The notes under the pieces are model-generated. The model had not been told where the DNA came from, did not search any database, and saw only the letters and a list, made by a program, of their open reading frames with translations. This document shows, piece by piece, positions 1 through 64,000 of a stretch of 64,000 bases of DNA (position 1 is the stretch's first letter; the number at the start of each line of letters is the position of its first letter). Location of the stretch: the NCBI RefSeq assembly GCF_009931655.1, contig NZ_CP047984.1, forward strand, positions 1,736,001 to 1,800,000, written 5' to 3'. The DNA is from Pontibacter russatus. GTDB taxonomy: Bacteria > Bacteroidota > Bacteroidia > Cytophagales > Hymenobacteraceae. The position numbers and the translations under genes were made by a program.

Positions 1-986
<986 letters not shown>

Positions 987-1013
987 CTATTGTTACGGAG
1001 TTATTTCAGGGTG

Positions 1014-1021
1014 CAAAACTA
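1014..1021 (-). promoter_or_regulatory. -7 box upstream of atpD
   Basis: Read on the minus strand this is TAGTTTTG, matching the Bacteroidota -7 consensus TAnnTTTG, 48 bases before the atpD start. No clear TTTG -33 element is visible, so this is a motif-based guess. Confidence 0.45.
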
Positions 1022-1100
1022 ATGCATAAAACGCATAAAACCATGCTGGCCCCTAAAAACTTTTGGGTCACGGGTTTACCGCTTTTGCAGGAAACCACAA

Positions 1101-1149
1101 ACACAGAAGCTGCCCTGCGGGCATGTTCCCCACAGGGCAGCTTCTGTGT
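1101..1149 (-). terminator. Strong hairpin, probable terminator of the gene at 1198-1728
   Basis: Two perfectly complementary 17-base arms (1101-1117 and 1133-1149, core AGAAGCTGCCCTG) enclose a 15-base loop. On the minus strand the hairpin is followed by a T-rich stretch (TTGTGGTTT). It separates the minus-strand gene at 1198-1728 from atpD. Confidence 0.65.
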
Positions 1150-1197
1150 CACGCGCTTATATAGACGTATATAGGGTATATATAAGCGATATAAATA

Positions 1198-1728
1198 TTA
1201 CAGATCTACCCGAAGCGTCCAGCGGCCGGGCTCATTTACCTCGAAGCGCACCTCCCGGTCATATACCACCGTCCCCATCTTGTTGGAGGCCTTGAAGCGG
1301 ATGTTTCCTTCAAACGGGAAGCTGACGTTATCGAACCCTATATAGGAGCTGGACGACAGCGGAGTGCCACTGCTGCCAACCATCCGCATGTCTTCCACGT
1401 CGCGCAGGGCAACGCCGGCACTCATGATCACCACCTCCACATTGTTCCCCTCCTCGCTGCGCTGTGAGAGGGTGGCGCGGTTCACTTCTCGTTTCATGGT
1501 CACCCGGGCTGCGGCGGGTTCCTTCTTGCTCTTGTCTTTTTTCTTCCTGGATGCCCGGCCGCCCGTCTTGGTGGTATCGGTTGGCTCTGATTGGGACAGG
1601 GCGGGAACCGCCTGTTCCGTTGGCGCTGCCTTCTGCCGGGGAAGGCCTTCGGGAGTGAAAGCGGCCATTCCTGCGGCACCCAGCAGGCCCGCCAGCACAA
1701 TGTGTAAGCTGTTCATAGGCAATGACAT
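1198..1728 (-). CDS. Hypothetical exported protein
   Basis: A 176-residue protein I do not recognise. The N-terminus (MNSLHIVLAGLLGAAGMAAF, starting at residue 5) is a hydrophobic signal-like segment; this second ATG at 1716 may be the true start. Residues ~30-75 are low complexity with a very basic KKKDKSKKE run, followed by a ~100-residue beta-rich region ending in REVRFEVNEPGRWTLRVDL, which looks like an extracytoplasmic beta-sandwich. It is followed by a hairpin terminator. It is probably a periplasmic or surface protein of unknown role; no catalytic motif is visible. Confidence 0.6.
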   Translation of the reverse strand: MSLPMNSLHIVLAGLLGAAGMAAFTPEGLPRQKAAPTEQAVPALSQSEPTDTTKTGGRASRKKKDKSKKEPAAARVTMKREVNRATLSQRSEEGNNVEVVIMSAGVALRDVEDMRMVGSSGTPLSSSSYIGFDNVSFPFEGNIRFKASNKMGTVVYDREVRFEVNEPGRWTLRVDL

Positions 1729-1798
1729 TTATAGATTATGAAAGTACAAATTAATACTTTCATAATCAAACAATTGCATATAAACTTAGCGCCTGTTC

Positions 1799-2065
1799 CT
1801 ACAGGTTTTTCAGGAGCTCTATCTGCTCGTCGTTCAGGAGGATGTAGCGGTTGTTGAACGGGTTGGCGTAGAATTTCTCGGCGATGATGTACTCGCCCGA
1901 GTTAAGCTTGTGGATGTTGTAGCTGAAAAGGCTGTTCGACCGTTCAATCACCAGCTCCGCGTTACTCAGATCCAATTCGCGGCCGCAGGTTGTCGTCACA
2001 ACGTCAGGATTAGTGATCGTCATCATACAAAGGAAATAAAAAGGTTTGGAGACTTCTTTACGCAT
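1799..2065 (-). CDS. Small hypothetical protein
   Basis: An 88-residue protein counted from the first ATG (complement of 2063-2065, MRKEVSKPFYF); the reading frame extends upstream only to a GTG. A further Met pair at about residues 14-15 (MMTITNPDVV) could also be the start. It has no signal peptide, a run of acidic and asparagine-rich segments and the end NDEQIELLKNL. I do not recognise a family. It shares its strand with the gene at 1198-1728, about 70 bases apart, so the two may be co-transcribed. Confidence 0.5.
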   Translation of the reverse strand: MRKEVSKPFYFLCMMTITNPDVVTTTCGRELDLSNAELVIERSNSLFSYNIHKLNSGEYIIAEKFYANPFNNRYILLNDEQIELLKNL

Positions 2066-2231
2066 ATATACCAGGCGGGTGTCAGGCACAACAAAGAAAA
2101 CATGGCACTATTTAAATAAATATGACCGCGGCGGCAGCCCAGCTCTCCTATATAGGGCGGCCGTGCGGCAGTCGGCAGAACCATAGCGCAAAAAGCGCGG
2201 ATTTGTGCTGTGCTCTTAAGGCAGAAGTTTA

Positions 2232-2239
2232 TACTTTTG
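2232..2239 (+). promoter_or_regulatory. -7 box of purL, decides the purL start
   Basis: TACTTTTG matches TAnnTTTG and lies 27 bases before the GTG at 2267. It falls inside the longest possible purL reading frame (which could open at 2210), so transcription would start downstream of that ATG. Confidence 0.55.
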
Positions 2240-2266
2240 CAAATCCGTTACAAAAGCCATAGAAAC

Positions 2267-4483
2267 GTGGAACAACAACTGACAACAGTAGAGACCGCCC
2301 GGAAGCTCGGCCTTCTGGAAGAGGAATACGAGAAGATAAAGCAGATCCTGGGCCGCATCCCCAACTTCACGGAACTGAGTATTTTCTCGGTGATGTGGTC
2401 GGAGCACTGCTCCTACAAGAACTCCATTGTCTGGCTCAAAACGCTGCCAAAAGACTCGCCGCGCATGCTGGCCAAAGCCGGTGAGGAGAACGCCGGCCTC
2501 GTGGACATCGGCGACGGCTACGCCTGCAGCTTCAAGATAGAATCGCACAACCACCCTTCCGCCATCGAGCCCTACCAGGGCGCGGCCACGGGCGTGGGCG
2601 GCATCAACCGCGATATTTTCACGATGGGCGCCCGCCCGATTGCGCAGCTCAACTCGCTCCGCTTCGGCAACCCGAAATCAGAGAAAACACAGCGCCTGCT
2701 GCGCGGCGTGGTAAAAGGCATCGGCGACTATGGCAACGCCTTCGGGATACCCACCGTGGGCGGCGAGCTGTTCTTCGACGAGTGCTACAACATCAACCCG
2801 CTGGTGAATGCCTTCTCGGCCGGTATCGTAAAGGTAGGTGAAACGGCCTCTGCCACGTCTTACGGCGTGGGCAACCCGGTCTTTATTGTGGGCTCTGCCA
2901 CCGGCAAGGACGGCATGGGCGGCGCTGCGTTCGCTTCCAAGGATATCACCGAAGACTCGGCCAACGACCTGCCGTCGGTACAGGTGGGCGACCCATTTCA
3001 GGAGAAGTTGCTGCTGGAGGCTACCCTGGAGGTGATTCAGTCGGGCGAGGTGATTGGCATGCAGGATATGGGCGCTGCCGGCATTACCTGCTCCACCTCA
3101 GAGATGAGCGCCAAAGGCGAGCACGGCATGGATATATGGCTCGAGAAAGTGCCGATGCGCCAGCAGAACATGGTGCCGTTCGAGATTCTGCTGTCAGAGA
3201 GCCAGGAGCGGATGCTGATTGTGATGAAGAAAGGCGCCGAGCAGACCATCAAGGACATTTGCGATAAGTGGGATCTGTACTGCGAACAGATCGGCGTGGT
3301 GACGGAGGGAGGCACGCTGCGCTACTACATGCATGGCGAGCTGGCAGCCGAAGTGCCGGCAGAAGACCTGGTATTAGGCGGCGGCGCGCCGGTTTACCAC
3401 CGCGAGTACCGCGAGCCAGCCTATTTCCAGGAAGCCAAGAAGTTTAACATAGACCAGGTGCAGGAGCCGGAGGATTACCAGGCCGTGGCCGATTTCCTGA
3501 CCACGCACCCCAACATCGCCTCCAAGCGCTGGGTGTACCGCCAGTACGACTCCATGGTGGGCACCGCCACCATGACGACTAACTCGCCGTCGGATGCCGC
3601 CGTGGTGAAGGTGAAAGGCACCAATAAATCGATTGCCGTAACCGTGGACTGCAACAGCCGCTACGTCTACGCCGACCCGGAAGAAGGGACTGCGATTGCC
3701 GTGGCCGAGGCTGCCCGCAACATCGTGTGCTCCGGCGCCGAGCCGGTGGCCATCACCAACTGCCTCAACTTCGGCAACCCCTACGTGCCGGAAGTGTACT
3801 GGCACTTTGTGGGCGCCATCAAAGGCATGGGCAAAGCCTGCGAGGCCTTCGGCACGCCGGTAACAGGCGGCAACGTGAGCTTCTACAACCAGTCTTCGGA
3901 CGAGGGCCCCGTATTCCCGACGCCAACCATCGGCATGCTGGGCATCCTGGAGAACAAGGAAAACAAGATGACGCTGGCCTTCCAGCAGGCGGGCGACTTT
4001 ATATATATGCTGGGCGAGGCGCAGAACGACATCGCCTCCTCGGAGTACCTCTACTCATACCACAACGTGAAGCTCTCCCCGGCCCCTTACTTCAACATGG
4101 ACGAGGAACTGAGGCTGCACGCCGCCGTGAAGGAGGTGATAGAGCAGAAGCTGATCCGGTCGGCGCACGACGTGGCCGACGGAGGCTTATATATCGCCCT
4201 GCTGGAGTCGGCCATGCCAAACGAGCTCGGCTTTGATGTGGAGACGGACAATAATTTCAGGAAAGACGCCTACCTGTTCGGCGAGAGCCAGGGCCGTGTG
4301 GTGGTGAGCGTGGCACCCGCGCAGCAGGCCGCCTTCGAGAAAGCGCTGCAAAACAAGCAGGTGAGCTTCACGAAATTAGGCACCGTAACCGGGCACGACT
4401 GCCATATAGACGGCGACCTGTTCGGGGGCATCACGGCGGCTAAAAAGCACTATGACACGGCGCTGGAGCAGATTTTGGACTAA
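2267..4483 (+). CDS. purL: Phosphoribosylformylglycinamidine synthase subunit PurL
   Basis: Fourth step of de novo purine synthesis: ATP-dependent conversion of FGAR to FGAM in the cytosol, using ammonia from a PurQ glutaminase. I start it at GTG 2267 (protein [15 protein letters not shown], read as Met), 738 residues, the length of the small bacterial-type PurL that works with PurS and PurQ. An in-frame start at 2210 is unlikely because it precedes the promoter. Family signatures include [15 protein letters not shown], the substrate-loop [20 protein letters not shown]-type loops and two AIRS-type repeats ([34 protein letters not shown]). It appears as a single transcription unit, with no other pur gene next to it. 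Confidence 0.97.
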
Positions 4484-4512
4484 TTTTTTTTACAAATTAT
4501 TAGATATAATAG

Positions 4513-4543
4513 TTTGCAGATTAAAATCGTCTCTCTATCTTTG
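4513..4543 (+). promoter_or_regulatory. Promoter of the tRNA-Gln gene
   Basis: A -33 TTTG at 4513-4516 and a -7 TATCTTTG at 4536-4543 are separated by 19 bases, the textbook Bacteroidota spacing. The tRNA starts 48 bases downstream. Confidence 0.7.
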
Positions 4544-4591
4544 CATCACCAAACGGAAAAGGGGCGAAAGTCCTGCTGCCGGAAGGGAGAT

Positions 4592-4664
4592 TGTCCGATG
4601 GTGTAACTGGCAACACGTCTGATTTTGGTTCAGAAGAGTCCAGGTTCGAGCCCTGGTCGGACAA
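4592..4664 (+). tRNA. tRNA-Gln (anticodon TTG)
   Basis: A 73-base cloverleaf. Acceptor arms TGTCCGA (4592-4598) and TCGGACA (4657-4663) pair fully with discriminator A at 4664. The anticodon stem TCTGA/TCAGA holds a 7-base loop TTTTGGT with TTG at 4625-4627, which reads CAA glutamine codons. The T arm contains the invariant GTTCGAG. CCA is not encoded. It is transcribed alone between its own promoter and terminator. Confidence 0.96.
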
Positions 4665-4667
4665 CTT

Positions 4668-4706
4668 AAAAAGGAACAACGCTCCGCGTGGGTGTTGTTC
4701 CTTTTT
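4668..4706 (+). terminator. Terminator after tRNA-Gln
   Basis: Thirteen-base complementary arms (AAAAAGGAACAAC at 4668-4680 and GTTGTTCCTTTTT at 4694-4706) form a hairpin ending in a T run, four bases beyond the tRNA. Confidence 0.88.
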
Positions 4707-4745
4707 GCTTATGGAGCAGCCGTAAGTAATTAAAAATCAGAAATA

Positions 4746-4780
4746 TTTGCTGTGGGACATCAGGATTTTTGGTAGCTTTG
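4746..4780 (+). promoter_or_regulatory. Promoter of prs
   Basis: TTTG at 4746-4749 and TAGCTTTG at 4773-4780 resemble -33/-7 elements. Their 23-base spacing is a little longer than the usual 19-21. The prs ATG follows 43 bases later. Confidence 0.5.
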
Positions 4781-4823
4781 CAGGCATAATCAAGCAAACC
4801 TAAACGTAGTATCCAGCCCCATT

Positions 4824-5753
4824 ATGCCACAGGTTAAAATTTTTTCCGGATCCGCCTCCCAGTATTTAGCAGAGAAAATAGCTGCCGCCTACGGCACCTC
4901 ACTCGGCGACGTTTCTATCTCACGCTTCAGCGACGGCGAGATTGGCGTGCATTACAATGAGTCGGTGCGGGGCGCGGAGGTGTTTATCGTCCAGTCCACT
5001 TTTCCGCCGACAGACAACCTGATGGAACTGATGCTGCTAGTGGATGCCGCCAAGCGCGCCTCGGCGCACAAGGTGATTGTGGTGATGCCGTATTACGGCT
5101 ACGCCCGCCAGGACAGGAAAGACAAGCCGCGCGTGTCCATCGGCTCGAAGGTGGTGGCAAACGCCATCCAGTCCTGCGGCGCCGACCGCCTGATGACCTG
5201 CGACCTGCACGCCGGCCAGATACAGGGCTTCTTCGACATCCCGGTGGACCACCTGGACGGCTCGGCCATCTTTGTGCCCTACCTGCGCAGCCTGAATTTG
5301 GGCGACGACCTGATTTTCGCCTCGCCTGATGTGGGCGGTGTGGTTAGAACAAGGGCTTTTGCCAAGAACTTCGGTGCGGAGATGGTGGTCTGCGACAAGT
5401 ACCGGAAGCGCGCCAACGAGATTGCCTCGATGCAGGTAATCGGTGATGTGGAAGGAATGGATGTGGTGCTGATTGACGACATGGTGGACACGGCTGGCAC
5501 CATCACCAAAGCGGCGGAGCTGCTGAAGGAAAAAGGAGCGAAATCGGTGCGCGCCATTGCCACACACCCGATACTTTCGGGGCCTGCCTACGAGCGCATC
5601 GAGAACTCCGTGCTCGAGGAACTGGTGGTGTCGGACACCATCCCGATAAAGCAGGGAGTATCCAAGATAAAGGTGCTCTCATTCTCGGACCTGTTCGCCC
5701 GGGCCATCAACAACGTGGTCACCCACGAGTCGATCAGTTCGCTGTTTATTTAA
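4824..5753 (+). CDS. prs: Ribose-phosphate pyrophosphokinase
   Basis: Makes PRPP from ribose 5-phosphate and ATP, the precursor for purine, pyrimidine, histidine and NAD synthesis. The 309-residue length is normal for class I Prs. Visible signatures are the N-terminal KIFSGSASQYLAEKIA, the FSDGEIGV region, the Mg-binding CDLHAGQIQGFF and the PRPP-binding loop VVLIDDMVDTAGTI at about residues 213-226. It has its own promoter and is followed by rplY and pth, an order common in Bacteroidota. Its product also feeds the PurL pathway encoded just upstream. Confidence 0.97.
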   Translation: MPQVKIFSGSASQYLAEKIAAAYGTSLGDVSISRFSDGEIGVHYNESVRGAEVFIVQSTFPPTDNLMELMLLVDAAKRASAHKVIVVMPYYGYARQDRKDKPRVSIGSKVVANAIQSCGADRLMTCDLHAGQIQGFFDIPVDHLDGSAIFVPYLRSLNLGDDLIFASPDVGGVVRTRAFAKNFGAEMVVCDKYRKRANEIASMQVIGDVEGMDVVLIDDMVDTAGTITKAAELLKEKGAKSVRAIATHPILSGPAYERIENSVLEELVVSDTIPIKQGVSKIKVLSFSDLFARAINNVVTHESISSLFI

Positions 5754-5756
5754 TTG

Positions 5757-5898
5757 TTTCTGCTGGTTGTTGATTGTTTTCTCGACGGTAAAAGCAGCGG
5801 ACAATTTAAACGTTAAATGGCTTCATTGTTAAATGGTTGTTTTCACAGTAGCTGATCCAACAATTAAAACAATACAGCAATTTAACAATCAACTCAGG
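5757..5898. repeat. Intergenic hairpin repeat, GTTGATTGTTG/AAATGG family, copy 1
   Basis: Fills the prs-rplY gap. It starts with CTGGTTGTTGATTGTT and ends with AACAATCAACT, which are inverted copies. Between them are tandem-like GTTAAATGGCTTCATTG and TTAAATGGTTG units and their complements. Related DNA lies at 6600-6757 and 15761-15870. Confidence 0.6.
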
Positions 5899-5901
5899 CT
5901 A

Positions 5902-5909
5902 TACTTTTG
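5902..5909 (+). promoter_or_regulatory. -7 box of rplY
   Basis: TACTTTTG fits TAnnTTTG, 30 bases before the rplY ATG and just after the hairpin repeat. No clear -33 element is visible. Confidence 0.5.
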
Positions 5910-5939
5910 TAGCATATATATTTTAACAAATTCATTTTT

Positions 5940-6527
5940 ATGAAAACTTTAGAGATTATAGGGTTTAAAAGAGCAAATCTCGGAAAACAGCAGTCGAAAG
6001 AGCTGCGCAATGAGTCTTATGTGCCAGGTGTGCTGTATGGCAACGGGGAGCAGGTTCATTTCTATGCCCCGGTTATCCTGTTCAGAGACCTGATTTATTC
6101 GCCAGAAGTATACGAAGTAGACCTGAATATCGAAGGTGCGCATTACAGAGCCATCCTGCAGGACGCTCAGTTCCACCCGGTGAACGAAATGCTGCTGCAC
6201 GTAGACTTCCTGCAACTGCAGGACGACAAGCCAGTGAAACTGGACATCCCTGTGAAGTTTGTGGGCACGTCTCCCGGCGTTATCGCCGGTGGTAAGCTGT
6301 CTGTGAAGCTGCGCGCCCTAAAAGTGAAAGCGCTTCCTGCCAACCTGCCAGACTATGTAGAGGTGGACATCTCTGACCTGGAACTCGGCAAGTCGATTAA
6401 AGTAGCCAAAGTGAAAGCGGAGAACTACGAGGTCCTGACAAACCCGAGCGCTCCTATCGCTACTGTTACGATTCCACGTGCCCTGAAGAGCGCCCAGACG
6501 GAAGAGGCCCGCGGCGGCAAGAAATAA
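5940..6527 (+). CDS. rplY: 50S ribosomal protein L25 (CTC form)
   Basis: Binds 5S rRNA in the large ribosomal subunit. At 195 residues it is the long CTC-type L25: an N-terminal L25 domain (MKTLEIIGFKRANLGK, VPGVLYGNGEQVHF) of about 95 residues, then the C-terminal beta domain (PVKLDIPVKFVGTSPG; VEVDISDLELGKSIKV) and a short charged tail. It sits between prs and pth with its own -7 box and terminator, so it can be expressed alone. Confidence 0.96.
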   Translation: MKTLEIIGFKRANLGKQQSKELRNESYVPGVLYGNGEQVHFYAPVILFRDLIYSPEVYEVDLNIEGAHYRAILQDAQFHPVNEMLLHVDFLQLQDDKPVKLDIPVKFVGTSPGVIAGGKLSVKLRALKVKALPANLPDYVEVDISDLELGKSIKVAKVKAENYEVLTNPSAPIATVTIPRALKSAQTEEARGGKK

Positions 6528-6552
6528 AGAGCGCACATTGCTTTTTAGCATC

Positions 6553-6594
6553 AAATCCTGTCCTGCCTCCAAGCCGGACAGGATTTCTTGTTTT
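6553..6594 (+). terminator. Terminator after rplY
   Basis: Arms AAATCCTGTCC (6553-6563) and GGACAGGATTT (6576-6586) followed by CTTGTTTT, 26 bases past the rplY stop. Confidence 0.85.
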
Positions 6595-6599
6595 AACTA

Positions 6600-6757
6600 A
6601 ATGGCTAAATTGTTATATGGTTGAATTGCTTCATTGTTGAATGGTTTTTATATGTATATATTATATCTGGAACAACCATCTAACAATGAAACCATTTAGC
6701 CATTAAGTTAACCGCTGCTCTTACAGTTAAGCAACAATCAACCACCAGCAACTAACC
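6600..6757. repeat. Intergenic hairpin repeat, GTTGATTGTTG/AAATGG family, copy 2
   Basis: Fills the rplY-pth gap. AAATGGCTAAATTGTTATAT and the complement of CATTTAGCCATT form long imperfect arms around an AT-rich centre with TATATA. The right part carries AACAATCAACCACCAGCAAC, the inverted form of the CTGGTTGTTGATTGTT unit of copy 1. Confidence 0.6.
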
Positions 6758-6766
6758 ATCAGGCGA

Positions 6767-7399
6767 ATGCTGCACACGCTAAAACAGTGGCTCGGGCTGC
6801 GCGAAACAGCGGCCCCCGTCACCGACGACAACGATATGAAATACCTGCTTGTGGGCCTTGGCAACATCGGCCCGGAATATGCGAACACGCGCCACAACAT
6901 CGGCTTCATGGTGCTGGACTACCTGGCCCGGAAATACGAAGGCAACTTTGACGTGGGCCGCCATGCCTTTGTGACCGAAATCAAAACCAAGGGTCGCACT
7001 TATGTGCTGGTGAAGCCCACCACCTATATGAACCTGAGCGGCAAGGCGGTAGGGCACTACCTCCACAGCCTGAAACTACCCCCGGAGCAGATGCTCGTGA
7101 TCACAGACGACATCGCGCTACCCTTCGGCAAGATACGGATACGGGCCAAAGGCAGCCCCGGCGGACACAACGGCCTGAAGCATATAGAGCAGACCCTGGG
7201 CCACAGCAACTATCCCCGCCTCCGGTTCGGCGTCGGCGACACCTTCTCCAAAGGCAAGCAGGTGGACTTTGTGCTGAGCAAATTTAGCGAGGACGAGCAG
7301 ATCGAGTTGCAGACACTGATAGAGAAATCGGCAGAGGCCGCCATCGCCTTCGGCACCATCGGCCTGGAGCGCACCATGAACCAGTTCAACACGAAATAA
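6767..7399 (+). CDS. pth: Peptidyl-tRNA hydrolase
   Basis: Frees tRNA from peptidyl-tRNA dropped by stalled ribosomes. The core starts at MKYLLVGLGNIGPEY (residue 24; base 6836) and shows the catalytic NTRHNIGF histidine, TTYMNLSG, the ITDDIALPFGKIRIR aspartate and GSPGGHNGLKHI. The first 23 residues (MLHTLKQWLGLRET) are an extension seen in some relatives, so 6836 is an alternative start giving the usual ~187 residues. It is the last gene of the prs-rplY-pth block. Confidence 0.95.
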   Translation: MLHTLKQWLGLRETAAPVTDDNDMKYLLVGLGNIGPEYANTRHNIGFMVLDYLARKYEGNFDVGRHAFVTEIKTKGRTYVLVKPTTYMNLSGKAVGHYLHSLKLPPEQMLVITDDIALPFGKIRIRAKGSPGGHNGLKHIEQTLGHSNYPRLRFGVGDTFSKGKQVDFVLSKFSEDEQIELQTLIEKSAEAAIAFGTIGLERTMNQFNTK

Positions 7400-7416
7400 A
7401 ACTGGATACATAAACT

Positions 7417-7763
7417 GTAGAGACACCATATTTTGCGTCATATTTTACATGGCTGGCCTTATAGTGTATAGCCCAAGATGGACAATCCAAGGATAGATTC
7501 CGGACTACTTCTGCGCGGCTAACCAGCTGGGATTACGGCTCGCATGGCTTGTACTTCGTCGCCATCTGCGCCTTGAACCGGGCGTGCTGTTTTGGCGATA
7601 TAACTGAGAAACCATCTGTAGAGAAGCAACATCTTGCGTCTCCTCCACCGGCAGAAGAAAAAACAGAGGTACCCTTTTCTACAGGGAATGAGACTGTACG
7701 GAATGAGACGCAAAATATTGCGTCTTTTCCTTTAAAATAAGACGCAAAAGATGACGTCTCTAC
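7417..7763. repeat. Cluster of four GTAGAGACGCAAA-type palindromic units
   Basis: The pth-MFS gap contains four related units at 7417-7440, 7618-7642, 7705-7726 and 7741-7763. The best is GAGACGCAAAATATTGCGTC, a near-perfect palindrome; the outer ones carry GTAGAGA ends, the last inverted (GTCTCTAC). They look like a REP-type element eroded or nested several times. No gene is evident in this 378-base gap. Confidence 0.7.
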
Positions 7764-7777
7764 ACAAATCCATTGCC

Positions 7778-9046
7778 ATGAAACGCGTCCTCCTCCTGTA
7801 CCGCAACGCCTTTGGCGGCCTCTCCAGGGCGGCCTGGATGATGTCTGTGGTGATGCTGATAAACCGCAGCGGCTCCATGGTGACGCCTTTCCTGAGCCTT
7901 TACGTGACCGACATGCTGGGCTACAACCTCCGCGAGGCGGGCATCATCCTGAGCATATATGGCATGGGATCGGTGTGCGGTTCTTTTCTGGGAGGCTGGC
8001 TGACCGACCGCGTCGGGCATTTTAAGGTGCAGTTCGTGAGCCTCACTTTGGGCGGAAGCCTGTATTTTCTGCTGCTCAACCTGCGGCAGTTCGAGTACCT
8101 GGCGGCCGGGGTGTTCATCCTCAGCCTCGTGAACGACTGCCTGCGCCCCGCCAACTCCGCCTCCATTGCGCATTACGCCAAACCCGAGAACATGACACGG
8201 GCGTTTTCGCTGAACCGCATGGCCATCAACCTCGGTTTTTCGGTGGGCCCGGCGGTGGGCGGCTTGCTGGCGGCTGTCTCTTACCGCTGGCTCTTTGTGG
8301 CCGATGGCCTTACCTGCATTGGGGCGGGCATTTTCTTCTTTCTGTACTTCCGCAACCGGCAGGGTCACCGGCCGCCGCCAAAGCAGCAGGCCAGCCTGGC
8401 AGTAAAGGCGCCAACTGTGCGCTCTCCCTACCGCGATGGCTATTTCCTGCTGTTTGTGCTGCTGTGCTGCAGCTATGCCGTCATGTTTTTCCAGCTGTTC
8501 TCTACCTTGCCCCTGTACTGGCGGCGCATATATGACCTGCCGGAAAGCCAGATTGGCCTGCTGATGGCCCTGAACGGGCTGATAGTGTTTCTGCTCGAGA
8601 TGATTGTGGTGTACCTGGTGGGCGAACGCATTCGGAAGCAGGCACTGATAGCGGCAGGCGTATTGCTTCTGGGCTTGTCGTTCGTGGTGCTGAACATGAC
8701 ACAGCACTTGGGCGGGCTTTATTTCGCGATGCTGTTGCTCAGCGTCTCCGAGATTTTTGCGATGCCGTTTATGGCCACCATTACGGTAGAGCGCTCCGAC
8801 GAAAGCAACCGCGGCGCCTACATGGGCCTTTATACCATTTCCTACGCAGCCGCGCACGTGATAGCGCCCTTCATGGGCACCACCATCATCTCTACCTATA
8901 GCTTTGCCACGCTGTGGTGGGCAACCGCCGCCCTGGCTATCCTGACAGCGGCTGGGTCATATTGGGTGGTGAAGCAGATGGAGGCCCAACGGAAGCGGCT
9001 ACAGGACATTGGCGCAACAGACAACATCGCACTGACTACGGCCTGA
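7778..9046 (+). CDS. MFS transporter, probable drug/solute exporter
   Basis: A 422-residue integral membrane protein with about twelve hydrophobic segments. The loop after the second segment reads GGWLTDRVGHFKVQ, the major-facilitator motif A, and segment 5 has NLGFSVGPAVGG, typical of proton-driven exporters. I start it at ATG 7778 (MKRVLLLYRNAFGG); the in-frame ATG at 7751 lies inside a palindromic repeat and adds only nine residues. The substrate cannot be read from the sequence. The stop codon abuts a small repeat element at 9047. Confidence 0.9.
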   Translation: MKRVLLLYRNAFGGLSRAAWMMSVVMLINRSGSMVTPFLSLYVTDMLGYNLREAGIILSIYGMGSVCGSFLGGWLTDRVGHFKVQFVSLTLGGSLYFLLLNLRQFEYLAAGVFILSLVNDCLRPANSASIAHYAKPENMTRAFSLNRMAINLGFSVGPAVGGLLAAVSYRWLFVADGLTCIGAGIFFFLYFRNRQGHRPPPKQQASLAVKAPTVRSPYRDGYFLLFVLLCCSYAVMFFQLFSTLPLYWRRIYDLPESQIGLLMALNGLIVFLLEMIVVYLVGERIRKQALIAAGVLLLGLSFVVLNMTQHLGGLYFAMLLLSVSEIFAMPFMATITVERSDESNRGAYMGLYTISYAAAHVIAPFMGTTIISTYSFATLWWATAALAILTAAGSYWVVKQMEAQRKRLQDIGATDNIALTTA

Positions 9047-9160
9047 TAAGTAAAAGGACACAAGTATGAAGACACAAGACTTTTTATGCTATATATAGCT
9101 GATTTCCAGGCAACTTATATAGTAATTTTATGAGTAATGTAAGCTGATTTATATTCGGGT
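9047..9160. repeat. MITE-like element with TAAGTAAAAGGACACAA end, copy A
   Basis: Begins directly after the MFS stop codon with TAAGTAAAAGGACACAAG, then GACACAAGACTTTTTATG, a TATATATAG core and ATGAGTAATGTAAGCTGATTT. The same order of blocks occurs at 39153-39303 and 59094-59212. Its right end is degenerate, so the boundary is approximate. The rest of the 9161-9483 gap shows no gene or clear signal. Confidence 0.6.
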
Positions 9161-9483
9161 TTCTAAAGCTTTTGCTTGAGCAGCGTGCGTTTTACCTTCA
9201 GGATAGACGGGCAACCCTTGACTTGGGTCACGAGGCGAAAGTGTGAAACAAAATACTGCACCTGACAGTACTAAAGTTTGTCGTTTGCTGGCGAAACCAG
9301 CAGCGGGTTTCTCTGCGCCCGCACAATACCCATCTACGTAGCACCACCCACTTCGGTAAGGTATCGGCTGTTTAGGTGTTTACCTTTACTGCACAACGCC
9401 TCCGGGCACCGATAAACTCCGCTGCAGGTTCATGCCGGGTCACTGGCTAATGTTGAGGCTTCAAACAAAAACAGGAAAAGTAT

Positions 9484-10146
9484 ATGAGCGTGGATTATTT
9501 AGAAGAAGAGCGGATTAAAGTACTGAAGCGCTACGATATACTGGATACACCACCAGATGGCAATTGGGACAGGCTTACCCGGTTGGCGGCAAAAATTTTT
9601 AACATGCCGATTACTGTGGTCAGTTTGGTGGACACCGACAGGGTGTGGTTTAAGTCTTCCTATGGCCTGGATGCGCGGGAAGTCGGCACGGAGCCCGGCC
9701 TCTGCACCTCCGCTATTTTATCGGATGAGATTTACATAGTAGAGAACGCGGCCGAAGACCCGCGCACACTCACCAACCCGCTCGTTGTCTCAGGGTTTGG
9801 GCTGCGGTTTTACGCGGCTGTCCCGCTGCAGACGGCAGACGGCTACAACATCGGCACGTTCGCCATCATCGACCGCAAGCAGCGCTACCTGACCGCGGCG
9901 CAACAGGAGACCCTGAAAGAGCTGGCAGGCATCGCCATGGACGAAATTGAGTTGCGCCTGGCTGCTCGTAAGTCTGCGAAAAAGGTGAACCAACTGCTGG
10001 ATGCCACCCGCTCCCACCTGCAGGACACCATTGCCGAGATAGCCAAACTCCCGACGGCCGAAAAAAGCGGCCCGGTGCTGCAACTGGCAGACTCCTCCCG
10101 TGAGATTGTGCAGCATATAGAGGAGTATTTGATGGAGCAGGCGTGA
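9484..10146 (+). CDS. GAF domain sensor protein
   Basis: A 220-residue cytoplasmic protein. Residues ~20-155 form one GAF domain (FDRLTRLAAKIF-like start, VSLVDTDRVWFKSSYGLD, LCTSAILSDEIYIVENA, GFGLRFYAAVPLQTADGYNIG), as in histidine kinases and diguanylate cyclases that bind small ligands. Residues 160-220 are a predicted helix with no kinase or GGDEF domain. It is therefore a stand-alone sensor or adaptor; the ligand and partner are unknown. It is preceded by a 437-base gap and not obviously in an operon. Confidence 0.85.
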   Translation: MSVDYLEEERIKVLKRYDILDTPPDGNWDRLTRLAAKIFNMPITVVSLVDTDRVWFKSSYGLDAREVGTEPGLCTSAILSDEIYIVENAAEDPRTLTNPLVVSGFGLRFYAAVPLQTADGYNIGTFAIIDRKQRYLTAAQQETLKELAGIAMDEIELRLAARKSAKKVNQLLDATRSHLQDTIAEIAKLPTAEKSGPVLQLADSSREIVQHIEEYLMEQA

Positions 10147-10199
10147 GCGTAGAAGCTTATATACTTATCTATATAAGCATAATTACCCTATACTATATT

Positions 10200-10288
10200 T
10201 GTCATCCTGAAAGGAGCTTGTGGGCGAACAATAATAGCATTGATGGAGCGCAGTTCCCGCACGCAACCAAGATCCTTCCAGGATGACA
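10200..10288. repeat. TGTCATCCTG intergenic palindrome
   Basis: The ends TGTCATCCTGAAAGGAGCTT (10200) and the complement of AAGATCCTTCCAGGATGACA (ending 10288) pair almost fully over 20 bases. It looks like a REP-type element. The rest of the 10147-10404 gap holds TATATA strings but no gene. Confidence 0.65.
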
Positions 10289-10404
10289 ATATGGGCCAAG
10301 CTAATGTAGTATCCATACTTAGCTGCTTGAAAAGGTATCCACGGAATCCAACTTGGGCCACTTGTAAACAGCTTATTTTCAATACGGTATAGTCCGTTGG
10401 TTTT

Positions 10405-10772
10405 CTACACTTTCCCCTTATCTTCATTGTCGCCTTGTTCGACGTGCAAGATGTGCAAGAGTCGATGGATGATTGGGGCAAAGAATACTGCAGTGATACT
10501 CAGAAACGCGACTCCGCTGTAGAGCGCATAAATGGAGGAAAAAATTTTTGCTGAAGGTGTGGTCATTTCTACAACTGGCCCCATACCTGTCAAAATCATA
10601 CAAGCCATATGGAAACTGTCAAGCCAGTAAATTTTACCAAAATGGTGGTAGCCAATTGTACCAAGAAAACTGAAAATAGGATCAAGCCGAAAGCAAACAG
10701 CCCATAATGCCCAAGCCTGAACAGGAAGTGAGGCAATGACAGTACTTTCTGATGGCGGTTCTCTAATCTCAT
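10405..10772 (-). pseudogene. Small conserved membrane protein, one-base frameshift
   Basis: The frame opens at the ATG complementary to 10770-10772 (MRLENRHQKVLSLPHFLFRL), reads a membrane helix GLFAFGLILFSVF, then loses frame near 10665-10675 at a TTTTCTTGG run. One base further on the next frame continues as GTIGYHHFGKIYWLDSFHMA and MILTGMGPVVEM, with a second helix and the end HILHVEQGDNEDKGKV. The two halves together make a ~122-residue two-helix protein resembling a small family whose hallmark is ILTGMGPV. Its ATG overlaps the stop of the DUF1003 gene (ATGA), so it was the third gene of that operon. Either a true lesion or an assembly error. Confidence 0.7.
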
Positions 10773-11461
10773 TTCTTTTTCAGTTCTTTCATTAGGTCCT
10801 CCAGATAATCAGTTTGGACTTCCTGAATCTCTAAAAGTTTTTTGTTTTGATGAACCAGCAAATGGTCAATCTTCTCACTGAGCAGCTTAATTTCAAGTTC
10901 GGCTTTAAGATTAATTTTATAATCGTGCTCGCTCCTTTGCCTGTCTTTTTGTTCTTGTCTGTTTTGGCTCATCATAATGATAGGAGCTTGAATGGCAGCT
11001 AAACAGGAAAGTATAAGGTTAAGCAGTATAAAAGGAAAAGGGTCAAATGGTTTTGTGGCCAGATACCAAATATTAATCATCATCCAAATCAAAATGAATG
11101 AAAAGAAGGCGATGATGAATGTCCAGCTACCGCCAAATGCAGCAACCCTGTCGGCAATTATTTCTCCGAAAGTTAGCTCCGCTTCTATTTCGTCCTGGAT
11201 GTTTTCAGATAGTATGGAGTTGTTATTGATTGCCTCCATCACATCCCTGTCAATTAGCGCAATCTCTCCTTTTTCCTGCAAAATTAATGATGTCAAATAC
11301 AGTCGCCGGTATTGGTTCAGTTCGGCTATTGTGATGTAATCTTCTCTGTCAAAGTCCGGAAAGCTGGATTTTATTAAATTGAAAATCCCTTCTCTGATGT
11401 CCTGCCCTCTTACTTCCTCACCCTTTTCAATTTCTTGTTTACTGATATGGCTCGTCATCAT
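10769..11461 (-). CDS. DUF1003 membrane protein
   Basis: A 230-residue protein from the ATG at 11461 (MMTSHISKQEIEKGE); the reading frame runs further upstream but would overlap the VIT1 gene. Residues ~95-165 hold two membrane helices in the DUF1003 pattern: FGGSWTFIIAFF, then FDPFPFILLNLILSCLAA and IQAPIIMMSQNRQEQKDR. The C-terminal ~60 residues form a charged coiled coil. DUF1003 has no settled function; cyclic-nucleotide or metal links are speculative. It lies 17 bases after VIT1 and overlaps the next gene by four bases. The whole operon is visibly AT-richer than its neighbours. Confidence 0.87.
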   Translation of the reverse strand: MMTSHISKQEIEKGEEVRGQDIREGIFNLIKSSFPDFDREDYITIAELNQYRRLYLTSLILQEKGEIALIDRDVMEAINNNSILSENIQDEIEAELTFGEIIADRVAAFGGSWTFIIAFFSFILIWMMINIWYLATKPFDPFPFILLNLILSCLAAIQAPIIMMSQNRQEQKDRQRSEHDYKINLKAELEIKLLSEKIDHLLVHQNKKLLEIQEVQTDYLEDLMKELKKK

Positions 11462-11478
11462 TTTAGGTGACTTTATAT

Positions 11479-12180
11479 TTATACATTGACGCCGAAAACA
11501 TAGCCCACCAGCGCTGTTAGACCCATCGCTAAAGTTCCCCATATCGTAATCCGCACTATAGCTGTTTTTACACTTGAACCACCTGTTTTTGCGGATGTTG
11601 CCCCTAAAATGACAAGAAAAATAATAGTGAAACCATATAACCAATATTCCATTCCTTTGACGGTTGCAAAAAGGACTATTAATAACGGCAAAACACCGCC
11701 AACTGTAAACGATGCTCCCGATGCAACAGCTGCCTGTATGGGGTTTGCCTGACTTATTTCATTGATACCCAATTCGTCTCTGATGTGAGTTCCTAAGGCA
11801 TCTTTCGCTGTCAACTCAAGGGCTACCTGCATTGCTGTTTCCTTTTTTAGTCCCCGTTTCTCATAGATTTGGGCCAAAATATTCAGTTCTTCTTTTGGCA
11901 TCTCTTTTAGCTCCTGCTTCTCCCGTTCAATGTCCGCTTTTTCTGTGTCGGTTTGTGAACTTACAGAAACATATTCGCCTGCCGCCATAGATAAGGCACC
12001 AGCCACAAGCCCTGCAACTGTTGCCAGTACGATAGGTTCTCTTGTCGAGCTTGCAGCGGCAACTCCAATCGCAAGGCTGGAAATAGAAATTATCCCATCG
12101 TTTGCACCTAAAACAGCGGCTCTTAACCAGTTGCTCCGGTGGATATAATGACTGTCTAAATAATTGTCAATTGTTATCAT
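11479..12180 (-). CDS. VIT1/CCC1 family iron-manganese transporter
   Basis: A 233-residue membrane protein of the vacuolar iron transporter/Nodulin-21 family, which moves Fe2+ or Mn2+ out of the cytoplasm. Signature stretches are RAAVLGANDGIISISSLAIG in helix 1, AGALSMAAGEYVSVSSQTDTE in helix 2, and a cytoplasmic metal-binding loop rich in Glu (EKADIEREKQELKEMPKEEL), followed by three more helices. It is the first gene of a three-gene minus-strand operon with DUF1003 and the frameshifted membrane gene, which suggests metal homeostasis or envelope stress. AT-richer composition hints at transfer. Confidence 0.9.
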   Translation of the reverse strand: MITIDNYLDSHYIHRSNWLRAAVLGANDGIISISSLAIGVAAASSTREPIVLATVAGLVAGALSMAAGEYVSVSSQTDTEKADIEREKQELKEMPKEELNILAQIYEKRGLKKETAMQVALELTAKDALGTHIRDELGINEISQANPIQAAVASGASFTVGGVLPLLIVLFATVKGMEYWLYGFTIIFLVILGATSAKTGGSSVKTAIVRITIWGTLAMGLTALVGYVFGVNV

Positions 12181-12332
12181 AATTTTTCTTTGTGTTAGTT
12201 TTTATTAGAATCCCCGATAACATGCAGATATACAGGCAATTACATATAGGCTCCCAATATGGCAGCATGTACGCAACCGGATTATTGAATATAATATACA
12301 AATAATCATATAGATTAAAATCATCCAACCCT

Positions 12333-12371
12333 AAAAAAAGAAGCGGCGCAACATATCCTGCTGCGCCGCTT
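12333..12371 (-). terminator. Terminator of metG
   Basis: Arms AAGCGGCGCA (12341-12350) and TGCGCCGCTT (12362-12371) with a run of seven T on the minus strand (12333-12339). It lies 27 bases past the metG stop. Confidence 0.88.
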
Positions 12372-12397
12372 GCCATATATAAATTCTAAGATAAGTT

Positions 12398-14437
12398 TTA
12401 GCTCACCCCGCCCCCGTTCACGATCTGTTTGCTGGGCTGCACAAAGGCCAGGGAGCCGTCGGCGTTTTCGGCCATCAGGATCATGCCCTGGCTGGTGATG
12501 CCCTTGATGTCGCGCGGGGCCAGGTTCACCAGAATACTCACCTGCTGCCCGATGATCTCCTCCGGGTTAAAGAACTCCGCGATGCCGCTTACCACGGTGC
12601 GCTGGTCCAGGCCGGTGTCAATCTTCAGCTTCAGGAGTTTTTTGGTTTTGGCCACTTTCTCCGCTTCCAGAATAGTGCCGATGCGGATGTCCATCTTTGA
12701 GAAATCCTCGAACGAGATGTTCTCTTTGGCGGGCTCGGTCACAGCGTTGGCTAGCTCGTTGGCCTTTTTCGTGTCGAGCAGTTTCTGCACCTGCGCCTCC
12801 ACGGCAGCATCTTCAATTTTCTCAAACAACAAGGCAGGTGTGCCGATAACGTGCCCCACGGGCAGCAGATCAGCGGCACCGGCTTCGGCCCATTTGCCCA
12901 CCGGCTTGTTCAGCATGTCGCTGAGCTTTTGCGCCGAGGCAGGCAGGAACGGCTCCATCAGGATGTTGAGGCTGGCCGAAATCTGCAGGGCGATGTTCAT
13001 CACCGTTTTCACGCGCTCCGCATCCGTCTTTATCAGTTTCCACGGCTCGGTATCGGCGAGGTACTTGTTGCCGAGGCGCGCCAGGTTCATGAGCTCGCTC
13101 AGCGCCTCCCGGAAACGGTAGCGCTCAATCAGGTCCGCAATAATAGTGGGGTATTTCGCCAGCTGCTCCAGCGCTTCCCGGTCAATCTCCTGCAACTCGC
13201 CTCGGGCGGGCACCGCACCATTGTAGTACTTCTGGGTGAGCACCACCGCGCGGTTGATGAAGTTCCCCAATATGGCTAGCAGCTCGTTGTTGTTGCGGGC
13301 CTGGAAGTCTTTCCAGGTGAAATCGTTGTCCTTCGTCTCGGGGGCGTTGGCGGCCAGCACATAGCGCAGCACATCGTCTTTGCCCGGAAACTCCTGAAGG
13401 TACTCGTGCAGCCATACAGCCCAGTTGCGGGAGGTGGAAATCTTCTCGCCCTCCAGGTTCAGGAACTCGTTGGCGGGCACGTTGTCCGGCAATATATAAT
13501 AGCCGTGCGCCTTCAGCATGGCCGGGAAGATGATGCAGTGGAACACGATGTTGTCTTTGCCGATGAAATGCACCAGCTTCGTCTCCGCGTCTTTCCAGTA
13601 TTTCTCCCACTCGTCGGTCAGCGCCTTGGTGGCGGATATATAGCCGATGGGCGCATCGAACCACACGTACAGCACCTTGCCTTCTGCCCCTTCCACCGGT
13701 ACGGGCACACCCCAGTCCAGGTCGCGGGTAACGGCGCGGGGCTGCAGGCCCTGGTCTATCCACGACTTGCACTGGCCATATACGTTGGGTTTCCAGTCGT
13801 TCTTGTGGCCTTCCACAATCCACTCGCGCAGCCAGCCCTCGTACTCGTTCAGGGGCAGGTACCAGTGCTTCGTCTCGCGCATCACGGGTTTCAGGCCGCT
13901 CAGCGTGCTTTTAGGGTTGATGAGGTCGGTAGCGTTGAGGGAGGTGCCGCAGTTTTCGCACTGGTCGCCGTAGGCGTTCTCGTTGCCGCAGTTGGGGCAG
14001 GTGCCCGTGATATAGCGGTCGGCCAGAAACTGCTGCGCCTTCTCGTCATAATACTGCTGCGTGGTCTGCTCAATGAACTTGCCGTCCTGGTACAGTTTCA
14101 GGAAAAAACCGGCGGCTGTTTCGGCATGCACGTCGGAGGAGGTGCGGTGGTAGATGTCGAAGGAGACGTTGAAGTCCTGGAAGGAGCTTTTGATCAGCTC
14201 GTGGTACTTGTCCACGGCCTGCTGCGGCGTGATGCCTTCTTTCTTTGCCCGGATGGTGATGGGCACGCCGTGCTCGTCGGAGCCGCACACAAATTTCACG
14301 TCGCGCTGCTGCGCCCGCAGGTAGCGCACATAGATGTCGGCGGGCAGGTACACGCCCGCCAGGTGGCCGATGTGTACAGGGCCGTTGGCATACGGCAAGG
14401 CCGCCGTCACGGTGTATCGTTTTGGTGTAGTTGTCAT
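12398..14437 (-). CDS. metG: Methionine-tRNA ligase
   Basis: Charges tRNA-Met and initiator tRNA with methionine. Starting at the ATG complementary to 14435-14437 ([20 protein letters not shown]) gives 679 residues. The HIGH motif is at 22-25 (PVHIGHLAG), the KMSKS-type loop reads EKISTSRN near 330, and a four-cysteine zinc knuckle ([17 protein letters not shown]) lies near 145-165. The last ~110 residues are a tRNA-binding OB fold ([16 protein letters not shown]). The frame continues 32 codons upstream, but a TATATTTG -7 box at 14453-14460 falls inside that stretch, so it is not translated. Confidence 0.97.
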
Positions 14438-14452
14438 GTCTGGCATAAAATG

Positions 14453-14460
14453 CAAATATA
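14453..14460 (-). promoter_or_regulatory. -7 box of metG, decides the start
   Basis: Minus-strand TATATTTG fits TAnnTTTG and lies 15 bases before the ATG at 14437. A TTTG occurs 24 bases further upstream. Confidence 0.55.
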
Positions 14461-14557
14461 CGAATAGCCTGCGTACGCATTTGCCAAATTCTGCAGCTAT
14501 ATATGACCTGCCCCGCTTTTTCCCGTAAACCAAGCATCACCTACGAGACACACGGCC

Positions 14558-14773
14558 ATGAAGAACAAAGACAATTTCAGAACGAGAAGGGACGACGGGG
14601 GCAGCCTGGGCGAGCACGACAAGCAGGAGAATGCAAAAGGAAAACCCGCCCCCGAAAAAGCGGACAGGGAATCTGAGAACACACCACCCGACCATGAGGT
14701 GTACGTGGACCTGGAGCCGGACGAGCTGCACCTGGGGGATGAGGAGATAGACGACGCACGGGAGAAGAAGTAA
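14558..14773 (+). CDS. Small acidic hypothetical protein
   Basis: A 71-residue, highly charged protein (MKNKDNFRTRRDDGG; ...DLEPDELHLGDEEIDDAREK) with no hydrophobic segment, probably disordered and cytoplasmic. It is divergent from metG and ends 21 bases before a strong hairpin. I do not recognise a family. The real-gene call rests on its position between a divergent neighbour and a terminator; composition bias makes it uncertain. Confidence 0.5.
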   Translation: MKNKDNFRTRRDDGGSLGEHDKQENAKGKPAPEKADRESENTPPDHEVYVDLEPDELHLGDEEIDDAREKK

Positions 14774-14794
14774 CCAGCACCCACCCCAAAAACG

Positions 14795-14831
14795 CAGGGG
14801 CCCCCGCCATTTTATATGCCGGGGGCCCCTG
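14795..14831. terminator. GC-rich convergent terminator
   Basis: Arms CAGGGGCCCCCG (14795-14806) and CGGGGGCCCCTG (14820-14831) separated by a 13-base loop. It lies between the ends of the plus-strand gene at 14773 and the minus-strand gene at 14845, so it may serve both. Neither side has a clean T run. Confidence 0.65.
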
Positions 14832-14844
14832 TCATATATAGCGC

Positions 14845-15207
14845 TTACTCCTTTTCCTGAGCCGGTTGGGCCTCGGGCCGGATTGGCGGTACTTCATGGT
14901 CGATGGGCCAGGAGATGTTGTGCTGCGTCGAGTCGATGGGCGCGAAGGGCAACTGGCGCGGGCGCAATGCATTCGGCGTCATGGCGGGGGCGTTGCGGTC
15001 GAATTGCTCTACGTTCTTTTTCCGGTTGATTTCGCTGGCCACGCCGCCCATCTGCCTGCCCAGCGTGCCTTCAGGGCTGGGGCGCACCGTCACCCGCTTG
15101 TTCACCACCACATCGTCCGGCATCGTCTCCTGCCCCTCCGACAGCGACGTACAACTCACTGTTCCCAACAACACGACCCCGCTTATATATAGCTTGTATC
15201 TCTCCAT
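14845..15207 (-). CDS. Hypothetical lipoprotein
   Basis: A 120-residue protein from the ATG complementary to 15205-15207 (MERYKLYISGVVLLGTVSCTS). The signal peptide ends in a lipobox GTVSC, so it should be lipid-anchored. The mature part is polar, with an RVTVRPSPEGTLGRQMGG stretch and many prolines near the end (HEVPPIRPEAQPAQEKE). There is no recognised domain. The frame is open 47 codons further upstream, but that would bury the signal peptide. Confidence 0.65.
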   Translation of the reverse strand: MERYKLYISGVVLLGTVSCTSLSEGQETMPDDVVVNKRVTVRPSPEGTLGRQMGGVASEINRKKNVEQFDRNAPAMTPNALRPRQLPFAPIDSTQHNISWPIDHEVPPIRPEAQPAQEKE

Positions 15208-15349
15208 TGCTCTCACGCTCAAGTCATACCTCCTCCTCTCTTGCAGGAGTTTATAAACCTGTATACGGGCAAAAAGTATAATTTGGGTGGAATAGCGGAA
15301 TTTATGGCCCCCAGCAGCGGCACAAAGGCAGTGAGATGCCAGACCCAAT

Positions 15350-15408
15350 CCCTATATAAACAGGAAAGGCAGAATCCTATGGGTTCTGCCTTTCCTGTTT
15401 ATATAGGG
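15350..15408 (-). terminator. Perfect 25-base-arm hairpin
   Basis: Arms at 15350-15374 and 15384-15408 (CCCTATATAAACAGGAAAGG... and its exact complement) enclose nine bases. It lies 41 bases past the end of the minus-strand gene at 15449-15715 and probably terminates it. No T run follows, and the arms begin with the TATATA signature. Confidence 0.6.
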
Positions 15409-15448
15409 AAGCTGTAACACTGCCACCAATTAGCTTTTCTTAAATCCG

Positions 15449-15715
15449 TTATTCCTCCGCATCATATATACGCTTATGCCCTACCTGCGTCAGCATCAGG
15501 CCATCCGGGGCAGGGTTTACGATGCCTTCTTTGGTGAGGTGGTGCTCCGCCTCCTTCTGCACGTCCTTATACCTCGGATAGTGCTCCTGCAGGTAGGGGT
15601 ACAGTTGGTCGTAGGGCAGCACGTTCCCCTCCCGCACGTCCATCTCCCGGAAGGCCTCTATGATGCACTGTGCGGTATTTTCTACGTTATCGGCTTCTGA
15701 ATGTAATTCTACCAT
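15449..15715 (-). CDS. Small hypothetical protein
   Basis: An 88-residue acidic protein, MVELHSEADNVENTAQ at the start and GLMLTQVGHKRIYDAEE at the end. The C-terminal part (HHLTKEGIVNPAPDGLMLTQVGHKRIY) reads like the wing of a winged-helix fold, but there is no clear family. It has no signal peptide and is probably cytoplasmic. It is followed by the perfect hairpin at 15350-15408. Confidence 0.6.
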   Translation of the reverse strand: MVELHSEADNVENTAQCIIEAFREMDVREGNVLPYDQLYPYLQEHYPRYKDVQKEAEHHLTKEGIVNPAPDGLMLTQVGHKRIYDAEE

Positions 15716-15760
15716 CTCTCTATCTCTTTTGGTCTGAGGTAAAGTACGGCTGCCGCTGTA

Positions 15761-15870
15761 TGATTGTTGGTTGCTGGTTGTTGATTGTTAAAGGGCTAAA
15801 TGATTGGCCATATATAAACACACCCTCCTCAAATCAACAATCCAACAATCCAACAATCAGCAATCAACAT
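15761..15870. repeat. Intergenic hairpin repeat, GTTGATTGTTG/AAATGG family, copy 3
   Basis: Left arm GATTGTTGGTTGCTGGTTGT and right arm built of CAACAATC units (CAACAATCCAACAATC, CAGCAATCAAC) flank AAAGGGCTAAATGATTGG and a TATATA. Same building blocks as 5757-5898 and 6600-6757. Confidence 0.6.
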
Positions 15871-15899
15871 CCCGCCTCTGCGGGCAGCAGCCTCCACCG

Positions 15900-16427
15900 C
15901 TATTTCTTCACAAAATCGAGGGCAGCCGAGTTGAGGCAGTAGCGCAGGCCCGTCGGCTCGGGGCCGTCCGGGAACACGTGGCCGATATGGGAGCCGCACC
16001 GGGCACACTCCACCTCCGTCCGCACCATGCCCATCGCGCGGTCCTCCACCTCCTTCACCCGCTTCCCGGATATGGGGGCATAAAAGCTTGGCCAGCCGGT
16101 GCCGGAGTCAAACTTGGTCGCGGACGTGAACATCGGATTGCCGCAGGCCGCGCAGTTATAAATGCCGCGCTTCTTGTTGTCGTTGTACGCGTTGTCGAAG
16201 GCTGGCTCGGTGCCCTCCTCCCGCAGCACATAGTACTGCTCCGGGGTGAGCTGCCGCCGCCACTCTTCCTCCGTTTTCACGACGGTGTCGCCCAGCGCCA
16301 GTTCATTCAGTTCCTGCACCACCGCATCCGGCAGGGGCTCGTTGCCCGTAGCGGCTGTGGTTTCCGGCTGTGCGCAGGCCCCCAGGTGCAGCACGCCGGT
16401 CAGTAAAATCAAATACAATGCTTTCAT
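15900..16427 (-). CDS. msrB: Peptide-methionine (R)-S-oxide reductase, lipoprotein form
   Basis: Reduces R-methionine sulfoxide in oxidised proteins. It has 175 residues with a signal peptide ending in the lipobox LGAC, so it acts outside the cytoplasm. The MsrB domain spans ~45-172: WRRQLTPEQYYVLREEGTE, two zinc-binding CxxC pairs (CAACGNP, CARCGSH), FDSGTGWPSF, GHVFPDGP and the catalytic cysteine in RYCLNS. It stands alone between a repeat and the divergent typA. Confidence 0.96.
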   Translation of the reverse strand: MKALYLILLTGVLHLGACAQPETTAATGNEPLPDAVVQELNELALGDTVVKTEEEWRRQLTPEQYYVLREEGTEPAFDNAYNDNKKRGIYNCAACGNPMFTSATKFDSGTGWPSFYAPISGKRVKEVEDRAMGMVRTEVECARCGSHIGHVFPDGPEPTGLRYCLNSAALDFVKK

Positions 16428-16612
16428 ATAGATTTTGTACGAGGCAAGGGCACAATTGGCCTTGCCGGTGAAATTTATTACACCTTAAGAAACAAACTCC
16501 GAGCCACTTATGTTTGCCCCCTTACCGACGCCTTTGCGGGCACCGGCAATTTATTTTACACCCATAACCCGTTTATTTCGAGCGGCATACTTAAAGTGTG
16601 AACGCTTTTTAG

Positions 16613-16620
16613 TAATTTTG
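16613..16620 (+). promoter_or_regulatory. -7 box of typA
   Basis: TAATTTTG fits TAnnTTTG and lies 20 bases before the typA ATG. Confidence 0.55.
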
Positions 16621-16640
16621 CGGCTCGAAAAACCAATTCA

Positions 16641-18446
16641 ATGCAGAACATTCGAAATATTGCGATTATCGCACACGTTGACCACGGCAAGACTACCCTC
16701 GTGGATAAAATCATTCATGCTTCCAAGCTTTTCTCGGAGCACCAGCATTTCGACGACCTTATTCTGGACAACAACGACCTGGAGCGGGAGCGGGGTATCA
16801 CCATCGTTTCCAAGAACGTGTCGGTTCGTTACAAAGACGTTAAAATCAACATCATAGACACTCCCGGACACGCCGACTTCGGCGGTGAGGTAGAGCGCGT
16901 GCTGAAGATGGCCGATGGCGTGCTCCTGCTGGTGGATGCCTTTGAAGGCGCCATGCCTCAGACGCGTTTCGTGCTGGGCAAAGCCATCCAGTTGGGCCTG
17001 AAGCCGATTGTGGTGGTGAACAAGGTGGACAAAGAGAACTGCCGCCCCGACGAGGTACACGAGCAGGTGTTCGACCTGATGTTCAACCTGGACGCGACCG
17101 AGGAGCAGCTTGATTTCGTGACGCTGTACGGCTCTTCCAAGCAGGGCTGGATGAGCACCGACTGGACAAAGCCGACCGACAACATCACCCCGCTGCTGGA
17201 CGCCATCATCGACGTGATTCCGGCTGCCCCTTACCGGGAGGGAAGCCCGCAAATGCAGATCACCTCTCTGGATTATTCTTCCTTCGTGGGTCGCATCGCG
17301 ATAGGCCGCGTACACCGTGGCACCCTGAAAGAAGGCATGCCCATCAGCCTGTGCAAGGCAGACGGCAGCATCAAGAAAGGCCGTATCAAGGAGCTGCAGA
17401 TATTCGAGGGCCTTGGCAAAAAAGCCGTGCAGGAAGTGTCTGCCGGTGAGATATGCGCCGTAACCGGGATAGAGGGATTCGATATAGGCGACACCATTGC
17501 GGATGCCGAAAATCCGGAGCCGCTCACCCGCATCTCCATCGACGAGCCGACCATGAACATGCTCTTCACGATCAACAATTCTCCTTTCTTCGGCAAGGAG
17601 GGCAAGTTCGTGACTTCGCGCCACCTGCGCGACCGCCTGTTCAAGGAGACGGAGAAGAACCTGGCGCTGCGTGTGCAGGAGACCGACCGCGAGGATACCT
17701 TCCTGGTGTTTGGCCGCGGCATTCTGCACTTGTCGGTGCTGATAGAGACCATGCGCCGCGAGGGATATGAGCTGCAGGTGGGCCAGCCGCAGGTAATCTT
17801 CAAAGAAATTGACGGCGAGCGCCACGAGCCGATAGAGCACCTGGTGGTGGATGTGCCGGAGGAAACTGCCGGTAAGGTGATTGAACTGGTGACCCAGCGC
17901 AAAGGCGAACTGACGATCATGGAGCCGAAAGGCGACCTGCAGCACCTGGAGTTCAACATCCCGGCCCGTGGCCTGATCGGTTTGCGAAACAACGTGCTGA
18001 CGGCCACTGCCGGTGAGGCGATCATGAATCACCGCTTCCTGCAGTACGAGCCGTTCAAAGGCAGCATCCCGGGCCGTAACAACGGCTCTATCATCTCCAT
18101 GGAAACGGGCCCCGGCACGGCTTACTCCATCGACAAACTGCAGGACCGCGGCGTGTTCTTCGTCGATCCGGGCGTGGACGTATATATGGGCCAGGTAATC
18201 GGGGAGCACAGCCGCCAGAACGACATCACTGTGAACATTCAGAAGGGCAAGAAGCTGACGAACATGCGTGCCTCCGGCTCTGATGACAACGTAAAGATTG
18301 CCCCGGCCAAAAACTTCTCGCTGGAGGAAGCCATGGAGTACATCCAGAAGGACGAGTACCTGGAGGTAACGCCCAAGAGCATCCGCATGCGCAAGATTTA
18401 CCTCGACGAGAACGAGCGCAACCGCATGTCAAGATCAGACGCATAG
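16641..18446 (+). CDS. typA: Translational GTPase TypA/BipA
   Basis: Ribosome-associated GTPase of the EF-G superfamily, needed for growth under stress and for large-subunit assembly. It has 601 residues, a normal length. The G domain carries [12 protein letters not shown] (G1, residues 11-22), [12 protein letters not shown] (G3) and NKVDKENC (G4); domain 2, EF-G-like domains III and V, and the TypA-specific C-terminus ([34 protein letters not shown]) follow. It is monocistronic, with its own -7 box and terminator. Confidence 0.97.
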
Positions 18447-18469
18447 GCAGACCAAAATAAAGTAACTAC

Positions 18470-18509
18470 AGGAAGCCCGGCCATTGCTATATGGCTGGGC
18501 TTCCTTTTT
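18470..18509 (+). terminator. Terminator after typA
   Basis: Arms AGGAAGCCCGGCCAT (18470-18484) and ATGGCTGGGCTTCCT (18491-18505), one G-T pair, followed by TTTTT. Confidence 0.88.
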
Positions 18510-18654
18510 ACTGCAGGCACTATGTATCAGGACCATACACCAACGTTAGCCATATATTCACCCACCTTTGCTACCTCTTTAATAACTATTTATATATTGT
18601 TTATAATTATTCTGGCTATTTACATTCCTTTGTAGCTCATCAAAGCATGTAGCC

Positions 18655-19872
18655 ATGAAAAAGAATTACGCAGTCTTGCTGTGGGCTTTCCTCCTGCTGA
18701 TGACAGCACCCGCCTTTGCCCAACTCAACATTGGTAAAAAGTTACAGAACAAAATCAACCAGAAGATAGACCAGCAGGTTGATAAAACAATCGATACTGC
18801 CCTGGAGGCTCCTGCGAAAGAGTCTACCGCTGGCGCGGCAGAGGGGGATGCCGGTGAAGGGGCGGGCAATGCCCCGGGAGGCAGCACAGCCACCACCGAC
18901 GAGGCAAAGAAAAAGGCGTGGACGAAGTACGACTTTGTGGCCGGCGACAAAGTGCTGTTCGCCGATAACCTCTCCGGCGAGGAAAACGGAGAGTTCCCGT
19001 CCCGCTGGGGTTTGAACGACGGCAATGCGGAAGTGGCCTCTTTTGGCGGTGAACCCGTTATCAACCTGGTGCAGACAGGCACGGAGATTATGCCGTTGAT
19101 GAAAAACAAAAATTGGGTTCCTGAAACTTTCACCATCGAGTTTGACGTGTATTTCGACAGCGACAACCCCAATGTGGCTTACGAGGTGTACCTGATAGAG
19201 GAGACAAACAACTACAATGAAAGTCTGCACGGAGAATTCTGGGACCCGATTGACATCAGGTCCAACGCCGTCAGATTCAAAACATTCGGATCTGTGTCGG
19301 CTGAGTTGGATGCGGCAGGAACCAAGGACCAGTGGCGCCACGTGGCCATCGCGTTCAACAAGCGCAGCATGAAAGTGTACCTCGACCAGTACCGGCTCAT
19401 CAACATCCCAAACCTCAAAGGCACGCCCACCGGGCTAAAAATAGCCATAGACAAGCGCATCGAAGCCAACAGCATGATCAAGAATGTGCTTATCGCCGAG
19501 GGGGGCAAGAAACTGTATGACCAGGTGATGGCCAACGGCAAGATTGTCTCCTACGGAATCAAGTTCGATGTGAACAAGGCTTCTATCAAGCCCGAGTCCA
19601 TCGGCACCCTGAACAGCATCGCGAAATTGCTGCAGGAGCAGCCCGCGCTTAAGTTCAGCGTAGAGGGCCACACCGACAGCGACGGGGATGACAACGCAAA
19701 CATGAAACTCAGCCAAGAAAGGGCCGATGCCGTGAAAGCCTACTTGGTGAGCCAGGGCATTACCGCCGAGCGCCTCGCCTCCAAAGGCTGGGGCGAGTCT
19801 AAGCCGCTGGATAAAGGTGCCACAGTAGAGGCCAAGTCGAATAACAGGCGCGTGGAGTTCGTGAAGCTGTAG
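18655..19872 (+). CDS. OmpA-family outer membrane protein with a LamG-like domain
   Basis: A 405-residue exported protein. The signal peptide MKKNYAVLLWAFLLLMTAPA ends at FAQ; residues 25-85 are a Lys/Asp/Ala-rich linker with a helical N-terminal piece; residues ~95-290 look like a concanavalin/LamG-type beta sandwich (FTIEFDVYFDSDNPN, WRHVAIAFNKRSMKVYLD). The C-terminal ~115 residues are an OmpA peptidoglycan-binding domain (VEGHTDSDGDDNANMKLSQE...RADAVKAYL, SNNRRVEF). It likely tethers the outer membrane to the wall. Single gene, followed by a clean terminator. Confidence 0.88.
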   Translation: MKKNYAVLLWAFLLLMTAPAFAQLNIGKKLQNKINQKIDQQVDKTIDTALEAPAKESTAGAAEGDAGEGAGNAPGGSTATTDEAKKKAWTKYDFVAGDKVLFADNLSGEENGEFPSRWGLNDGNAEVASFGGEPVINLVQTGTEIMPLMKNKNWVPETFTIEFDVYFDSDNPNVAYEVYLIEETNNYNESLHGEFWDPIDIRSNAVRFKTFGSVSAELDAAGTKDQWRHVAIAFNKRSMKVYLDQYRLINIPNLKGTPTGLKIAIDKRIEANSMIKNVLIAEGGKKLYDQVMANGKIVSYGIKFDVNKASIKPESIGTLNSIAKLLQEQPALKFSVEGHTDSDGDDNANMKLSQERADAVKAYLVSQGITAERLASKGWGESKPLDKGATVEAKSNNRRVEFVKL

Positions 19873-19903
19873 CTTCTATATATAGCATTTATAGCATTCT
19901 TTC

Positions 19904-19929
19904 AAAAACCCGGCAGTTGCCGGGTTTTT
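19904..19929 (+). terminator. Terminator after the OmpA gene
   Basis: Arms AAAAACCCGGCA and TGCCGGGTTTTT with a two-base loop and a T run. Confidence 0.9.
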
Positions 19930-19954
19930 GCGTTTGCATGTCATTAGTTCCATT

Positions 19955-20029
19955 ATTTAGAAGAATTTTAAATAGCGCTTGGTTTGCGTTGCTGCATCGC
20001 CTACTTTTGCGCTGTATAGAATCATTCTA
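19955..20029 (+). promoter_or_regulatory. Promoter with two Fur-like operators upstream of the TonB receptor
   Basis: The -33 TTG at 19979-19981 and -7 TACTTTTG at 20002-20009 are 20 bases apart. A perfect 13-base palindrome TAGAATCATTCTA (20017-20029) sits just downstream of the -7 box, and an imperfect one, ATTTAGAAGAATTTTAAAT (19955-19973), just upstream of the -33. Both resemble iron-dependent Fur boxes and bracket the promoter, consistent with repression when iron is plentiful. The regulator identity is inferred. Confidence 0.6.
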
Positions 20030-20045
20030 AATAGTTTATATACTA

Positions 20046-22385
20046 ATGCAAAAGCTTGTACTGCCGCTCCTCTTCTCTTTTTTCACCGCGCTCACGCTCG
20101 CACAGGCTCAAACCAGGAGCGTGTCAGGCACTGTTACAGACAAGGGCGGCAAGCCGCTGGAGCTGCTCACGGTAGCGCTGGAGGGCACTGTGCTCGGCAC
20201 CAACACCAATACAGACGGTTATTTCGAGATTACAGGTGTTGCGCCGGGTATATATACATTGCGTGTGGGAGGCGTTGGCTACGGCACGCTGCAGCAGGAA
20301 GTGGACCTGACCAACAGCGACGCCACGCTGGATTTCTCGCTGAGCCAGCGCCAGAACGCCCTGCAGGAAGTAATCGTTTCTGCCAGCCGCAACCTCGAAA
20401 CCCTGGATGAAACGCCAGCCTCCGTCTATGTGCTCGACTCGCGCACGCTGCAGCTGCAGGCGCAGGTCTCGCCCAATATCGCCACCGTCCTCGCCAACAC
20501 CGTACCGGGGCTCGGCTTCAACAGCAACACCACCAGCAACGTGGGCCAGACGCTGCGCGGACGCAACGTGCTGGTGATGGTGGACGGCATTCCGCAGTCT
20601 ACCCCGCTGCGCGCCGGTGGCCGCGACATCCGCACCATCGACCCCGCCGCCATTGAGCGCGTGGAGATTGTGAAAGGCGCCACCGCCGTATATGGCAACG
20701 GGGCAGACGGCGGCCTCATCAACTACATCACCAAGCAAGCCAACACCAGCAAGCCCTTCAGCGCCTACACCTCCGTTGCCGGTACCGGCATGCTGCTCCA
20801 CAGCGACGACACCTTCGGCGGCCGCATTTCGCAGCAGTTCTCCGGCAAAATCAAGGCGTTCGATTATGTGGCCAGCGGCACCTACGAGAAGACGGGTGTT
20901 TTGAAAGACGGCAAGGGCCAGGTGATTTCGCCGGTATATGGCCTGGGCGAAACGAAGATGTACAACGGCTTTGCCAAGGTCGGCTACACGCTAAGCGCCA
21001 ACCACCGCGTGGAGGCCATGTACAATTACTTCGGCAGCCGCCAGGACTCGGATTATATACTGCAGGAGGGGAAATATGCAGAAACGCCCAGCATCGGCGT
21101 GAAAGGCGAAACACAGGGCATTGACGAGGGCACGCGCTACAACCACAACGCGCAGTTGCGCTACACCGGCAAAAACCTGTTCCTCAACACCGACCTCGAA
21201 CTGAGCGCTTACCTGCAGAGCTTCTACACAGTATATGGCTGGACACCCTACTTTGAGAATGGCGGCCAGTCCACGATTCTCTCCAACAAAAAAGGCATCC
21301 GCCTGAACCTGAACACCCCGTTCGATATAAGTCCGGATGCGCAGCTGAATCTCACCTATGGGGCCGATTACCTGAACGACGTGACCTCGCAGCCCCTTGT
21401 GGATGGCCGCACCTGGGTGCCTGAGATGGAGCTGAATAACCTGGCACCCTACGCACAGCTGCAGCTGAACCTGTACCATGATTTCATCTTCAAAGCCGGC
21501 TACCGCTTCGACAACGTGAACATCTCCATACCAGATTTTACCCAGCTGGTGCTGAGCAGCGGCGCGGGCGGCGACGCGGTAACAGGCGGCACGCTTGATT
21601 TCAATGCCCACACCTTTAACGCAGGCATCCGCTACGCAGGCATCGAGGCCTTCAAACCTTTCATCAGCTACTCCCAGGGCTTCTCTATCATTGACGTGGG
21701 CCGCTATGTGCGCGGCGCCACCGAAGATTATATCTCCCAGATGGACATTGAGCCCGTGATTGTGAACAACTATGAGGCGGGCTTCCACAGCAGGTTCGGG
21801 AAACTGGCCTTCAGCGGAGCCTACTTCATCAGCACCTCCAGGCTGGGCGCTAACCTGAAAGCAAATGAAGACGGCGTGTATGCCATTGAGCGCGCGCCGG
21901 AGCGGGTACAGGGCTTCGAGGCGGTAGCCGACCTGTTCCTGACGGATAAGCTAACAATCGGGGCCAGCGGCGCTTACACCGAAGGCAAGACAGACCTGAA
22001 CGACAACGACGAGTATGACGATAAGGAGGACAGCTACCTGAACGGCACGCGCATCCCGCCGCTGAAAATCATATCCTATATCAACCTGAAGCCTGTGGAG
22101 CGACTCAACCTGAACCTGCAGTGGATATACTCCGGTGAGCGGGACCACTTCGGGCGCAACGCCAAGGGCGGCTACAACTCCGGCGAGGGCCCCGTGAGCT
22201 CTTTCCACCTCGTGAACCTGAGCAGCACGTACCAGCTGTCTGACAAACTGAACCTGACGCTGGGCGTGGAGAACCTGCTGGACAACGCCTATTACCTGCC
22301 GCAGGCCTACTGGTACGGCCGCGACGATAACTTCACCAGGGCTAATGGGGCGCGGTTCCAGATAGGAGCCTCCTATAAGTGGTAG
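20046..22385 (+). CDS. TonB-dependent siderophore-type receptor
   Basis: Outer membrane gated channel for iron chelates or a similar ligand. It has 779 residues: signal peptide ending AQA, a carboxypeptidase-regulatory-like beta-sandwich at ~25-105 (SVSGTVTDKGGKPLELLTVA), the plug at ~115-240 (TLDETPASVYVLDS, LRGRNVLVMVDGIPQ, IERVEIVKGATAVYGNGADG), and a 22-strand-type barrel ending in FQIGASYKW. Its partner PepSY gene starts four bases after its stop, and Fur-like sites flank the promoter, so iron uptake is the best guess. The ligand is unknown. Confidence 0.93.
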   Translation: MQKLVLPLLFSFFTALTLAQAQTRSVSGTVTDKGGKPLELLTVALEGTVLGTNTNTDGYFEITGVAPGIYTLRVGGVGYGTLQQEVDLTNSDATLDFSLSQRQNALQEVIVSASRNLETLDETPASVYVLDSRTLQLQAQVSPNIATVLANTVPGLGFNSNTTSNVGQTLRGRNVLVMVDGIPQSTPLRAGGRDIRTIDPAAIERVEIVKGATAVYGNGADGGLINYITKQANTSKPFSAYTSVAGTGMLLHSDDTFGGRISQQFSGKIKAFDYVASGTYEKTGVLKDGKGQVISPVYGLGETKMYNGFAKVGYTLSANHRVEAMYNYFGSRQDSDYILQEGKYAETPSIGVKGETQGIDEGTRYNHNAQLRYTGKNLFLNTDLELSAYLQSFYTVYGWTPYFENGGQSTILSNKKGIRLNLNTPFDISPDAQLNLTYGADYLNDVTSQPLVDGRTWVPEMELNNLAPYAQLQLNLYHDFIFKAGYRFDNVNISIPDFTQLVLSSGAGGDAVTGGTLDFNAHTFNAGIRYAGIEAFKPFISYSQGFSIIDVGRYVRGATEDYISQMDIEPVIVNNYEAGFHSRFGKLAFSGAYFISTSRLGANLKANEDGVYAIERAPERVQGFEAVADLFLTDKLTIGASGAYTEGKTDLNDNDEYDDKEDSYLNGTRIPPLKIISYINLKPVERLNLNLQWIYSGERDHFGRNAKGGYNSGEGPVSSFHLVNLSSTYQLSDKLNLTLGVENLLDNAYYLPQAYWYGRDDNFTRANGARFQIGASYKW

Positions 22386-22389
22386 TATC

Positions 22390-23475
22390 TTGGAGAAGCG
22401 GACAAAGCGGACCTTCTCCCTGCACCACTGGTGCGGGCTGCTGGCCGGGATTTTCATCCTGGTTAGCAGCCTTTCAGGGGCAGTGCTCGTTTTCCATGAC
22501 GACATCGATGCAGCCATATATGCGGAGGAGTCACAACTGGGCACGCCCGCCCGCGCACTGCACATAGACAGTTCTTTTGAATGGGTGCGCCAGCAAAACC
22601 CCGGCTGGGACATCCGCATCATGGCCCTGCCGGATGCGCCCGACGAGGCCCTGCTATATGAACTGCGCCAGGGGCAACTCCGGCGGTGGCTGTTCGTGCA
22701 TCCCGAAACCGGGGCATCCATTGCGACGGTGCCACAGGCCCACAACCGCCTTGTTTATATATTGCTCAACCTGCACTACAACCTGCTTTCGGGCACTGCC
22801 GGTAAAATAGCCGTGCTGCTGACGGGGGTGGCGCTGCTGCTGCTCACCGTCACGGGCTTCCTGCTCTACCGGAGGTCCATCCTGAAAGTCATCTCGTTCC
22901 GGCAAACCATCTCCCGCAAAAGCCGGCGCAGCCTGTTCTCGAGCCTGCACCGGGTGGTGGGCGTGTGGGCGCTGGTGTTTAACCTGCTGATGTGCGTAAC
23001 GGGTATCTCGCTGGCGGTAACGGTGGTGAATGCCGCCCTTAAAGGAGGCACGGCCGCCATACAGGTGCCTGCGGTGCCGGTATCCATTGATGCGGCCATC
23101 CAGGAGATAGAGACGACATACCCCGGCTTCGAAGTCACATACGCGCGGTTTCCGGTGAGTGAGGAGGGGACGCTGCAGTTCCGGGGCCGCTTCCGGACCG
23201 ACCCGGTTTACTATGGCGCCATCTATAGCACGGTGCTGGTAAACTATAAAACCGGGGAGATAGAAAGCACAGACTTTCTGCGGGAGCACCCCTGGCACGA
23301 GCGCCTGCTCACCGTCCTGCACCCCCTGCACTTCGGCGACTACGCCGGACTATTCGTGAAGATCCTGTACTGCATCGGCGGCCTGATGCCCGGCATTTTG
23401 TCTATCACAGGCTTCCTGCTCTGGCGCTACCGCCGGAAACAACCGCCGGTAAAAAAGCTGCTGGCAAAAGCATGA
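22390..23475 (+). CDS. PepSY-associated transmembrane protein (PiuB-like)
   Basis: An inner membrane protein of 361 residues with about four helices (GLLAGIFILVSSLSGAVLVF; ILLNLHYNLL...VLLTGVALLLLTVTGFLLY; VWALVFNLLMCVTGISLAV; ILYCIGGLMPGILSITGFLLW) and periplasmic PepSY segments between them. Such proteins accompany siderophore receptors and are thought to reduce ferric chelates in the periplasm. It appears to start at TTG 22390 (LEKRTKRTFSLHHWCG, read as Met), four bases after the receptor stop, so translation is probably coupled. Confidence 0.9.
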   Translation: MEKRTKRTFSLHHWCGLLAGIFILVSSLSGAVLVFHDDIDAAIYAEESQLGTPARALHIDSSFEWVRQQNPGWDIRIMALPDAPDEALLYELRQGQLRRWLFVHPETGASIATVPQAHNRLVYILLNLHYNLLSGTAGKIAVLLTGVALLLLTVTGFLLYRRSILKVISFRQTISRKSRRSLFSSLHRVVGVWALVFNLLMCVTGISLAVTVVNAALKGGTAAIQVPAVPVSIDAAIQEIETTYPGFEVTYARFPVSEEGTLQFRGRFRTDPVYYGAIYSTVLVNYKTGEIESTDFLREHPWHERLLTVLHPLHFGDYAGLFVKILYCIGGLMPGILSITGFLLWRYRRKQPPVKKLLAKA

Positions 23476-23708
23476 AAGCTGTCGGTTAAAAACATTCCTT
23501 TATATACCCTCGGCAAAGGCCATATATGAATGGAAATTGCGACGCGCATTGGGCTATAGATGTTCCGCCGCTCTCCACAGCTTCCTCTCTCCTGACGCAG
23601 AGCTTTTCCATATCGCCCGCCTCCCCTCACCTGAAATGCGCCGTCGCGGCTGCGTGAAAACATTACAGCGGATTTACGTTAGATAGAGACAAAATATCGT
23701 GACCCTGT

Positions 23709-25301
23709 ATGAAAATACGCCTTTTGCCAGGCTTGCTTGTGCTACTCCTCCTTCTCTCTGCCGGCTGCGCCCGGAAAAACTTCTTCGCCAAGACCCCCGT
23801 TGTGGACCCCGCTGTGTACGAAAAGTTACAAACTGCCCCCGAAACGGTTGACAGCGTGGTAGTGAAAGCCGGCAAGCACTACAAGCGCGGCTTCCTGCAC
23901 CGCCTGTTCTGGGGAACGCACAACCGCCCCATCTGGAGTGCGCCTGTCAAGGTGCCTGTGCTGGATCTGGACACGGTATATGGCGGCCTGGAGTTCGAGG
24001 ATCTGGGCGGAGGCTTCCAGACCACCAGCATGACGCTCTCCGATTCCACCGGCTTCACCTACGCCCTCCGCTCCGTCGACAAAGACCCCGTCAGCGTGGT
24101 GCCCAAGGTGTGGCGAAAGACCTTTGTGGCCAACGTGCTGCGCGACCAGATTTCGGCCATCAACCCCTATGCCTCCCTCACCATACCGCCCATGGCCGAG
24201 GCGGCGGGCATCCCGCACTCCACCCCGCGGCTGTTCTACGTGGCCCCAGCCGACAGCAGTTTCGGGGAAAACACCGCGCGCTTCAGCGACCGTTTATATA
24301 TGCTGGAAGAGAAGTTTGACGACAAGAACACCATCACGCCCCTGCTGGGCGATGCCCAGGACATAGACGGATCAGGCACGGTGCTGAACAACCGCTACGA
24401 AGAAGACGATGTTTTCATTGACCAGTTGGCCTTCGGCAAAGCCCGCCTCTTCGACCTCCTCATCCACGACTGGGACCGCCACGAGGGGCAGTGGGAGTGG
24501 GCACAGTACGAGGAAAACGGCAACCGCATCTACCGTCCTATCCCCAAAGACCGCGACAACGCCTACTACCGCTTCCAGGACGGCATCATCCCCTGGATTT
24601 TCAGCCGCAACTGGGCCATCCGCAAGTTTGAGTCCTTCGATGATGAATTCAACGACGTGTATGCGCTTACCATCAACTCGGAGTTCATAGACAAACGCGC
24701 ACTCTCCGAGCTAACGCGGCAGCAGTTCGACTCGCTGGCGAAAGAGCTGCAGACCGCCATCACCGACGAGGTGATAGCGAAAGCGGTGCAGCAGTATCCG
24801 GACTCGGTATATGAACTGGTGGGGGAAATCACGAAGCGGAAACTCATCAACCGCCGCAACGCCCTGGACGAAGCGGCAGAAGACTTCTATGAGATACTGG
24901 CCAAAGACGTGCTGGTGGTGGGCACTGACCAGGAGGAGGAGTTTGAGGTAAAGCGCCTGAATGACAAGGAGACGGAGGTGACCGTGCGGCGCAAATCAGA
25001 CGACATGGTGACCTATCACCGCGTTTTCTTCCGCGACGAAACCGAGCTTATATCCCTCTATGGCCTGGCCGGGGACGATGAATTTAAAGTAAGCGGAGAG
25101 GTGAAAGAAGGCATCAAAGTGAAGATAGTGGGCGGCCGCGGGGAAGACGAGATAAAGGACTCCTCCAGGGTTGCCAACGGCGGCAAGAAAACCTGGGTTT
25201 ATGACACCAAGCGCGGCACGGAACTGGAGCCCGGGCCAGAGACCAAAGACAAGCGCACCAGCGATGTCCGCGTGCACGCCTTCGACCGGGAAGGCTTCTG
25301 A
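23709..25301 (+). CDS. Large lipoprotein with a kinase-like DWDRH motif
   Basis: A 530-residue protein with signal peptide and lipobox (LLLSAGCARK). The N-terminal ~100 residues look like a beta domain also found next to outer-membrane barrel proteins in Bacteroidota. The centre contains VLRDQISAINPYA, then LLIHDWDRHEGQWEWAQ (near residue 255) and RPIPKDRDNAYYR about twenty residues later. A DRH followed by a metal-type aspartate is the layout of the catalytic loop in HipA/Fam20C/CotH-like kinases; the resemblance is by eye only. The end has a GDDEFKVSG...GGRGEDEIKDSS stretch like a calcium-binding repeat. Function unproven. It stands alone. Confidence 0.6.
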   Translation: MKIRLLPGLLVLLLLLSAGCARKNFFAKTPVVDPAVYEKLQTAPETVDSVVVKAGKHYKRGFLHRLFWGTHNRPIWSAPVKVPVLDLDTVYGGLEFEDLGGGFQTTSMTLSDSTGFTYALRSVDKDPVSVVPKVWRKTFVANVLRDQISAINPYASLTIPPMAEAAGIPHSTPRLFYVAPADSSFGENTARFSDRLYMLEEKFDDKNTITPLLGDAQDIDGSGTVLNNRYEEDDVFIDQLAFGKARLFDLLIHDWDRHEGQWEWAQYEENGNRIYRPIPKDRDNAYYRFQDGIIPWIFSRNWAIRKFESFDDEFNDVYALTINSEFIDKRALSELTRQQFDSLAKELQTAITDEVIAKAVQQYPDSVYELVGEITKRKLINRRNALDEAAEDFYEILAKDVLVVGTDQEEEFEVKRLNDKETEVTVRRKSDDMVTYHRVFFRDETELISLYGLAGDDEFKVSGEVKEGIKVKIVGGRGEDEIKDSSRVANGGKKTWVYDTKRGTELEPGPETKDKRTSDVRVHAFDREGF

Positions 25302-25334
25302 TGCGCTATATATAGGCTACCCCTCACGAGTCTT

Positions 25335-25667
25335 ACATAAAACGTGAACTCGGGAACTAATTAAATGTAATAGTCTGATTTTTAAATTATTACAACAGCA
25401 CTCTCACTGGCTAAGAGCAAAACTGTTTCCAGTTTTCACCCGAGGCACCTTATAGATGTTGCGGTGCCACGGTAGTGGCAGCCTGAGCAGAGCCAATAGA
25501 GGGCCCCTACCCCCGGCAGCTTCCGCTACACAGTGCTGAAGGGGAAAACGAGGCCTCTCGGCCTGAGAGCACCATTGCCAGCCATGGAACTTGAAGGAAA
25601 CTAAGACAGAGGGATGAACTGTAGAGAGCAGTGCGGGCAGAGTAATTCCCGAGTTCACGTTACATAA
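25335..25667. mobile_element. MITE, AACGTGAACTCGGGAA family, copy 1, with target duplication
   Basis: A 321-base element (25341-25661) with terminal inverted repeats AACGTGAACTCGGGAACTA and the complement of TAATTCCCGAGTTCACGTT (18 of 19 match). It is flanked on both sides by ACATAA (25335-25340 and 25662-25667), a convincing 6-base target duplication. It has no transposase. Its interior (with GGCCGAGAGGCC-type palindrome and GCTGCCGGGGGTAGGGGCCC) is conserved in the second copy at 50370-50695, which is in the opposite orientation. Confidence 0.82.
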
Positions 25668-25754
25668 ACTGCGCGGGCCAGCCATATATACGGATAGCGT
25701 AGCGGCTGCATTATGGCACAAGGCAAAGGTATGGGAGTTCTACGGAAACAGCGC

Positions 25755-26507
25755 CTACTGCTGCCGGTGTACGACCGTGGCGGAAGCCTGCGCCGTGGGC
25801 AGCACCAGTACCTCCGCAATATTCACATGTGCCGGCCTCGTCACGATAAAGGCTATCAGTTCGGCTATATCCTGCGCCTGCAGCGCCTCCAAGCCTTTGT
25901 ACACCGATGCCGCACGGGCCTTATCGCCTTTGAAGCGCACCTCCGAGAACTCTGTCTCCACCAGCCCCGGATTCACCTCCGACACCCGGATGCCCTCCTG
26001 CACCAGGTCGATGCGCATGCCCTGCGTGAGGGCGTCCACGGCAAACTTGGAGGCACAGTACACATTCCCGTTCGGGTACACTTCCTTGCCCGCAATAGAG
26101 CCGATGTTCACGATATGGCCTTTTTTGTGCGGCAGCATCAGGGGCAGGACAGCTCGGCTTACATACAGCAGGCCCTTCACGTTGATGTCGATCATGGCAT
26201 CCCAATCCTCCACCGAGCCGCTCTGGATAGGCGCCATGCCATGGGCGTTGCCAGCATTGTTCACCAGCACCTCCACCTGCCGCCATTCGGCAGGCAGCGA
26301 GTCCACGGCTTGCTGCACGGCCCGTTTGTCGCGCACATCAAACGTCAGGGTATATAGGGGCACATCCGTTAACTCCTGCTTCAGCTCTTCGAGGCGGTCG
26401 GCGCGGCGGCCGGTGGCAATAATGCGGAAACCTTTGCTGGCAAGCTCAAATGCAGTGGCCCGCCCTATGCCCGAGGTAGCCCCTGTTACGAATGCAATTT
26501 TTGACAT
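25755..26507 (-). CDS. Short-chain dehydrogenase/reductase (YdfG-like)
   Basis: A 250-residue NADP(H)-dependent oxidoreductase. The Rossmann loop is TGATSGIGRA (residues 8-17) with ATGRR after strand 2 suggesting NADP; NNAG lies near 87-90; the catalytic YCASK with upstream IGS serine near 140-156; and PGLVETEF follows. It is closest in pattern to 3-hydroxy acid/serine dehydrogenases of the YdfG type, but the substrate cannot be read. It is four bases downstream of porT on the same strand, so it is probably in the ubiE-porT transcript. Confidence 0.92.
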   Translation of the reverse strand: MSKIAFVTGATSGIGRATAFELASKGFRIIATGRRADRLEELKQELTDVPLYTLTFDVRDKRAVQQAVDSLPAEWRQVEVLVNNAGNAHGMAPIQSGSVEDWDAMIDINVKGLLYVSRAVLPLMLPHKKGHIVNIGSIAGKEVYPNGNVYCASKFAVDALTQGMRIDLVQEGIRVSEVNPGLVETEFSEVRFKGDKARAASVYKGLEALQAQDIAELIAFIVTRPAHVNIAEVLVLPTAQASATVVHRQQ

Positions 26508-26511
26508 GGCG

Positions 26512-27282
26512 CTATTCGAAAAAGAAAATCAATGAGACATTGTGGTTGGTGAGCTTCTGGATATAGCCGCTGTACGTGCTGCCGCTCACGGGCTTGTGTA
26601 CGTTCACCAGGCCATGGGAGAAACGCAGCTCCGGGGCAAACTTGAAGTAAGGGTAAAATATATCCAACCCGATGCCGTATTCCAGGGCCAGGTCGTAATC
26701 ATCCACCTGCAGCGCTATTTCCTCCTGCGTTTTCCCGTTGTTTCCCTTTCCCAGGTCCAGGCTTGCCTTTATGCCCGCCACCAAGTAAGGCCTGAAGTTG
26801 GACCTGCGCTTTGACTTGTACTTCAGCAGCAAGGGCAGCTCTATCATCGTGTTGCTCACCGTCTCCTTCATCGAGGGCTCCGTTTCCAGCGAGGTGGTCT
26901 CCACGTTGGAGAACACCAGTGTGCGGCCGTAGAAGCCAACACCGGGCACAAAGCGGGCATCCAGGTATTCTGCCAGGCGCACGTTCAGCACCAGGCCCGT
27001 GTAAAAGCCCAGGTCGCTCTTGGCGTTCACGGCATCATCATTCCCGTCGGCCAGCTGGTCGGCATAGGCCTGGGAGTGCTGCACATTGTACCGGGTGAGC
27101 GGCACGGACAGGTAAAAGCCGTAATGCACCGGCCTGTAATCGTATTCGGGCTTGTTCATGACCCGGATTTTCTGCTGGGCCGATGCGGTGTGGCTGCCCA
27201 GCAGCGCCAGCGCCAGCAACCCCGCCAGCGTTATTTTTTGCCTATATAGATAGAGCTGATTCCAAATGTGAGTGAATGCCAT
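26512..27282 (-). CDS. porT: Type IX secretion system protein PorT
   Basis: Outer membrane beta-barrel component of the Bacteroidota type IX secretion pathway, which exports surface and gliding proteins. It has 256 residues with signal peptide (ITLAGLLALALLGSHTASAQ), then KPEYDYRPVHYGFYLSVPLT and repeated amphipathic strands (MIELPLLLKYKSKR, FAPELRFSHGLVN) to a final aromatic VSLIFFFE. The PorT call rests on this pattern plus the conserved location directly after ubiE. Its start overlaps the 3' end of ubiE by 52 bases, unusually long; a later non-ATG start would shorten this. Confidence 0.82.
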   Translation of the reverse strand: MAFTHIWNQLYLYRQKITLAGLLALALLGSHTASAQQKIRVMNKPEYDYRPVHYGFYLSVPLTRYNVQHSQAYADQLADGNDDAVNAKSDLGFYTGLVLNVRLAEYLDARFVPGVGFYGRTLVFSNVETTSLETEPSMKETVSNTMIELPLLLKYKSKRRSNFRPYLVAGIKASLDLGKGNNGKTQEEIALQVDDYDLALEYGIGLDIFYPYFKFAPELRFSHGLVNVHKPVSGSTYSGYIQKLTNHNVSLIFFFE

Positions 27283-27953
27283 CGCGTGCTTCTGAATCCG
27301 ACTTTCTGGTATATGTTGAGAAAATTCTGCCCGTCCGGGAACGCCTGCACCGACTCGGGCAGGTAGGTATAGGCAGCATTGTCCTTAGAAACGATCTTGC
27401 CTACCACTGGTAGTATATTCCTGAAATAAAATTGGTAAAGCTGTTTCATCGGGAAGCTGCGGGGCTTCGAAAACTCCAGCACCACTGCCGTGCCGCCCGG
27501 CCTCAGCACCCGGTACATCTCCGCCAGGCCCTTCTCCAGATTCTCGAAGTTGCGCACCCCGAAAGCCACGGTAATGGCATCGAAGCTGTTCTCTTCAAAC
27601 GGCAGGTTCTCCGAGTCCCCATACTGCAGCTCAATCTTGTCTGAGAGGCCTTTCCTGGCCAGCTTCTCCCGCCCTACGGCCAGCATCCCTTCCGAGATAT
27701 CCACCCCTACGATTTTATCCGGGTTCAGGCGCAGCGTCTCGATGGCGAAGTCGGCGGTGCCGGTGGCAATGTCCAGTACCAGTTTCGGTTTCTCAGGGGC
27801 CAGCAGGCGCACTGCTTTCCTGCGCCAGATAATGTCAATGCCCGCGCTCAGGAAGTGGTTCAGAAAATCGTACTTGCCGGCGATGTTGTTAAACATTGTG
27901 GCCACCTGCGACTTTTTATCGCCGCTCTGGTCTTTGTAAGGGACTACCGCCAT
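27231..27953 (-). CDS. ubiE: Demethylmenaquinone methyltransferase UbiE/MenG
   Basis: SAM-dependent last step of menaquinone synthesis. It has 240 residues from the ATG at 27953 (MAVVPYKDQSGDKKSQ); the frame reaches a TTG at 27980. Signatures are MFNNIAGKYDFLNHFLSAGID, the SAM motif VLDIATGTADFA, GVDISEGML, and FGVRNFENLEKGLAEMYRVL. It is the first gene of a leftward ubiE-porT-SDR set, an order typical of the phylum. Confidence 0.95.
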   Translation of the reverse strand: MAVVPYKDQSGDKKSQVATMFNNIAGKYDFLNHFLSAGIDIIWRRKAVRLLAPEKPKLVLDIATGTADFAIETLRLNPDKIVGVDISEGMLAVGREKLARKGLSDKIELQYGDSENLPFEENSFDAITVAFGVRNFENLEKGLAEMYRVLRPGGTAVVLEFSKPRSFPMKQLYQFYFRNILPVVGKIVSKDNAAYTYLPESVQAFPDGQNFLNIYQKVGFRSTRWHSLTFGISSIYIGKK

Positions 27954-28029
27954 GTTCTTTGTGCTATATAATTCCGCCAAAAATACTTTACCTTCAACTA
28001 TAATTCACGGTTTATGTTCCGAAATATAA

Positions 28030-28066
28030 ATAAAGGCAGGCTGAGAGTCCCTCAACCTGCCTTTAT
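28030..28066 (-). terminator. Terminator of the PorE-like gene
   Basis: Arms ATAAAGGCAGG (28030-28040) and CCTGCCTTTAT (28056-28066); on the minus strand a TTTATTTATATTT tail follows. Confidence 0.83.
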
Positions 28067-28089
28067 AGAATGTGGCAGCGGTTCGCCGC

Positions 28090-30051
28090 TTATTGCACCG
28101 TCCCGGCCGCTTCGTCCTGGCGGGGCAGCACCTGAAACTCTGTTCTCCTGTTCATCTGCATGTTCTCCTCTGAGGTGTTGGGCACGACAGGGCGGCGCTC
28201 GCCGTACGAAACCGTTACGAGGCGCTTGGGCGAAACACCTTGGCTCACCAGGTAATCGTAGGCCGCGTCGGCACGGTTCTGGCCCAGCGTCATGTTGTAC
28301 GCGTCGCTGGCGCGGGAGTCGGTGTGGCCCTCTATGCTGATGTTCATGGTCGGGTTGGCCTTCAGGATGCGGGCGATGCTGTCCAGTTCCTGCATTGACT
28401 CGGGGCGCAGCTCGTACTCGTCGGTGTCGAAGTAAACAGGCTGCATGGCAAATTCGCGTTTGGGCAGCACACCGGTTGAGTCCACAAATTCGATATAGAA
28501 ATTATACGTGATGGAGGTCGTGTCGTCCACCACCGCAGGCACCTCAATCTCCTGCGTCTCAATCACCTCATTGTCTCTGGAGAGCTGCACCTGGTACTTT
28601 CGGCCGGAGAGCACCTGCACGGTATAGGCGCCGGAGTCAGGCTTGGTCACGTCTCGGTAGGTGATGGGGCGCTTGTCGGCCTGCAGGCCGTTGAAGAGAA
28701 GCTCAACCCCCGGAATCGGAATGCTGTCGGCCTTGGTGAACACCTGCCCGTTGAGTGCTGCGGTCTTGATATAGCTGATGGTGTAGATGTCCTTCTCGCC
28801 GTAGCCGCCGATGCGGTAAGACGACAGGTAGGCGTAAGTGCCATCCGGAGACAGGCGGTAGTAGGTGTCATCATCCGGGGTGTTAACGGGGTAGCCTAAG
28901 TTTTCGGGGCGGCCTCTGCGGTTGGCCACCGAGTCGTATCTGGCAGCGAAGATATCATAGCCCCCCATCGAGTTGTTGCCCCTGGAGGAAAAATAGAGCG
29001 TGCCGTCGTTGGCCAGGTAAGGGCTGTCCTCGTCATATGGCGTGTTGATGGCCCTTCCCAGGCTTCTGGGGTTGCCCCACGTCCCGTTCTGGTTGCGCTG
29101 AATCATATATAAATCCAGGTCACCGTTCTCGGAGTAATGGCTGGTGGAGTAGTACAGCGTGTTGCCATCCGGCGTTATAAAGGCGTCAGACTCGAAATCG
29201 CGGGTGTTCACTTTGTCGCTGATGCTCTTGGGCGCTCCCCAGCTGCCGTCCGGCTGCCGCTCCGACACCATGATGTCGCCGTTGTTGACAGACTGATACA
29301 GCAAAAGTTTCGAGTCGTTGTCGAAAAGCTGGATGGAGGCGTCATGGCCCGGGCTGTTCAGCGCGCCCGCCACGATGCGCGGCTTCTCCCACTCTTCATC
29401 GCCCACGCGGTTCGTTTCAAAGATATCCTCGTAGTACTCGCCGTCCTGCGCGGGCTTGCCCCCGGTAGCCTCCTCGCTGCGCGAGGTGAACAACAGGTAG
29501 TTGTAGTCGGAAGATATAACGGGGCTGTGCTCGGAGAAGGCGGTGTTCACGGTGCCTCCCAGGTTATCCACGAAGGCATCTTTGGGGTTGGCCACTTCGC
29601 GCTTCGCGTTTCTGACATGCTGGATCAGTTGGGCCACCTCCTCCCGGCGCACCTCGTTGCGGCGCGGTATCTCCTTCTGGTAGTTCTGGAAATGCTCTAT
29701 CGCGCTGTCGAAGCGGTAGTTGATATGGTCTACGCGGCCAAGCCAGTACTCCAGTTCTTCGTCAATGTTCGGCTTTAGCTGCTGGGCACGGTACAGGTAG
29801 TCGGCCGCCTTCTCTTTATCGAAAGTAAGGAAGCTGATACCGGCATTGTAAAGCGCCTTGGCATTGTTTGGGTCTGCGGCCAGCACCTCCTCGTATAGCG
29901 GCAGCGCCGCCCGGTAGTTCTCCTTGTTGAAAAACTTGTTCGCCGCCCGCATTTGCTTTCTGGTGCTTTGCCCCGCCGCAGCGCCTGCCAGCAGGCACAT
30001 AAAGACCAGCAGCATGGAGAGCCGCGAAAATGATTTGGCTAATTGGTTCAT
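28090..30051 (-). CDS. PorE-like OmpA protein with TPR, PD40 and carboxypeptidase-regulatory domains
   Basis: A 653-residue exported protein. Order: signal peptide (1-27), TPR-like repeats (~28-140, FNKENYRAALPLYEEVLAAD), a PD40/WD40-like beta propeller (~180-430, repeats such as TPDGNTLYYSTSHY and SPDGTYAYLSS), a carboxypeptidase-regulatory-like sandwich (~435-525, LNGQVFTKADSIPIPGVELL) and a C-terminal OmpA domain (IEGHTDSRASDAYNMTLGQN). This is exactly the domain plan and size of PorE of the type IX secretion system, which links it to peptidoglycan. Many paralogues share the plan, so PorE identity is likely, not certain. It has its own terminator. Confidence 0.85.
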   Translation of the reverse strand: MNQLAKSFSRLSMLLVFMCLLAGAAAGQSTRKQMRAANKFFNKENYRAALPLYEEVLAADPNNAKALYNAGISFLTFDKEKAADYLYRAQQLKPNIDEELEYWLGRVDHINYRFDSAIEHFQNYQKEIPRRNEVRREEVAQLIQHVRNAKREVANPKDAFVDNLGGTVNTAFSEHSPVISSDYNYLLFTSRSEEATGGKPAQDGEYYEDIFETNRVGDEEWEKPRIVAGALNSPGHDASIQLFDNDSKLLLYQSVNNGDIMVSERQPDGSWGAPKSISDKVNTRDFESDAFITPDGNTLYYSTSHYSENGDLDLYMIQRNQNGTWGNPRSLGRAINTPYDEDSPYLANDGTLYFSSRGNNSMGGYDIFAARYDSVANRRGRPENLGYPVNTPDDDTYYRLSPDGTYAYLSSYRIGGYGEKDIYTISYIKTAALNGQVFTKADSIPIPGVELLFNGLQADKRPITYRDVTKPDSGAYTVQVLSGRKYQVQLSRDNEVIETQEIEVPAVVDDTTSITYNFYIEFVDSTGVLPKREFAMQPVYFDTDEYELRPESMQELDSIARILKANPTMNISIEGHTDSRASDAYNMTLGQNRADAAYDYLVSQGVSPKRLVTVSYGERRPVVPNTSEENMQMNRRTEFQVLPRQDEAAGTVQ

Positions 30052-30712
30052 GTGTGAATAGGTTTGTTATACTTTTCTTGTTTTTGTAGATGAATATAAG
30101 GAAGCAAACGCGCAGGCTATATGGTGATGGTGGGTGCGCCTGTTTTTGCTTCTATACGCTTAATATTAAAATTAGTATATTCTATTTCTCCCTAAAATCG
30201 AAAATTAAGCCCCCGCTGCGGGCACCTTTTCCTCTCCGGAATCCGCTGTTCCGCCCCCTGCACTCCGCATCTGCGTTTATAATATTACTCACAATTTTTT
30301 GAACCAGCAAATATATAAATTAATAGATATAACTACTTACTTTCACGTTTTTCCATAATGGCTGGCACGCTGGGCACGGGCAGGAATCAGGGGGCGTTTC
30401 GCGGCTGCTGCCCTCTTCCAGGGCGGTAAGATAACAGTATTTACAGGTTTACAGCATAGGCATCCGGAGAAGCAGGCCGAATTTCTGGTACACGATATAT
30501 AAAAAGCGGGTAGACGGCGTTTATATTACAAACCGCTAGCACCAGCCTCGGAAGTGCTGGCCTATGTCCAGCCGGGCCGGGTGCGCCGCGGGGCTGGTTA
30601 TATATGGGGAAATAAATGCGTAAATTGCGCCTTTCCCGCCAGCCCCCTTTGCCCTGCCTCCATGCTGAGGCGCGAAGGCCTGGCAAATCATATGTAAAGC
30701 GACACCAGCAGC
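30052..30712. other. Intergenic stretch without a recognised gene
   Basis: Between the divergent PorE-like gene and engB. The left part is AT-rich with several TATATA strings (30307, 30485, 30600); the right part is GC-rich with short random frames only. I see no RNA, repeat family or clear promoter box. Confidence 0.4.
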
Positions 30713-31318
30713 ATGATAATAAAAGAAGCGAAATTTCTGATGAGTAACACGCGGGTGGAGGACTGCCCCGCCCCAGACAAGCCGGAATATGCTTTTATCG
30801 GCAGGTCCAATGTGGGCAAGTCCTCGCTCATCAACATGCTCACGCAGCAAAAAGGGCTGGCCAAAACCTCGTCTGCGCCCGGCAAAACGCAGCTCATCAA
30901 CCACTTCCTTATCAACGACAGCTGGTACCTGGTGGATTTGCCAGGGTATGGCTACGCCAAAGTCAGCAAAAGCTCCCGCGAGGACTGGCGCAAGATGATA
31001 AACTTTTACTTTCAGAAACGCGAGAACCTGACCTGCGTCTTCGCCCTGATTGACGCGCGCCACGAGCCCCTGAAACAGGACCTCGACTTTATCAACCACC
31101 TCGGAACCCTGGGCGTGCCGTTTGTGCTCGTTTTTACAAAGCTGGACAAGCAGTCGGCCGCCAAGACAGACTCAACCATAGCCGCTTATCAGCGTAAACT
31201 GCTGGAAACCTGGGACGAGCTGCCGCAGATGTTCCGCACCTCGGCTGAGAAGAAAACCGGCCGCGACGAGATACTGAACTTCATCGAAGAGGTTAACGCG
31301 CAGGTTCAGAACCCGTGA
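30713..31318 (+). CDS. engB: Ribosome biogenesis GTPase EngB (YsxC/YihA)
   Basis: Essential GTPase for 50S subunit assembly. It has 201 residues, with G1 GRSNVGKSS at 30-38, the switch region ending in TSSAPGKTQLINHF, G3 DLPGYGYAKVS, G4 FTKLDK and G5 TSAEKKTG, all in family order. The start MIIKEAKFLMSNTRVEDCP matches the family. It is followed after 43 bases by a TonB-C gene. Confidence 0.96.
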   Translation: MIIKEAKFLMSNTRVEDCPAPDKPEYAFIGRSNVGKSSLINMLTQQKGLAKTSSAPGKTQLINHFLINDSWYLVDLPGYGYAKVSKSSREDWRKMINFYFQKRENLTCVFALIDARHEPLKQDLDFINHLGTLGVPFVLVFTKLDKQSAAKTDSTIAAYQRKLLETWDELPQMFRTSAEKKTGRDEILNFIEEVNAQVQNP

Positions 31319-31361
31319 CCATGCCATGTGGGCCGCAGCGCCCAGTGATGTTGAACGCTAA

Positions 31362-31784
31362 ATGTTTCCCCTTATGAAAATTAAAACCTCAGTATTGTTT
31401 CTTTTCTTTGCCTTTGCATCGGTGGCGGCCTCGGCCCAGACAGACGGCCAGAAGCCCGACACGGCACAGCAGGAGGAGAAAAAAGTGTGGGTGCCCGACC
31501 AGGTGATACCGGTGGCGCAGCACTACGAAGGCGGCCTGGAGGGCATGTACAAAGCCATTGACGAAGAGCTGCAGTACCCGCCAATGGCAAAGCGCAACCG
31601 TGTGCAGGGCGAGTGCCTGGTGAGCTTCACGGTGAACGAGGACGGCTCCACGTCTAACTTTAAGATACTGCGCGACCAGGGTGCCGGCACCGGCGAGGAG
31701 GCCCTGCGCGTTGCCAGGCTGCTCAAGTTTAAGGCGCCCGGCTACGCCCTCAACGCCAGCATCCCGATTTTGTTCAAACTCTAA
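31362..31784 (+). CDS. TonB C-terminal domain protein
   Basis: A 140-residue exported protein: signal peptide (starting at either ATG 31362 or 31374, MKIKTSVLFLFFAFASVAAS) and a C-terminal TonB-like domain with ELQYPPMAKRNRVQGECLVS and FTVNEDGSTSNFKILRDQG. It lacks the N-terminal membrane anchor and Pro-rich spacer of true TonB, so it may be a secreted TonB-C domain protein rather than an energy transducer. Located between engB and the DUF5606 gene, 26 bases before the latter. Confidence 0.82.
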   Translation: MFPLMKIKTSVLFLFFAFASVAASAQTDGQKPDTAQQEEKKVWVPDQVIPVAQHYEGGLEGMYKAIDEELQYPPMAKRNRVQGECLVSFTVNEDGSTSNFKILRDQGAGTGEEALRVARLLKFKAPGYALNASIPILFKL

Positions 31785-31810
31785 ACCGATATAACAGATT
31801 TTGCTTTATT

Positions 31811-32263
31811 ATGCCTATTGATCTAAGACAAGTTGCCGCCATTGCCGGCATGAGTGGCCTTTTTAAGGTAGTGAAACCGACCCGCACAGGCGTTATTGTA
31901 GAAAGCCTCGAGGAGAACCCCAAAAACCTGGTGGCCCAGGCGCGCCACCGCATGTCGCTGCTGGATGAGATATCCATTTACACGATCGATAAGGAAGGCA
32001 CCGTGCCCCTGGCCCAGGTGTTCGACCTGATGCACCAGAAATACGGCGACAAACTGCCGCTGGGCGACAAGCCGGACAACGAGGATTACAAGAACCTGCT
32101 GGCTGACGTGCTGCCGGAGTACGACGAAGAGCGCGTGTACGTGTCGGACATGAAAAAACTCGTGAGCTGGTACTACATCGTGAAAGACTTCGTTGGTTTT
32201 AAGGAAGCGGAAGCCACCGCCCCGGAGGCCGAGGCAGAAGAAGGCAAAGAAGAACGGGCGTAA
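31811..32263 (+). CDS. DUF5606 protein
   Basis: A 150-residue cytoplasmic protein. The first ~50 residues (VAAIAGMSGLFKVVKPTRTG, VIVESLEE, RHRMSLLDEISIYT) form a small SH3-like barrel typical of DUF5606, followed by a helical part (LLADVLPEYDEERVYVSDMK, KLVSWYYIVKD) and an acidic tail. It is widespread in Bacteroidota, with no assigned function. It is preceded by the TonB-C gene and followed by a clean terminator. Confidence 0.8.
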   Translation: MPIDLRQVAAIAGMSGLFKVVKPTRTGVIVESLEENPKNLVAQARHRMSLLDEISIYTIDKEGTVPLAQVFDLMHQKYGDKLPLGDKPDNEDYKNLLADVLPEYDEERVYVSDMKKLVSWYYIVKDFVGFKEAEATAPEAEAEEGKEERA

Positions 32264-32301
32264 AGAGAAAGGCCTTCCGCAACCGGAGGGCCTTTCTCTT
32301 T
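32262..32301 (+). terminator. Terminator after the DUF5606 gene
   Basis: Arms AAAGAGAAAGGCC and GGCCTTTCTCTTT, with extra CCG pairs in the loop, directly at the stop codon. Confidence 0.87.
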
Positions 32302-32326
32302 ATACAATAGATTCCGTTTATATACC

Positions 32327-32629
32327 ATGCAGCATTCCCCCGCCACCCTGGCCAGCGCCGCCAACCACCTGCAGAAAGTATTCGGGGTGGAGAACCTGCC
32401 CGCCAAGGACCTGGAGGCGCTGCACTACAAGATAGCCCACCTGGTGCAGCACCTGCTTCAGAAAGACTTCAGCCGCCTGCTGCACATTCTGTACCGCATC
32501 GATGTGGAGGAGCGAAAGGTGAAAGAAGCCCTGCTGGCCGAAGAGCCCGAGGTTATATCCGAGCGCATCTCCCGCCTCATCCTGAAACGCGAACTACAGA
32601 AAGCCGAGATCCGCTTCCGGTACAGCTAA
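32327..32629 (+). CDS. Small conserved helical hypothetical protein
   Basis: A 100-residue, all-helical, Leu- and Glu-rich protein (HLQKVFGVENLPAKDLEALH, LLQKDFSRLLHILYRIDVEE, ISRLILKRELQKAEIRFRYS). It has no signal peptide and looks like a small cytoplasmic conserved protein of the phylum; I do not know a function. It follows the DUF5606 terminator by 25 bases. Confidence 0.65.
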   Translation: MQHSPATLASAANHLQKVFGVENLPAKDLEALHYKIAHLVQHLLQKDFSRLLHILYRIDVEERKVKEALLAEEPEVISERISRLILKRELQKAEIRFRYS

Positions 32630-32885
32630 CCCTATATAACCAGTTGCGGCCAGCCTATATGCACAACCGACAGGGAAGGCTATATATAAAAGGGCTCCCG
32701 AGGCTACTACACAGAAAGGATAGCCAACATTTTCACAAATCTCCGGTCAATGGCCTTCTTCCGGCTTATCGCCTCCATCAGGGCGACCTGTAACACGCTG
32801 CCTGCCTCTCCGCCGGCAAAACGGAAACTCTTTGAGAAAGACCGCAGTAAAGCTTCTTAGCTTACTCACTCGCTTTCGTACATAT

Positions 32886-33587
32886 ATGGACTGGGCATTT
32901 TTAATTTCAACCGAGGTCAATATCAGCAATATTACCTTCAGATTATTTTTAAGCACGGTTCTAGGCGGCCTGCTTGGGTGGGAAAGGGAAAGCAAGCGGC
33001 AAAATGCGGGGCTACGGACACACATGGTCATTTCGGCATGCTCCTGCCTGCTGATGCTTATCTCCATCTACATCCCTCAGACGTTCTCGGAATACCGCAA
33101 CGCGGACCCAGGCAGAATCGCGGCGCAGGTGGTGTCGGGCATAGGTTTTCTTGGCGCGGGCGCCATATTTAGGCTGGGGGGAAGCACGCACGGCCTCACC
33201 ACCGCGGCCACCATATGGGCAGTGGCCGCAGTGGGCCTGTCGGTTGGGGCGGGAATGTACGGGGCAGCCGGCATCATTACGCTGCTGCTGCTGTTCGTGC
33301 TCGCCATTCTTGACAAGGTAGGGAAGAAAGTCTTCATCAGTGGGTCGCTGAAGACGCTGAAAATCAGCTTCCAGTCGCCCAAGATCGAGACCAGCAGGAT
33401 TTTTGCCATACTCGAGGAACACGAGGTGGTGACCAAAAACATAAGTGTGGTCCAGTCCACGGACAAGCAGAAATCAAAGATCAAGCTATATGTGTTCGTG
33501 CCTGATAAGCTGGATGTAAAGGACCTTTACAAAGACCTCAACGAGCTCAGGAGCGTAGGCCGGATATCGCTGGGACAGGATTTCTGA
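32886..33587 (+). CDS. MgtC/SapB family membrane protein
   Basis: A 233-residue protein from ATG 32886 (MDWAFLISTEVNISN); an in-frame TTG at 32832 would add 18 residues that look unrelated. The N-terminal ~135 residues hold four to five helices with the MgtC signatures GGLLGWERESKRQNAGLRTH, GRIAAQVVSGIGFLGAGAIF and GLTTAATIWAVAAVGLSVG. The C-terminal ~85 residues form an ACT-like cytoplasmic domain. MgtC proteins affect growth at low Mg2+ and inhibit the ATP synthase in pathogens; here the role is unknown. Convergent with the sigma-factor gene, 42 bases away. Confidence 0.92.
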   Translation: MDWAFLISTEVNISNITFRLFLSTVLGGLLGWERESKRQNAGLRTHMVISACSCLLMLISIYIPQTFSEYRNADPGRIAAQVVSGIGFLGAGAIFRLGGSTHGLTTAATIWAVAAVGLSVGAGMYGAAGIITLLLLFVLAILDKVGKKVFISGSLKTLKISFQSPKIETSRIFAILEEHEVVTKNISVVQSTDKQKSKIKLYVFVPDKLDVKDLYKDLNELRSVGRISLGQDF

Positions 33588-33629
33588 CAGCTAACCGCTT
33601 TAACCATATGGGATGCTGCTATCTTGCGC

Positions 33630-34307
33630 TCACGGCAGCGCCTTCATTACGTTCTCTACCAGCCTATCACAGCGCCTGAACCCAAACTCGTACACTTCCC
33701 GGTTCACCGACAGCTTGTACAGGCACTCCTTCAGCAGCGCCCTGGCCCGGTGCAGCCTGACCTTCACGTTACTTTCTGAGATGTCCAGGCACTGCGCCAC
33801 CTCGCGCAGGTTCATGCCTTCTACCTCGCGCAGCATATATACCACCCTGTATTTCTCGGGCAGACAGTCGATTGCCTTCTCCAGGAGTTGTTTCACTTCC
33901 TTCCGTATGGCAATGCTTTCCGGGTTCAGGGAGGCTGTTTCCTGCAAGAGCAGTTTTCCCACCTCGCGCAGGCGGTCATCCGCAAGGGGCCCGAGCGCGT
34001 ACCGCTTTCTTTCTCTTAGCTTGCCCAGCGCCACATTAATGCCAATCCGGACAAGCCAGGTAGAGAAGAGGGCCTCATGCCTGAACTGGTGGAGTTTCTC
34101 GTAGGCAGCTAGGTACGTGTCCTGCATGGCGTCCTCTGCGTCGTGCCCCTCCCGCAGGAAGCCGCGCACCGCCCGGTAGAGCTTCTGGTTGTAACGGCGC
34201 ATCAGCAACTCGTAAAGCTCCTTCTCCCCGGCTAAAATACGGGCTACCACCTCGGCATCCGTTGCCTGTGTGCTGCTGGAGGCAGCGGTGTGTTCAACTT
34301 TTTCCAT
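33630..34307 (-). CDS. ECF-type RNA polymerase sigma factor
   Basis: A 225-residue sigma-70 family protein. Region 2 lies at ~35-105 (YNQKLYRAVRGFLREGHDAE, DAMQDTYLAAYEKLHQF, FSTWLVRIGINVALGKLRER) and region 4 at ~140-195 (LEKAIDCLPEKYRVVYMLRE, GMNLREVAQCLDISESNVKV). There is a short tail but no anti-sigma gene next to it. It is the last of several leftward genes, after a STAS-like protein and rnk, but gaps of >130 bases suggest its own promoter. Target genes unknown. Confidence 0.93.
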   Translation of the reverse strand: MEKVEHTAASSSTQATDAEVVARILAGEKELYELLMRRYNQKLYRAVRGFLREGHDAEDAMQDTYLAAYEKLHQFRHEALFSTWLVRIGINVALGKLRERKRYALGPLADDRLREVGKLLLQETASLNPESIAIRKEVKQLLEKAIDCLPEKYRVVYMLREVEGMNLREVAQCLDISESNVKVRLHRARALLKECLYKLSVNREVYEFGFRRCDRLVENVMKALP

Positions 34308-34438
34308 GGCGTGGACTTTAAAACTGAAGATGCATTACGGGTTAGATGAGAACCGCTGAAAAAGGTTACAACTTCCTGTAAGGGTATAGCGTGCCGGGCA
34401 GACAACACGCCTGAAAGAGCCGCCATAGTGCCTGCCTA

Positions 34439-34894
34439 TCATACTGTTACCGTCCCGCCTGTGGGATGATAGAACCCCCTCTGCTGCGGCGTGGCGTACA
34501 GGCTCAGCCAGGCTTTCGCCGCTTCCATCTCGTCAAAAATCCTGGCCTTGAACGAGATTAGCCGGGAATGAAAGTCCGTTGCGGTGGATGCTGCAAAGGT
34601 GCCGGGTGTCGCCACGAGGGCATAGTAGCGCAGGCCCGCCCTCGCCGCGCGGGGCGCCCATTTGTGGAGCATCCACTCCAGGGAATGGTCCCAGGTGCCG
34701 ATCATCGACCGGGTATCGATAAGAATACAGTCCAGGCCCCACCCCTTAAAGAGGGAAGTGTACAGGGACACACCCTTCCGTATGCTGTCCGGCGTGGGGT
34801 ACCCCTGCCAGGTGGCACAGACCCAGCCGTTCACAGTGTCCACCTCCACTGTTAAACAGACATTGCCAAACGCGTTCCTGAGTTCCTGCCTCAT
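34439..34894 (-). CDS. Hypothetical protein, STAS/SpoIIAA-like
   Basis: A 151-residue cytoplasmic protein from the ATG complementary to 34892-34894 (MRQELRNAFGNVCLTVEVDT); a TTG nine codons upstream is the alternative. The pattern of short strands and helices with WGLDCILIDTRSMIGTWDHS, then LRYYALVATPGTFAASTA and a final MEAAKAWLSLYATPQ resembles STAS/SpoIIAA-like proteins of Bacteroidota, but there is no phosphorylatable motif I can point to. It lies between the sigma factor and rnk on the same strand, suggesting a regulatory role. Confidence 0.62.
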   Translation of the reverse strand: MRQELRNAFGNVCLTVEVDTVNGWVCATWQGYPTPDSIRKGVSLYTSLFKGWGLDCILIDTRSMIGTWDHSLEWMLHKWAPRAARAGLRYYALVATPGTFAASTATDFHSRLISFKARIFDEMEAAKAWLSLYATPQQRGFYHPTGGTVTV

Positions 34895-34959
34895 GCTATA
34901 TAGGGTAAAAGAGTTAAACAATCATATATCCGCCGCACTTCCTGCTCCTGATCCCGGGC

Positions 34960-35364
34960 TCACAGATTGAAGTCGCCTGCCATCTCTGGCTGGTAAATCA
35001 CCTCCTCCACGGTGTATTTTATCGTACCAGCACGCCCGGCCCACCTCACTTCGTCGCCTACCCTGCAGCCTAGTATCGCCGTGCCGACTGGGGCCAGCAC
35101 CGATACCTTTCTCCGGGGCACGTTCGCGTCCTTCGGGTAAACCACACTGATCTCCATCTCGCCGCCGCCTCCCGTTTCCCTTAGCCTCACAAGTGAGTTC
35201 ATGGTGACCACCTCCGCCGGGATCTCCTCCGAGGGCACCACCCTGGCGCGCTTCAATTCCCTGCCAAGTGCTTCTACAGCCCGGGGCCCGCTTACCGTGC
35301 GCTGCGCCTGCACCAACTGGTGCAGGCGCTGGTAATCCTGCTCTGTTACATAAATCGTGTTCAT
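34960..35364 (-). CDS. rnk: Rnk-like nucleoside diphosphate kinase regulator (GreA/GreB C-terminal domain)
   Basis: A 134-residue protein aligning end to end with Rnk: a short N-terminal helical hairpin (VTEQDYQRLHQLVQAQR, VEALGRELKRARVVPSEE) and the C-terminal GreA/GreB-type FKBP fold (VVTMNSLVRLRETG, VSVLAPVGTAILGCRVGDEV, YQPEMAGDF). Rnk binds RNA polymerase and in E. coli affects nucleoside diphosphate kinase levels; it lacks the Gre coiled coil acidic tip. It is 19 bases downstream of the glutamate-synthase-like gene. Confidence 0.85.
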   Translation of the reverse strand: MNTIYVTEQDYQRLHQLVQAQRTVSGPRAVEALGRELKRARVVPSEEIPAEVVTMNSLVRLRETGGGGEMEISVVYPKDANVPRRKVSVLAPVGTAILGCRVGDEVRWAGRAGTIKYTVEEVIYQPEMAGDFNL

Positions 35365-35383
35365 ATCTGTTGAGTTTTTAGTT

Positions 35384-36946
35384 CTAATTGAGCATATAGG
35401 TATGGCTTATCTCATTCGCTGCCCCGCTGTCGGCCCTGTTGAAGTATATGTCGCTGAAACTTTTGGTTTCTCCCTGCTCCACCCTTCTGAATATCTTGTC
35501 CGGCGTGACTTCCCGCAGCGAGCGGAAGCCGCATGCCTCCATCAGTTCGGCCGTTGCCAGCAGTGTGTTCCGGTGGAAGTTCGCCACCCTGACGCGCTTG
35601 TCGGCCACGTCCAGGCCGCTGTACAGGCTCTTATCCTGCGTGGCGATACCCACCGGGCAGCGGCCGGAGTCGCACTGCAGCGCCTGAATGCAGCCCAGCG
35701 CGAACATCATCCCGCGCGCGCTGTAGCAGATGTCGGCGCCCAGCGACAAGGCCTTGAGGATATCGACGCCAGTGATGATCTTGCCTGCTGCCAGCACCTT
35801 CACCTCCTCCCGCAGCCCGTACTTTTGGAGTGTGCGCTGCGTAAGGGCGAGCGCATCGTACAGGGGCATGCCCAGGCTGTCAGTAAACTCCAGCGGGGCG
35901 GCGCCCGTTCCCCCCTCCGCCCCGTCGATGGTGATGAAGTCGGGGTAGATCCGGCTTTGCTTCATTTCCCGGCACAGGTCCTCGAACTCCTGGCTGTTGC
36001 CGATGCACAGTTTGATGCCGATGGGCTTCCCGCCAGAGAGTTGGCGCAGCTTCTCCAGGAAGAGCAGCATGGTGAAATGGTCGCTGAAGGCGGAGTGCCC
36101 CGGAGGTGACGCAACCATTGTATAAGGCTCCACCTTTCGGATGGCGGCCACCTCGGGCGTGTTCTTGGCGGCGGGCAGGATTCCCCCGTGGCCCGGCTTT
36201 GCCCCCTGCGACAGCTTCACCTCCACCATTTTGATGTGCGGGTGCGCCGCCTGCTCCCGGAAAAGCTCCTCGCTGAAGTTGCCGCTCCGGTCGCGGCAGC
36301 CGAAATAGCCTGTCCCTATCTGCCAGATCAGGTCCGCTCCCCCCTCCAGATGGTAGGGACTCACGCCCCCCTCCCCGGTATTGAGGGCAAAGCCGCCCAG
36401 CCTGGCACCTCCGCTCAGTGCCATAATAGCGGCCTTGCTCAGGGCTCCGTAGCTCATGGCCGCGATGTTGTAGAGGCTGGCGCTGTAGGGCTGGCTGCAG
36501 CGGCTGCCGCCTATATCTACCCGCAGTTCCTCCTGCCTCACCCGCACCGGGAACATGCTGTGGGCAATCCACTCGTAGCCGGGGGCCTGGCTGTCGCTTT
36601 GCATGCCGAAGGGCACGGTCTGGCGCACGTCCTTTGCCCGCTGGTAGACGATAGAGCGCTGCCGGCGGCTAAAGGGCCTGCCGTCCAGGTCGGACTCGAA
36701 AAAATACTGCCGCAGCTCCGGACGGATACTCTCGAGGAAGTAGCGCCCGTAGCCCAGCACGGGGTAGTTCCGCAGCAGGGTGTGCCACGTCTGGCGTATG
36801 TTGTGCCAGTAGACCAGGTGCAGGGGCACGACGAGTGCAAGCGCCCACAGCGCCTCCAGATGGTAAAGGCTCGCAACGGCTATAAGTATATAGGAAAGGG
36901 CAAGGGCAAAGGCGATGGCCTGCCTGACACTGATGATATTTGCCAT
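35384..36946 (-). CDS. FMN-binding glutamate synthase-like protein
   Basis: A 520-residue protein with one or two N-terminal membrane helices (AIAFALALSYILIAVASLYH, ALALVVPLHLVYW) and then the GltB central/FMN domain: NIAAMSYGALSKAAIMALSG, LNTGEGGVSPYHLEGGADLI, KLSQGAKPGHGGILP, TIDGAEGGTGAAP. A C-x5-C-x4-C cluster (CIQALQCDSGRCPVGIATQ) matches the 3Fe-4S ligands of GltB. There is no glutaminase domain, so it is a stand-alone relative of unknown reaction. First gene of a unit with rnk. Confidence 0.92.
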   Translation of the reverse strand: MANIISVRQAIAFALALSYILIAVASLYHLEALWALALVVPLHLVYWHNIRQTWHTLLRNYPVLGYGRYFLESIRPELRQYFFESDLDGRPFSRRQRSIVYQRAKDVRQTVPFGMQSDSQAPGYEWIAHSMFPVRVRQEELRVDIGGSRCSQPYSASLYNIAAMSYGALSKAAIMALSGGARLGGFALNTGEGGVSPYHLEGGADLIWQIGTGYFGCRDRSGNFSEELFREQAAHPHIKMVEVKLSQGAKPGHGGILPAAKNTPEVAAIRKVEPYTMVASPPGHSAFSDHFTMLLFLEKLRQLSGGKPIGIKLCIGNSQEFEDLCREMKQSRIYPDFITIDGAEGGTGAAPLEFTDSLGMPLYDALALTQRTLQKYGLREEVKVLAAGKIITGVDILKALSLGADICYSARGMMFALGCIQALQCDSGRCPVGIATQDKSLYSGLDVADKRVRVANFHRNTLLATAELMEACGFRSLREVTPDKIFRRVEQGETKSFSDIYFNRADSGAANEISHTYMLN

Positions 36947-37603
36947 AATAAGATTATTAACAAGGATGAAAACCAGAAAGGCCAGGCGCAGGATGAGACG
37001 CTGGTCTACACCCGTTCCTGCCGGGGTAAGTCTGTTTTGGCTGCCGGAGACCTCCGGCCTACTTGTTAAAGTCTTTGGGGGTTGTGAAAAAGTGGAGGCA
37101 ATACCCGTTCAGCACATCACTTAGCGATACGTGGTGTGACGCTGCGACAAAGCCCGAGAGAGGCTTTGAGAAAGAGGAGTACAATCTGGCGTGAAGCAGC
37201 ATGTTCTTCTGATATACGGATTAATCAAATATAAACAATCTGCGCCGCAAAAGCAAATCAACGTCTAAACAATGATTTAGATTAAATCGTTCTGCCGCTG
37301 CACTTTACTGTCCCAACTGCCTAACGCAGTTATCTAACCAGGACTTACGCATATAGCAGAGCTGTCTGGGGGAAACCCCGCTTTCAAGCAGGGGATTTTC
37401 ATGCACCAAAAGCCGGTCTCAGCCCATGCTATAGCATGGGCTGAGACCCAGTCAAGTTAAAAAATTGACATCGTTTCAGGACGCAAGTTTGAGCACTTGC
37501 GCCAGAAATTTGAAAATGAAACAGCCCTGCCACTTCGAAGGGGAAATAGATTTATGAAACAAGAATGGTACTTCTAATACCCCTGTAAGGCATGATGCAG
37601 GTA
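36947..37603. other. Gene-free stretch with palindromes, possible IS remnant
   Basis: No gene fits. Notable items: GATTTAGATTAAATC (37274-37288), a regulator-like dyad; AGGACTTACGCAT near 37340, which resembles insertion-sequence ends; a hairpin CCCCGCTT...AAGCAGGGG (37376-37394); a perfect 34-base palindrome at 37415-37448 (arms GGTCTCAGCCCATGCT and its complement); and CGCAAGTTTGAGCACTTGCG near 37481. The cluster may be what remains of a transposable element; no second end was found. Confidence 0.45.
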
Positions 37604-38950
37604 TTAATCAGGCAGGCCCTGCCAGTCAATCTGTGGCGCTTTGCCCAGCTTTGGCCTCTCGAAGCGCGTTCTAAGCGGAGTGTAATCACTAAAGAACCCG
37701 CAATTGCGGAGGTAGAACGATGCACCTTTGAGGCCACCGCCATAGTCCATCCTGAAATTGACGGAGGCAGTGTTGTCGCCTGTGAAGAGCGCCTCGTTCA
37801 GTTCAACCCAGTTGCCTTCCGTGTCCCTCGCCCATTGGTTGGAGAAAAGCACCTCCCGCTCCTCGTTGCCATAGTCTGGAATAAAATTCTCCAGGAAAGA
37901 ATGGGTGCGCCTGAGGTACGAGCTTGTCTGGGGACGCTCAAAGCTGGCAATCAGCATCCAGCTATCTTCTTCAGGGGCGAAGAAGTAGGCCGTATATACA
38001 GTGGTGTTCTGCCCGGTCGGCGCGCCGCGCAGCAGGAACCTGTAGGTGGTGCCGGCTTTCCAGTTATACCTCCAGTAGCTTTGCCCACCCGCGCCTTCGT
38101 TGCCAAACTCACCAGTGTTCACATCTTTGCCCTTCCCGAGAAGCCTGATTTTCTGCCCGTCGGGTATTTGGGCAGGATCGTCTGTCTGAAACGGGCTCCA
38201 GACCGAGAACAGGATGCGGCGCTCTGATGCGGAGTTTACCTGCATCCCGAAGTACCCTTCGGCAAACCCATTGGCCATGTAATAGGAGCCGATTACATCG
38301 TTGCCTTCCGGCACTGTCACCTCATTGTAGAACCACTCTATGTCCCTGCCCTGCGGCAGCGGGTAACTGAGGTGTACCGACGGCCCCCGCCTGCCCCAGT
38401 AAAAGAAATTCCCTTCGTTGTTTTTGACAAAGGCGATGTCCTCATTCACGGCATTTCCACTCAGCTTTAAGCTGGCAACATCGGCAAAAGCCCTGCCTTT
38501 TTTGGAGACTCCGGTGATGGTGAACGCCACATAGCCCGTATCCGCGATCTGCCACTCCCCCACGTACCAGTCCTTAAAACCGGCGCCACGCACTTTGATG
38601 GTTCTTGATTCGTCGAGTGCAGTTACTTTTATTCTGGAAACAGCGCCATCGGGCACCCTCAGGTTTAGCCAAATCTTAACCATGCCTTTTTTAGCGAACC
38701 GAACATAGGCAGTGAAGGCTGTCTCGTCGCCCGTCCAGCCGGTAATACCGCTGTTGTCCACGGTGCCGCCTGTGGCACCGACTTCCGTTTTCCAGGTGTT
38801 TCCTCCCATGGGCACTACCACGGCATTCTCCGGCACCGGTCTATCACCCGGAGGCATAGCTGTTGCATATACCGGAGAAGAAGAAATGCCTGGCACCACA
38901 CAGAAAAGGAGACAGATAAACCTGAATGCAAGCGCCGCTTTGATAGTCAT
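37604..38950 (-). CDS. Secreted DUF5077/DUF3472 protein
   Basis: A 448-residue exported protein, started at the ATG complementary to 38948-38950 (MTIKAALAFRFICLLFCVV), whose signal peptide ends near VYA; the frame opens 19 codons earlier. An N-terminal sandwich of ~130 residues (GWTGDETAFTAYVRFAKKG, VKIWLNLRVPDG) matches DUF5077, and the rest (FFYWGRRGPSVHLSYPLPQG; DIEWFYNEVTVPEGNDVIGS; YWRYNWKAGTTYRFLLRGAP) matches DUF3472. These occur in polysaccharide-degrading bacteria and likely bind or cleave glycans; no activity is established. It lies close to the GH16/GH43 genes across the insertion sequence. Confidence 0.78.
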   Translation of the reverse strand: MTIKAALAFRFICLLFCVVPGISSSPVYATAMPPGDRPVPENAVVVPMGGNTWKTEVGATGGTVDNSGITGWTGDETAFTAYVRFAKKGMVKIWLNLRVPDGAVSRIKVTALDESRTIKVRGAGFKDWYVGEWQIADTGYVAFTITGVSKKGRAFADVASLKLSGNAVNEDIAFVKNNEGNFFYWGRRGPSVHLSYPLPQGRDIEWFYNEVTVPEGNDVIGSYYMANGFAEGYFGMQVNSASERRILFSVWSPFQTDDPAQIPDGQKIRLLGKGKDVNTGEFGNEGAGGQSYWRYNWKAGTTYRFLLRGAPTGQNTTVYTAYFFAPEEDSWMLIASFERPQTSSYLRRTHSFLENFIPDYGNEEREVLFSNQWARDTEGNWVELNEALFTGDNTASVNFRMDYGGGLKGASFYLRNCGFFSDYTPLRTRFERPKLGKAPQIDWQGLPD

Positions 38951-39152
38951 TACTTTATATGGGCCGAAGTGTGAATGAACAGTGGCCTTAAAAAACCTCC
39001 ACTGCATGGGTTCCTGAGTGCTATGCTACAGCTTAATTTTATGCCGCTACTCTATAGACACTTGCTATAGTTTGAGGTTCAGGATGATTTTGAACCTGTG
39101 AACTTCTTCCGGAATCGTCTATAAGGCAGACGAAAGTTAAGTTAAATTTGGT

Positions 39153-39303
39153 TAAGTAAAAGGACACAAGTATCAAAGCATAAGCGGACCATTCCAAGCA
39201 TCGGGGACACAAGAATTTTCGGGCTATATATCGTTGGTTTTCAGGCGGATTATATATGCGGTGTTTTTATGGGTAGTGCAAATTGATTTTGTCCGTGTAC
39301 TTA
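39153..39303. repeat. MITE-like element with TAAGTAnnnGGACA ends, copy B
   Basis: Left end TAAGTAAAAGGACACAA (39153) and right end, read inverted, TAAGTACACGGACAAAA (39303): 14 of 17 positions match as terminal inverted repeats. The interior has GGGACACAAGAATTTTCGG and a TATATATC core shared with the copies at 9047 and 59094. The rest of 38951-39556 shows no gene. Confidence 0.68.
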
Positions 39304-39556
39304 CCACGTTTACACATGCCTCTCCTCTGGGTGAGTGTCGATTTGAACGCCCTGTGCGGGCGGATCACCTGAAACCCTTCGGGCCATATATGCAGGAAAG
39401 CTCCAGGACTTTTGATTCCTTTATTATCAGAATGAAATCTATATGAGGGACGGGCGCCTTGGCTCATGCCCACTGTTCCGGGGCCTGCCCCATAGCATTT
39501 CGGGGAAACTCCATATCATGCCGGGGCATGTATCTGAAGGCTCGCGCCAGCATATA

Positions 39557-41006
39557 CATGAGTCATCCCGGAGTTTGCAGGGATAGATAGAGTAGATTCC
39601 AGAGGTTGGCCAGTGCCAGCCGGATACGGTAAAGCGGTGTAGGAGTTTTCCTGCACCGCTTTCCTGTTCTATGGCAGCCCTGCCTAAGGAGATGGGAGAC
39701 CGCCTCCCGCAGCTCTTTATCCAGCAGCGAGAGCAGAAAAGCATACACCAGGGTGACCACCTGCAAGAGCTTCATGCGGCTCGACCAGAACCAAAGCCGG
39801 CACGACTCCATGCCCATTTCTGATTTGTTGAAGCGGAAGGCCTGCTCCACCTGCCACCTTCTGGCGTAAGCAAAGACCAGGCGCCAGGCCTGGCGATCAC
39901 TCCTGACTTCTTCACTGGTGAGCAAATACCAGGGTTGGCGGCCTTTCTTACCTGGCCGGCAGATCAGGAGCGTGAGCGGCTGGTCATAGTCCGGGTGCAG
40001 GCAGGGCTGCCACAAGAGGCTGCGCCGGTAAGTGATCTTTCGGACCATGTCCCTTACTACTCTTGAGGAGGTGGCTTTGCGGCCGACCGAAAAGCGGTAG
40101 GCATTCTTTAGAAGCCCACGCCCATCCACGAGCTTATACCTGGAGGGCCAGCGCAAGAGGAAGCGGTCGTGGCGGCCTAAAAGCAGCCCCAGCCACTTAG
40201 AGGAGGCATAGCCGCGGTCAAAGACGTGCAGCACGGCCTGGCCGAAGGTCTGGCGGGCCCACAAGAGCAGCGTGAGCTTCACCTGCTCCAGGGAGGTGGC
40301 CTCTTTGCCCCGGCTACTCCACCAGGCAAAGCGGGCGATGCGTGGAGCCTGCCACAGGCCGCAGCACAAGAGGCCCACCCACCGAAAGCCTGGCACGTGC
40401 ACCGGCTCCCGGGTGGGGGGATCATAATAGCCCTTCTTGATTCTGAGTTGCCGTTTAGCTTTGACGCTGCGCACGGCGCATAAGCCCTCGCTTTGGAGGC
40501 TTTCGCACTTTTCCTGCACGCTCTCGTCCCACAAAAGCAGGGGCAGCTCACGTTCCGCTTCCAGCAGCTGCTCTACGTATGTTTGGGCCTCTTGACTCAG
40601 GTAGTCGGTGATGAGTTGGGCAGACCACTTCTTACTGCGCAGCAGGTTAGACAGGCGCTTGGTGCCCGCCGGGGCTTTGTCGGGCGAGAGCACAACCCCA
40701 CCCAGCTCGCTTAGAAGCAGACCGGTGGAGCGGCTGCGGTGGCGCACCAGCGCCCGGCATAGGTTCTGGAAAGTGTAGACCAGGCGGCGGTCCAGCAGCT
40801 CATCGAGCCTGGCAAGGAAAGGAGAAAGAAATCCTTCGAGGCGGTAGGAGAAAAACAGAGCCTGGGAGAGAACCTCGGCTTGGCGTGCTGCGTTTTTGAA
40901 AGTAGTAAACATAAGAACCTCCCGTCTTTGGTGATACATAGACTGTACCACTAAAACAGGAGGTTCTCCTTTTTTATCCCAGTCCTAAACTCCGGGATGA
41001 CTCATG
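39557..41006 (-). mobile_element. Complete IS4-family insertion sequence
   Basis: A 1450-base element with perfect 20-base terminal inverted repeats (CATGAGTCATCCCGGAGTTT at 39557 and its complement ending at 41006), one transposase gene, and TATA on both flanks (39553-39556 and 41007-41010). TATA may be a 4-base target duplication or, being self-complementary, part of the ends; the empty site would read GCATATAGCT. It appears intact and recently active. Confidence 0.9.
39563..40914 (-). CDS. IS4-family DDE transposase
   Basis: A 450-residue transposase. I start it at the ATG at 40914 (MFTTFKNAARQAEVLSQ), eight bases after a GGGAGG; an ATG at 40951 would add 12 residues. The RNase H-type core has LLLWDESVQEK (first Asp), HVFDRGYASSKWLGLL (second Asp) and YARRWQVEQAFRFNKSEMGM, the YREK-type block with the catalytic Glu. 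The last codons and the TGA stop lie within the left terminal inverted repeat. No frameshift or truncation is seen. Confidence 0.93.
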
Positions 41007-41053
41007 TATAGCTTTTTTGTTACCTCCGAATCGCCTCTTCTCCGGCGGCAGAT

Positions 41054-42265
41054 TCAGGAGAGCACCAGGTGGGCGGGGCCAAACTCCTCGTAATGAATGG
41101 CTGTTTCAGGAACACCCATGGCGGCAAGGTCCCTGAACTGCTTTTTGATGAAGCCCCCGGGGCCGCACACGTAATAATCAGCATCCTGCAGCACAGCCTG
41201 ATCCTTCAGCCTGTTCAACTCCACTACCCCCTCATACAATCCTTCCACCTGCATCTCTTTATCCAGCGAGTCATAAAAAATATGCTTCTTCAGTTTTCCG
41301 TGCCTTGCCTCCAGGGTTGTGACTGGCTCTCTGAAGGCATGCACACTCCGGTTACGGCAGCCATGCACCCAGATGATCTCCCTGTCGCTTTCCGTACTGG
41401 CCATGTACTCCAGCATGCTCAGCAAGGGTGTCTGCCCCACGCCTCCGCTGATGAACACCACCGGGGTCTGCTTCTCTGTGTCCAGGGTGAAGTCTCCGGC
41501 CGGAGGTGCCACCTCAAGCACATCGCCCTCCCGCACCGCATCGTGCAGCCTGTTGCTGATCATGCCGTTGGGGTGCTTGCTGTGCCCTTTCTCCTTTTTT
41601 ACCGAAATGCGGTAAAACTCGCCATTCGGCGCGCTCGAAAGGCTGTACTGGCGGGGTTGGAACAGGTTCAGCTCCGGCAGAAACAACCGGACGCTGATGT
41701 ACTGGCCCGGTAAAAAATCAGCCACTCTGCCGCCGTCGGCGGGGTAAAGGTAGAAGGAGGTGATCTCCTCCGACTCCTGCGTCTTCTGCTTCACCAGGAA
41801 AGGGCGCCATCCTGTCCAGCCCCCATCCTTTGCCACCGCCTCGCTGTAAAGGTTCTTCTCCAGGCCCGTCATCAGATCGGCCAGCTGCTGATAGGCCACC
41901 GTCCATGCCTCCAGCAGCTCGGGGGTGGCACCCTCGCCCAACACCTCGCCGATAGAGGCTATCAGATGCTTGCCTACGATGGCGTAGTGCTCCGGGCGGA
42001 TGTCCAGACTCACGTGCTTGTGGCCAATTCTGTTAACGGCAGCGGTCAGGACAGCTGGGTCCTCAATATTTTCCGCATAGGCCAGCACGGCCATGGCCAG
42101 CGAAAGCTGCTGTTTGCCGCTCCCCTGGTTGCCCATATTGAACACATTCTTCAGTTCGGGATTGTACTGGAACATGCGGCTGTAAAAATGAGTAGTCAAG
42201 GCCACACCATGCTCCCGCAGTATCGGCACTGTTGTCTTAATCAATTCTTTTTGCTCCTTCGTCAT
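41054..42265 (-). CDS. hmp: Flavohaemoglobin, nitric oxide dioxygenase
   Basis: Oxidises NO to nitrate using NAD(P)H and O2. It has 403 residues from the ATG at 42265 (MTKEQKELIKTTVPILREHG); the longer frame upstream is excluded by a -7 box. The globin domain (1-140) includes the proximal-side KHVSLDIRPEHYAIVG; the FAD domain has RQYSLSSAPNGE; the NAD domain has FISGGVGQTPLLSML and YVCGPGGFIKKQ. The insertion sequence lies 48 bases beyond its stop and may affect its transcript end. Expression is typically induced by nitrosative stress. Confidence 0.96.
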   Translation of the reverse strand: MTKEQKELIKTTVPILREHGVALTTHFYSRMFQYNPELKNVFNMGNQGSGKQQLSLAMAVLAYAENIEDPAVLTAAVNRIGHKHVSLDIRPEHYAIVGKHLIASIGEVLGEGATPELLEAWTVAYQQLADLMTGLEKNLYSEAVAKDGGWTGWRPFLVKQKTQESEEITSFYLYPADGGRVADFLPGQYISVRLFLPELNLFQPRQYSLSSAPNGEFYRISVKKEKGHSKHPNGMISNRLHDAVREGDVLEVAPPAGDFTLDTEKQTPVVFISGGVGQTPLLSMLEYMASTESDREIIWVHGCRNRSVHAFREPVTTLEARHGKLKKHIFYDSLDKEMQVEGLYEGVVELNRLKDQAVLQDADYYVCGPGGFIKKQFRDLAAMGVPETAIHYEEFGPAHLVLS

Positions 42266-42289
42266 ATCTTCGTCTTGGTTAATACGCCA

Positions 42290-42297
42290 CAAAGTTA
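42290..42297 (-). promoter_or_regulatory. -7 box of hmp with nearby dyad
   Basis: Minus-strand TAACTTTG fits TAnnTTTG, 24 bases before the ATG. Just upstream on the same strand GGTGA and TCACC flank 13 bases (near 42312-42334), a possible regulator site; no match to a known NO-sensor box is claimed. Confidence 0.5.
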
Positions 42298-42334
42298 CGG
42301 CCCGCAGGAGGGGTGAAAAATGACATGCCTCACC

Positions 42335-42709
42335 TTTTATGGCACTTGACACAAACAACAATTAGATTAACACAATTTTAAAACCTCAAAGATTTCAAAT
42401 TCGAGTGGCAGGCTACCATTAAACAAGTAAATGAGGCAGGTAACAGGTAACAAGACATAAGCCTTTCTGTATGGCCTCTCACTCGTTATTGATAGTTCAG
42501 GGAGGGAGATGCTTATATATGATGTCAATCCATATTGGCCAGGTGCTTCGCTGCTTTTGGTTACAGGAATCGCCTTTCCTGCCCTTAGCTGCCTCTCTTT
42601 TCCATGGGGGCAGTATATATATGGCTCTCCTGGGTTGCGCCTATCGCAGCAGTTCACGTGGCTTTGCGGCCTTTCTTGCCTTGAGAGTACAGAGGGATGA
42701 AGGGGCTGC
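42335..42709. other. Gene-free stretch between hmp and the GH16 gene
   Basis: Contains two TATATA strings and only short frames without support. No RNA or repeat family is recognised. Confidence 0.4.
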
Positions 42710-43579
42710 TTATTTTCTCTGGTAAACCCGCACATAGTCTACCTCATACTTCTTTGGGAAGGCAGTTGCGGCGGGAGTGCCCCCGTTCGAGCCGATGGCA
42801 AGGTTCAGGAGGATATAATGCGGCTGGTGAAAGGGATTGGTTCCGTCCGGGTTTATCGTATGGCTTAAATCTACCTCGTTCAGCAACTCGCCGTCCAGGT
42901 AAAGCCTGATGTATGCCGCTGTCCAGTCCATCTTCCAGACATGGAATTTCTCCGGCCATTCGGGGTCCTTTTCGAGGAAATGGGAGAAAGGGACTTTCCG
43001 CTCGTCCCAGGCGGCCCGCTTTTGCGCATGCGCCCAGGCGGCATTCGCCAGTACGGTCGGCTCGCCCTCCACGCGGTAATATTCCATGATGTCTGTTTCC
43101 CCGTTGGCAGGCCAGCTCCCGGCCACGCCCAGGGTCCAGATGGCCGGCCACATGCCCATGGCGGTGTCTATCCTGGCCCTGACTTCGATGATGCCATACT
43201 GAAAGGTCTTCTTCCCTTTGGTATTGATGCTGGCAGAGGTGTACCCGGCAGAGGGCGTGCTTTTTCTCCAGTCTGTGCTGGCTGGCTGGTAAAACTCATT
43301 GCTGACCTTTTCCCGCTTCCCGGTAATTACCAGCATCCCGTCCCGGACCACCGCGTTCTCTGGCTGGTACCACTGCAGTTCGTTGTTCCGCACAAAGCCG
43401 TGCACATAGGACCAACTGGCGCTGTCCGGCTTCCCATCCGTAGCAAACTCCTCGTTCCACACCAGGGTATAGCCTTCCCTGGCGGATGGCGGGCCGGAGG
43501 CAGGCTGAAATGCCAGCTGGCTTTTACTGCAGGCTGCAAGCCCCACAAGAAGCAGGAGGAGGAAACGCTTATATTCCAT
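42710..43579 (-). CDS. Glycoside hydrolase family 16 lipoprotein
   Basis: A 289-residue lipoprotein (lipobox LAACSKS) cutting beta-1,3 or mixed-linkage glycans. The GH16 jelly roll has YTLVWNEEFATDGKPDSASW, FQYGIIEVRARIDTAMGMWP AIWTL and the active-site block GETDIMEYY near residues 159-167, where the two Glu and the Asp of the ExDxxE signature are kept and the usual Ile is Thr. YEVDYVRVYQRK ends the fold. It sits on the same strand as the GH43 gene, 185 bases downstream, suggesting joint degradation of one polysaccharide. Confidence 0.93.
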   Translation of the reverse strand: MEYKRFLLLLLVGLAACSKSQLAFQPASGPPSAREGYTLVWNEEFATDGKPDSASWSYVHGFVRNNELQWYQPENAVVRDGMLVITGKREKVSNEFYQPASTDWRKSTPSAGYTSASINTKGKKTFQYGIIEVRARIDTAMGMWPAIWTLGVAGSWPANGETDIMEYYRVEGEPTVLANAAWAHAQKRAAWDERKVPFSHFLEKDPEWPEKFHVWKMDWTAAYIRLYLDGELLNEVDLSHTINPDGTNPFHQPHYILLNLAIGSNGGTPAATAFPKKYEVDYVRVYQRK

Positions 43580-43764
43580 TTAATTCCAAGTTATTCAACT
43601 TCAGTACAGGACTTTTAAGCTGACTTCGCAGTACCTATATATAAGTGCCGATTGGTGCGATGCCGCAGGGTAAACCGCTTTGTTTTTCGCAGATTGTCCG
43701 GCATATAGCATTGCCCTTATCAACCGCTGCGTTCCCGTCACTCGCCCTAAAAGGCCTTGCCATA

Positions 43765-44934
43765 CTATTCGGATGAGTTGGGAGATTTGCCTCTCTTCTT
43801 GTCTCCGGAGTTTAGCGTCCACTCCTCCTGCCACCCCAGCACCGGCTTGCCATCCTCAAACTGGAGAGGCAGCCATATATAGCGTCCGTCTATCGGGTTC
43901 TCAGGCCGCCACCTGTCGGCCATAAATATAAACATGTCTTTCTTCCCCTGCACCGGAAGGATAAACGTGCTCTGCGACTCGAATGTCGTGCTCTTCTGTC
44001 CCTCGGTTCCCCGGACAGGGTTGCCCAGTTCTTTCCACCCCGCCATCATGTTGTCGCTCACGGCTGAGCGCGCCGCATTAGGCGCCCATCCCGTCAGGCC
44101 CGAGGTAATCATGTAGTAGTTGCCGTTTTTTTTAAAAATTGCGGGCGCCTCATTTCTCCCCCCCGGGAATACCCGGACGTACTCATCCGTAAATTCCAGG
44201 TAATCGTCTGTCAGTTTGCTGATATGGAGGGTCCTGTTCTCTTCGGAGGAGGCGATATGGTAGGCGGTGCCGTCCTCATCCACAAAGAGCGTCATGTCCC
44301 TGGACATCTGCCCACCTTCAAAATCCCGCTGCAGAAACGCGCCGGCGGCCACTTTCTGCTCCCACTCCGGGTCCTTGTCAGCGACTGCGATGGGCTCTGT
44401 TTTGTGCGAGTTGGTGGCGTTCTGCGGCCATACGCCCGGGTGCGGGCGCAAACTTCTAAGATAGGTATAGGGGCCTGTTACTTTATCGGAAACCGCGACA
44501 GCCGTGCGGGCGGCATTGTAGCCCTGGCCTTTCAGCTCCAAGTGAAACCACATTACAAATTGCTTTGTCTTTTTGTTGTAAATCACCTTCGGCCGCTCTA
44601 TCACAGCTCCCTTTTCTATGTCTGCACCGCTGTTCTCGGCCGCAACCGGAAGCGCGATGCCCTCGTTTTTCCAGTTGTACAGGTCCGCTGAGGAATAGCA
44701 GCTAACGCCAACCATGGCCTTGTTTCCGTCCCGCCCCCCTACTTTGTGTTCGCCAAACCAATAGTACCGGCCTTTGTGGTACAGGACGCCACCGCCGTGG
44801 GCATTGATGTGCTTGCCGTCGGTGTCGGTCCAGATTTGGCCCGGCTTGAACGAGGTGTGCGCTTTTAGCTGTTGGGCGATGGCCGGCGCACCTACCCAAA
44901 GCAGCATGACCAGTATATGGCTCAGCTTCATCAT
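43765..44934 (-). CDS. Glycoside hydrolase family 43 (probable beta-1,3-galactanase type)
   Basis: A 389-residue exported enzyme from the ATG at 44934 (MMKLSHILVMLLWVGAPAIA). The five-bladed GH43 propeller begins TDTDGKHINAHGGGVLYHKG and RYYWFGEHK, a pattern I associate with subfamily 24 exo-beta-1,3-galactanases, which lack the usual catalytic base. Further signatures are ERPKVIYNKKTKQFVMWFHL, SRDMTLFVDEDGTAYHI and NEAPAIFKKNGNYYMITSG. Galactanase specificity is inferred. Together with GH16 it may attack arabinogalactan-like side-chained galactan. Confidence 0.88.
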   Translation of the reverse strand: MMKLSHILVMLLWVGAPAIAQQLKAHTSFKPGQIWTDTDGKHINAHGGGVLYHKGRYYWFGEHKVGGRDGNKAMVGVSCYSSADLYNWKNEGIALPVAAENSGADIEKGAVIERPKVIYNKKTKQFVMWFHLELKGQGYNAARTAVAVSDKVTGPYTYLRSLRPHPGVWPQNATNSHKTEPIAVADKDPEWEQKVAAGAFLQRDFEGGQMSRDMTLFVDEDGTAYHIASSEENRTLHISKLTDDYLEFTDEYVRVFPGGRNEAPAIFKKNGNYYMITSGLTGWAPNAARSAVSDNMMAGWKELGNPVRGTEGQKSTTFESQSTFILPVQGKKDMFIFMADRWRPENPIDGRYIWLPLQFEDGKPVLGWQEEWTLNSGDKKRGKSPNSSE

Positions 44935-45501
44935 ATATAATGTCCGCTTATATTCTCCGTTACCGGCAGTTGCCCTGCTATATATAGCCGGGGGCTTCAC
45001 CCCCTCACACTTCAGGAGCAACGGTACGGTTTGCTAAGATATAAATTTCCAGCATTTACGTGCCAGGTCAAAATCAATCAGCGCCTCCCATTCAGGCATT
45101 TTATTCCATAAGCTATTCGATATCATAAAGTGGCATAGACTGATATGACGGCGGGCGCAGGATAAAACAGGGTGGCACCATGCTGCCGCGCCGTCCTTAT
45201 TTCCGCATCATTCCCTGTTTTATAAAATTCTCTACCTTTATCCTAAAGCAAGGCTTTGTCTGATGGATTTTTACCGCTTCCTAGCTCCCGCACTATTTCT
45301 GAGCCGCTGCTGGCGGGCTGCCGTATCCTGGGAGCGGCCGCGTGCCTCTGCGGGCAACGAGAAAGGCATAAGTCAGTTGCTGGTTTCGGATGGAGGTTCT
45401 GTCCCGTATATATATAACCAGTTTGGTGAACACCGACTCCGGCAAGCCGGGCTGAACGCGCAGGAGTGCCGTTGCCAGTTGAACAACTCTTAGACGTATA
45501 T
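44935..45501. other. Divergent promoter region between GH43 and nitrilase genes
   Basis: No gene of more than about 100 codons is credible here. It contains TATATATAG at 44981 and CCGTATATATATAACC at 45407, shortly before the nitrilase start. No TAnnTTTG box is evident. Confidence 0.4.
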
Positions 45502-46470
45502 ATGAGAACACTGAAAGTAGCAGTCGCCCAATTCGAGCCAAAAGACGGCGACAAGGCCTATAACCTGTCCGTGATAGAGGCGCTGACGGCAAAAGCGAAG
45601 GAGCGCGGCGCCGAGGTCATCAGTTTCCACGAGCTCTCCATCACCGCCTATACTTTTCTGAAGAACCTGACGCGGGAGGAAGTGGTGGCGCTCGCTGAAA
45701 ACGTGCCCGACGGTCTGAGCACCCGGCACCTCATCCGGCTGGCCCGGCAGTACGATATCGCCATATTGGCAGGTCTGGTGGAGATCGAAGACGACAAACT
45801 CTACAACACCTATATATGCGTCGATAAAAACGGCTTTATCGCCAAACACCGCAAAATCCATCCGTTCATCAGCCCCTACCTGGAGGCAGGCTCTGCCTAT
45901 ACCGTGTTCGAACTGAAGGGCTGGAAATGCGGCATCCTCATCTGCTACGATAATAATGTGGTGGAGAACGTGCGGGCCACCGCGCTCCTGGGGGCGGAGG
46001 TTATCTTTGCCCCGCACGTCACGATGTGTACGCCCTCGGCCATGCCGGGCCGCGGCTACGTGGCCGACAAACTGTGGCAGGCCAGGCACACCGACCCGGT
46101 GCCGCTCCGGCTCGAGTTCGACGGGCCGAAAGGCAGCAGGTGGCTGATGCGCTGGCTCCCGGCCCGCGCCTACGACAACGGCGTGTACTACGTCTTCACC
46201 AACCCAATCGGGTACGACGGCGAGCACCTCAAAAACGGCAACGCCCTCATCCTCGACCCCTACGGCGAGGTGCTGACGGAGATAAAAAGCTTCGAAAACG
46301 AAATCAGCATCGCCACGCTCACCGAAGACAAACTGACCCTTGCCGGCGGCCACCGCTACCGCAACGCCCGCAGACCGGAGCTGTACAGGGAGATTCTGGG
46401 GGCAGACCACCGCTCCGAAACCAAACCCATCTGGCTGCAGGGCAAAGCGCCGGAGCCGGGTAAATCCTGA
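45502..46470 (+). CDS. Nitrilase/carbon-nitrogen hydrolase family protein
   Basis: A 322-residue cytosolic amidase-type enzyme. I start it at ATG 45502 (MRTLKVAVAQFEPKDGDKAY); a GTG 12 codons upstream lies before a TATATA and is less likely. The catalytic triad is visible: Glu in SFHELSITAY (~43), Lys in KHRKIHPFISP (~117) and Cys in CGILICYDNNVVEN (~150). The CYDNNVVEN lacks the common FPE, pointing to an unusual branch. Substrate unknown. It is followed after 12 bases by the beta-helix gene, so the two form an operon. Confidence 0.9.
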   Translation: MRTLKVAVAQFEPKDGDKAYNLSVIEALTAKAKERGAEVISFHELSITAYTFLKNLTREEVVALAENVPDGLSTRHLIRLARQYDIAILAGLVEIEDDKLYNTYICVDKNGFIAKHRKIHPFISPYLEAGSAYTVFELKGWKCGILICYDNNVVENVRATALLGAEVIFAPHVTMCTPSAMPGRGYVADKLWQARHTDPVPLRLEFDGPKGSRWLMRWLPARAYDNGVYYVFTNPIGYDGEHLKNGNALILDPYGEVLTEIKSFENEISIATLTEDKLTLAGGHRYRNARRPELYREILGADHRSETKPIWLQGKAPEPGKS

Positions 46471-46482
46471 TTCCGGAAGCAC

Positions 46483-47103
46483 ATGAATTTATATATAAAC
46501 GATTATATCGCCGGCTTCTCCGCCACCTTTGCCACGCAGCACGATGCCCTGCCGTGGGAGGTGGTCCGGAACGTGCCACTCATTTTAGAGGAAATGCTGC
46601 GCCATTTAGGCAATGACTATATGGTCGAAAACGGCGTTGCCATTCATCAATCAGCCACGGTGGAGAAAAGCGTCGTGCTGAAAGCACCTGTTATCATATC
46701 AGAGCACTGCTTTATCGGAGCCAACGCCTACTTGCGCGGCGGCGTTTTTCTGGGCAGAGGCACCACTGTAGGCACCGGCTGCGAAATTAAAACGAGCCTG
46801 GTGCTGCACCAAAGCGCCATCGCGCATTTCAACTTCGTGGGCGACAGCCTGATTGGCAGCAACGTTAATTTTGAGGCGGGCTCCATCGTAGCCAATCACT
46901 TCAACGAGCGGGCAGACAAGCAAATCCGGGTGATGGTAAACGGAGAAGTCATTGAAACGGGCGTCACGAAATTCGGTGCCCTGGTAGGCGATGCCTGTAA
47001 AATCGGGGCAAACGCGGTGCTCTCGCCGGGCACTGTTTTGGCCAAAGGCACTGTGGTGAAACGCCTGGAACTGGTGGAGCAACTTCCGCTGGGCAAAAGT
47101 TAG
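46483..47103 (+). CDS. Left-handed beta-helix (LpxA/GlmU-like) transferase
   Basis: A 206-residue protein. After an N-terminal helix (PWEVVRNVPLILEEMLRHLG) come hexapeptide repeats of the left-handed beta helix (VAIHQSATVEKSVVLKAPVI, ISEHCFIGANAYLRGGVFLG, TTVGTGCEIKTSLVLHQS, IGANAVLSPGTVLAKGTVVK), as in nucleotidyl/acyltransferases. A LbH nucleotidyltransferase C-terminal-type insertion (FVGDSLIGSNVNFEAGS IVANH) resembles GlmU/UDP-GlcNAc acetyltransferases, but there is no nucleotidyltransferase domain. Coupled to the nitrilase, so substrate exchange on an amide-bearing sugar is possible; this is inference. Confidence 0.85.
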   Translation: MNLYINDYIAGFSATFATQHDALPWEVVRNVPLILEEMLRHLGNDYMVENGVAIHQSATVEKSVVLKAPVIISEHCFIGANAYLRGGVFLGRGTTVGTGCEIKTSLVLHQSAIAHFNFVGDSLIGSNVNFEAGSIVANHFNERADKQIRVMVNGEVIETGVTKFGALVGDACKIGANAVLSPGTVLAKGTVVKRLELVEQLPLGKS

Positions 47104-47264
47104 CATTCACCTCAGGTATATCCTCTTCTGATACAGGCATTGCATAGCGTCTGCCAGGCTACCCTATACTAAAAGAGCCCCTGCTCCTTTTCCCTCTATT
47201 CTGTTGGATGCAGCCAGAAAAGCAAATTTACTTCAATATATTACTATATATAAAAACATAATTA

Positions 47265-47272
47265 TATATTTG
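47265..47272 (+). promoter_or_regulatory. -7 box of the first outer-membrane paralogue
   Basis: TATATTTG fits TAnnTTTG, 32 bases before the ATG at 47305, inside a very AT-rich tract with three TATATA strings. Confidence 0.5.
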
Positions 47273-47304
47273 CTTTATATATAAATATACATCTATTAAT
47301 TTAC

Positions 47305-48606
47305 ATGAAACAGCTTAGTCCCCTATTGCTCCTGCTCCTCCTTCTACCTGCTTTCTCTTTTGCCCAGACAAACTACAAACCCGGCTTGGTGGTGACGGCG
47401 GCAGGCGACACGCTGCACGGTTTTATCGACTATCAGGAGTGGGCGCAGACTCCGGAAGCCATCTCCTTCCGGGCATCTGAAAGTAGCGGAACGGAAGAGG
47501 CGTTTACGGCCGGCAACTCCCGCTATTTCGAGGTTACCGGCATGGAGGCCTACCGAAGTTATGTGGGTCCTGTCTCGACAAACAGAATAGACCGAAACAA
47601 ACTGCCAGGCAACAGCGCTGATGCCAGCAGTACTGTAACAGACACGGTGTACCTGAAAATACTGCAGGATGGTGTAAACGTAGCGCTGTACACCCACCGG
47701 GACGATATCAAGCAAAGGTTCTTTATAGCCAAGAAGGGAGTGGACGCCCCAGCGGAGCTTATATACAGAAGGTTTTACCAGTCCGGCAACCGCTCCAAAA
47801 TCGTGTCTCATAACGGCTACGCAGGGCAGCTCCTGAGCCTGGCAAGGGAGTATGATAAGTTGACGCCCCTCCTTGAACGTCAAATTAAGTCGGCCGTTTA
47901 CAATGAGCAGCCACTGCTGGAGTTGGTAAGCAAGCTAAATGGCCTGGGTGATGAGGAAATTGCGCAGGAATTAAAGAACAGGCACCTGACTGGCTTTTTC
48001 ATCGGTGTTGCGCTCAACCGAAGCTCCCTTTTGATAGAGGGGAAGGACGATTTGGCGGATGCCGACAGCAACCCGGCTTCCTATATGCCACGGCTGACTT
48101 TCGGGTTCGACGCCTTCCTGAACAGGAATGTGCAAAGGACTGTTTTGCGCCTGGAGGCAGGTGTGACAAACGCCAGTTACCATGTGCAGGAAGTCAAGAG
48201 AAGGATAGGCATCAAAAACGGCTATCACGAAATATCCTATAGGTTAGCGTACCAAACAGTCTCGCTCACGCCACAGGTTATCTATAGCCTCTATAACAGA
48301 GATAACTTAAAGTTCTATGTGGGAGGAGGCATGGCCTTGAACTTTTCCAACTACACAAAAAACTTCTACCGGGAGCAGTACTTCAACCCGCACCTGGACC
48401 TTGTGCAGGAGCCAGATGAAAAAGACGATTACAGAGAGTTGGAAACAAAGTCGTCCAGTTATATGCTGAGAGCGGGGGTGGTGCTAAACAACAAGTTTGA
48501 GTTCTCTGCCGCCTACCAGGGCCCTAGCGTCTTCACAAGATACACCAATTTTAGCTACTCAGCCAGTTCTGTGAACGTAGGCGTCAATTACCTGTTCAGA
48601 GATTAG
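47305..48606 (+). CDS. Outer membrane beta-barrel protein, tandem paralogue 1
   Basis: A 433-residue exported protein: signal peptide MKQLSPLLLLLLLLPAFSFA, an N-terminal soluble part (~20-200) with YKPGLVVTAAGDTLHGFIDY, a Bacteroidota-wide opening, then a barrel-like C-terminal half with alternating strands and the end VNVGVNYLFRD. Function unknown. A paralogue lies 381 bases downstream; the first 81 bases of both genes are identical and so are 29 bases near the 3' end, while the middle has diverged widely. A hairpin follows at 48649-48687. Confidence 0.83.
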   Translation: MKQLSPLLLLLLLLPAFSFAQTNYKPGLVVTAAGDTLHGFIDYQEWAQTPEAISFRASESSGTEEAFTAGNSRYFEVTGMEAYRSYVGPVSTNRIDRNKLPGNSADASSTVTDTVYLKILQDGVNVALYTHRDDIKQRFFIAKKGVDAPAELIYRRFYQSGNRSKIVSHNGYAGQLLSLAREYDKLTPLLERQIKSAVYNEQPLLELVSKLNGLGDEEIAQELKNRHLTGFFIGVALNRSSLLIEGKDDLADADSNPASYMPRLTFGFDAFLNRNVQRTVLRLEAGVTNASYHVQEVKRRIGIKNGYHEISYRLAYQTVSLTPQVIYSLYNRDNLKFYVGGGMALNFSNYTKNFYREQYFNPHLDLVQEPDEKDDYRELETKSSSYMLRAGVVLNNKFEFSAAYQGPSVFTRYTNFSYSASSVNVGVNYLFRD

Positions 48607-48648
48607 GGTTTAACAGGGGAAGCACTGCGCCTTTCGCGCCTCAAAAAA

Positions 48649-48687
48649 ACAGGAGGCTGGCAACAATACCCGTTGTCAGCCTCCTGT
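48649..48687. terminator. Hairpin after paralogue 1
   Basis: Arms ACAGGAGGCTGGCA (48649) and TGTCAGCCTCCTGT (ending 48687) pair with one G-T. The adjacent run of seven A on the plus strand gives a T run only on the minus strand, so termination of plus transcripts is less certain. Confidence 0.55.
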
Positions 48688-48816
48688 GTCTATATAACCA
48701 GGCATTGCGTTGCACTTTAGTATAGATTTTCCTCCAATCCATCCAGCAACCTATATGCACAGCAGCAGCATTTAGGATATGGCCAACTACAATAAGACAT
48801 CCCTGGCGGCTGCTAC

Positions 48817-48852
48817 AACCTCCGGCTATATATAGCTGTCCGTTCCGAAGCT
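48817..48852 (+). repeat. 36-base direct repeat, left copy
   Basis: AACCTCCGGCTATATATAGC followed by TGTCCGTTCCGAAGCT. An identical sequence but one base occurs at 50743-50778. The pair brackets the second paralogue and a MITE. Confidence 0.8.
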
Positions 48853-48986
48853 CACGGTTTAGAACTGAATCTGCCCTACTGTTGTGGCAAGTTTAGAAGG
48901 GTAAAAATTATGTACATGGGGTGTTGTATATCAAGCATCTGCTATTACATTTATAGATTCATATATACCTATAAAATCCACTACTT

Positions 48987-50273
48987 ATGAAACAGCTTAG
49001 TCCCCTATTGCTCCTGCTCCTCCTTCTACCTGCTTTCTCTTTTGCCCAGACAAACTACAAACCCGGCCTGGTGGTGACAACAGCAGGCGACACGCTGCAT
49101 GGTCTTATAGATTATAGGGAATGGGACCAGAACCCAAAGGTTATCTCCTTCCGGGCTTCTGCGAACAGTGGCGCTACACAGGAGTTTGACCCCAGCACCT
49201 CCCGCTACTTTGAGATAACAGGCATGGAAGTCTACCAAAGCTACGAGGGGCCAGTTTCCATGGGCAGAGTGGACAAGGATAATCTCTCCTATAAGAAAGC
49301 CGATACCACAGCCATAATAGGCAGAATATTCTTAGACAAACGCCAGGATGGACCAAAGGCAGCCCTTTACTCTTATAAGGACGGTATCAAAGAAAGATTC
49401 TTCCTGTTGGAGAAAGGGGAAAATAAGCCGCAGGAGCTGCTTTACAGGCGATATTTTAAAGCTACGAACAGTGCCGAGGTGGTGACGCAGCGCTTTTATG
49501 TAGGTCAGCTTCTGAACGTAGCGAGGCATAAGGCAATACTGACAGAAAAGCTGCAGCGGGAGATTGAGTCAGCTGCGTACAAAGAGCAAGACCTGCTCAG
49601 GGTTATTGGCAAGCTCAACGGCCTGAGTGTCGATGAAGTGGAGACAGCCAGGAAGAGTAAAATAGCCACAAACTTTTTTGCCGGTATTGCCTTCAGCAGA
49701 GGCACCATCGCGATATATGGTCAGGACCATTTTGCAGATGCTGATGAAAACACTGCTTCTTATATGCCACGGGTGGCCTTTGGCCTTGACACCTATTTAA
49801 ATGAGAACGTGCAAAAACTTGTTCTCAGGTTAGAGGGAAGTCTGACGAACGCCAACCACCGCGTCCGGAAAACACAGCAGACAGGTGGTGGTGGCTATGA
49901 TGAACTGATATACAAAGTGGTTCAGCAGACAGCTTCTTTATCGCCTCAAATCATTTACAACCTTTACAATAAAGAGAGCCTAAAGTTTTATTTAGGGGCT
50001 GGCCTGGCGCTTAACTACTCGCATTACTCGCAGAACAATTATCAGAGACAGCACTTTTATGGCACCCAGGCAGGAACGGTTTATGAAAAGGAAGCCTACA
50101 AAGTGCTGCTTCCCGTCTGGTCTTCTTACACTGTCAGAGCGGGAGTGGTTTTGAACAGAAAATACGAGATTTCTGCCATGTACCTGGCACCCGGCACCAT
50201 CACACGGTATACCAGTTCTGAGGTGGCAACCGGCTCTACCAACGTAGGCGTCAATTACCTGTTCAGAGACTAA
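48987..50273 (+). CDS. Outer membrane beta-barrel protein, tandem paralogue 2
   Basis: A 428-residue protein of the same family as the gene at 47305: identical signal peptide, YKPGLVVTTAGDTLHGLIDYR, similar layout throughout (for example SFRASANSGATQEFDPSTSR versus SFRASESSGTEEAFTAGNSR) and the end VNYLFRD. The middle parts differ at roughly half of the residues by eye, yet the gene ends are almost identical at DNA level. Same-strand tandem arrangement, own AT-rich leader, no good promoter box. Surface-exposed variation between the two is plausible. Confidence 0.83.
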   Translation: MKQLSPLLLLLLLLPAFSFAQTNYKPGLVVTTAGDTLHGLIDYREWDQNPKVISFRASANSGATQEFDPSTSRYFEITGMEVYQSYEGPVSMGRVDKDNLSYKKADTTAIIGRIFLDKRQDGPKAALYSYKDGIKERFFLLEKGENKPQELLYRRYFKATNSAEVVTQRFYVGQLLNVARHKAILTEKLQREIESAAYKEQDLLRVIGKLNGLSVDEVETARKSKIATNFFAGIAFSRGTIAIYGQDHFADADENTASYMPRVAFGLDTYLNENVQKLVLRLEGSLTNANHRVRKTQQTGGGGYDELIYKVVQQTASLSPQIIYNLYNKESLKFYLGAGLALNYSHYSQNNYQRQHFYGTQAGTVYEKEAYKVLLPVWSSYTVRAGVVLNRKYEISAMYLAPGTITRYTSSEVATGSTNVGVNYLFRD

Positions 50274-50369
50274 GCCGAAGCTGGACATATATGACAAGGC
50301 AGGCTAATGGATGCTTTTTATATATCCGCTTCTTGTCTGTTCAGTACCAATTGAGCGACAACATATTAT

Positions 50370-50695
50370 AACGTTAACTCGGGAATCATTCTGCCTAAGC
50401 TTTGAACTGTTGTACATCCCTTTGGCCTTATTTCAATCAAGTTCTATAGTTTGCTTGGTGCTCCCAGGCCGAGAGGCCTCGTTTTCCCACTCGGTGCTGT
50501 GTAAAGAAGCTGCCGGGGGTAGGGGCCCTCTATCCGCTCTGCTCAGGCTGCCGCATCCGCGGCACCGCGACATTTACAAGGCACCTCATGGAAAAACTGG
50601 AAACAATTTAGCCTTGAACCTTTTCAGAGTCATATATGAGGGAATTGTATTGATTATAAGAATATTATATATGAATTAATCTCTGAATTCATGTT
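50370..50695. mobile_element. MITE, AACGTGAACTCGGGAA family, copy 2
   Basis: Starts AACGTTAACTCGGGAATCAT and ends with the complement of AACATGAATTCAGAGATTAA, a decayed version of the ends at 25341-25661. The interior GGCCGAGAGGCCTCGTTTTC and GCTGCCGGGGGTAGGGGCCC is closely similar to copy 1. It is opposite in orientation and lacks an obvious target duplication, so it is the older copy. The rest of the 50274-50800 gap holds the direct repeat at 50743 and no gene. Confidence 0.75.
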
Positions 50696-50742
50696 ATATA
50701 GGATATAGCAAACACAACGAACCGTTGTTAAGCCATAACTAT

Positions 50743-50778
50743 AACCTCCGGCTATATATAGCTGTCCGCTCCGAAGCT
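50743..50778 (+). repeat. 36-base direct repeat, right copy
   Basis: Matches 48817-48852 at 35 of 36 positions (TGTCCGCTCC instead of TGTCCGTTCC). Confidence 0.8.
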
Positions 50779-50800
50779 AATCTCAATCTATAAGCTGCCG

Positions 50801-52996
50801 CTACCGGTTCCACCAATAAGTCAGCTTCAGCACCAGGGCCCGGCTACGGATGGAAAAAGGCGCCGGGAAGTAATTGTCGGTATAGACGATATATAAATCC
50901 GAGGCGGGCTGGTAGCGCCACTGGAAGCGGGTATTGATGTTGAGGTTGTTGGTCTGCTCGTTGTACTGCAGAAAAGTAGAGAAGAACAGCTTGTTCGTCA
51001 TCGTCACGTTCACGCGGGAGCCGACCAGCCAGAACTTCGTGTCGCCCCAGGACTCGGGCAGGCGGATATCGTTGTAGCTGGCGCTGGCCAGCACGCTCAC
51101 ATAAGGCTGAAAGCGGTAACCAGCCTCCCCGGCCAGGTTTAGCCACGTCCCATTCTCGTAGTACTTGCCATAGCGGGTGTTAAAGGCATAGGTAAACACA
51201 CTCTGCGGCTTGGAGACAAACTCGGTCCGCCAGGCATTCCAGTGGTGCTTCGTGCCACGGGCCAGGGTGTCCCGCCCCATATTGGTCGGGTCGAAGGGCT
51301 GCAGCAAATGGACGTATTCATCAACCAGGCCCACCGTAAACGTACTCTGCGTCCGGAAGGTAAGCGTGTAGAACAACAGGTTCAGGTTATCGGTCCGGTT
51401 CAGGGCATTGTCAAAGAAATACGTGAGGCTTGCCTTGGGCCCGTGGCTCAGGACGGGGCCGCCGCGCGGGAAGAACAGGCGGCTGACCACCGGGTTAATT
51501 TTGAAGTAGTTGTTGCGGGGCACATACCCAACCTCGGCCGTATAATTCTCCCCTACATACTCTTCCTGCAACTGCACCGTCCAATGGCGGCTCCTGTATT
51601 CCAGGTTGGCCGCCTGCACCAGGTCGTCCCCCGATTTTCCAGGCGAAAAAGACTTGAGCACAAAGGCTTTCCCCGTCCACACGTTGTTGGAGGAGGCCAG
51701 GTTATATTCCAGCCCGATGTTGCGGTTATATTGGGAGTAGGTTGGCTGCAGCGTGTCCTGCTTCGGGTGGTAATCCAACGACTCCTTGTTCACGAAGAGG
51801 AAACCGATGCTGGAGCGGGCAAACACCCGACGCTGCAGCGTGGCGATGGCGAAGTTCTGCGCCGGCAAACCCGTCTCCTCCACGGGGCCAGTCTGCATGT
51901 CCATTACCCCGATGCGCCAGTCTTTGTTGAGCTTGCCGCTGAGCCGGGCACCCGCCCGAATCGGCACGCCGAGGCCGATGCGGCGGGAAAAGAAAGGGCG
52001 GATGGTGGTGTTGCCGAAATTGCCGAACAGGTCGCCGTTCTCCAGGAAGAACTGCCGCCGCTCCGGGAAAAACAGCTCAAAGCGGTCGAGGTTGGTCACC
52101 TGCCGGTCCACTTCCACCTGCGAGAAATCCGGGTTGATGGTCAGGTCGAGGTTCAGCGCAGAGGTAATGCCGATCTTGACGTCCGCGCCTGCCTTTTTCT
52201 GATAGACCGGCGGCTTTTCCGCTTCATGGTTTTTAAATACGCCGCCCAGCACATACGGAATCACCGACACGTTTGCCCCCGTAGCCGGAGGAGGCTGGTC
52301 CCAGACCAGCACGCCGGAATAAGCCAAAGAGGCGGTGGGAAATTGCCGGGGCACCGGCGCCCAGCTTGATTTTTCGGTGGTGCTGAGGTCGTTGCGGCTG
52401 AAGTTGATTCCCCACTCCGTGATGCCTTTTTTGTAGCGGATGGTGGTGAAGGGTATCGCCATTTCCAGCACCCATTTCTCCGGGTCGTTCTTCACTACCG
52501 ACACCCATTTGTTGTCCCAGTTCAGGTCCACGCTGCCGCCGCCGTACATGGTGCCGTCCCATTGCGCACCGGCGGCGTTGGCGCCAAAAGAAAATCCGTT
52601 CGTCTGGTCATCAAACGGGTCCATGAAAAGCAGGAAATTGTCGTTTTTGCCAAACTCAAAGTCGCGGCGCAGCGACTCCACAAAGTAAGTGCCCGGCACG
52701 GCCTTGTAACAATGGGCAATCAGGTACAGGTTTTGATCGTCGTAGGTCATCCGGACCTCGGTGCGCACCCGGGCCTTGCTGGTGTCCATGGGCAGCACCA
52801 TAAAAAAATCGCCGGCCACCGCCGCATCCTGCCAGGCTGCCTCGTCCATCACCCCGTCTATATGTACCGGCAACGTGGTTTTGTGGATAGGCAACCGGTA
52901 CGCCTCGTTCTTCTTTTGCGCCAGCGCCGGCAGCCAGAGGAGCCCCAGCAAGCACAGCAGACAGTATTCTTTTATCATTAGCTTTTGGTGATACAT
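50801..52996 (-). CDS. DUF5916 outer membrane protein with N-terminal CBM9-like domain
   Basis: A 731-residue exported protein. The signal peptide is MIKEYCLLCLLGLLWLPALA (the ATG at 52978 is an alternative start). Residues ~40-235 form a CBM9-like sandwich (VHIDGVMDEAAWQDAAV, VRMTYDDQNLYLIAHCY, ITEWGINFSRNDLSTTEK). The rest is DUF5916 (ALNLDLTINPDFSQVEVDRQ, ELFFPERRQFFLENGDLF, PFFSRRIGLG) leading to a barrel that ends ALVLKLTYWWNR. Ligand unknown; the family is common in Bacteroidota. Monocistronic. Confidence 0.9.
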   Translation of the reverse strand: MYHQKLMIKEYCLLCLLGLLWLPALAQKKNEAYRLPIHKTTLPVHIDGVMDEAAWQDAAVAGDFFMVLPMDTSKARVRTEVRMTYDDQNLYLIAHCYKAVPGTYFVESLRRDFEFGKNDNFLLFMDPFDDQTNGFSFGANAAGAQWDGTMYGGGSVDLNWDNKWVSVVKNDPEKWVLEMAIPFTTIRYKKGITEWGINFSRNDLSTTEKSSWAPVPRQFPTASLAYSGVLVWDQPPPATGANVSVIPYVLGGVFKNHEAEKPPVYQKKAGADVKIGITSALNLDLTINPDFSQVEVDRQVTNLDRFELFFPERRQFFLENGDLFGNFGNTTIRPFFSRRIGLGVPIRAGARLSGKLNKDWRIGVMDMQTGPVEETGLPAQNFAIATLQRRVFARSSIGFLFVNKESLDYHPKQDTLQPTYSQYNRNIGLEYNLASSNNVWTGKAFVLKSFSPGKSGDDLVQAANLEYRSRHWTVQLQEEYVGENYTAEVGYVPRNNYFKINPVVSRLFFPRGGPVLSHGPKASLTYFFDNALNRTDNLNLLFYTLTFRTQSTFTVGLVDEYVHLLQPFDPTNMGRDTLARGTKHHWNAWRTEFVSKPQSVFTYAFNTRYGKYYENGTWLNLAGEAGYRFQPYVSVLASASYNDIRLPESWGDTKFWLVGSRVNVTMTNKLFFSTFLQYNEQTNNLNINTRFQWRYQPASDLYIVYTDNYFPAPFSIRSRALVLKLTYWWNR

Positions 52997-53149
52997 TGTT
53001 AAAGTGACAGGTAATCCGCGATGTGTTGCCGTAACTCCAACTCAGAGCACGCCAGGTTCTATGATAATAGCTTACACCTTGAGGCGGAGATTATGTACTG
53101 CTTTGATTAAAATATTAAATTGTTGACATTGACTAAATCTATTCTTCAA

Positions 53150-53899
53150 ATGATAAAGAATCTCACTAGCCATATTCCGATCACAACTCTTATACTTTCT
53201 TATTTTTTTCTTTGCGGAGGCCTTCATCTGTATGCATTCTGGAGTGTCTTCGATATAGATATTTCCAGTTTGGTAGGCATTACAGACATTCCTAAAAGTT
53301 TTATATTCCCCTTCCTTGCTTCACAAGGCTTTTTTCTACTGAATACTCTAACCCATCTATTGACTGCTGAGGGTCTTGACATCTTTTCAGATTCATCAGT
53401 GATGGGAAAAAAACAAACGAAATTAGGGAAGATACTAAGAAGACTTAGACACCCCAATGTTATACTGGCACTCGTTGTTGGTCTGATATCCTACTTTGCA
53501 TTTGATTTCAAAATGAATCCTTTATTCTGGTGGATTTCGTGCATAAGCTTGGTATATGCGCTTACTTATAAAATAACAAGACTTGAAAAAGTAATGCGCT
53601 TGATACCAGACGGCACATTAAGATATTATACTGTTTCATCATTGTTGTTTATACCAATCTTCAGTTTTGGATTTGGTAGAACAAGTAGTTTATTGATTTA
53701 CAATAACAACACTTTGAACCTCATTACTGTCATGGCAAAAGACGAGGAAGCAGTACAATTATCCGATTCACTAAAGTTTTTGGGCTTCATTGGAGATAAG
53801 GCAGTAGCCGTTTCTGTTGATAATGAAAATGTGATTTACATAAACCAGTCATCCATTGATCAACTGCAAGTTCATAAGAAAAAGGTGAAAAAGGACTAG
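53150..53899 (+). CDS. Hypothetical multi-pass membrane protein, AT-rich
   Basis: A 249-residue protein from ATG 53150 (MIKNLTSHIPITTLILSYFF); an in-frame TTG lies ten codons upstream. About five hydrophobic helices (ILSYFFLCGGLHLYAFW, VILALVVGLISYFAFDF, WWISCISLVYALTY, TVSSLLFIPIFSFGF) are followed by a ~65-residue soluble C-terminal part (LLIYNNNTLNLITVMAKDEE, VIYINQSSIDQLQVH) that reads as a small beta domain. I recognise no family. Base use is strikingly AT-rich against its neighbours, so recent acquisition is likely. Confidence 0.65.
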   Translation: MIKNLTSHIPITTLILSYFFLCGGLHLYAFWSVFDIDISSLVGITDIPKSFIFPFLASQGFFLLNTLTHLLTAEGLDIFSDSSVMGKKQTKLGKILRRLRHPNVILALVVGLISYFAFDFKMNPLFWWISCISLVYALTYKITRLEKVMRLIPDGTLRYYTVSSLLFIPIFSFGFGRTSSLLIYNNNTLNLITVMAKDEEAVQLSDSLKFLGFIGDKAVAVSVDNENVIYINQSSIDQLQVHKKKVKKD

Positions 53900-54056
53900 T
53901 TATTGGATTGTAAAGGTATGAAAGGTTTGAGTTCGATTAAACTTCAATTTTACTTTGAACCTTTTGGGCTAACTTTATATTGATGACGAGGACCTGTCTA
54001 TATAGATGAGAGAAAAGCAGGAAACCGTTCGTACTAAGTAACAGCTTCCCGCTTCG

Positions 54057-54980
54057 CTACAGCTTTTCCCCTGAGGCTTTCATTGTATCCAGGCCTTTCG
54101 CTTTGATCAGGCTGCGGTAGTTGATCAGGGTAAACTTCTTCTCCGCCAGGTTGCGGAACTCCGGCGACAGGAGCATATCCAGTTCTGTTTGCCGGTGCAG
54201 GCTGGCTTTGGGCTTGCCGTCTGCGGTGTTCATCAGTTTGCTGTTCATATCCACCAGCACGTCCATCTCCGGGCTCGACTCCGCTATATGAATAATGACC
54301 AGGTTGGGATTTGTCGGGTGCAGGTTGTGGATGAACTTCATGAACTCCTGTTTTTTCGTCTCTACCGGCACGCCCCACATATCGGTATATGTCTCCCCGA
54401 AGTAAGTGTTACTGTTTAAGGTAGAGATGCCCAGTTTGTACTTCCGGGCAAGTTTCTCGGTGATGGCCCGGAGTTCGGGTGTTGACAGTGCCACCCCCAT
54501 GTGCGGATCGATATAGGATATATGCACACCCGAGGCCAGCGCCCTCTCTATCTGCGCCGTCAGCTCCTTCTCTATCTCATCGAGTTGGTAATTGTTATTC
54601 TGCAGCGCCTCGCCGGTCGGGAAAAAGTAACCCAGGCTGTCTACGAGGCTGGGAACGGCGGAGCGGCCGGTGACCGGGCCCCAGCGGTAGTATTTCCATT
54701 CGGCAGTCAGGGTGAGGTGTACGCCCACGTCGGCATTCGGATATTTCTTCAGGATGGCAACGGTTTCCTGGTACCAGGGGCAGGCGAACATCACCGAGGC
54801 CGAGAAGGGCATGCCCGTCTGGGCCAGCTTCTCAATGGCCATGTTGGTGGCGTGGTTCATCCCAATATCGTCTATCCGTAGCAGCACTTCGGGAAGCTTG
54901 CCTTTTGCTTTCTGGGCCGAAGCCGTTTGCATAAAAAACGTAACACAGCACAACAGGAATAAAAAGGTGAGCTTTCGCAT
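54057..54980 (-). CDS. Secreted ChbG/YdjC-type carbohydrate deacetylase
   Basis: A 307-residue exported member of the ChbG/HpnK family, metal-dependent deacetylases of N-acetylated sugars. The signal peptide ends ASAQ. Metal and catalytic blocks: LLRIDDIGMNHATNMAIEKL (Asp-Asp), ADVGVHLTLTAEWKYYRWGP (His) and HISYIDPHMGVALSTPELRA (His). Most relatives are cytoplasmic; a signal peptide makes this a periplasmic or surface form. It is the last gene of a creatininase-acetyltransferase-deacetylase operon. Confidence 0.87.
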   Translation of the reverse strand: MRKLTFLFLLCCVTFFMQTASAQKAKGKLPEVLLRIDDIGMNHATNMAIEKLAQTGMPFSASVMFACPWYQETVAILKKYPNADVGVHLTLTAEWKYYRWGPVTGRSAVPSLVDSLGYFFPTGEALQNNNYQLDEIEKELTAQIERALASGVHISYIDPHMGVALSTPELRAITEKLARKYKLGISTLNSNTYFGETYTDMWGVPVETKKQEFMKFIHNLHPTNPNLVIIHIAESSPEMDVLVDMNSKLMNTADGKPKASLHRQTELDMLLSPEFRNLAEKKFTLINYRSLIKAKGLDTMKASGEKL

Positions 54981-55032
54981 GATCTATATATAAAAAAGAA
55001 TTTTTGGAAAGGAGTGAAGTCAGATGCTGCCC

Positions 55033-56208
55033 TTACACTTTGATATATACCCGCTTCTTGTCCATCCAGTACCCGATCAGCCACAGCAGCAGCATATACG
55101 ACACGGCAAAGAGCAGCGAGGCGTTGTTGCCGGCCAGCCACGACAGGTACAGGTTATCATATAGCCACCCCCTCAGGCTCGTGTCTCCCACCGGAATCAG
55201 GCCCAGCAACTCGATTATAATGCCTGACAGGGCATATATAAACAGCGGGTTCCGGCCGAACACCTCGAAGAAATAAGTCCAGCCTTTGTAGTTGGCCACT
55301 TCAATCACCAGCATCAGCACGGCCAGCACCAGCAGGTCCAGGCCAATGGTATAGACTACGTATGAGCTCGTCCAGATAGGCTTGTTGATGGGGAAATAGA
55401 CATCCCAGACGAGCGCCACCACAATACATACCGCCGCCGACAAGGCCAGCTTGAACACCGTGCCCATGTTGTTGCCGTTCCGCTGTATATATAAACCCGC
55501 CAGAAAGCCTCCGATGACGTTTACGATGGCAGGAAGCGTGCTCAGCAGCCCCTCCGGATCGAACGGAATGCCGTAGCCCCCATACAGATTGTCGGTGGGT
55601 ATCAGCAACAGGTCGAACTTGAGGGCGGCGTTGCCTTCTAGGCTGTAAGGGTCGGGCTGGTCTCCGAAGAAATACATCATGGCCCAGTAGGCAAGCAAAG
55701 CAATGGCGCTGAAAACGATGGCGCCCTTCACCTTCAGGTAATGCACCACCAGCGCCGCAATGCCGTAGCACAATGCAATGCGCTGCAGCACACCCATTAT
55801 CCGGATATCGGAGAAATCAATCAGCGCCAGCCCGCCGGTGTCGGTGCGGGAGACGAAGGGGAAAGCGTTCAGGAAAAGGCCGATCAGGAAAATCAGGGCC
55901 GTTCTGGTGAACACCTTCCTGAGGAAAGCGCCGTCGCCCTGCCTCTCAAACTTGCGCATGCTGAAGCTCATGGCGTTGCCCACCACAAACAGGAAGGTCG
56001 GGAAAACCAGGTCAGTGACGGTGAACCCGTGCCAGGCCGCGTGCCGGAAAGGCGCGTATACATTTTGCCAGCTTCCGGGCGTGTTCACCACTATCATCAG
56101 GGCAATCGTCATGCCCCGCAGCACGTCCAGCGACAGGTAGCGCTGCCGCGTCGCGGGCTTCAGAAGGCCATCCGGGGAAACGGCCTGCGCAGTAAAGAGT
56201 TTATTCAT
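55033..56208 (-). CDS. HGSNAT-like transmembrane acyltransferase (DUF5009)
   Basis: A 391-residue, ~11-helix membrane protein. The opening RYLSLDVLRGMTIALMIVVN TPG, then HAAWHGFTVTDLVFPTFLFV and VGNAMSFSMRKF are typical of bacterial heparan-alpha-glucosaminide N-acetyltransferase relatives, which in animals pass an acetyl group from cytosolic acetyl-CoA to a sugar amine on the other side of the membrane (catalytic His in the HGF region). It lies 57 bases after the creatininase gene and 52 before the deacetylase, so an operon is likely. Confidence 0.87.
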   Translation of the reverse strand: MNKLFTAQAVSPDGLLKPATRQRYLSLDVLRGMTIALMIVVNTPGSWQNVYAPFRHAAWHGFTVTDLVFPTFLFVVGNAMSFSMRKFERQGDGAFLRKVFTRTALIFLIGLFLNAFPFVSRTDTGGLALIDFSDIRIMGVLQRIALCYGIAALVVHYLKVKGAIVFSAIALLAYWAMMYFFGDQPDPYSLEGNAALKFDLLLIPTDNLYGGYGIPFDPEGLLSTLPAIVNVIGGFLAGLYIQRNGNNMGTVFKLALSAAVCIVVALVWDVYFPINKPIWTSSYVVYTIGLDLLVLAVLMLVIEVANYKGWTYFFEVFGRNPLFIYALSGIIIELLGLIPVGDTSLRGWLYDNLYLSWLAGNNASLLFAVSYMLLLWLIGYWMDKKRVYIKV

Positions 56209-56265
56209 ATAGAGGCATTTTAGGAATCAGTTTATAGATACAGTCGCCTTACAACGAAGCGGGTC

Positions 56266-57141
56266 TTATTTTCCGCCGAGCTTGTCCACTTTATCAAAGT
56301 ACTCTTTCTGGAGTTGCAGCGTCCTAGTGTCTGCTTTCACGGCTTTCAGCGCTTTCGTCAGGGCCTCCACTTTGTTCTCTGTCAGCAGTTTACCAAGTTC
56401 TTTCGAGGCTTTTGCCCCTTCTCCCGCGTAGTGGTTCGGGTAGCTGGCGTACCACCAGATGCCGGTATACAGATTCGGAAGGTCCGCCATGCGCTTCAGG
56501 TTCTCGCCCGATTCCTGCGTGGCCCGCTCCTGCTTCACCAGGTCGGGGCGCAGGTACAGCAGCGAGGAGGTCTCGTTCTCGCCCGCGTGCTGGTCGCCCG
56601 CCGGGTCAGACTTGCGTACTTTTTTCACTTTCTCGGCGAAAGCCTGGTCCTGCACCGGATCGAAGAAGTACACGGCATAGTCCTTCGGGTTCTCCAGCTG
56701 CGACTGCACAAAATAGCGCAGCAGTTGCGGGTTGCCGCCGTGGCCGTTCACAATCACAATCTTGTTGAAGCCGTTACGCGCTATCTCCTCCACCGTGGCG
56801 TGCAGCAGGTCCCACACCAGCTCGCTTGGCAGCGCAAAAGTGCCCGGCTGGTGCTGGGCCTCATATACCTGGCCGTAGAAAAAATCGGGGAATACCACGG
56901 CGTACTCGTTTTTGGCGGCGCGCGCCGACCACTCCCGCACATGGATCAGGTCGGAGCCGAGGGGGGCGTGCATGCCGTGCTTTTCCAGGATACCGATGGG
57001 CAGGATGCAGGTGCGATTCGATTTCTCCAGCGCCTTGGGCCAGTCGCTGGCGGTCAGCTCGTCCCAGCGCGCAGGAAGCTCCTGTGCCACCGTACTGCCC
57101 GCCAACAGCAGCAATATGAATAAGAGTCTAAGTGATAGCAT
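56266..57141 (-). CDS. Exported creatininase-family amidohydrolase
   Basis: A 291-residue protein with a signal peptide (MLSLRLLFILLLLAGSTVAQ). Metal ligands of the creatininase fold are visible: PIGILEKHGMHAPLGSDLIH (Glu, His, Asp), KIVIVNGHGGNPQLLRYF and DQHAGENETSSLLYLRP. Family members open ring amides or cleave formamides; the substrate is unknown, and export makes a glycan- or amide-decorated substrate likely. It is the first gene of the leftward operon and diverges from a second creatininase at 57422. Confidence 0.88.
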   Translation of the reverse strand: MLSLRLLFILLLLAGSTVAQELPARWDELTASDWPKALEKSNRTCILPIGILEKHGMHAPLGSDLIHVREWSARAAKNEYAVVFPDFFYGQVYEAQHQPGTFALPSELVWDLLHATVEEIARNGFNKIVIVNGHGGNPQLLRYFVQSQLENPKDYAVYFFDPVQDQAFAEKVKKVRKSDPAGDQHAGENETSSLLYLRPDLVKQERATQESGENLKRMADLPNLYTGIWWYASYPNHYAGEGAKASKELGKLLTENKVEALTKALKAVKADTRTLQLQKEYFDKVDKLGGK

Positions 57142-57421
57142 ATATAAAAGGATGAAGTGTAAATATTTCTGTTATACCATAGTCAATATAAGAATTTTAA
57201 AGTTTTCCCAACACCGTTTCCATATATTTTTAATGAAGCTATGATATAATTATTTCACATTGCCCTTTTATATATTAGGGAATACAACTATGTTCACCTG
57301 CACCTGTCTGGCAGTATGCCCGTAACAGGAACAGGCCCTTGTACCGTAGGGCTATTATACGCTATGCCGATCAGGGCTGTGGTGGCGACTAATCCGCGTT
57401 AAATCATATATAACCTACCTT

Positions 57422-58183
57422 ATGAGACCATATATATTAGCAGAGACGAACTGGAAAGACATTAAAGACCGGCAGTTTGAGGTGGCCGTGCTGCCCTGGG
57501 CCGCCACCGAGGCGCACAACTACCACCTGCCTTACGCCACCGATATCATCGAAGCCGACCACATTGCCGCCGAGTCCGCCCGCAAGGCATGGGAGGCAGG
57601 CGCCAAAGTGATTGTGCTGCCCACCATCCCCTTCGGCGTGAACACGGGGCAGACGGATATTTTGCTGGATATAAACATGAGCCCAAGCACCCAGGCGGCG
57701 GTGCTGAATGATGTGCTGGAAGTGCTGAACCGGCAGGGCATCCGCAAACTGCTTTTGCTGAACAGCCACGGCGGCAACGACTTCAAGATGATGATCCGGG
57801 AACTGGGGCTGAAGTATCCTAATATGTTTATCTCGAGCTGCAACTGGTTTCAGGCCATGAACAAGCCCGAGTTCTTCGAGCACCCCGGCGACCACGCCGA
57901 CGAGATGGAAACTAGCCTGATTCTGCACCTGCGCCCCGACCTGGTGCGTCCGCTGGAGGAAGCCGGCGAAGGCCGCGCCAGGAAACCGAAAATAAAAGCC
58001 TATACCGAAGGCTGGGCCTGGGCCGAGCGGAAATGGTCGCAGGTGACGGAAGACACCGGCGTGGGCAACCCCAAAAAGGCCACCAAGGAGAAAGGCGCCC
58101 GCTTTTTCGAAGCCGTTACCGACAAACTAGGCAACCTGATGAAGGACTTGGCCAAAGCTGATCTGGACGACCTGTACGAGTAA
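57422..58183 (+). CDS. Cytoplasmic creatininase-family amidohydrolase
   Basis: A 253-residue protein without a signal peptide. The ligands are AVLPWAATEAHNYHLPYATD IIEADHIA, LLLLNSHGGNDFKMMIREL and HPGDHADEMETSLILHLRPD. The middle histidine-rich motif matches the partner at 56266 but overall similarity is limited, so these are distant paralogues, one exported and one cytoplasmic. The divergent arrangement with a 280-base shared region suggests common control. A strong terminator follows. Confidence 0.88.
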   Translation: MRPYILAETNWKDIKDRQFEVAVLPWAATEAHNYHLPYATDIIEADHIAAESARKAWEAGAKVIVLPTIPFGVNTGQTDILLDINMSPSTQAAVLNDVLEVLNRQGIRKLLLLNSHGGNDFKMMIRELGLKYPNMFISSCNWFQAMNKPEFFEHPGDHADEMETSLILHLRPDLVRPLEEAGEGRARKPKIKAYTEGWAWAERKWSQVTEDTGVGNPKKATKEKGARFFEAVTDKLGNLMKDLAKADLDDLYE

Positions 58184-58186
58184 TGC

Positions 58187-58230
58187 AAAACAGCCGCCTG
58201 CTCCATATATGGGAAAGCAGGCGGCTGTTT
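58187..58230. terminator. Bidirectional terminator
   Basis: Arms AAAACAGCCGCCTGCT and AGCAGGCGGCTGTTT with A and T runs on both sides, between convergent genes ending at 58183 and 58251. Confidence 0.9.
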
Positions 58231-58250
58231 ATATGTGCGTTATATATAGC

Positions 58251-58820
58251 CTAAAGCACTTTCAGGATTTCTTCGATGGGCGTTTCCCCGATAAAGGACT
58301 TCACCAGCCGCCCTTCCGGCGAATACACAAAAAGGGAAGGCGTCTCTATGGGCCCCACCTCGTTCAGGATGTCGTTGATGGTCGTCTGGGCGAAATACAC
58401 GTCGCGCTGGTCTGCCAGTTTATACGTCTGCGCAAACTGGTCCAACTGTGGCAGGCTGGCATCCGAAATGAAGTAAATCTGATAATCATCGAAGGCGGCT
58501 ATATTTTCGCGAATCTGGGCTGCCTCCCGCTGGCAGTGGTCGCAGTCCGGCTGAAACAGCACTAAAACGGTGCTCCCTTCCAGTTCGTTCACCATTAACT
58601 TGTTGCCATCCAGGGTGGTGAGGGGGAGCTTGGGCAGCTCGTTGGGGGCGGCCGCCACAGGTGCCGCTGCCGACTGCACAGCAGGCGCTGTGGTTGTGCT
58701 TCCGGTAGCTGGCTCAGCAACCTCTTCATTCGAATTGATTACCAAATCAGCCAAAAACACCGCCAAAAGTACGGCAATGGTAACCGTTAAAAGTATTATT
58801 CCTTTTTTCATATCCATCAT
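58251..58820 (-). CDS. Membrane-anchored thioredoxin-like protein
   Basis: A 189-residue protein started at the ATG complementary to 58818-58820 (MMDMKKGIILLTVTIAVLLA); the frame continues 40 codons upstream without support. One N-terminal helix anchors it, an Ala/Thr-rich spacer follows (~25-60), then a TlpA/AhpC-TSA-like fold with the redox pair in FQPDCDHCQREA. TPSLFVYSPEG includes the cis-proline site. It probably works as a periplasmic disulfide reductase or peroxidase partner. Confidence 0.88.
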   Translation of the reverse strand: MMDMKKGIILLTVTIAVLLAVFLADLVINSNEEVAEPATGSTTTAPAVQSAAAPVAAAPNELPKLPLTTLDGNKLMVNELEGSTVLVLFQPDCDHCQREAAQIRENIAAFDDYQIYFISDASLPQLDQFAQTYKLADQRDVYFAQTTINDILNEVGPIETPSLFVYSPEGRLVKSFIGETPIEEILKVL

Positions 58821-59093
58821 ATCACTGCCCGTTAACCTGCCCCACAACTGTTTACACCAGTGGCCCCACGTTGCCCATAACAGCCACGCGGCCACGCTTG
58901 TTCTGCGCACGCCCCTTGCATGGGAATGCACGAAAGGCATTTTTTACAAATGGCTCCTCAATATAGGAAGCAAATTTGTAGCAAATTTGAATTTAGCCCT
59001 CATCCTGGCGCGACATGCACATATATTTAGGGGCTGGAGCGAAAATCACTGCAAAAGCTTCTCCCGCCTCCGTTTCGCTCCCCTGCCACCATC

Positions 59094-59212
59094 AGCAAAA
59101 GGACACAAGCACCAGTACACAAGACTTTTTTATCTATATCTACCTGATATACAGCAGAAAAATGCATGAAATGCTGTATGGATAGGGCAAGTTAATTTTG
59201 TCCGGGTACTTA
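59094..59212. repeat. MITE-like element with TAAGTAnnnGGACA ends, copy C
   Basis: Left end AGCAAAAGGACACAAG; right end read inverted ATAAGTACCCGGACAAAATT. The interior carries ACACAAGACTTTTTTAT as in copy A and GTTAATTTTGTCCGGGTACT as in copy B. It is 119 bases long. The rest of the 58821-59324 gap has no gene. Confidence 0.66.
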
Positions 59213-59253
59213 TCTTATGATACACCAGTGGATGCTCTCCTGGAAGTAAAAGG

Positions 59254-59307
59254 TTATATATAAGCAAAGGGCTCCACGCCAATATGGGAGCCCCTGCCTT
59301 ATATATA
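59254..59307 (-). terminator. Terminator of the 1128-residue lipoprotein gene
   Basis: Core arms AGGGCTCC (59268) and GGAGCCCCT (ending 59295) extend outward as TATATAAG...CTTATATA, an unusual TATATA-tipped hairpin, 18 bases past the stop. Confidence 0.65.
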
Positions 59308-59324
59308 GGAACAAACTGGGCTGA

Positions 59325-62300
59325 TTACTCTACAGCCATGCCTGCCCCGGTTCCGTTGTCGAAGTAAATCCAGTCCAGCGCCAGAAAGCTTCTGTCTTTC
59401 GCCTCCTCGCTGCGGAACACAAAGAACAGTTCGTTGGGGCCTCCCGGAGCGGCCTGCACCGGTGCCGAAACAGTGCGCAAACTTCTCCCCCCACTGTTGC
59501 CAGTGGCTGGTGTTACGGTGGCGGTACTCACCATTTTACCCGTCGGAGAGCCCACACGCACCTCAATTGTGCCGCCTGCCTTGCCCGAGGCCAGGTTAAA
59601 GGTCAGTTGTTTGATGCCCGTCAGGTCGATGTTCCGGAAGCCTATATAGGAGCCGTCTTTGATATCGCTCACCATCGAAGGGCCATCGCCGTGCGGTTGC
59701 TGCCGCCCTACGCTGCGGAACGAGTCGAAGTCCTCGGCCTGCACCCTGGGGTGGCGCAGCAGCACGACCTCGCGGCCCGTGAGCGGGCCGGTGATTTTAC
59801 TGCCACTGTCGGTGTAGCTGGCCGATATGATATAGGTTCCAGCTTCGCCTTTGCCTTTATGTTCATCCAGGGCATAGGTGCCCGCCAGCGGCAGGCTGCC
59901 TTGCCCGGCATCGGCCAGCGACAGGATATACTCCACCATGGCGGTTGCTTCCTCCAGGCTATGTTGCGGGTGCGCCGCCATCACGTTTTTGCCCCAGTTG
60001 CCGTTACCGCCCGAAATTATCTTCTTCGCCAGCATCGGCAACGCGGCGTCGTTCTCTTTGTAGCGCACCGCTACTTCCTTATAGCTCGGCCCTATCGACT
60101 TGTCGGCCACCGCGTGGCAGGATTTGCAGTCGCTCTCCGCGATCAGGGTTTTGCCCCGCAGGAACTTTATTGAACCGGCCTCTGCATTCTGGCTGTTGGA
60201 ACTCAGCAAGGCAAGGTCTTTGCCTTCCGAAAGATAGTCAACCGCGAAATTTACCTGGTCTGCTGCAATGCCGCTGTTCAGCTGGCCATCTTCCTTATCA
60301 CGCACGCTTACCTTGTAATCCAGCTTCCTGTCGTCGAAGTAGAAGCTTCTGTTGCCGGCAAACGCCACTTGCACCTCCGGCATCTCGTTGCCCACCCGGA
60401 TCTCCACTTCGGCTGTTGCCTTGTCGCCTCCCTTGTCTGTCACGGTGAGTTTGGGCCTATACACGCCCGGCTTGCTGTAGGTGAAAACCGGGGCTACTTC
60501 CGTAGACTTCTCCCCCGCCCCGGATTCCCAGGCGTAGGTCAGTTCGTCTTCCTTGTCGTAATCAAAGGACTGCTCCGCAGAAAGCTTCGTTTTGAAAGGG
60601 GCGGCGCCCACTGTCTTCTCCGCCTCTATCTGGGCAATCGGCTGCCGGTTGCCCTCCGCATACTCAATGCGCACGAGCGTGGCATCGGGGTTGCGGGCAA
60701 AGTAATTGGCCCCGTACTGCAGCACGTACATGGCCCCGTCCGGACCGAACTTCACATCAATCGGGTGCGCAAACTCCTGGCTCTCCAGGAAAGGCTCGAT
60801 CTTCTGCAGATTCCCTTCCTCGTCGAAGGTGAGCACTTTCATCCAGTCGCGCGCCCACTCAAAGATGAACATCTTGTTGTTATAGTACTCCGGGAAACGG
60901 TACCGCGACTTCTCGTAATCGTCGACGTATAAGAAGGGCCCGGCCATCGCCGAGCGGGAGCCGGTGCCCAGCATCGGGAATTCCGCAGACTCCCCATAGG
61001 GGTACCAGATCATGGCTTTGCGGGCAGCAGGCAACTCGCGGGCACCATCGTTGTTCGGCGACTCGTTGACTGGTCGCTCCGGATCAAACTTAGGGCCTAT
61101 CTCATTCGTGGCAAAGTTGAAATCGGCGTAGGCTTTGTTGTCTCCCACAAAGTAGGGCCAGCCGTAGTTGCCCGCGGTGCGGGCCTGGTTCCACTCGTCC
61201 TGGCTCAGCGGCCCCCGCTCGTTGGCAACACCGCCATCCGGGCCCACATCCCCCCAGTACACATAACCGCGCTTGTCCACTATTACGCGGTACGGGTTGC
61301 GGGCACCCATCACATATATCTCAGGCCGCCCCTTCGAGCCGTCTTTCGGAAACAAATTTCCGTCTGGAATGGTGTAGGTGCCGTCCGGGTTTAGTTTGAT
61401 GCGCAGGATTTTGCCGCGCAGGTCGTGGGTGTTGCCGGATGATTTCTGCGCATCAAAAGGTGCCCGGCCCGGGCGCTCGTCAATCGGCGTAAAGCCATCC
61501 GACTCCTTGGAACTGGTGTTGTCGCCGGTGGTCAGGTACAGCAGGCCGTCCGGCCCGAAGTAAACGTTACCCGCAGAGTGGCAGCAGGTCTCGCGCTGCA
61601 CAGGCACCTGCAGCACCACTTTCTCCGAATTCATGATCAGGCTGTCTCCGCCCTGCAGCTTAAACCGGGAGAGGTTCTGCACCGCTTCGCCGCCCTTTGG
61701 CGAGTAGTAGAGGTATATATAATTGTTGGTTTCAAACTCCGGGTCCAGTTCCAGGCCGAGCAGGCCGTCTTCGTAATTTCCTTCGGTGTTCACCTCCAGT
61801 TTGGCCAGCACCCTTGTTTCTTTCTTCTCCGGGTCATATAGCTTCACGCTGCCCAGGCGCTCCACGAACAGCACGCGCCCGTCGTGCAGGATTTCCATTT
61901 CGATCGGCTCGTGCAGGTACGTGTCCAGCACCACCTGCTGGAAGCGGTTGTCTTCCGGCACCTGCACCGTAGTTGCTTTTTCGTAATCGAGCCCCGGCCC
62001 CTCCAGGGTGTAGCGGATACCCCCGAGCAGGTGCTGCAGGAAGTCCTGGTTCTGGTAGCTTTCGGCGGTGCCGCCCGCCGCCGTGTAAAACATGCGCCCG
62101 CCGTCATACTCCCGGTACCACGAAACGGGTGTGTTCTGTGCCTGCACCAACACCTTCGCCCCGGGGCTCAGGTTCTCCATCTGGCGGAGGGCATCCTGCT
62201 GCTTCCAGCTTTGCTGCAGCCCTTCGGTCAGGTCCTTCTCCTCTCCCACCACCTGCATCGCCACCTCTGTTACCTGCAGCAGACTGTCCGGCTGCGGTAT

Positions 62301-62711
62301 ATAGGCAGCGCCCAGCAGGCTGTTGTACCAGGGCCACTGGTATCGCGAACTACCGGCGGCATGCACGCCCACCAGGCCGCCGCCCGCCTGCACGAAGCGC
62401 TCTACTTCATTCTGCTGCCGCGTGTTCAGCACGTCCTGCGAGGTGTTTAGAAAAACCACCGCCCCGTACTGCCTCAGCGAGTCCTCCGTAAAATAGGCGG
62501 GGTTGGTGGTGGTGTCTGCGACAATTTCGTTTGCTGAAGCGTAAGCCGCGAGGGCTTTCATGCCTTCACCGGAGACCTGCTGCCCTGTGGTGTTTTTGGA
62601 GAAGATCAGTATCCTGTTCTCCTTTTCGCCGGAGCAGCCCCACAGAAAAGTGAGCAGCACAGCGTAGAGGGCGTACCTGAATATTTCTTTAGGGTGGTGT
62701 TCTACCAACAT
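59325..62711 (-). CDS. ThuA / sugar dehydrogenase / PKD / cytochrome c / CBM multidomain lipoprotein
   Basis: A 1128-residue lipoprotein (FLWGCSGEK lipobox). Order: ThuA-like domain (~30-240, GAVVFLNTSQDVLNTRQQNE, GGGLVGVHAAGSSRYQWPWY), a PQQ-type glucose/sorbosone dehydrogenase six-bladed propeller (~255-690, MEILHDGRVLFVERLGSVKL, EDGLLGLELDPEF, MGARNPYRVIVDKRGYVYWG), a PKD domain (~700-785), a haem c domain with CKSCH near residue 860, and a C-terminal CBM6-like domain (~990-1125, RVQAEDFDSF, FVFRSEEAKDRSFLALDW IYF). It probably oxidises surface-bound sugar and passes electrons to the haem. It is followed by a terminator. Confidence 0.92.
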   Translation of the reverse strand: MLVEHHPKEIFRYALYAVLLTFLWGCSGEKENRILIFSKNTTGQQVSGEGMKALAAYASANEIVADTTTNPAYFTEDSLRQYGAVVFLNTSQDVLNTRQQNEVERFVQAGGGLVGVHAAGSSRYQWPWYNSLLGAAYIPQPDSLLQVTEVAMQVVGEEKDLTEGLQQSWKQQDALRQMENLSPGAKVLVQAQNTPVSWYREYDGGRMFYTAAGGTAESYQNQDFLQHLLGGIRYTLEGPGLDYEKATTVQVPEDNRFQQVVLDTYLHEPIEMEILHDGRVLFVERLGSVKLYDPEKKETRVLAKLEVNTEGNYEDGLLGLELDPEFETNNYIYLYYSPKGGEAVQNLSRFKLQGGDSLIMNSEKVVLQVPVQRETCCHSAGNVYFGPDGLLYLTTGDNTSSKESDGFTPIDERPGRAPFDAQKSSGNTHDLRGKILRIKLNPDGTYTIPDGNLFPKDGSKGRPEIYVMGARNPYRVIVDKRGYVYWGDVGPDGGVANERGPLSQDEWNQARTAGNYGWPYFVGDNKAYADFNFATNEIGPKFDPERPVNESPNNDGARELPAARKAMIWYPYGESAEFPMLGTGSRSAMAGPFLYVDDYEKSRYRFPEYYNNKMFIFEWARDWMKVLTFDEEGNLQKIEPFLESQEFAHPIDVKFGPDGAMYVLQYGANYFARNPDATLVRIEYAEGNRQPIAQIEAEKTVGAAPFKTKLSAEQSFDYDKEDELTYAWESGAGEKSTEVAPVFTYSKPGVYRPKLTVTDKGGDKATAEVEIRVGNEMPEVQVAFAGNRSFYFDDRKLDYKVSVRDKEDGQLNSGIAADQVNFAVDYLSEGKDLALLSSNSQNAEAGSIKFLRGKTLIAESDCKSCHAVADKSIGPSYKEVAVRYKENDAALPMLAKKIISGGNGNWGKNVMAAHPQHSLEEATAMVEYILSLADAGQGSLPLAGTYALDEHKGKGEAGTYIISASYTDSGSKITGPLTGREVVLLRHPRVQAEDFDSFRSVGRQQPHGDGPSMVSDIKDGSYIGFRNIDLTGIKQLTFNLASGKAGGTIEVRVGSPTGKMVSTATVTPATGNSGGRSLRTVSAPVQAAPGGPNELFFVFRSEEAKDRSFLALDWIYFDNGTGAGMAVE

Positions 62712-62833
62712 ATAGGTTAGGATTATTTCAAAACAGCTCTCAATTTACGTACTTCATGTTTATCCGGCAAATGAGGCGCCCCGTGTCTGATGTCATACCT
62801 TTGGTATCTGCAGGAGCGGTTTACACTCCTTAC

Positions 62834-63141
62834 TTAAACCTCTAATAGTTTTTGCGCATAAATGCTGTGCAATTACTTTCAAACCACCCCTGCCCCTCCT
62901 TATCCAAGGAGGGAGTCTGCATATGCTTTCTCCTACTTTGAGGACTACAGTTGAAGATATAGCTATTAAAGAAGACATAGCTATTAAAAAAACACTTCTT
63001 ATATACCCATATATCCAGCTGTCTGCTAAGAGGAAGGTAAAAGAAATAGTAAGGAAAACTCCCCTCTTTGGATAAGGAGGGGCAGGGGTGGTTGGACAGA
63101 TAGGCAGTACCCATTTGATAGTGATATTAAACCTCTAATAG
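62834..63141. repeat. Inverted-repeat element flanked by 15-base direct repeats
   Basis: TTAAACCTCTAATAG occurs at 62834-62848 and 63127-63141. Between them lie 35/36-base inverted repeats, AACCACCCCTGCCCCTCCTT at 62882-62916 and its complement at 63058-63093, around an AT-rich centre that itself contains two direct copies of CATAGCTATTAAA-type sequence. It looks like a non-autonomous mobile element. No gene occurs in 62712-63347. Confidence 0.7.
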
Positions 63142-63347
63142 GATAGGCTCACTTAGCTATCAATTGAAATTATAGGTAAAAGTTCGGAACGCAGTTTTAC
63201 TGTATGTTTCCTTAAAGAAATGATAAGGAAGTATCATAATTGCACCTATAGAACCAGTTCGTAATGCATTGCTGCAGGATATACTTCACAGCGAATCCTG
63301 GTATATATGCCTTTGATGACAAGTATTTGCAACGCCCGCCTACTTCC

Positions 63348-64000
63348 CTATATAGCCTGCGCGTTGCTGCTCTGCGACAGGTTGCCCTGCAGGTCCACAG
63401 CCCGGACCGTGAGTTTTTTGCCTTTTAGTTTGTCAGTGGCTGGCACCGAAAAGCTTGTGAGCGGGGTAAAGCCGACTTTCTCGCCGTCGAGGTACAGGTT
63501 GTAGCCGAGCAGGTTCCGGTTGTCTGTTGCCTTGTCCCACTGTGCCACCAGGTGCTTCTCTGCGGTATTCAGCTTCAGGTTTTTTGGCGTGGAGGGCGCG
63601 GCGGTATCCGGCCGCAGGCGTTGCAACACGTTGGCCAGCGCCCGGAACTGGTGGTAAGAGGCCTTCCAAATCTGAGCCTTGAGCGCCGTTTTCTGCTTCG
63701 GCTCCTTGTCGAGGCCGCCGGGGTACCAGTCGCCGTGCGTGTGGTCTATCAGGTATTGGTCTATATAGTCCCACTGCTTCTGAAACAGGTCGAAGTATTG
63801 CATCTTGTCCTTCGGGTAGAGATCGGCCATCAGCAGCAGTGTGTTCAGCCCTTCTGCCTGCGCCCACCAGTTCTTGGAGTCTCTCAGGATGGTGATGTCA
63901 TCTTTCCCCTTAAAGTAGTAGCCGCCGTCGTAAAAGCCGCCCACCGTGTGGTCGAAGCCGTTTTGGATGGTATGGTCGGCCATCTTTTTTGCCACTTGCA
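63348..64000 (-). CDS. AGE-family epimerase with C-terminal Fn3-like domain (5' end outside window)
   Basis: The frame is open to base 64000, so only the C-terminal ~217 residues are present. The N-terminal part (FDHTVGGFYDGGYYFKG, KNWWAQAEGLNTLLLMADLY, HTHGDWYPGGLDKEP, KASYHQFRALANVLQRL) matches the end of the (alpha/alpha)6 barrel of N-acylglucosamine 2-epimerase/cellobiose epimerase proteins. After residue ~130 an Fn3-like sandwich follows (PSTPKNLKLNTAEKHLVAQW; GYNLYLDGEKVGF). It is likely exported and works on sugars near the neighbouring dehydrogenase lipoprotein. Confidence 0.83.
   Translation of the reverse strand, partial: QVAKKMADHTIQNGFDHTVGGFYDGGYYFKGKDDITILRDSKNWWAQAEGLNTLLLMADLYPKDKMQYFDLFQKQWDYIDQYLIDHTHGDWYPGGLDKEPKQKTALKAQIWKASYHQFRALANVLQRLRPDTAAPSTPKNLKLNTAEKHLVAQWDKATDNRNLLGYNLYLDGEKVGFTPLTSFSVPATDKLKGKKLTVRAVDLQGNLSQSSNAQAI

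Follow-up and report, generated by a model that had tools for sequence, protein, structure and literature searches.

A short 5′ patch of identity in a long-diverged tandem pair of outer-membrane protein genes of Pontibacter russatus

Two neighbouring outer-membrane protein genes of Pontibacter russatus, here called gene A and gene B, are identical over their first 81 nucleotides and differ at about half of the residues in the bodies that follow. The best explanation, which we consider very probable, is that an old tandem pair later acquired one short patch at the 5′ end through ectopic gene conversion or template switching. A preliminary description of this DNA had proposed gene conversion or recombination at both ends of the genes. 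That proposal holds for the 5′ end, where dS is 0 against high or saturated values elsewhere and the identity conflicts with the body tree. It does not hold for the 3′ end, which is conserved in amino acids and similar in codons across orthologues.

The genome of P. russatus is complete and consists of a single contig of 4.97 Mb; the window analysed here is a stretch of 64,000 nucleotides. Both genes lie on its forward strand, in the same direction and 380 nt apart. The open reading frame of gene A (47305–48606) encodes a secreted outer-membrane protein of 433 aa and that of gene B (48987–50273) a paralogue of 428 aa. Overall, 53% of the residues are identical. An AlphaFold model (mean pLDDT 87.8) predicts a signal peptide/helix, a beta-rich N-terminal domain, a short helical stretch and a C-terminal beta-barrel, and Foldseek matched the predicted barrel to those of OmpA, OmpW, Ail and OmpX. 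From the model and the fold matches, the proteins are predicted barrels exposed at the surface. Gene A matches PF13505 weakly (E 3.8e-6; 27.6 bits, just under the curated cut-off of 28.7 bits), B has no Pfam match, and 7 of 20 relatives match PF13505 at E≤0.01. The spacer after A folds, as RNA from the forward strand, into a strong hairpin with a stem of ∼16 bp (48650–48685), which is probably a terminator. A similar-looking inverted repeat can be seen in the sequence after the corresponding gene of P. pamirensis.

The copies of the 5′ tract lie at 47305–47385 in A and 48987–49067 in B, both on the forward strand, and cover the start codon and the signal-peptide codons 1–27. The exact match of 81 bases given in the preliminary description is confirmed. 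Identity begins exactly at the ATG; the preceding base and the leaders differ. All of the degenerate codons within codons 1–27 are the same in A and B (26/26). Synonymous divergence along the length, which had been suggested as a check, is not uniform: the A–B dS is 0 in codons 1–27 and at least 0.49 or saturated in the other windows. For the same 5′ codons, dS against the orthologues is 0.8–1.75. The orthologues do not share these codons (9/15 and 9/14 identical between the pair and the orthologues). In codons 1–20, A and B are 100% identical to each other, 58–67% identical to the orthologues and 33–67% identical to other family members; elsewhere in the family this signal-peptide region is the least conserved part. 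Codons 21–27 of the tract fall in a motif conserved family-wide, and codons 21–40 have 57–82% nucleotide identity across the family.

We used a permutation test conditioned on variable sites, with P. pamirensis and another Pontibacter genome, G069, as the orthologues. Of the sites variable across these four sequences (A, B and the two orthologues), the first 40 are all identical between A and B. The longest runs obtained by permutation were 16 sites (20,000 permutations) and, in a second run, 18 (5,000 permutations). When 16 other family members served as reference, all 73 of 73 variable sites were identical, compared with a permutation maximum of 27. Thus the tract is longer than permuted polymorphic sites allow, as gene conversion would leave it. 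Two further features are of the kind that gene conversion leaves: local synonymous identity is far above that of the rest of the pair, and the tract joins A with B whereas the body tree joins B with the orthologues and leaves A outside. The shortness of the tract (81 nt) counts against gene conversion.

The second exact match, of 29 nt, lies at 48574–48602 in A and 50241–50269 in B, both on the forward strand, and covers the codons of NVGVNYLFRD. It is correct as letters, as the preliminary description had it. However, the run comprises only 7 variable sites and has P=0.37 after removal of the 5′ tract. The orthologues carry nearly the same codons: the 3′ end reads ...GGC ATT AAC TAC CTG TTC AGA GAT in P. 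pamirensis and ...GGC GTC AAC TAC CTG TTC AGA GAC in G069. With such similar codons in the orthologues and a run that lacks significance, this match needs no recombination. Judged from these sequences, it reflects conservation of the protein together with a similar choice of codons. Identical ends therefore count as evidence at one end only. The earlier argument that drift would not spare the ends survives at the 5′ end, where the permutations exclude drift, and fails at the 3′ end.

Between the ends, the bodies have 49% residue identity and ∼59% nucleotide identity, in agreement with the earlier estimate that about half of the residues had drifted. Where A and B have the same residue, 84 of 183 codons are identical, which indicates that synonymous sites are saturated; the level is the same as that between species (77/171 and 93/199). 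In the body tree, B forms a clade with P. pamirensis and G069, and A stands outside (bootstrap 99%). A second tree under a mixture model gave the same clade (support 100/97), and sisterhood of A and B was rejected by the AU test (p=0.009). The placement of A depends on one internal branch that is well supported but short (0.17). This topology makes the split of A from B old and the shared 5′ end newer, and the case for ectopic recombination rests chiefly on the discordance between body tree and 5′ identity. As read from the sequences, the separation of A and B predates the split of B from the P. pamirensis and G069 orthologues. Both P. pamirensis (G025) and G069 have one such gene, adjoining the same hexapeptide-repeat gene, and their loci have no A. 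Either A was lost there or it came into the P. russatus lineage from an unsampled relative. No orthologue of A was found among 50 Pontibacter genomes.

A search of the whole genome at E≤0.01, also suggested earlier as a check, returned only A and B, with no silent or partial copies. We also examined whether such tracts recur in tandem sets of the family, eight in all; none of the seven besides A and B has a comparable tract. In a Mucilaginibacter MAG (L035), copies match exactly over stretches of 35 and 30 nt close to the 5′ end, but conditioning on the sites that vary left these without significance (P=0.22 and 0.11). Shorter runs in G026 (16 nt, P=0.0085) and L014 (14 nt, P=0.02) were also rejected, being marginal, without an outgroup and failing multiple testing. 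As observations on the family itself, a tandem array of four members occurs in Adhaeribacter aquaticus (L034, 4983–10301). The Mucilaginibacter MAG has an array of three (4887–9099), in which the leaders of copies 1 and 2 look alike by eye.

The spacers hold traces of the duplicated unit. In P. pamirensis, the outer-membrane protein gene is followed by a convergent gene whose counterpart in the window, by BLAST match, is 55033–56208; its protein scores against PF07786 (HGSNAT-like acyltransferase). Downstream of A, on the reverse strand, lies a degraded relic of the 3′ end of this acyltransferase gene (48710–48836), 65% identical over 133 columns to the intact 55033–55165 (Smith-Waterman score 31, shuffle maximum 16). 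Downstream of B, on the same strand, a relic of the same 3′ end is found at 50319–50363 (78% over 45 nt; score 25, shuffle maximum 18), together with a weaker, probable second piece at 50696–50730 (81% over 36 nt to P. pamirensis; score 20, shuffle maximum 17). On the simplest reading, the duplicated unit would comprise the outer-membrane protein gene and the 3′ end of the convergent gene beside it, and the duplication would be old enough for the spare ends to have decayed. G069 (L073) also has an acyltransferase relic, between its outer-membrane protein gene and a DUF5916 gene (score 35, shuffle maximum 18). G069 has a single outer-membrane protein gene at the locus, and its relic shows duplication or displacement of the neighbour's 3′ end either earlier than the A/B pair or independently of it.

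A block of 40 nt occurs after A (48813–48852) and after B (50739–50778). The copies are 95% identical between the units, and the left flank, which is relic sequence, is far more diverged. We rejected the block as a dispersed repeat: the full block is found only at these two sites, and elsewhere in the genome only its palindromic core recurs, as degenerate relatives. It may represent another small patch of homogenisation or, alternatively, a small element of the intergenic DNA. Separately, the window as a whole, with 54% GC, is rich in TATATA (116 occurrences versus 6 expected from dinucleotide shuffles) and in TATATATA (24 versus 0.3 expected from dinucleotide shuffles). These sites lie in spacers and in some coding DNA, for example at 9090, 19877, 44979, 48827 and 50753, and some are within a GCTATATATAGC palindrome.

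The history that we favour would begin with an old tandem duplication of the unit described above, before B split from its orthologues in P. pamirensis and G069, after which the bodies would have diverged to synonymous saturation. Later, and probably recently, in the P. russatus lineage, a single short ectopic recombination event (gene conversion or a template switch involving direct repeats ∼1.7 kb apart) would have overwritten the first ∼81 nt of one gene with those of the other. At its downstream edge the tract ends with codon 27, beyond which the two coding sequences are no longer the same. The upstream edge probably lies at the ATG because homology between the copies begins there, the leaders being unrelated; a comparison of the A and B leaders that also took in those of P. 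pamirensis and G069 gave weak AT-rich matches only.

That the edge falls exactly on the start codon could hint at function, and it is what speaks for a constraint at the nucleotide level, such as RNA structure, a small-RNA target or a translation ramp, keeping both 5′ ends identical. A constraint of this kind is very unlikely, however. The orthologues lack these codons, the family as a whole varies widely over codons 1–20, the fold of the tract is not unusual (z=+0.60) and Rfam has no match at the locus. Uneven drift, with the N-terminus as merely the conserved part of an old pair, would account fully for the 3′ end and finds some backing in the family-wide conservation of codons 21–40. It has next to no chance of being right for the 5′ end, since codons 1–20 are the least conserved elsewhere and identical here, and the permutations exclude it. 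A different history would have B duplicated recently and one body then exchanged for that of a diverged homologue when conserved ends recombined, either from an introgressed allele or because a single crossover inserted foreign DNA at the 5′ end. Such a replacement would likewise give identical ends and a foreign middle. It would also suit the somewhat higher GC3 of A (0.64 versus 0.55 in B) and the position of B, which has the ortholog-like body and is one slot from the hexapeptide gene flanking the single gene in other species. We nevertheless judge it improbable. The spacers have diverged too, and the relics are ∼65–78% like the intact acyltransferase gene, so that a recent duplication of the whole unit is not in evidence. 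Homogenisation of the 3′ end lacks significance, and no donor with an A-like body was found in the 50 Pontibacter genomes.

The preliminary description had further suggested a possible cassette-swap system for a surface protein. In such a system, or in phase variation, the identical ends would serve as active sites of recombination that exchange protein bodies. In its favour, the two 81-bp copies form direct repeats that might in principle recombine, both proteins are predicted surface barrels, and the bab genes of Helicobacter pylori act in this way (PMC4552749). The evidence from the genome points elsewhere, and we think there is very little likelihood of such a system. Instead of several donor or silent copies, this complete, single-contig genome has two full copies; homology is significant at one end only, the 3′ match (P=0.37) being common to orthologues; the species closest in body sequence have one gene at the locus; and no similar tract appears in the seven other tandem sets. 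A reduced form would be a two-gene switch, in which recombination between the 81-bp repeats deletes 1,682 bp and places the body of B behind the promoter of A. If true, cells of one population would carry different surface barrels; we rate this, too, as a very slight chance. An old pair with one later 5′ patch remains the reading that we prefer.

On that reading, the pair offers a clean case of ectopic conversion over a very short tract, in genes whose bodies retain only ∼59% DNA identity and in an environmental genus that has been little studied. The 3′ match also cautions that tails which agree can reflect ordinary conservation. From the acyltransferase relics one can read off directly what unit was duplicated and how old it is in relative terms. 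The observation is real but modest, and it changes no general picture.

A search of the literature on duplication in Pontibacter yielded nothing. Compared with the outer-membrane beta-barrel proteins of PF13505/PF13568, the A/B family is alike in its C-terminal barrel, as indicated by weak model scores and fold matches to OmpA, OmpW and Ail. It differs in having a conserved N-terminal region of ∼220 residues that has no Pfam or NCBIfam family. As a gene pattern, the closest known case is babA/babB of H. pylori; the comparison is of pattern and not of protein kinship. babA, babB and babC are outer-membrane paralogues with near-identical N-terminal ends and diverged middles, and their gene conversion is placed ∼60–240 bp from the start codon (PMC4552749, which cites Pride & Blaser 2002 for the original bab work). 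They resemble A and B as outer-membrane paralogues with a shared N-terminal end and, on our preferred reading, conversion near the start. However, the bab genes show similarity at either end, lie at separate loci, differ from strain to strain and undergo phase variation via CT repeats, whereas A and B are in tandem and have one significant end and no CT-type repeats. In Salmonella, gene conversion between the two chromosomal paralogues tufA and tufB proceeds in contiguous nonreciprocal patches (PMC5485169), and A and B share with them a contiguous patch between two chromosomal paralogues. The tuf copies are nearly identical throughout, whereas in A and B the short 5′ patch alone is homogenised between strongly diverged bodies.
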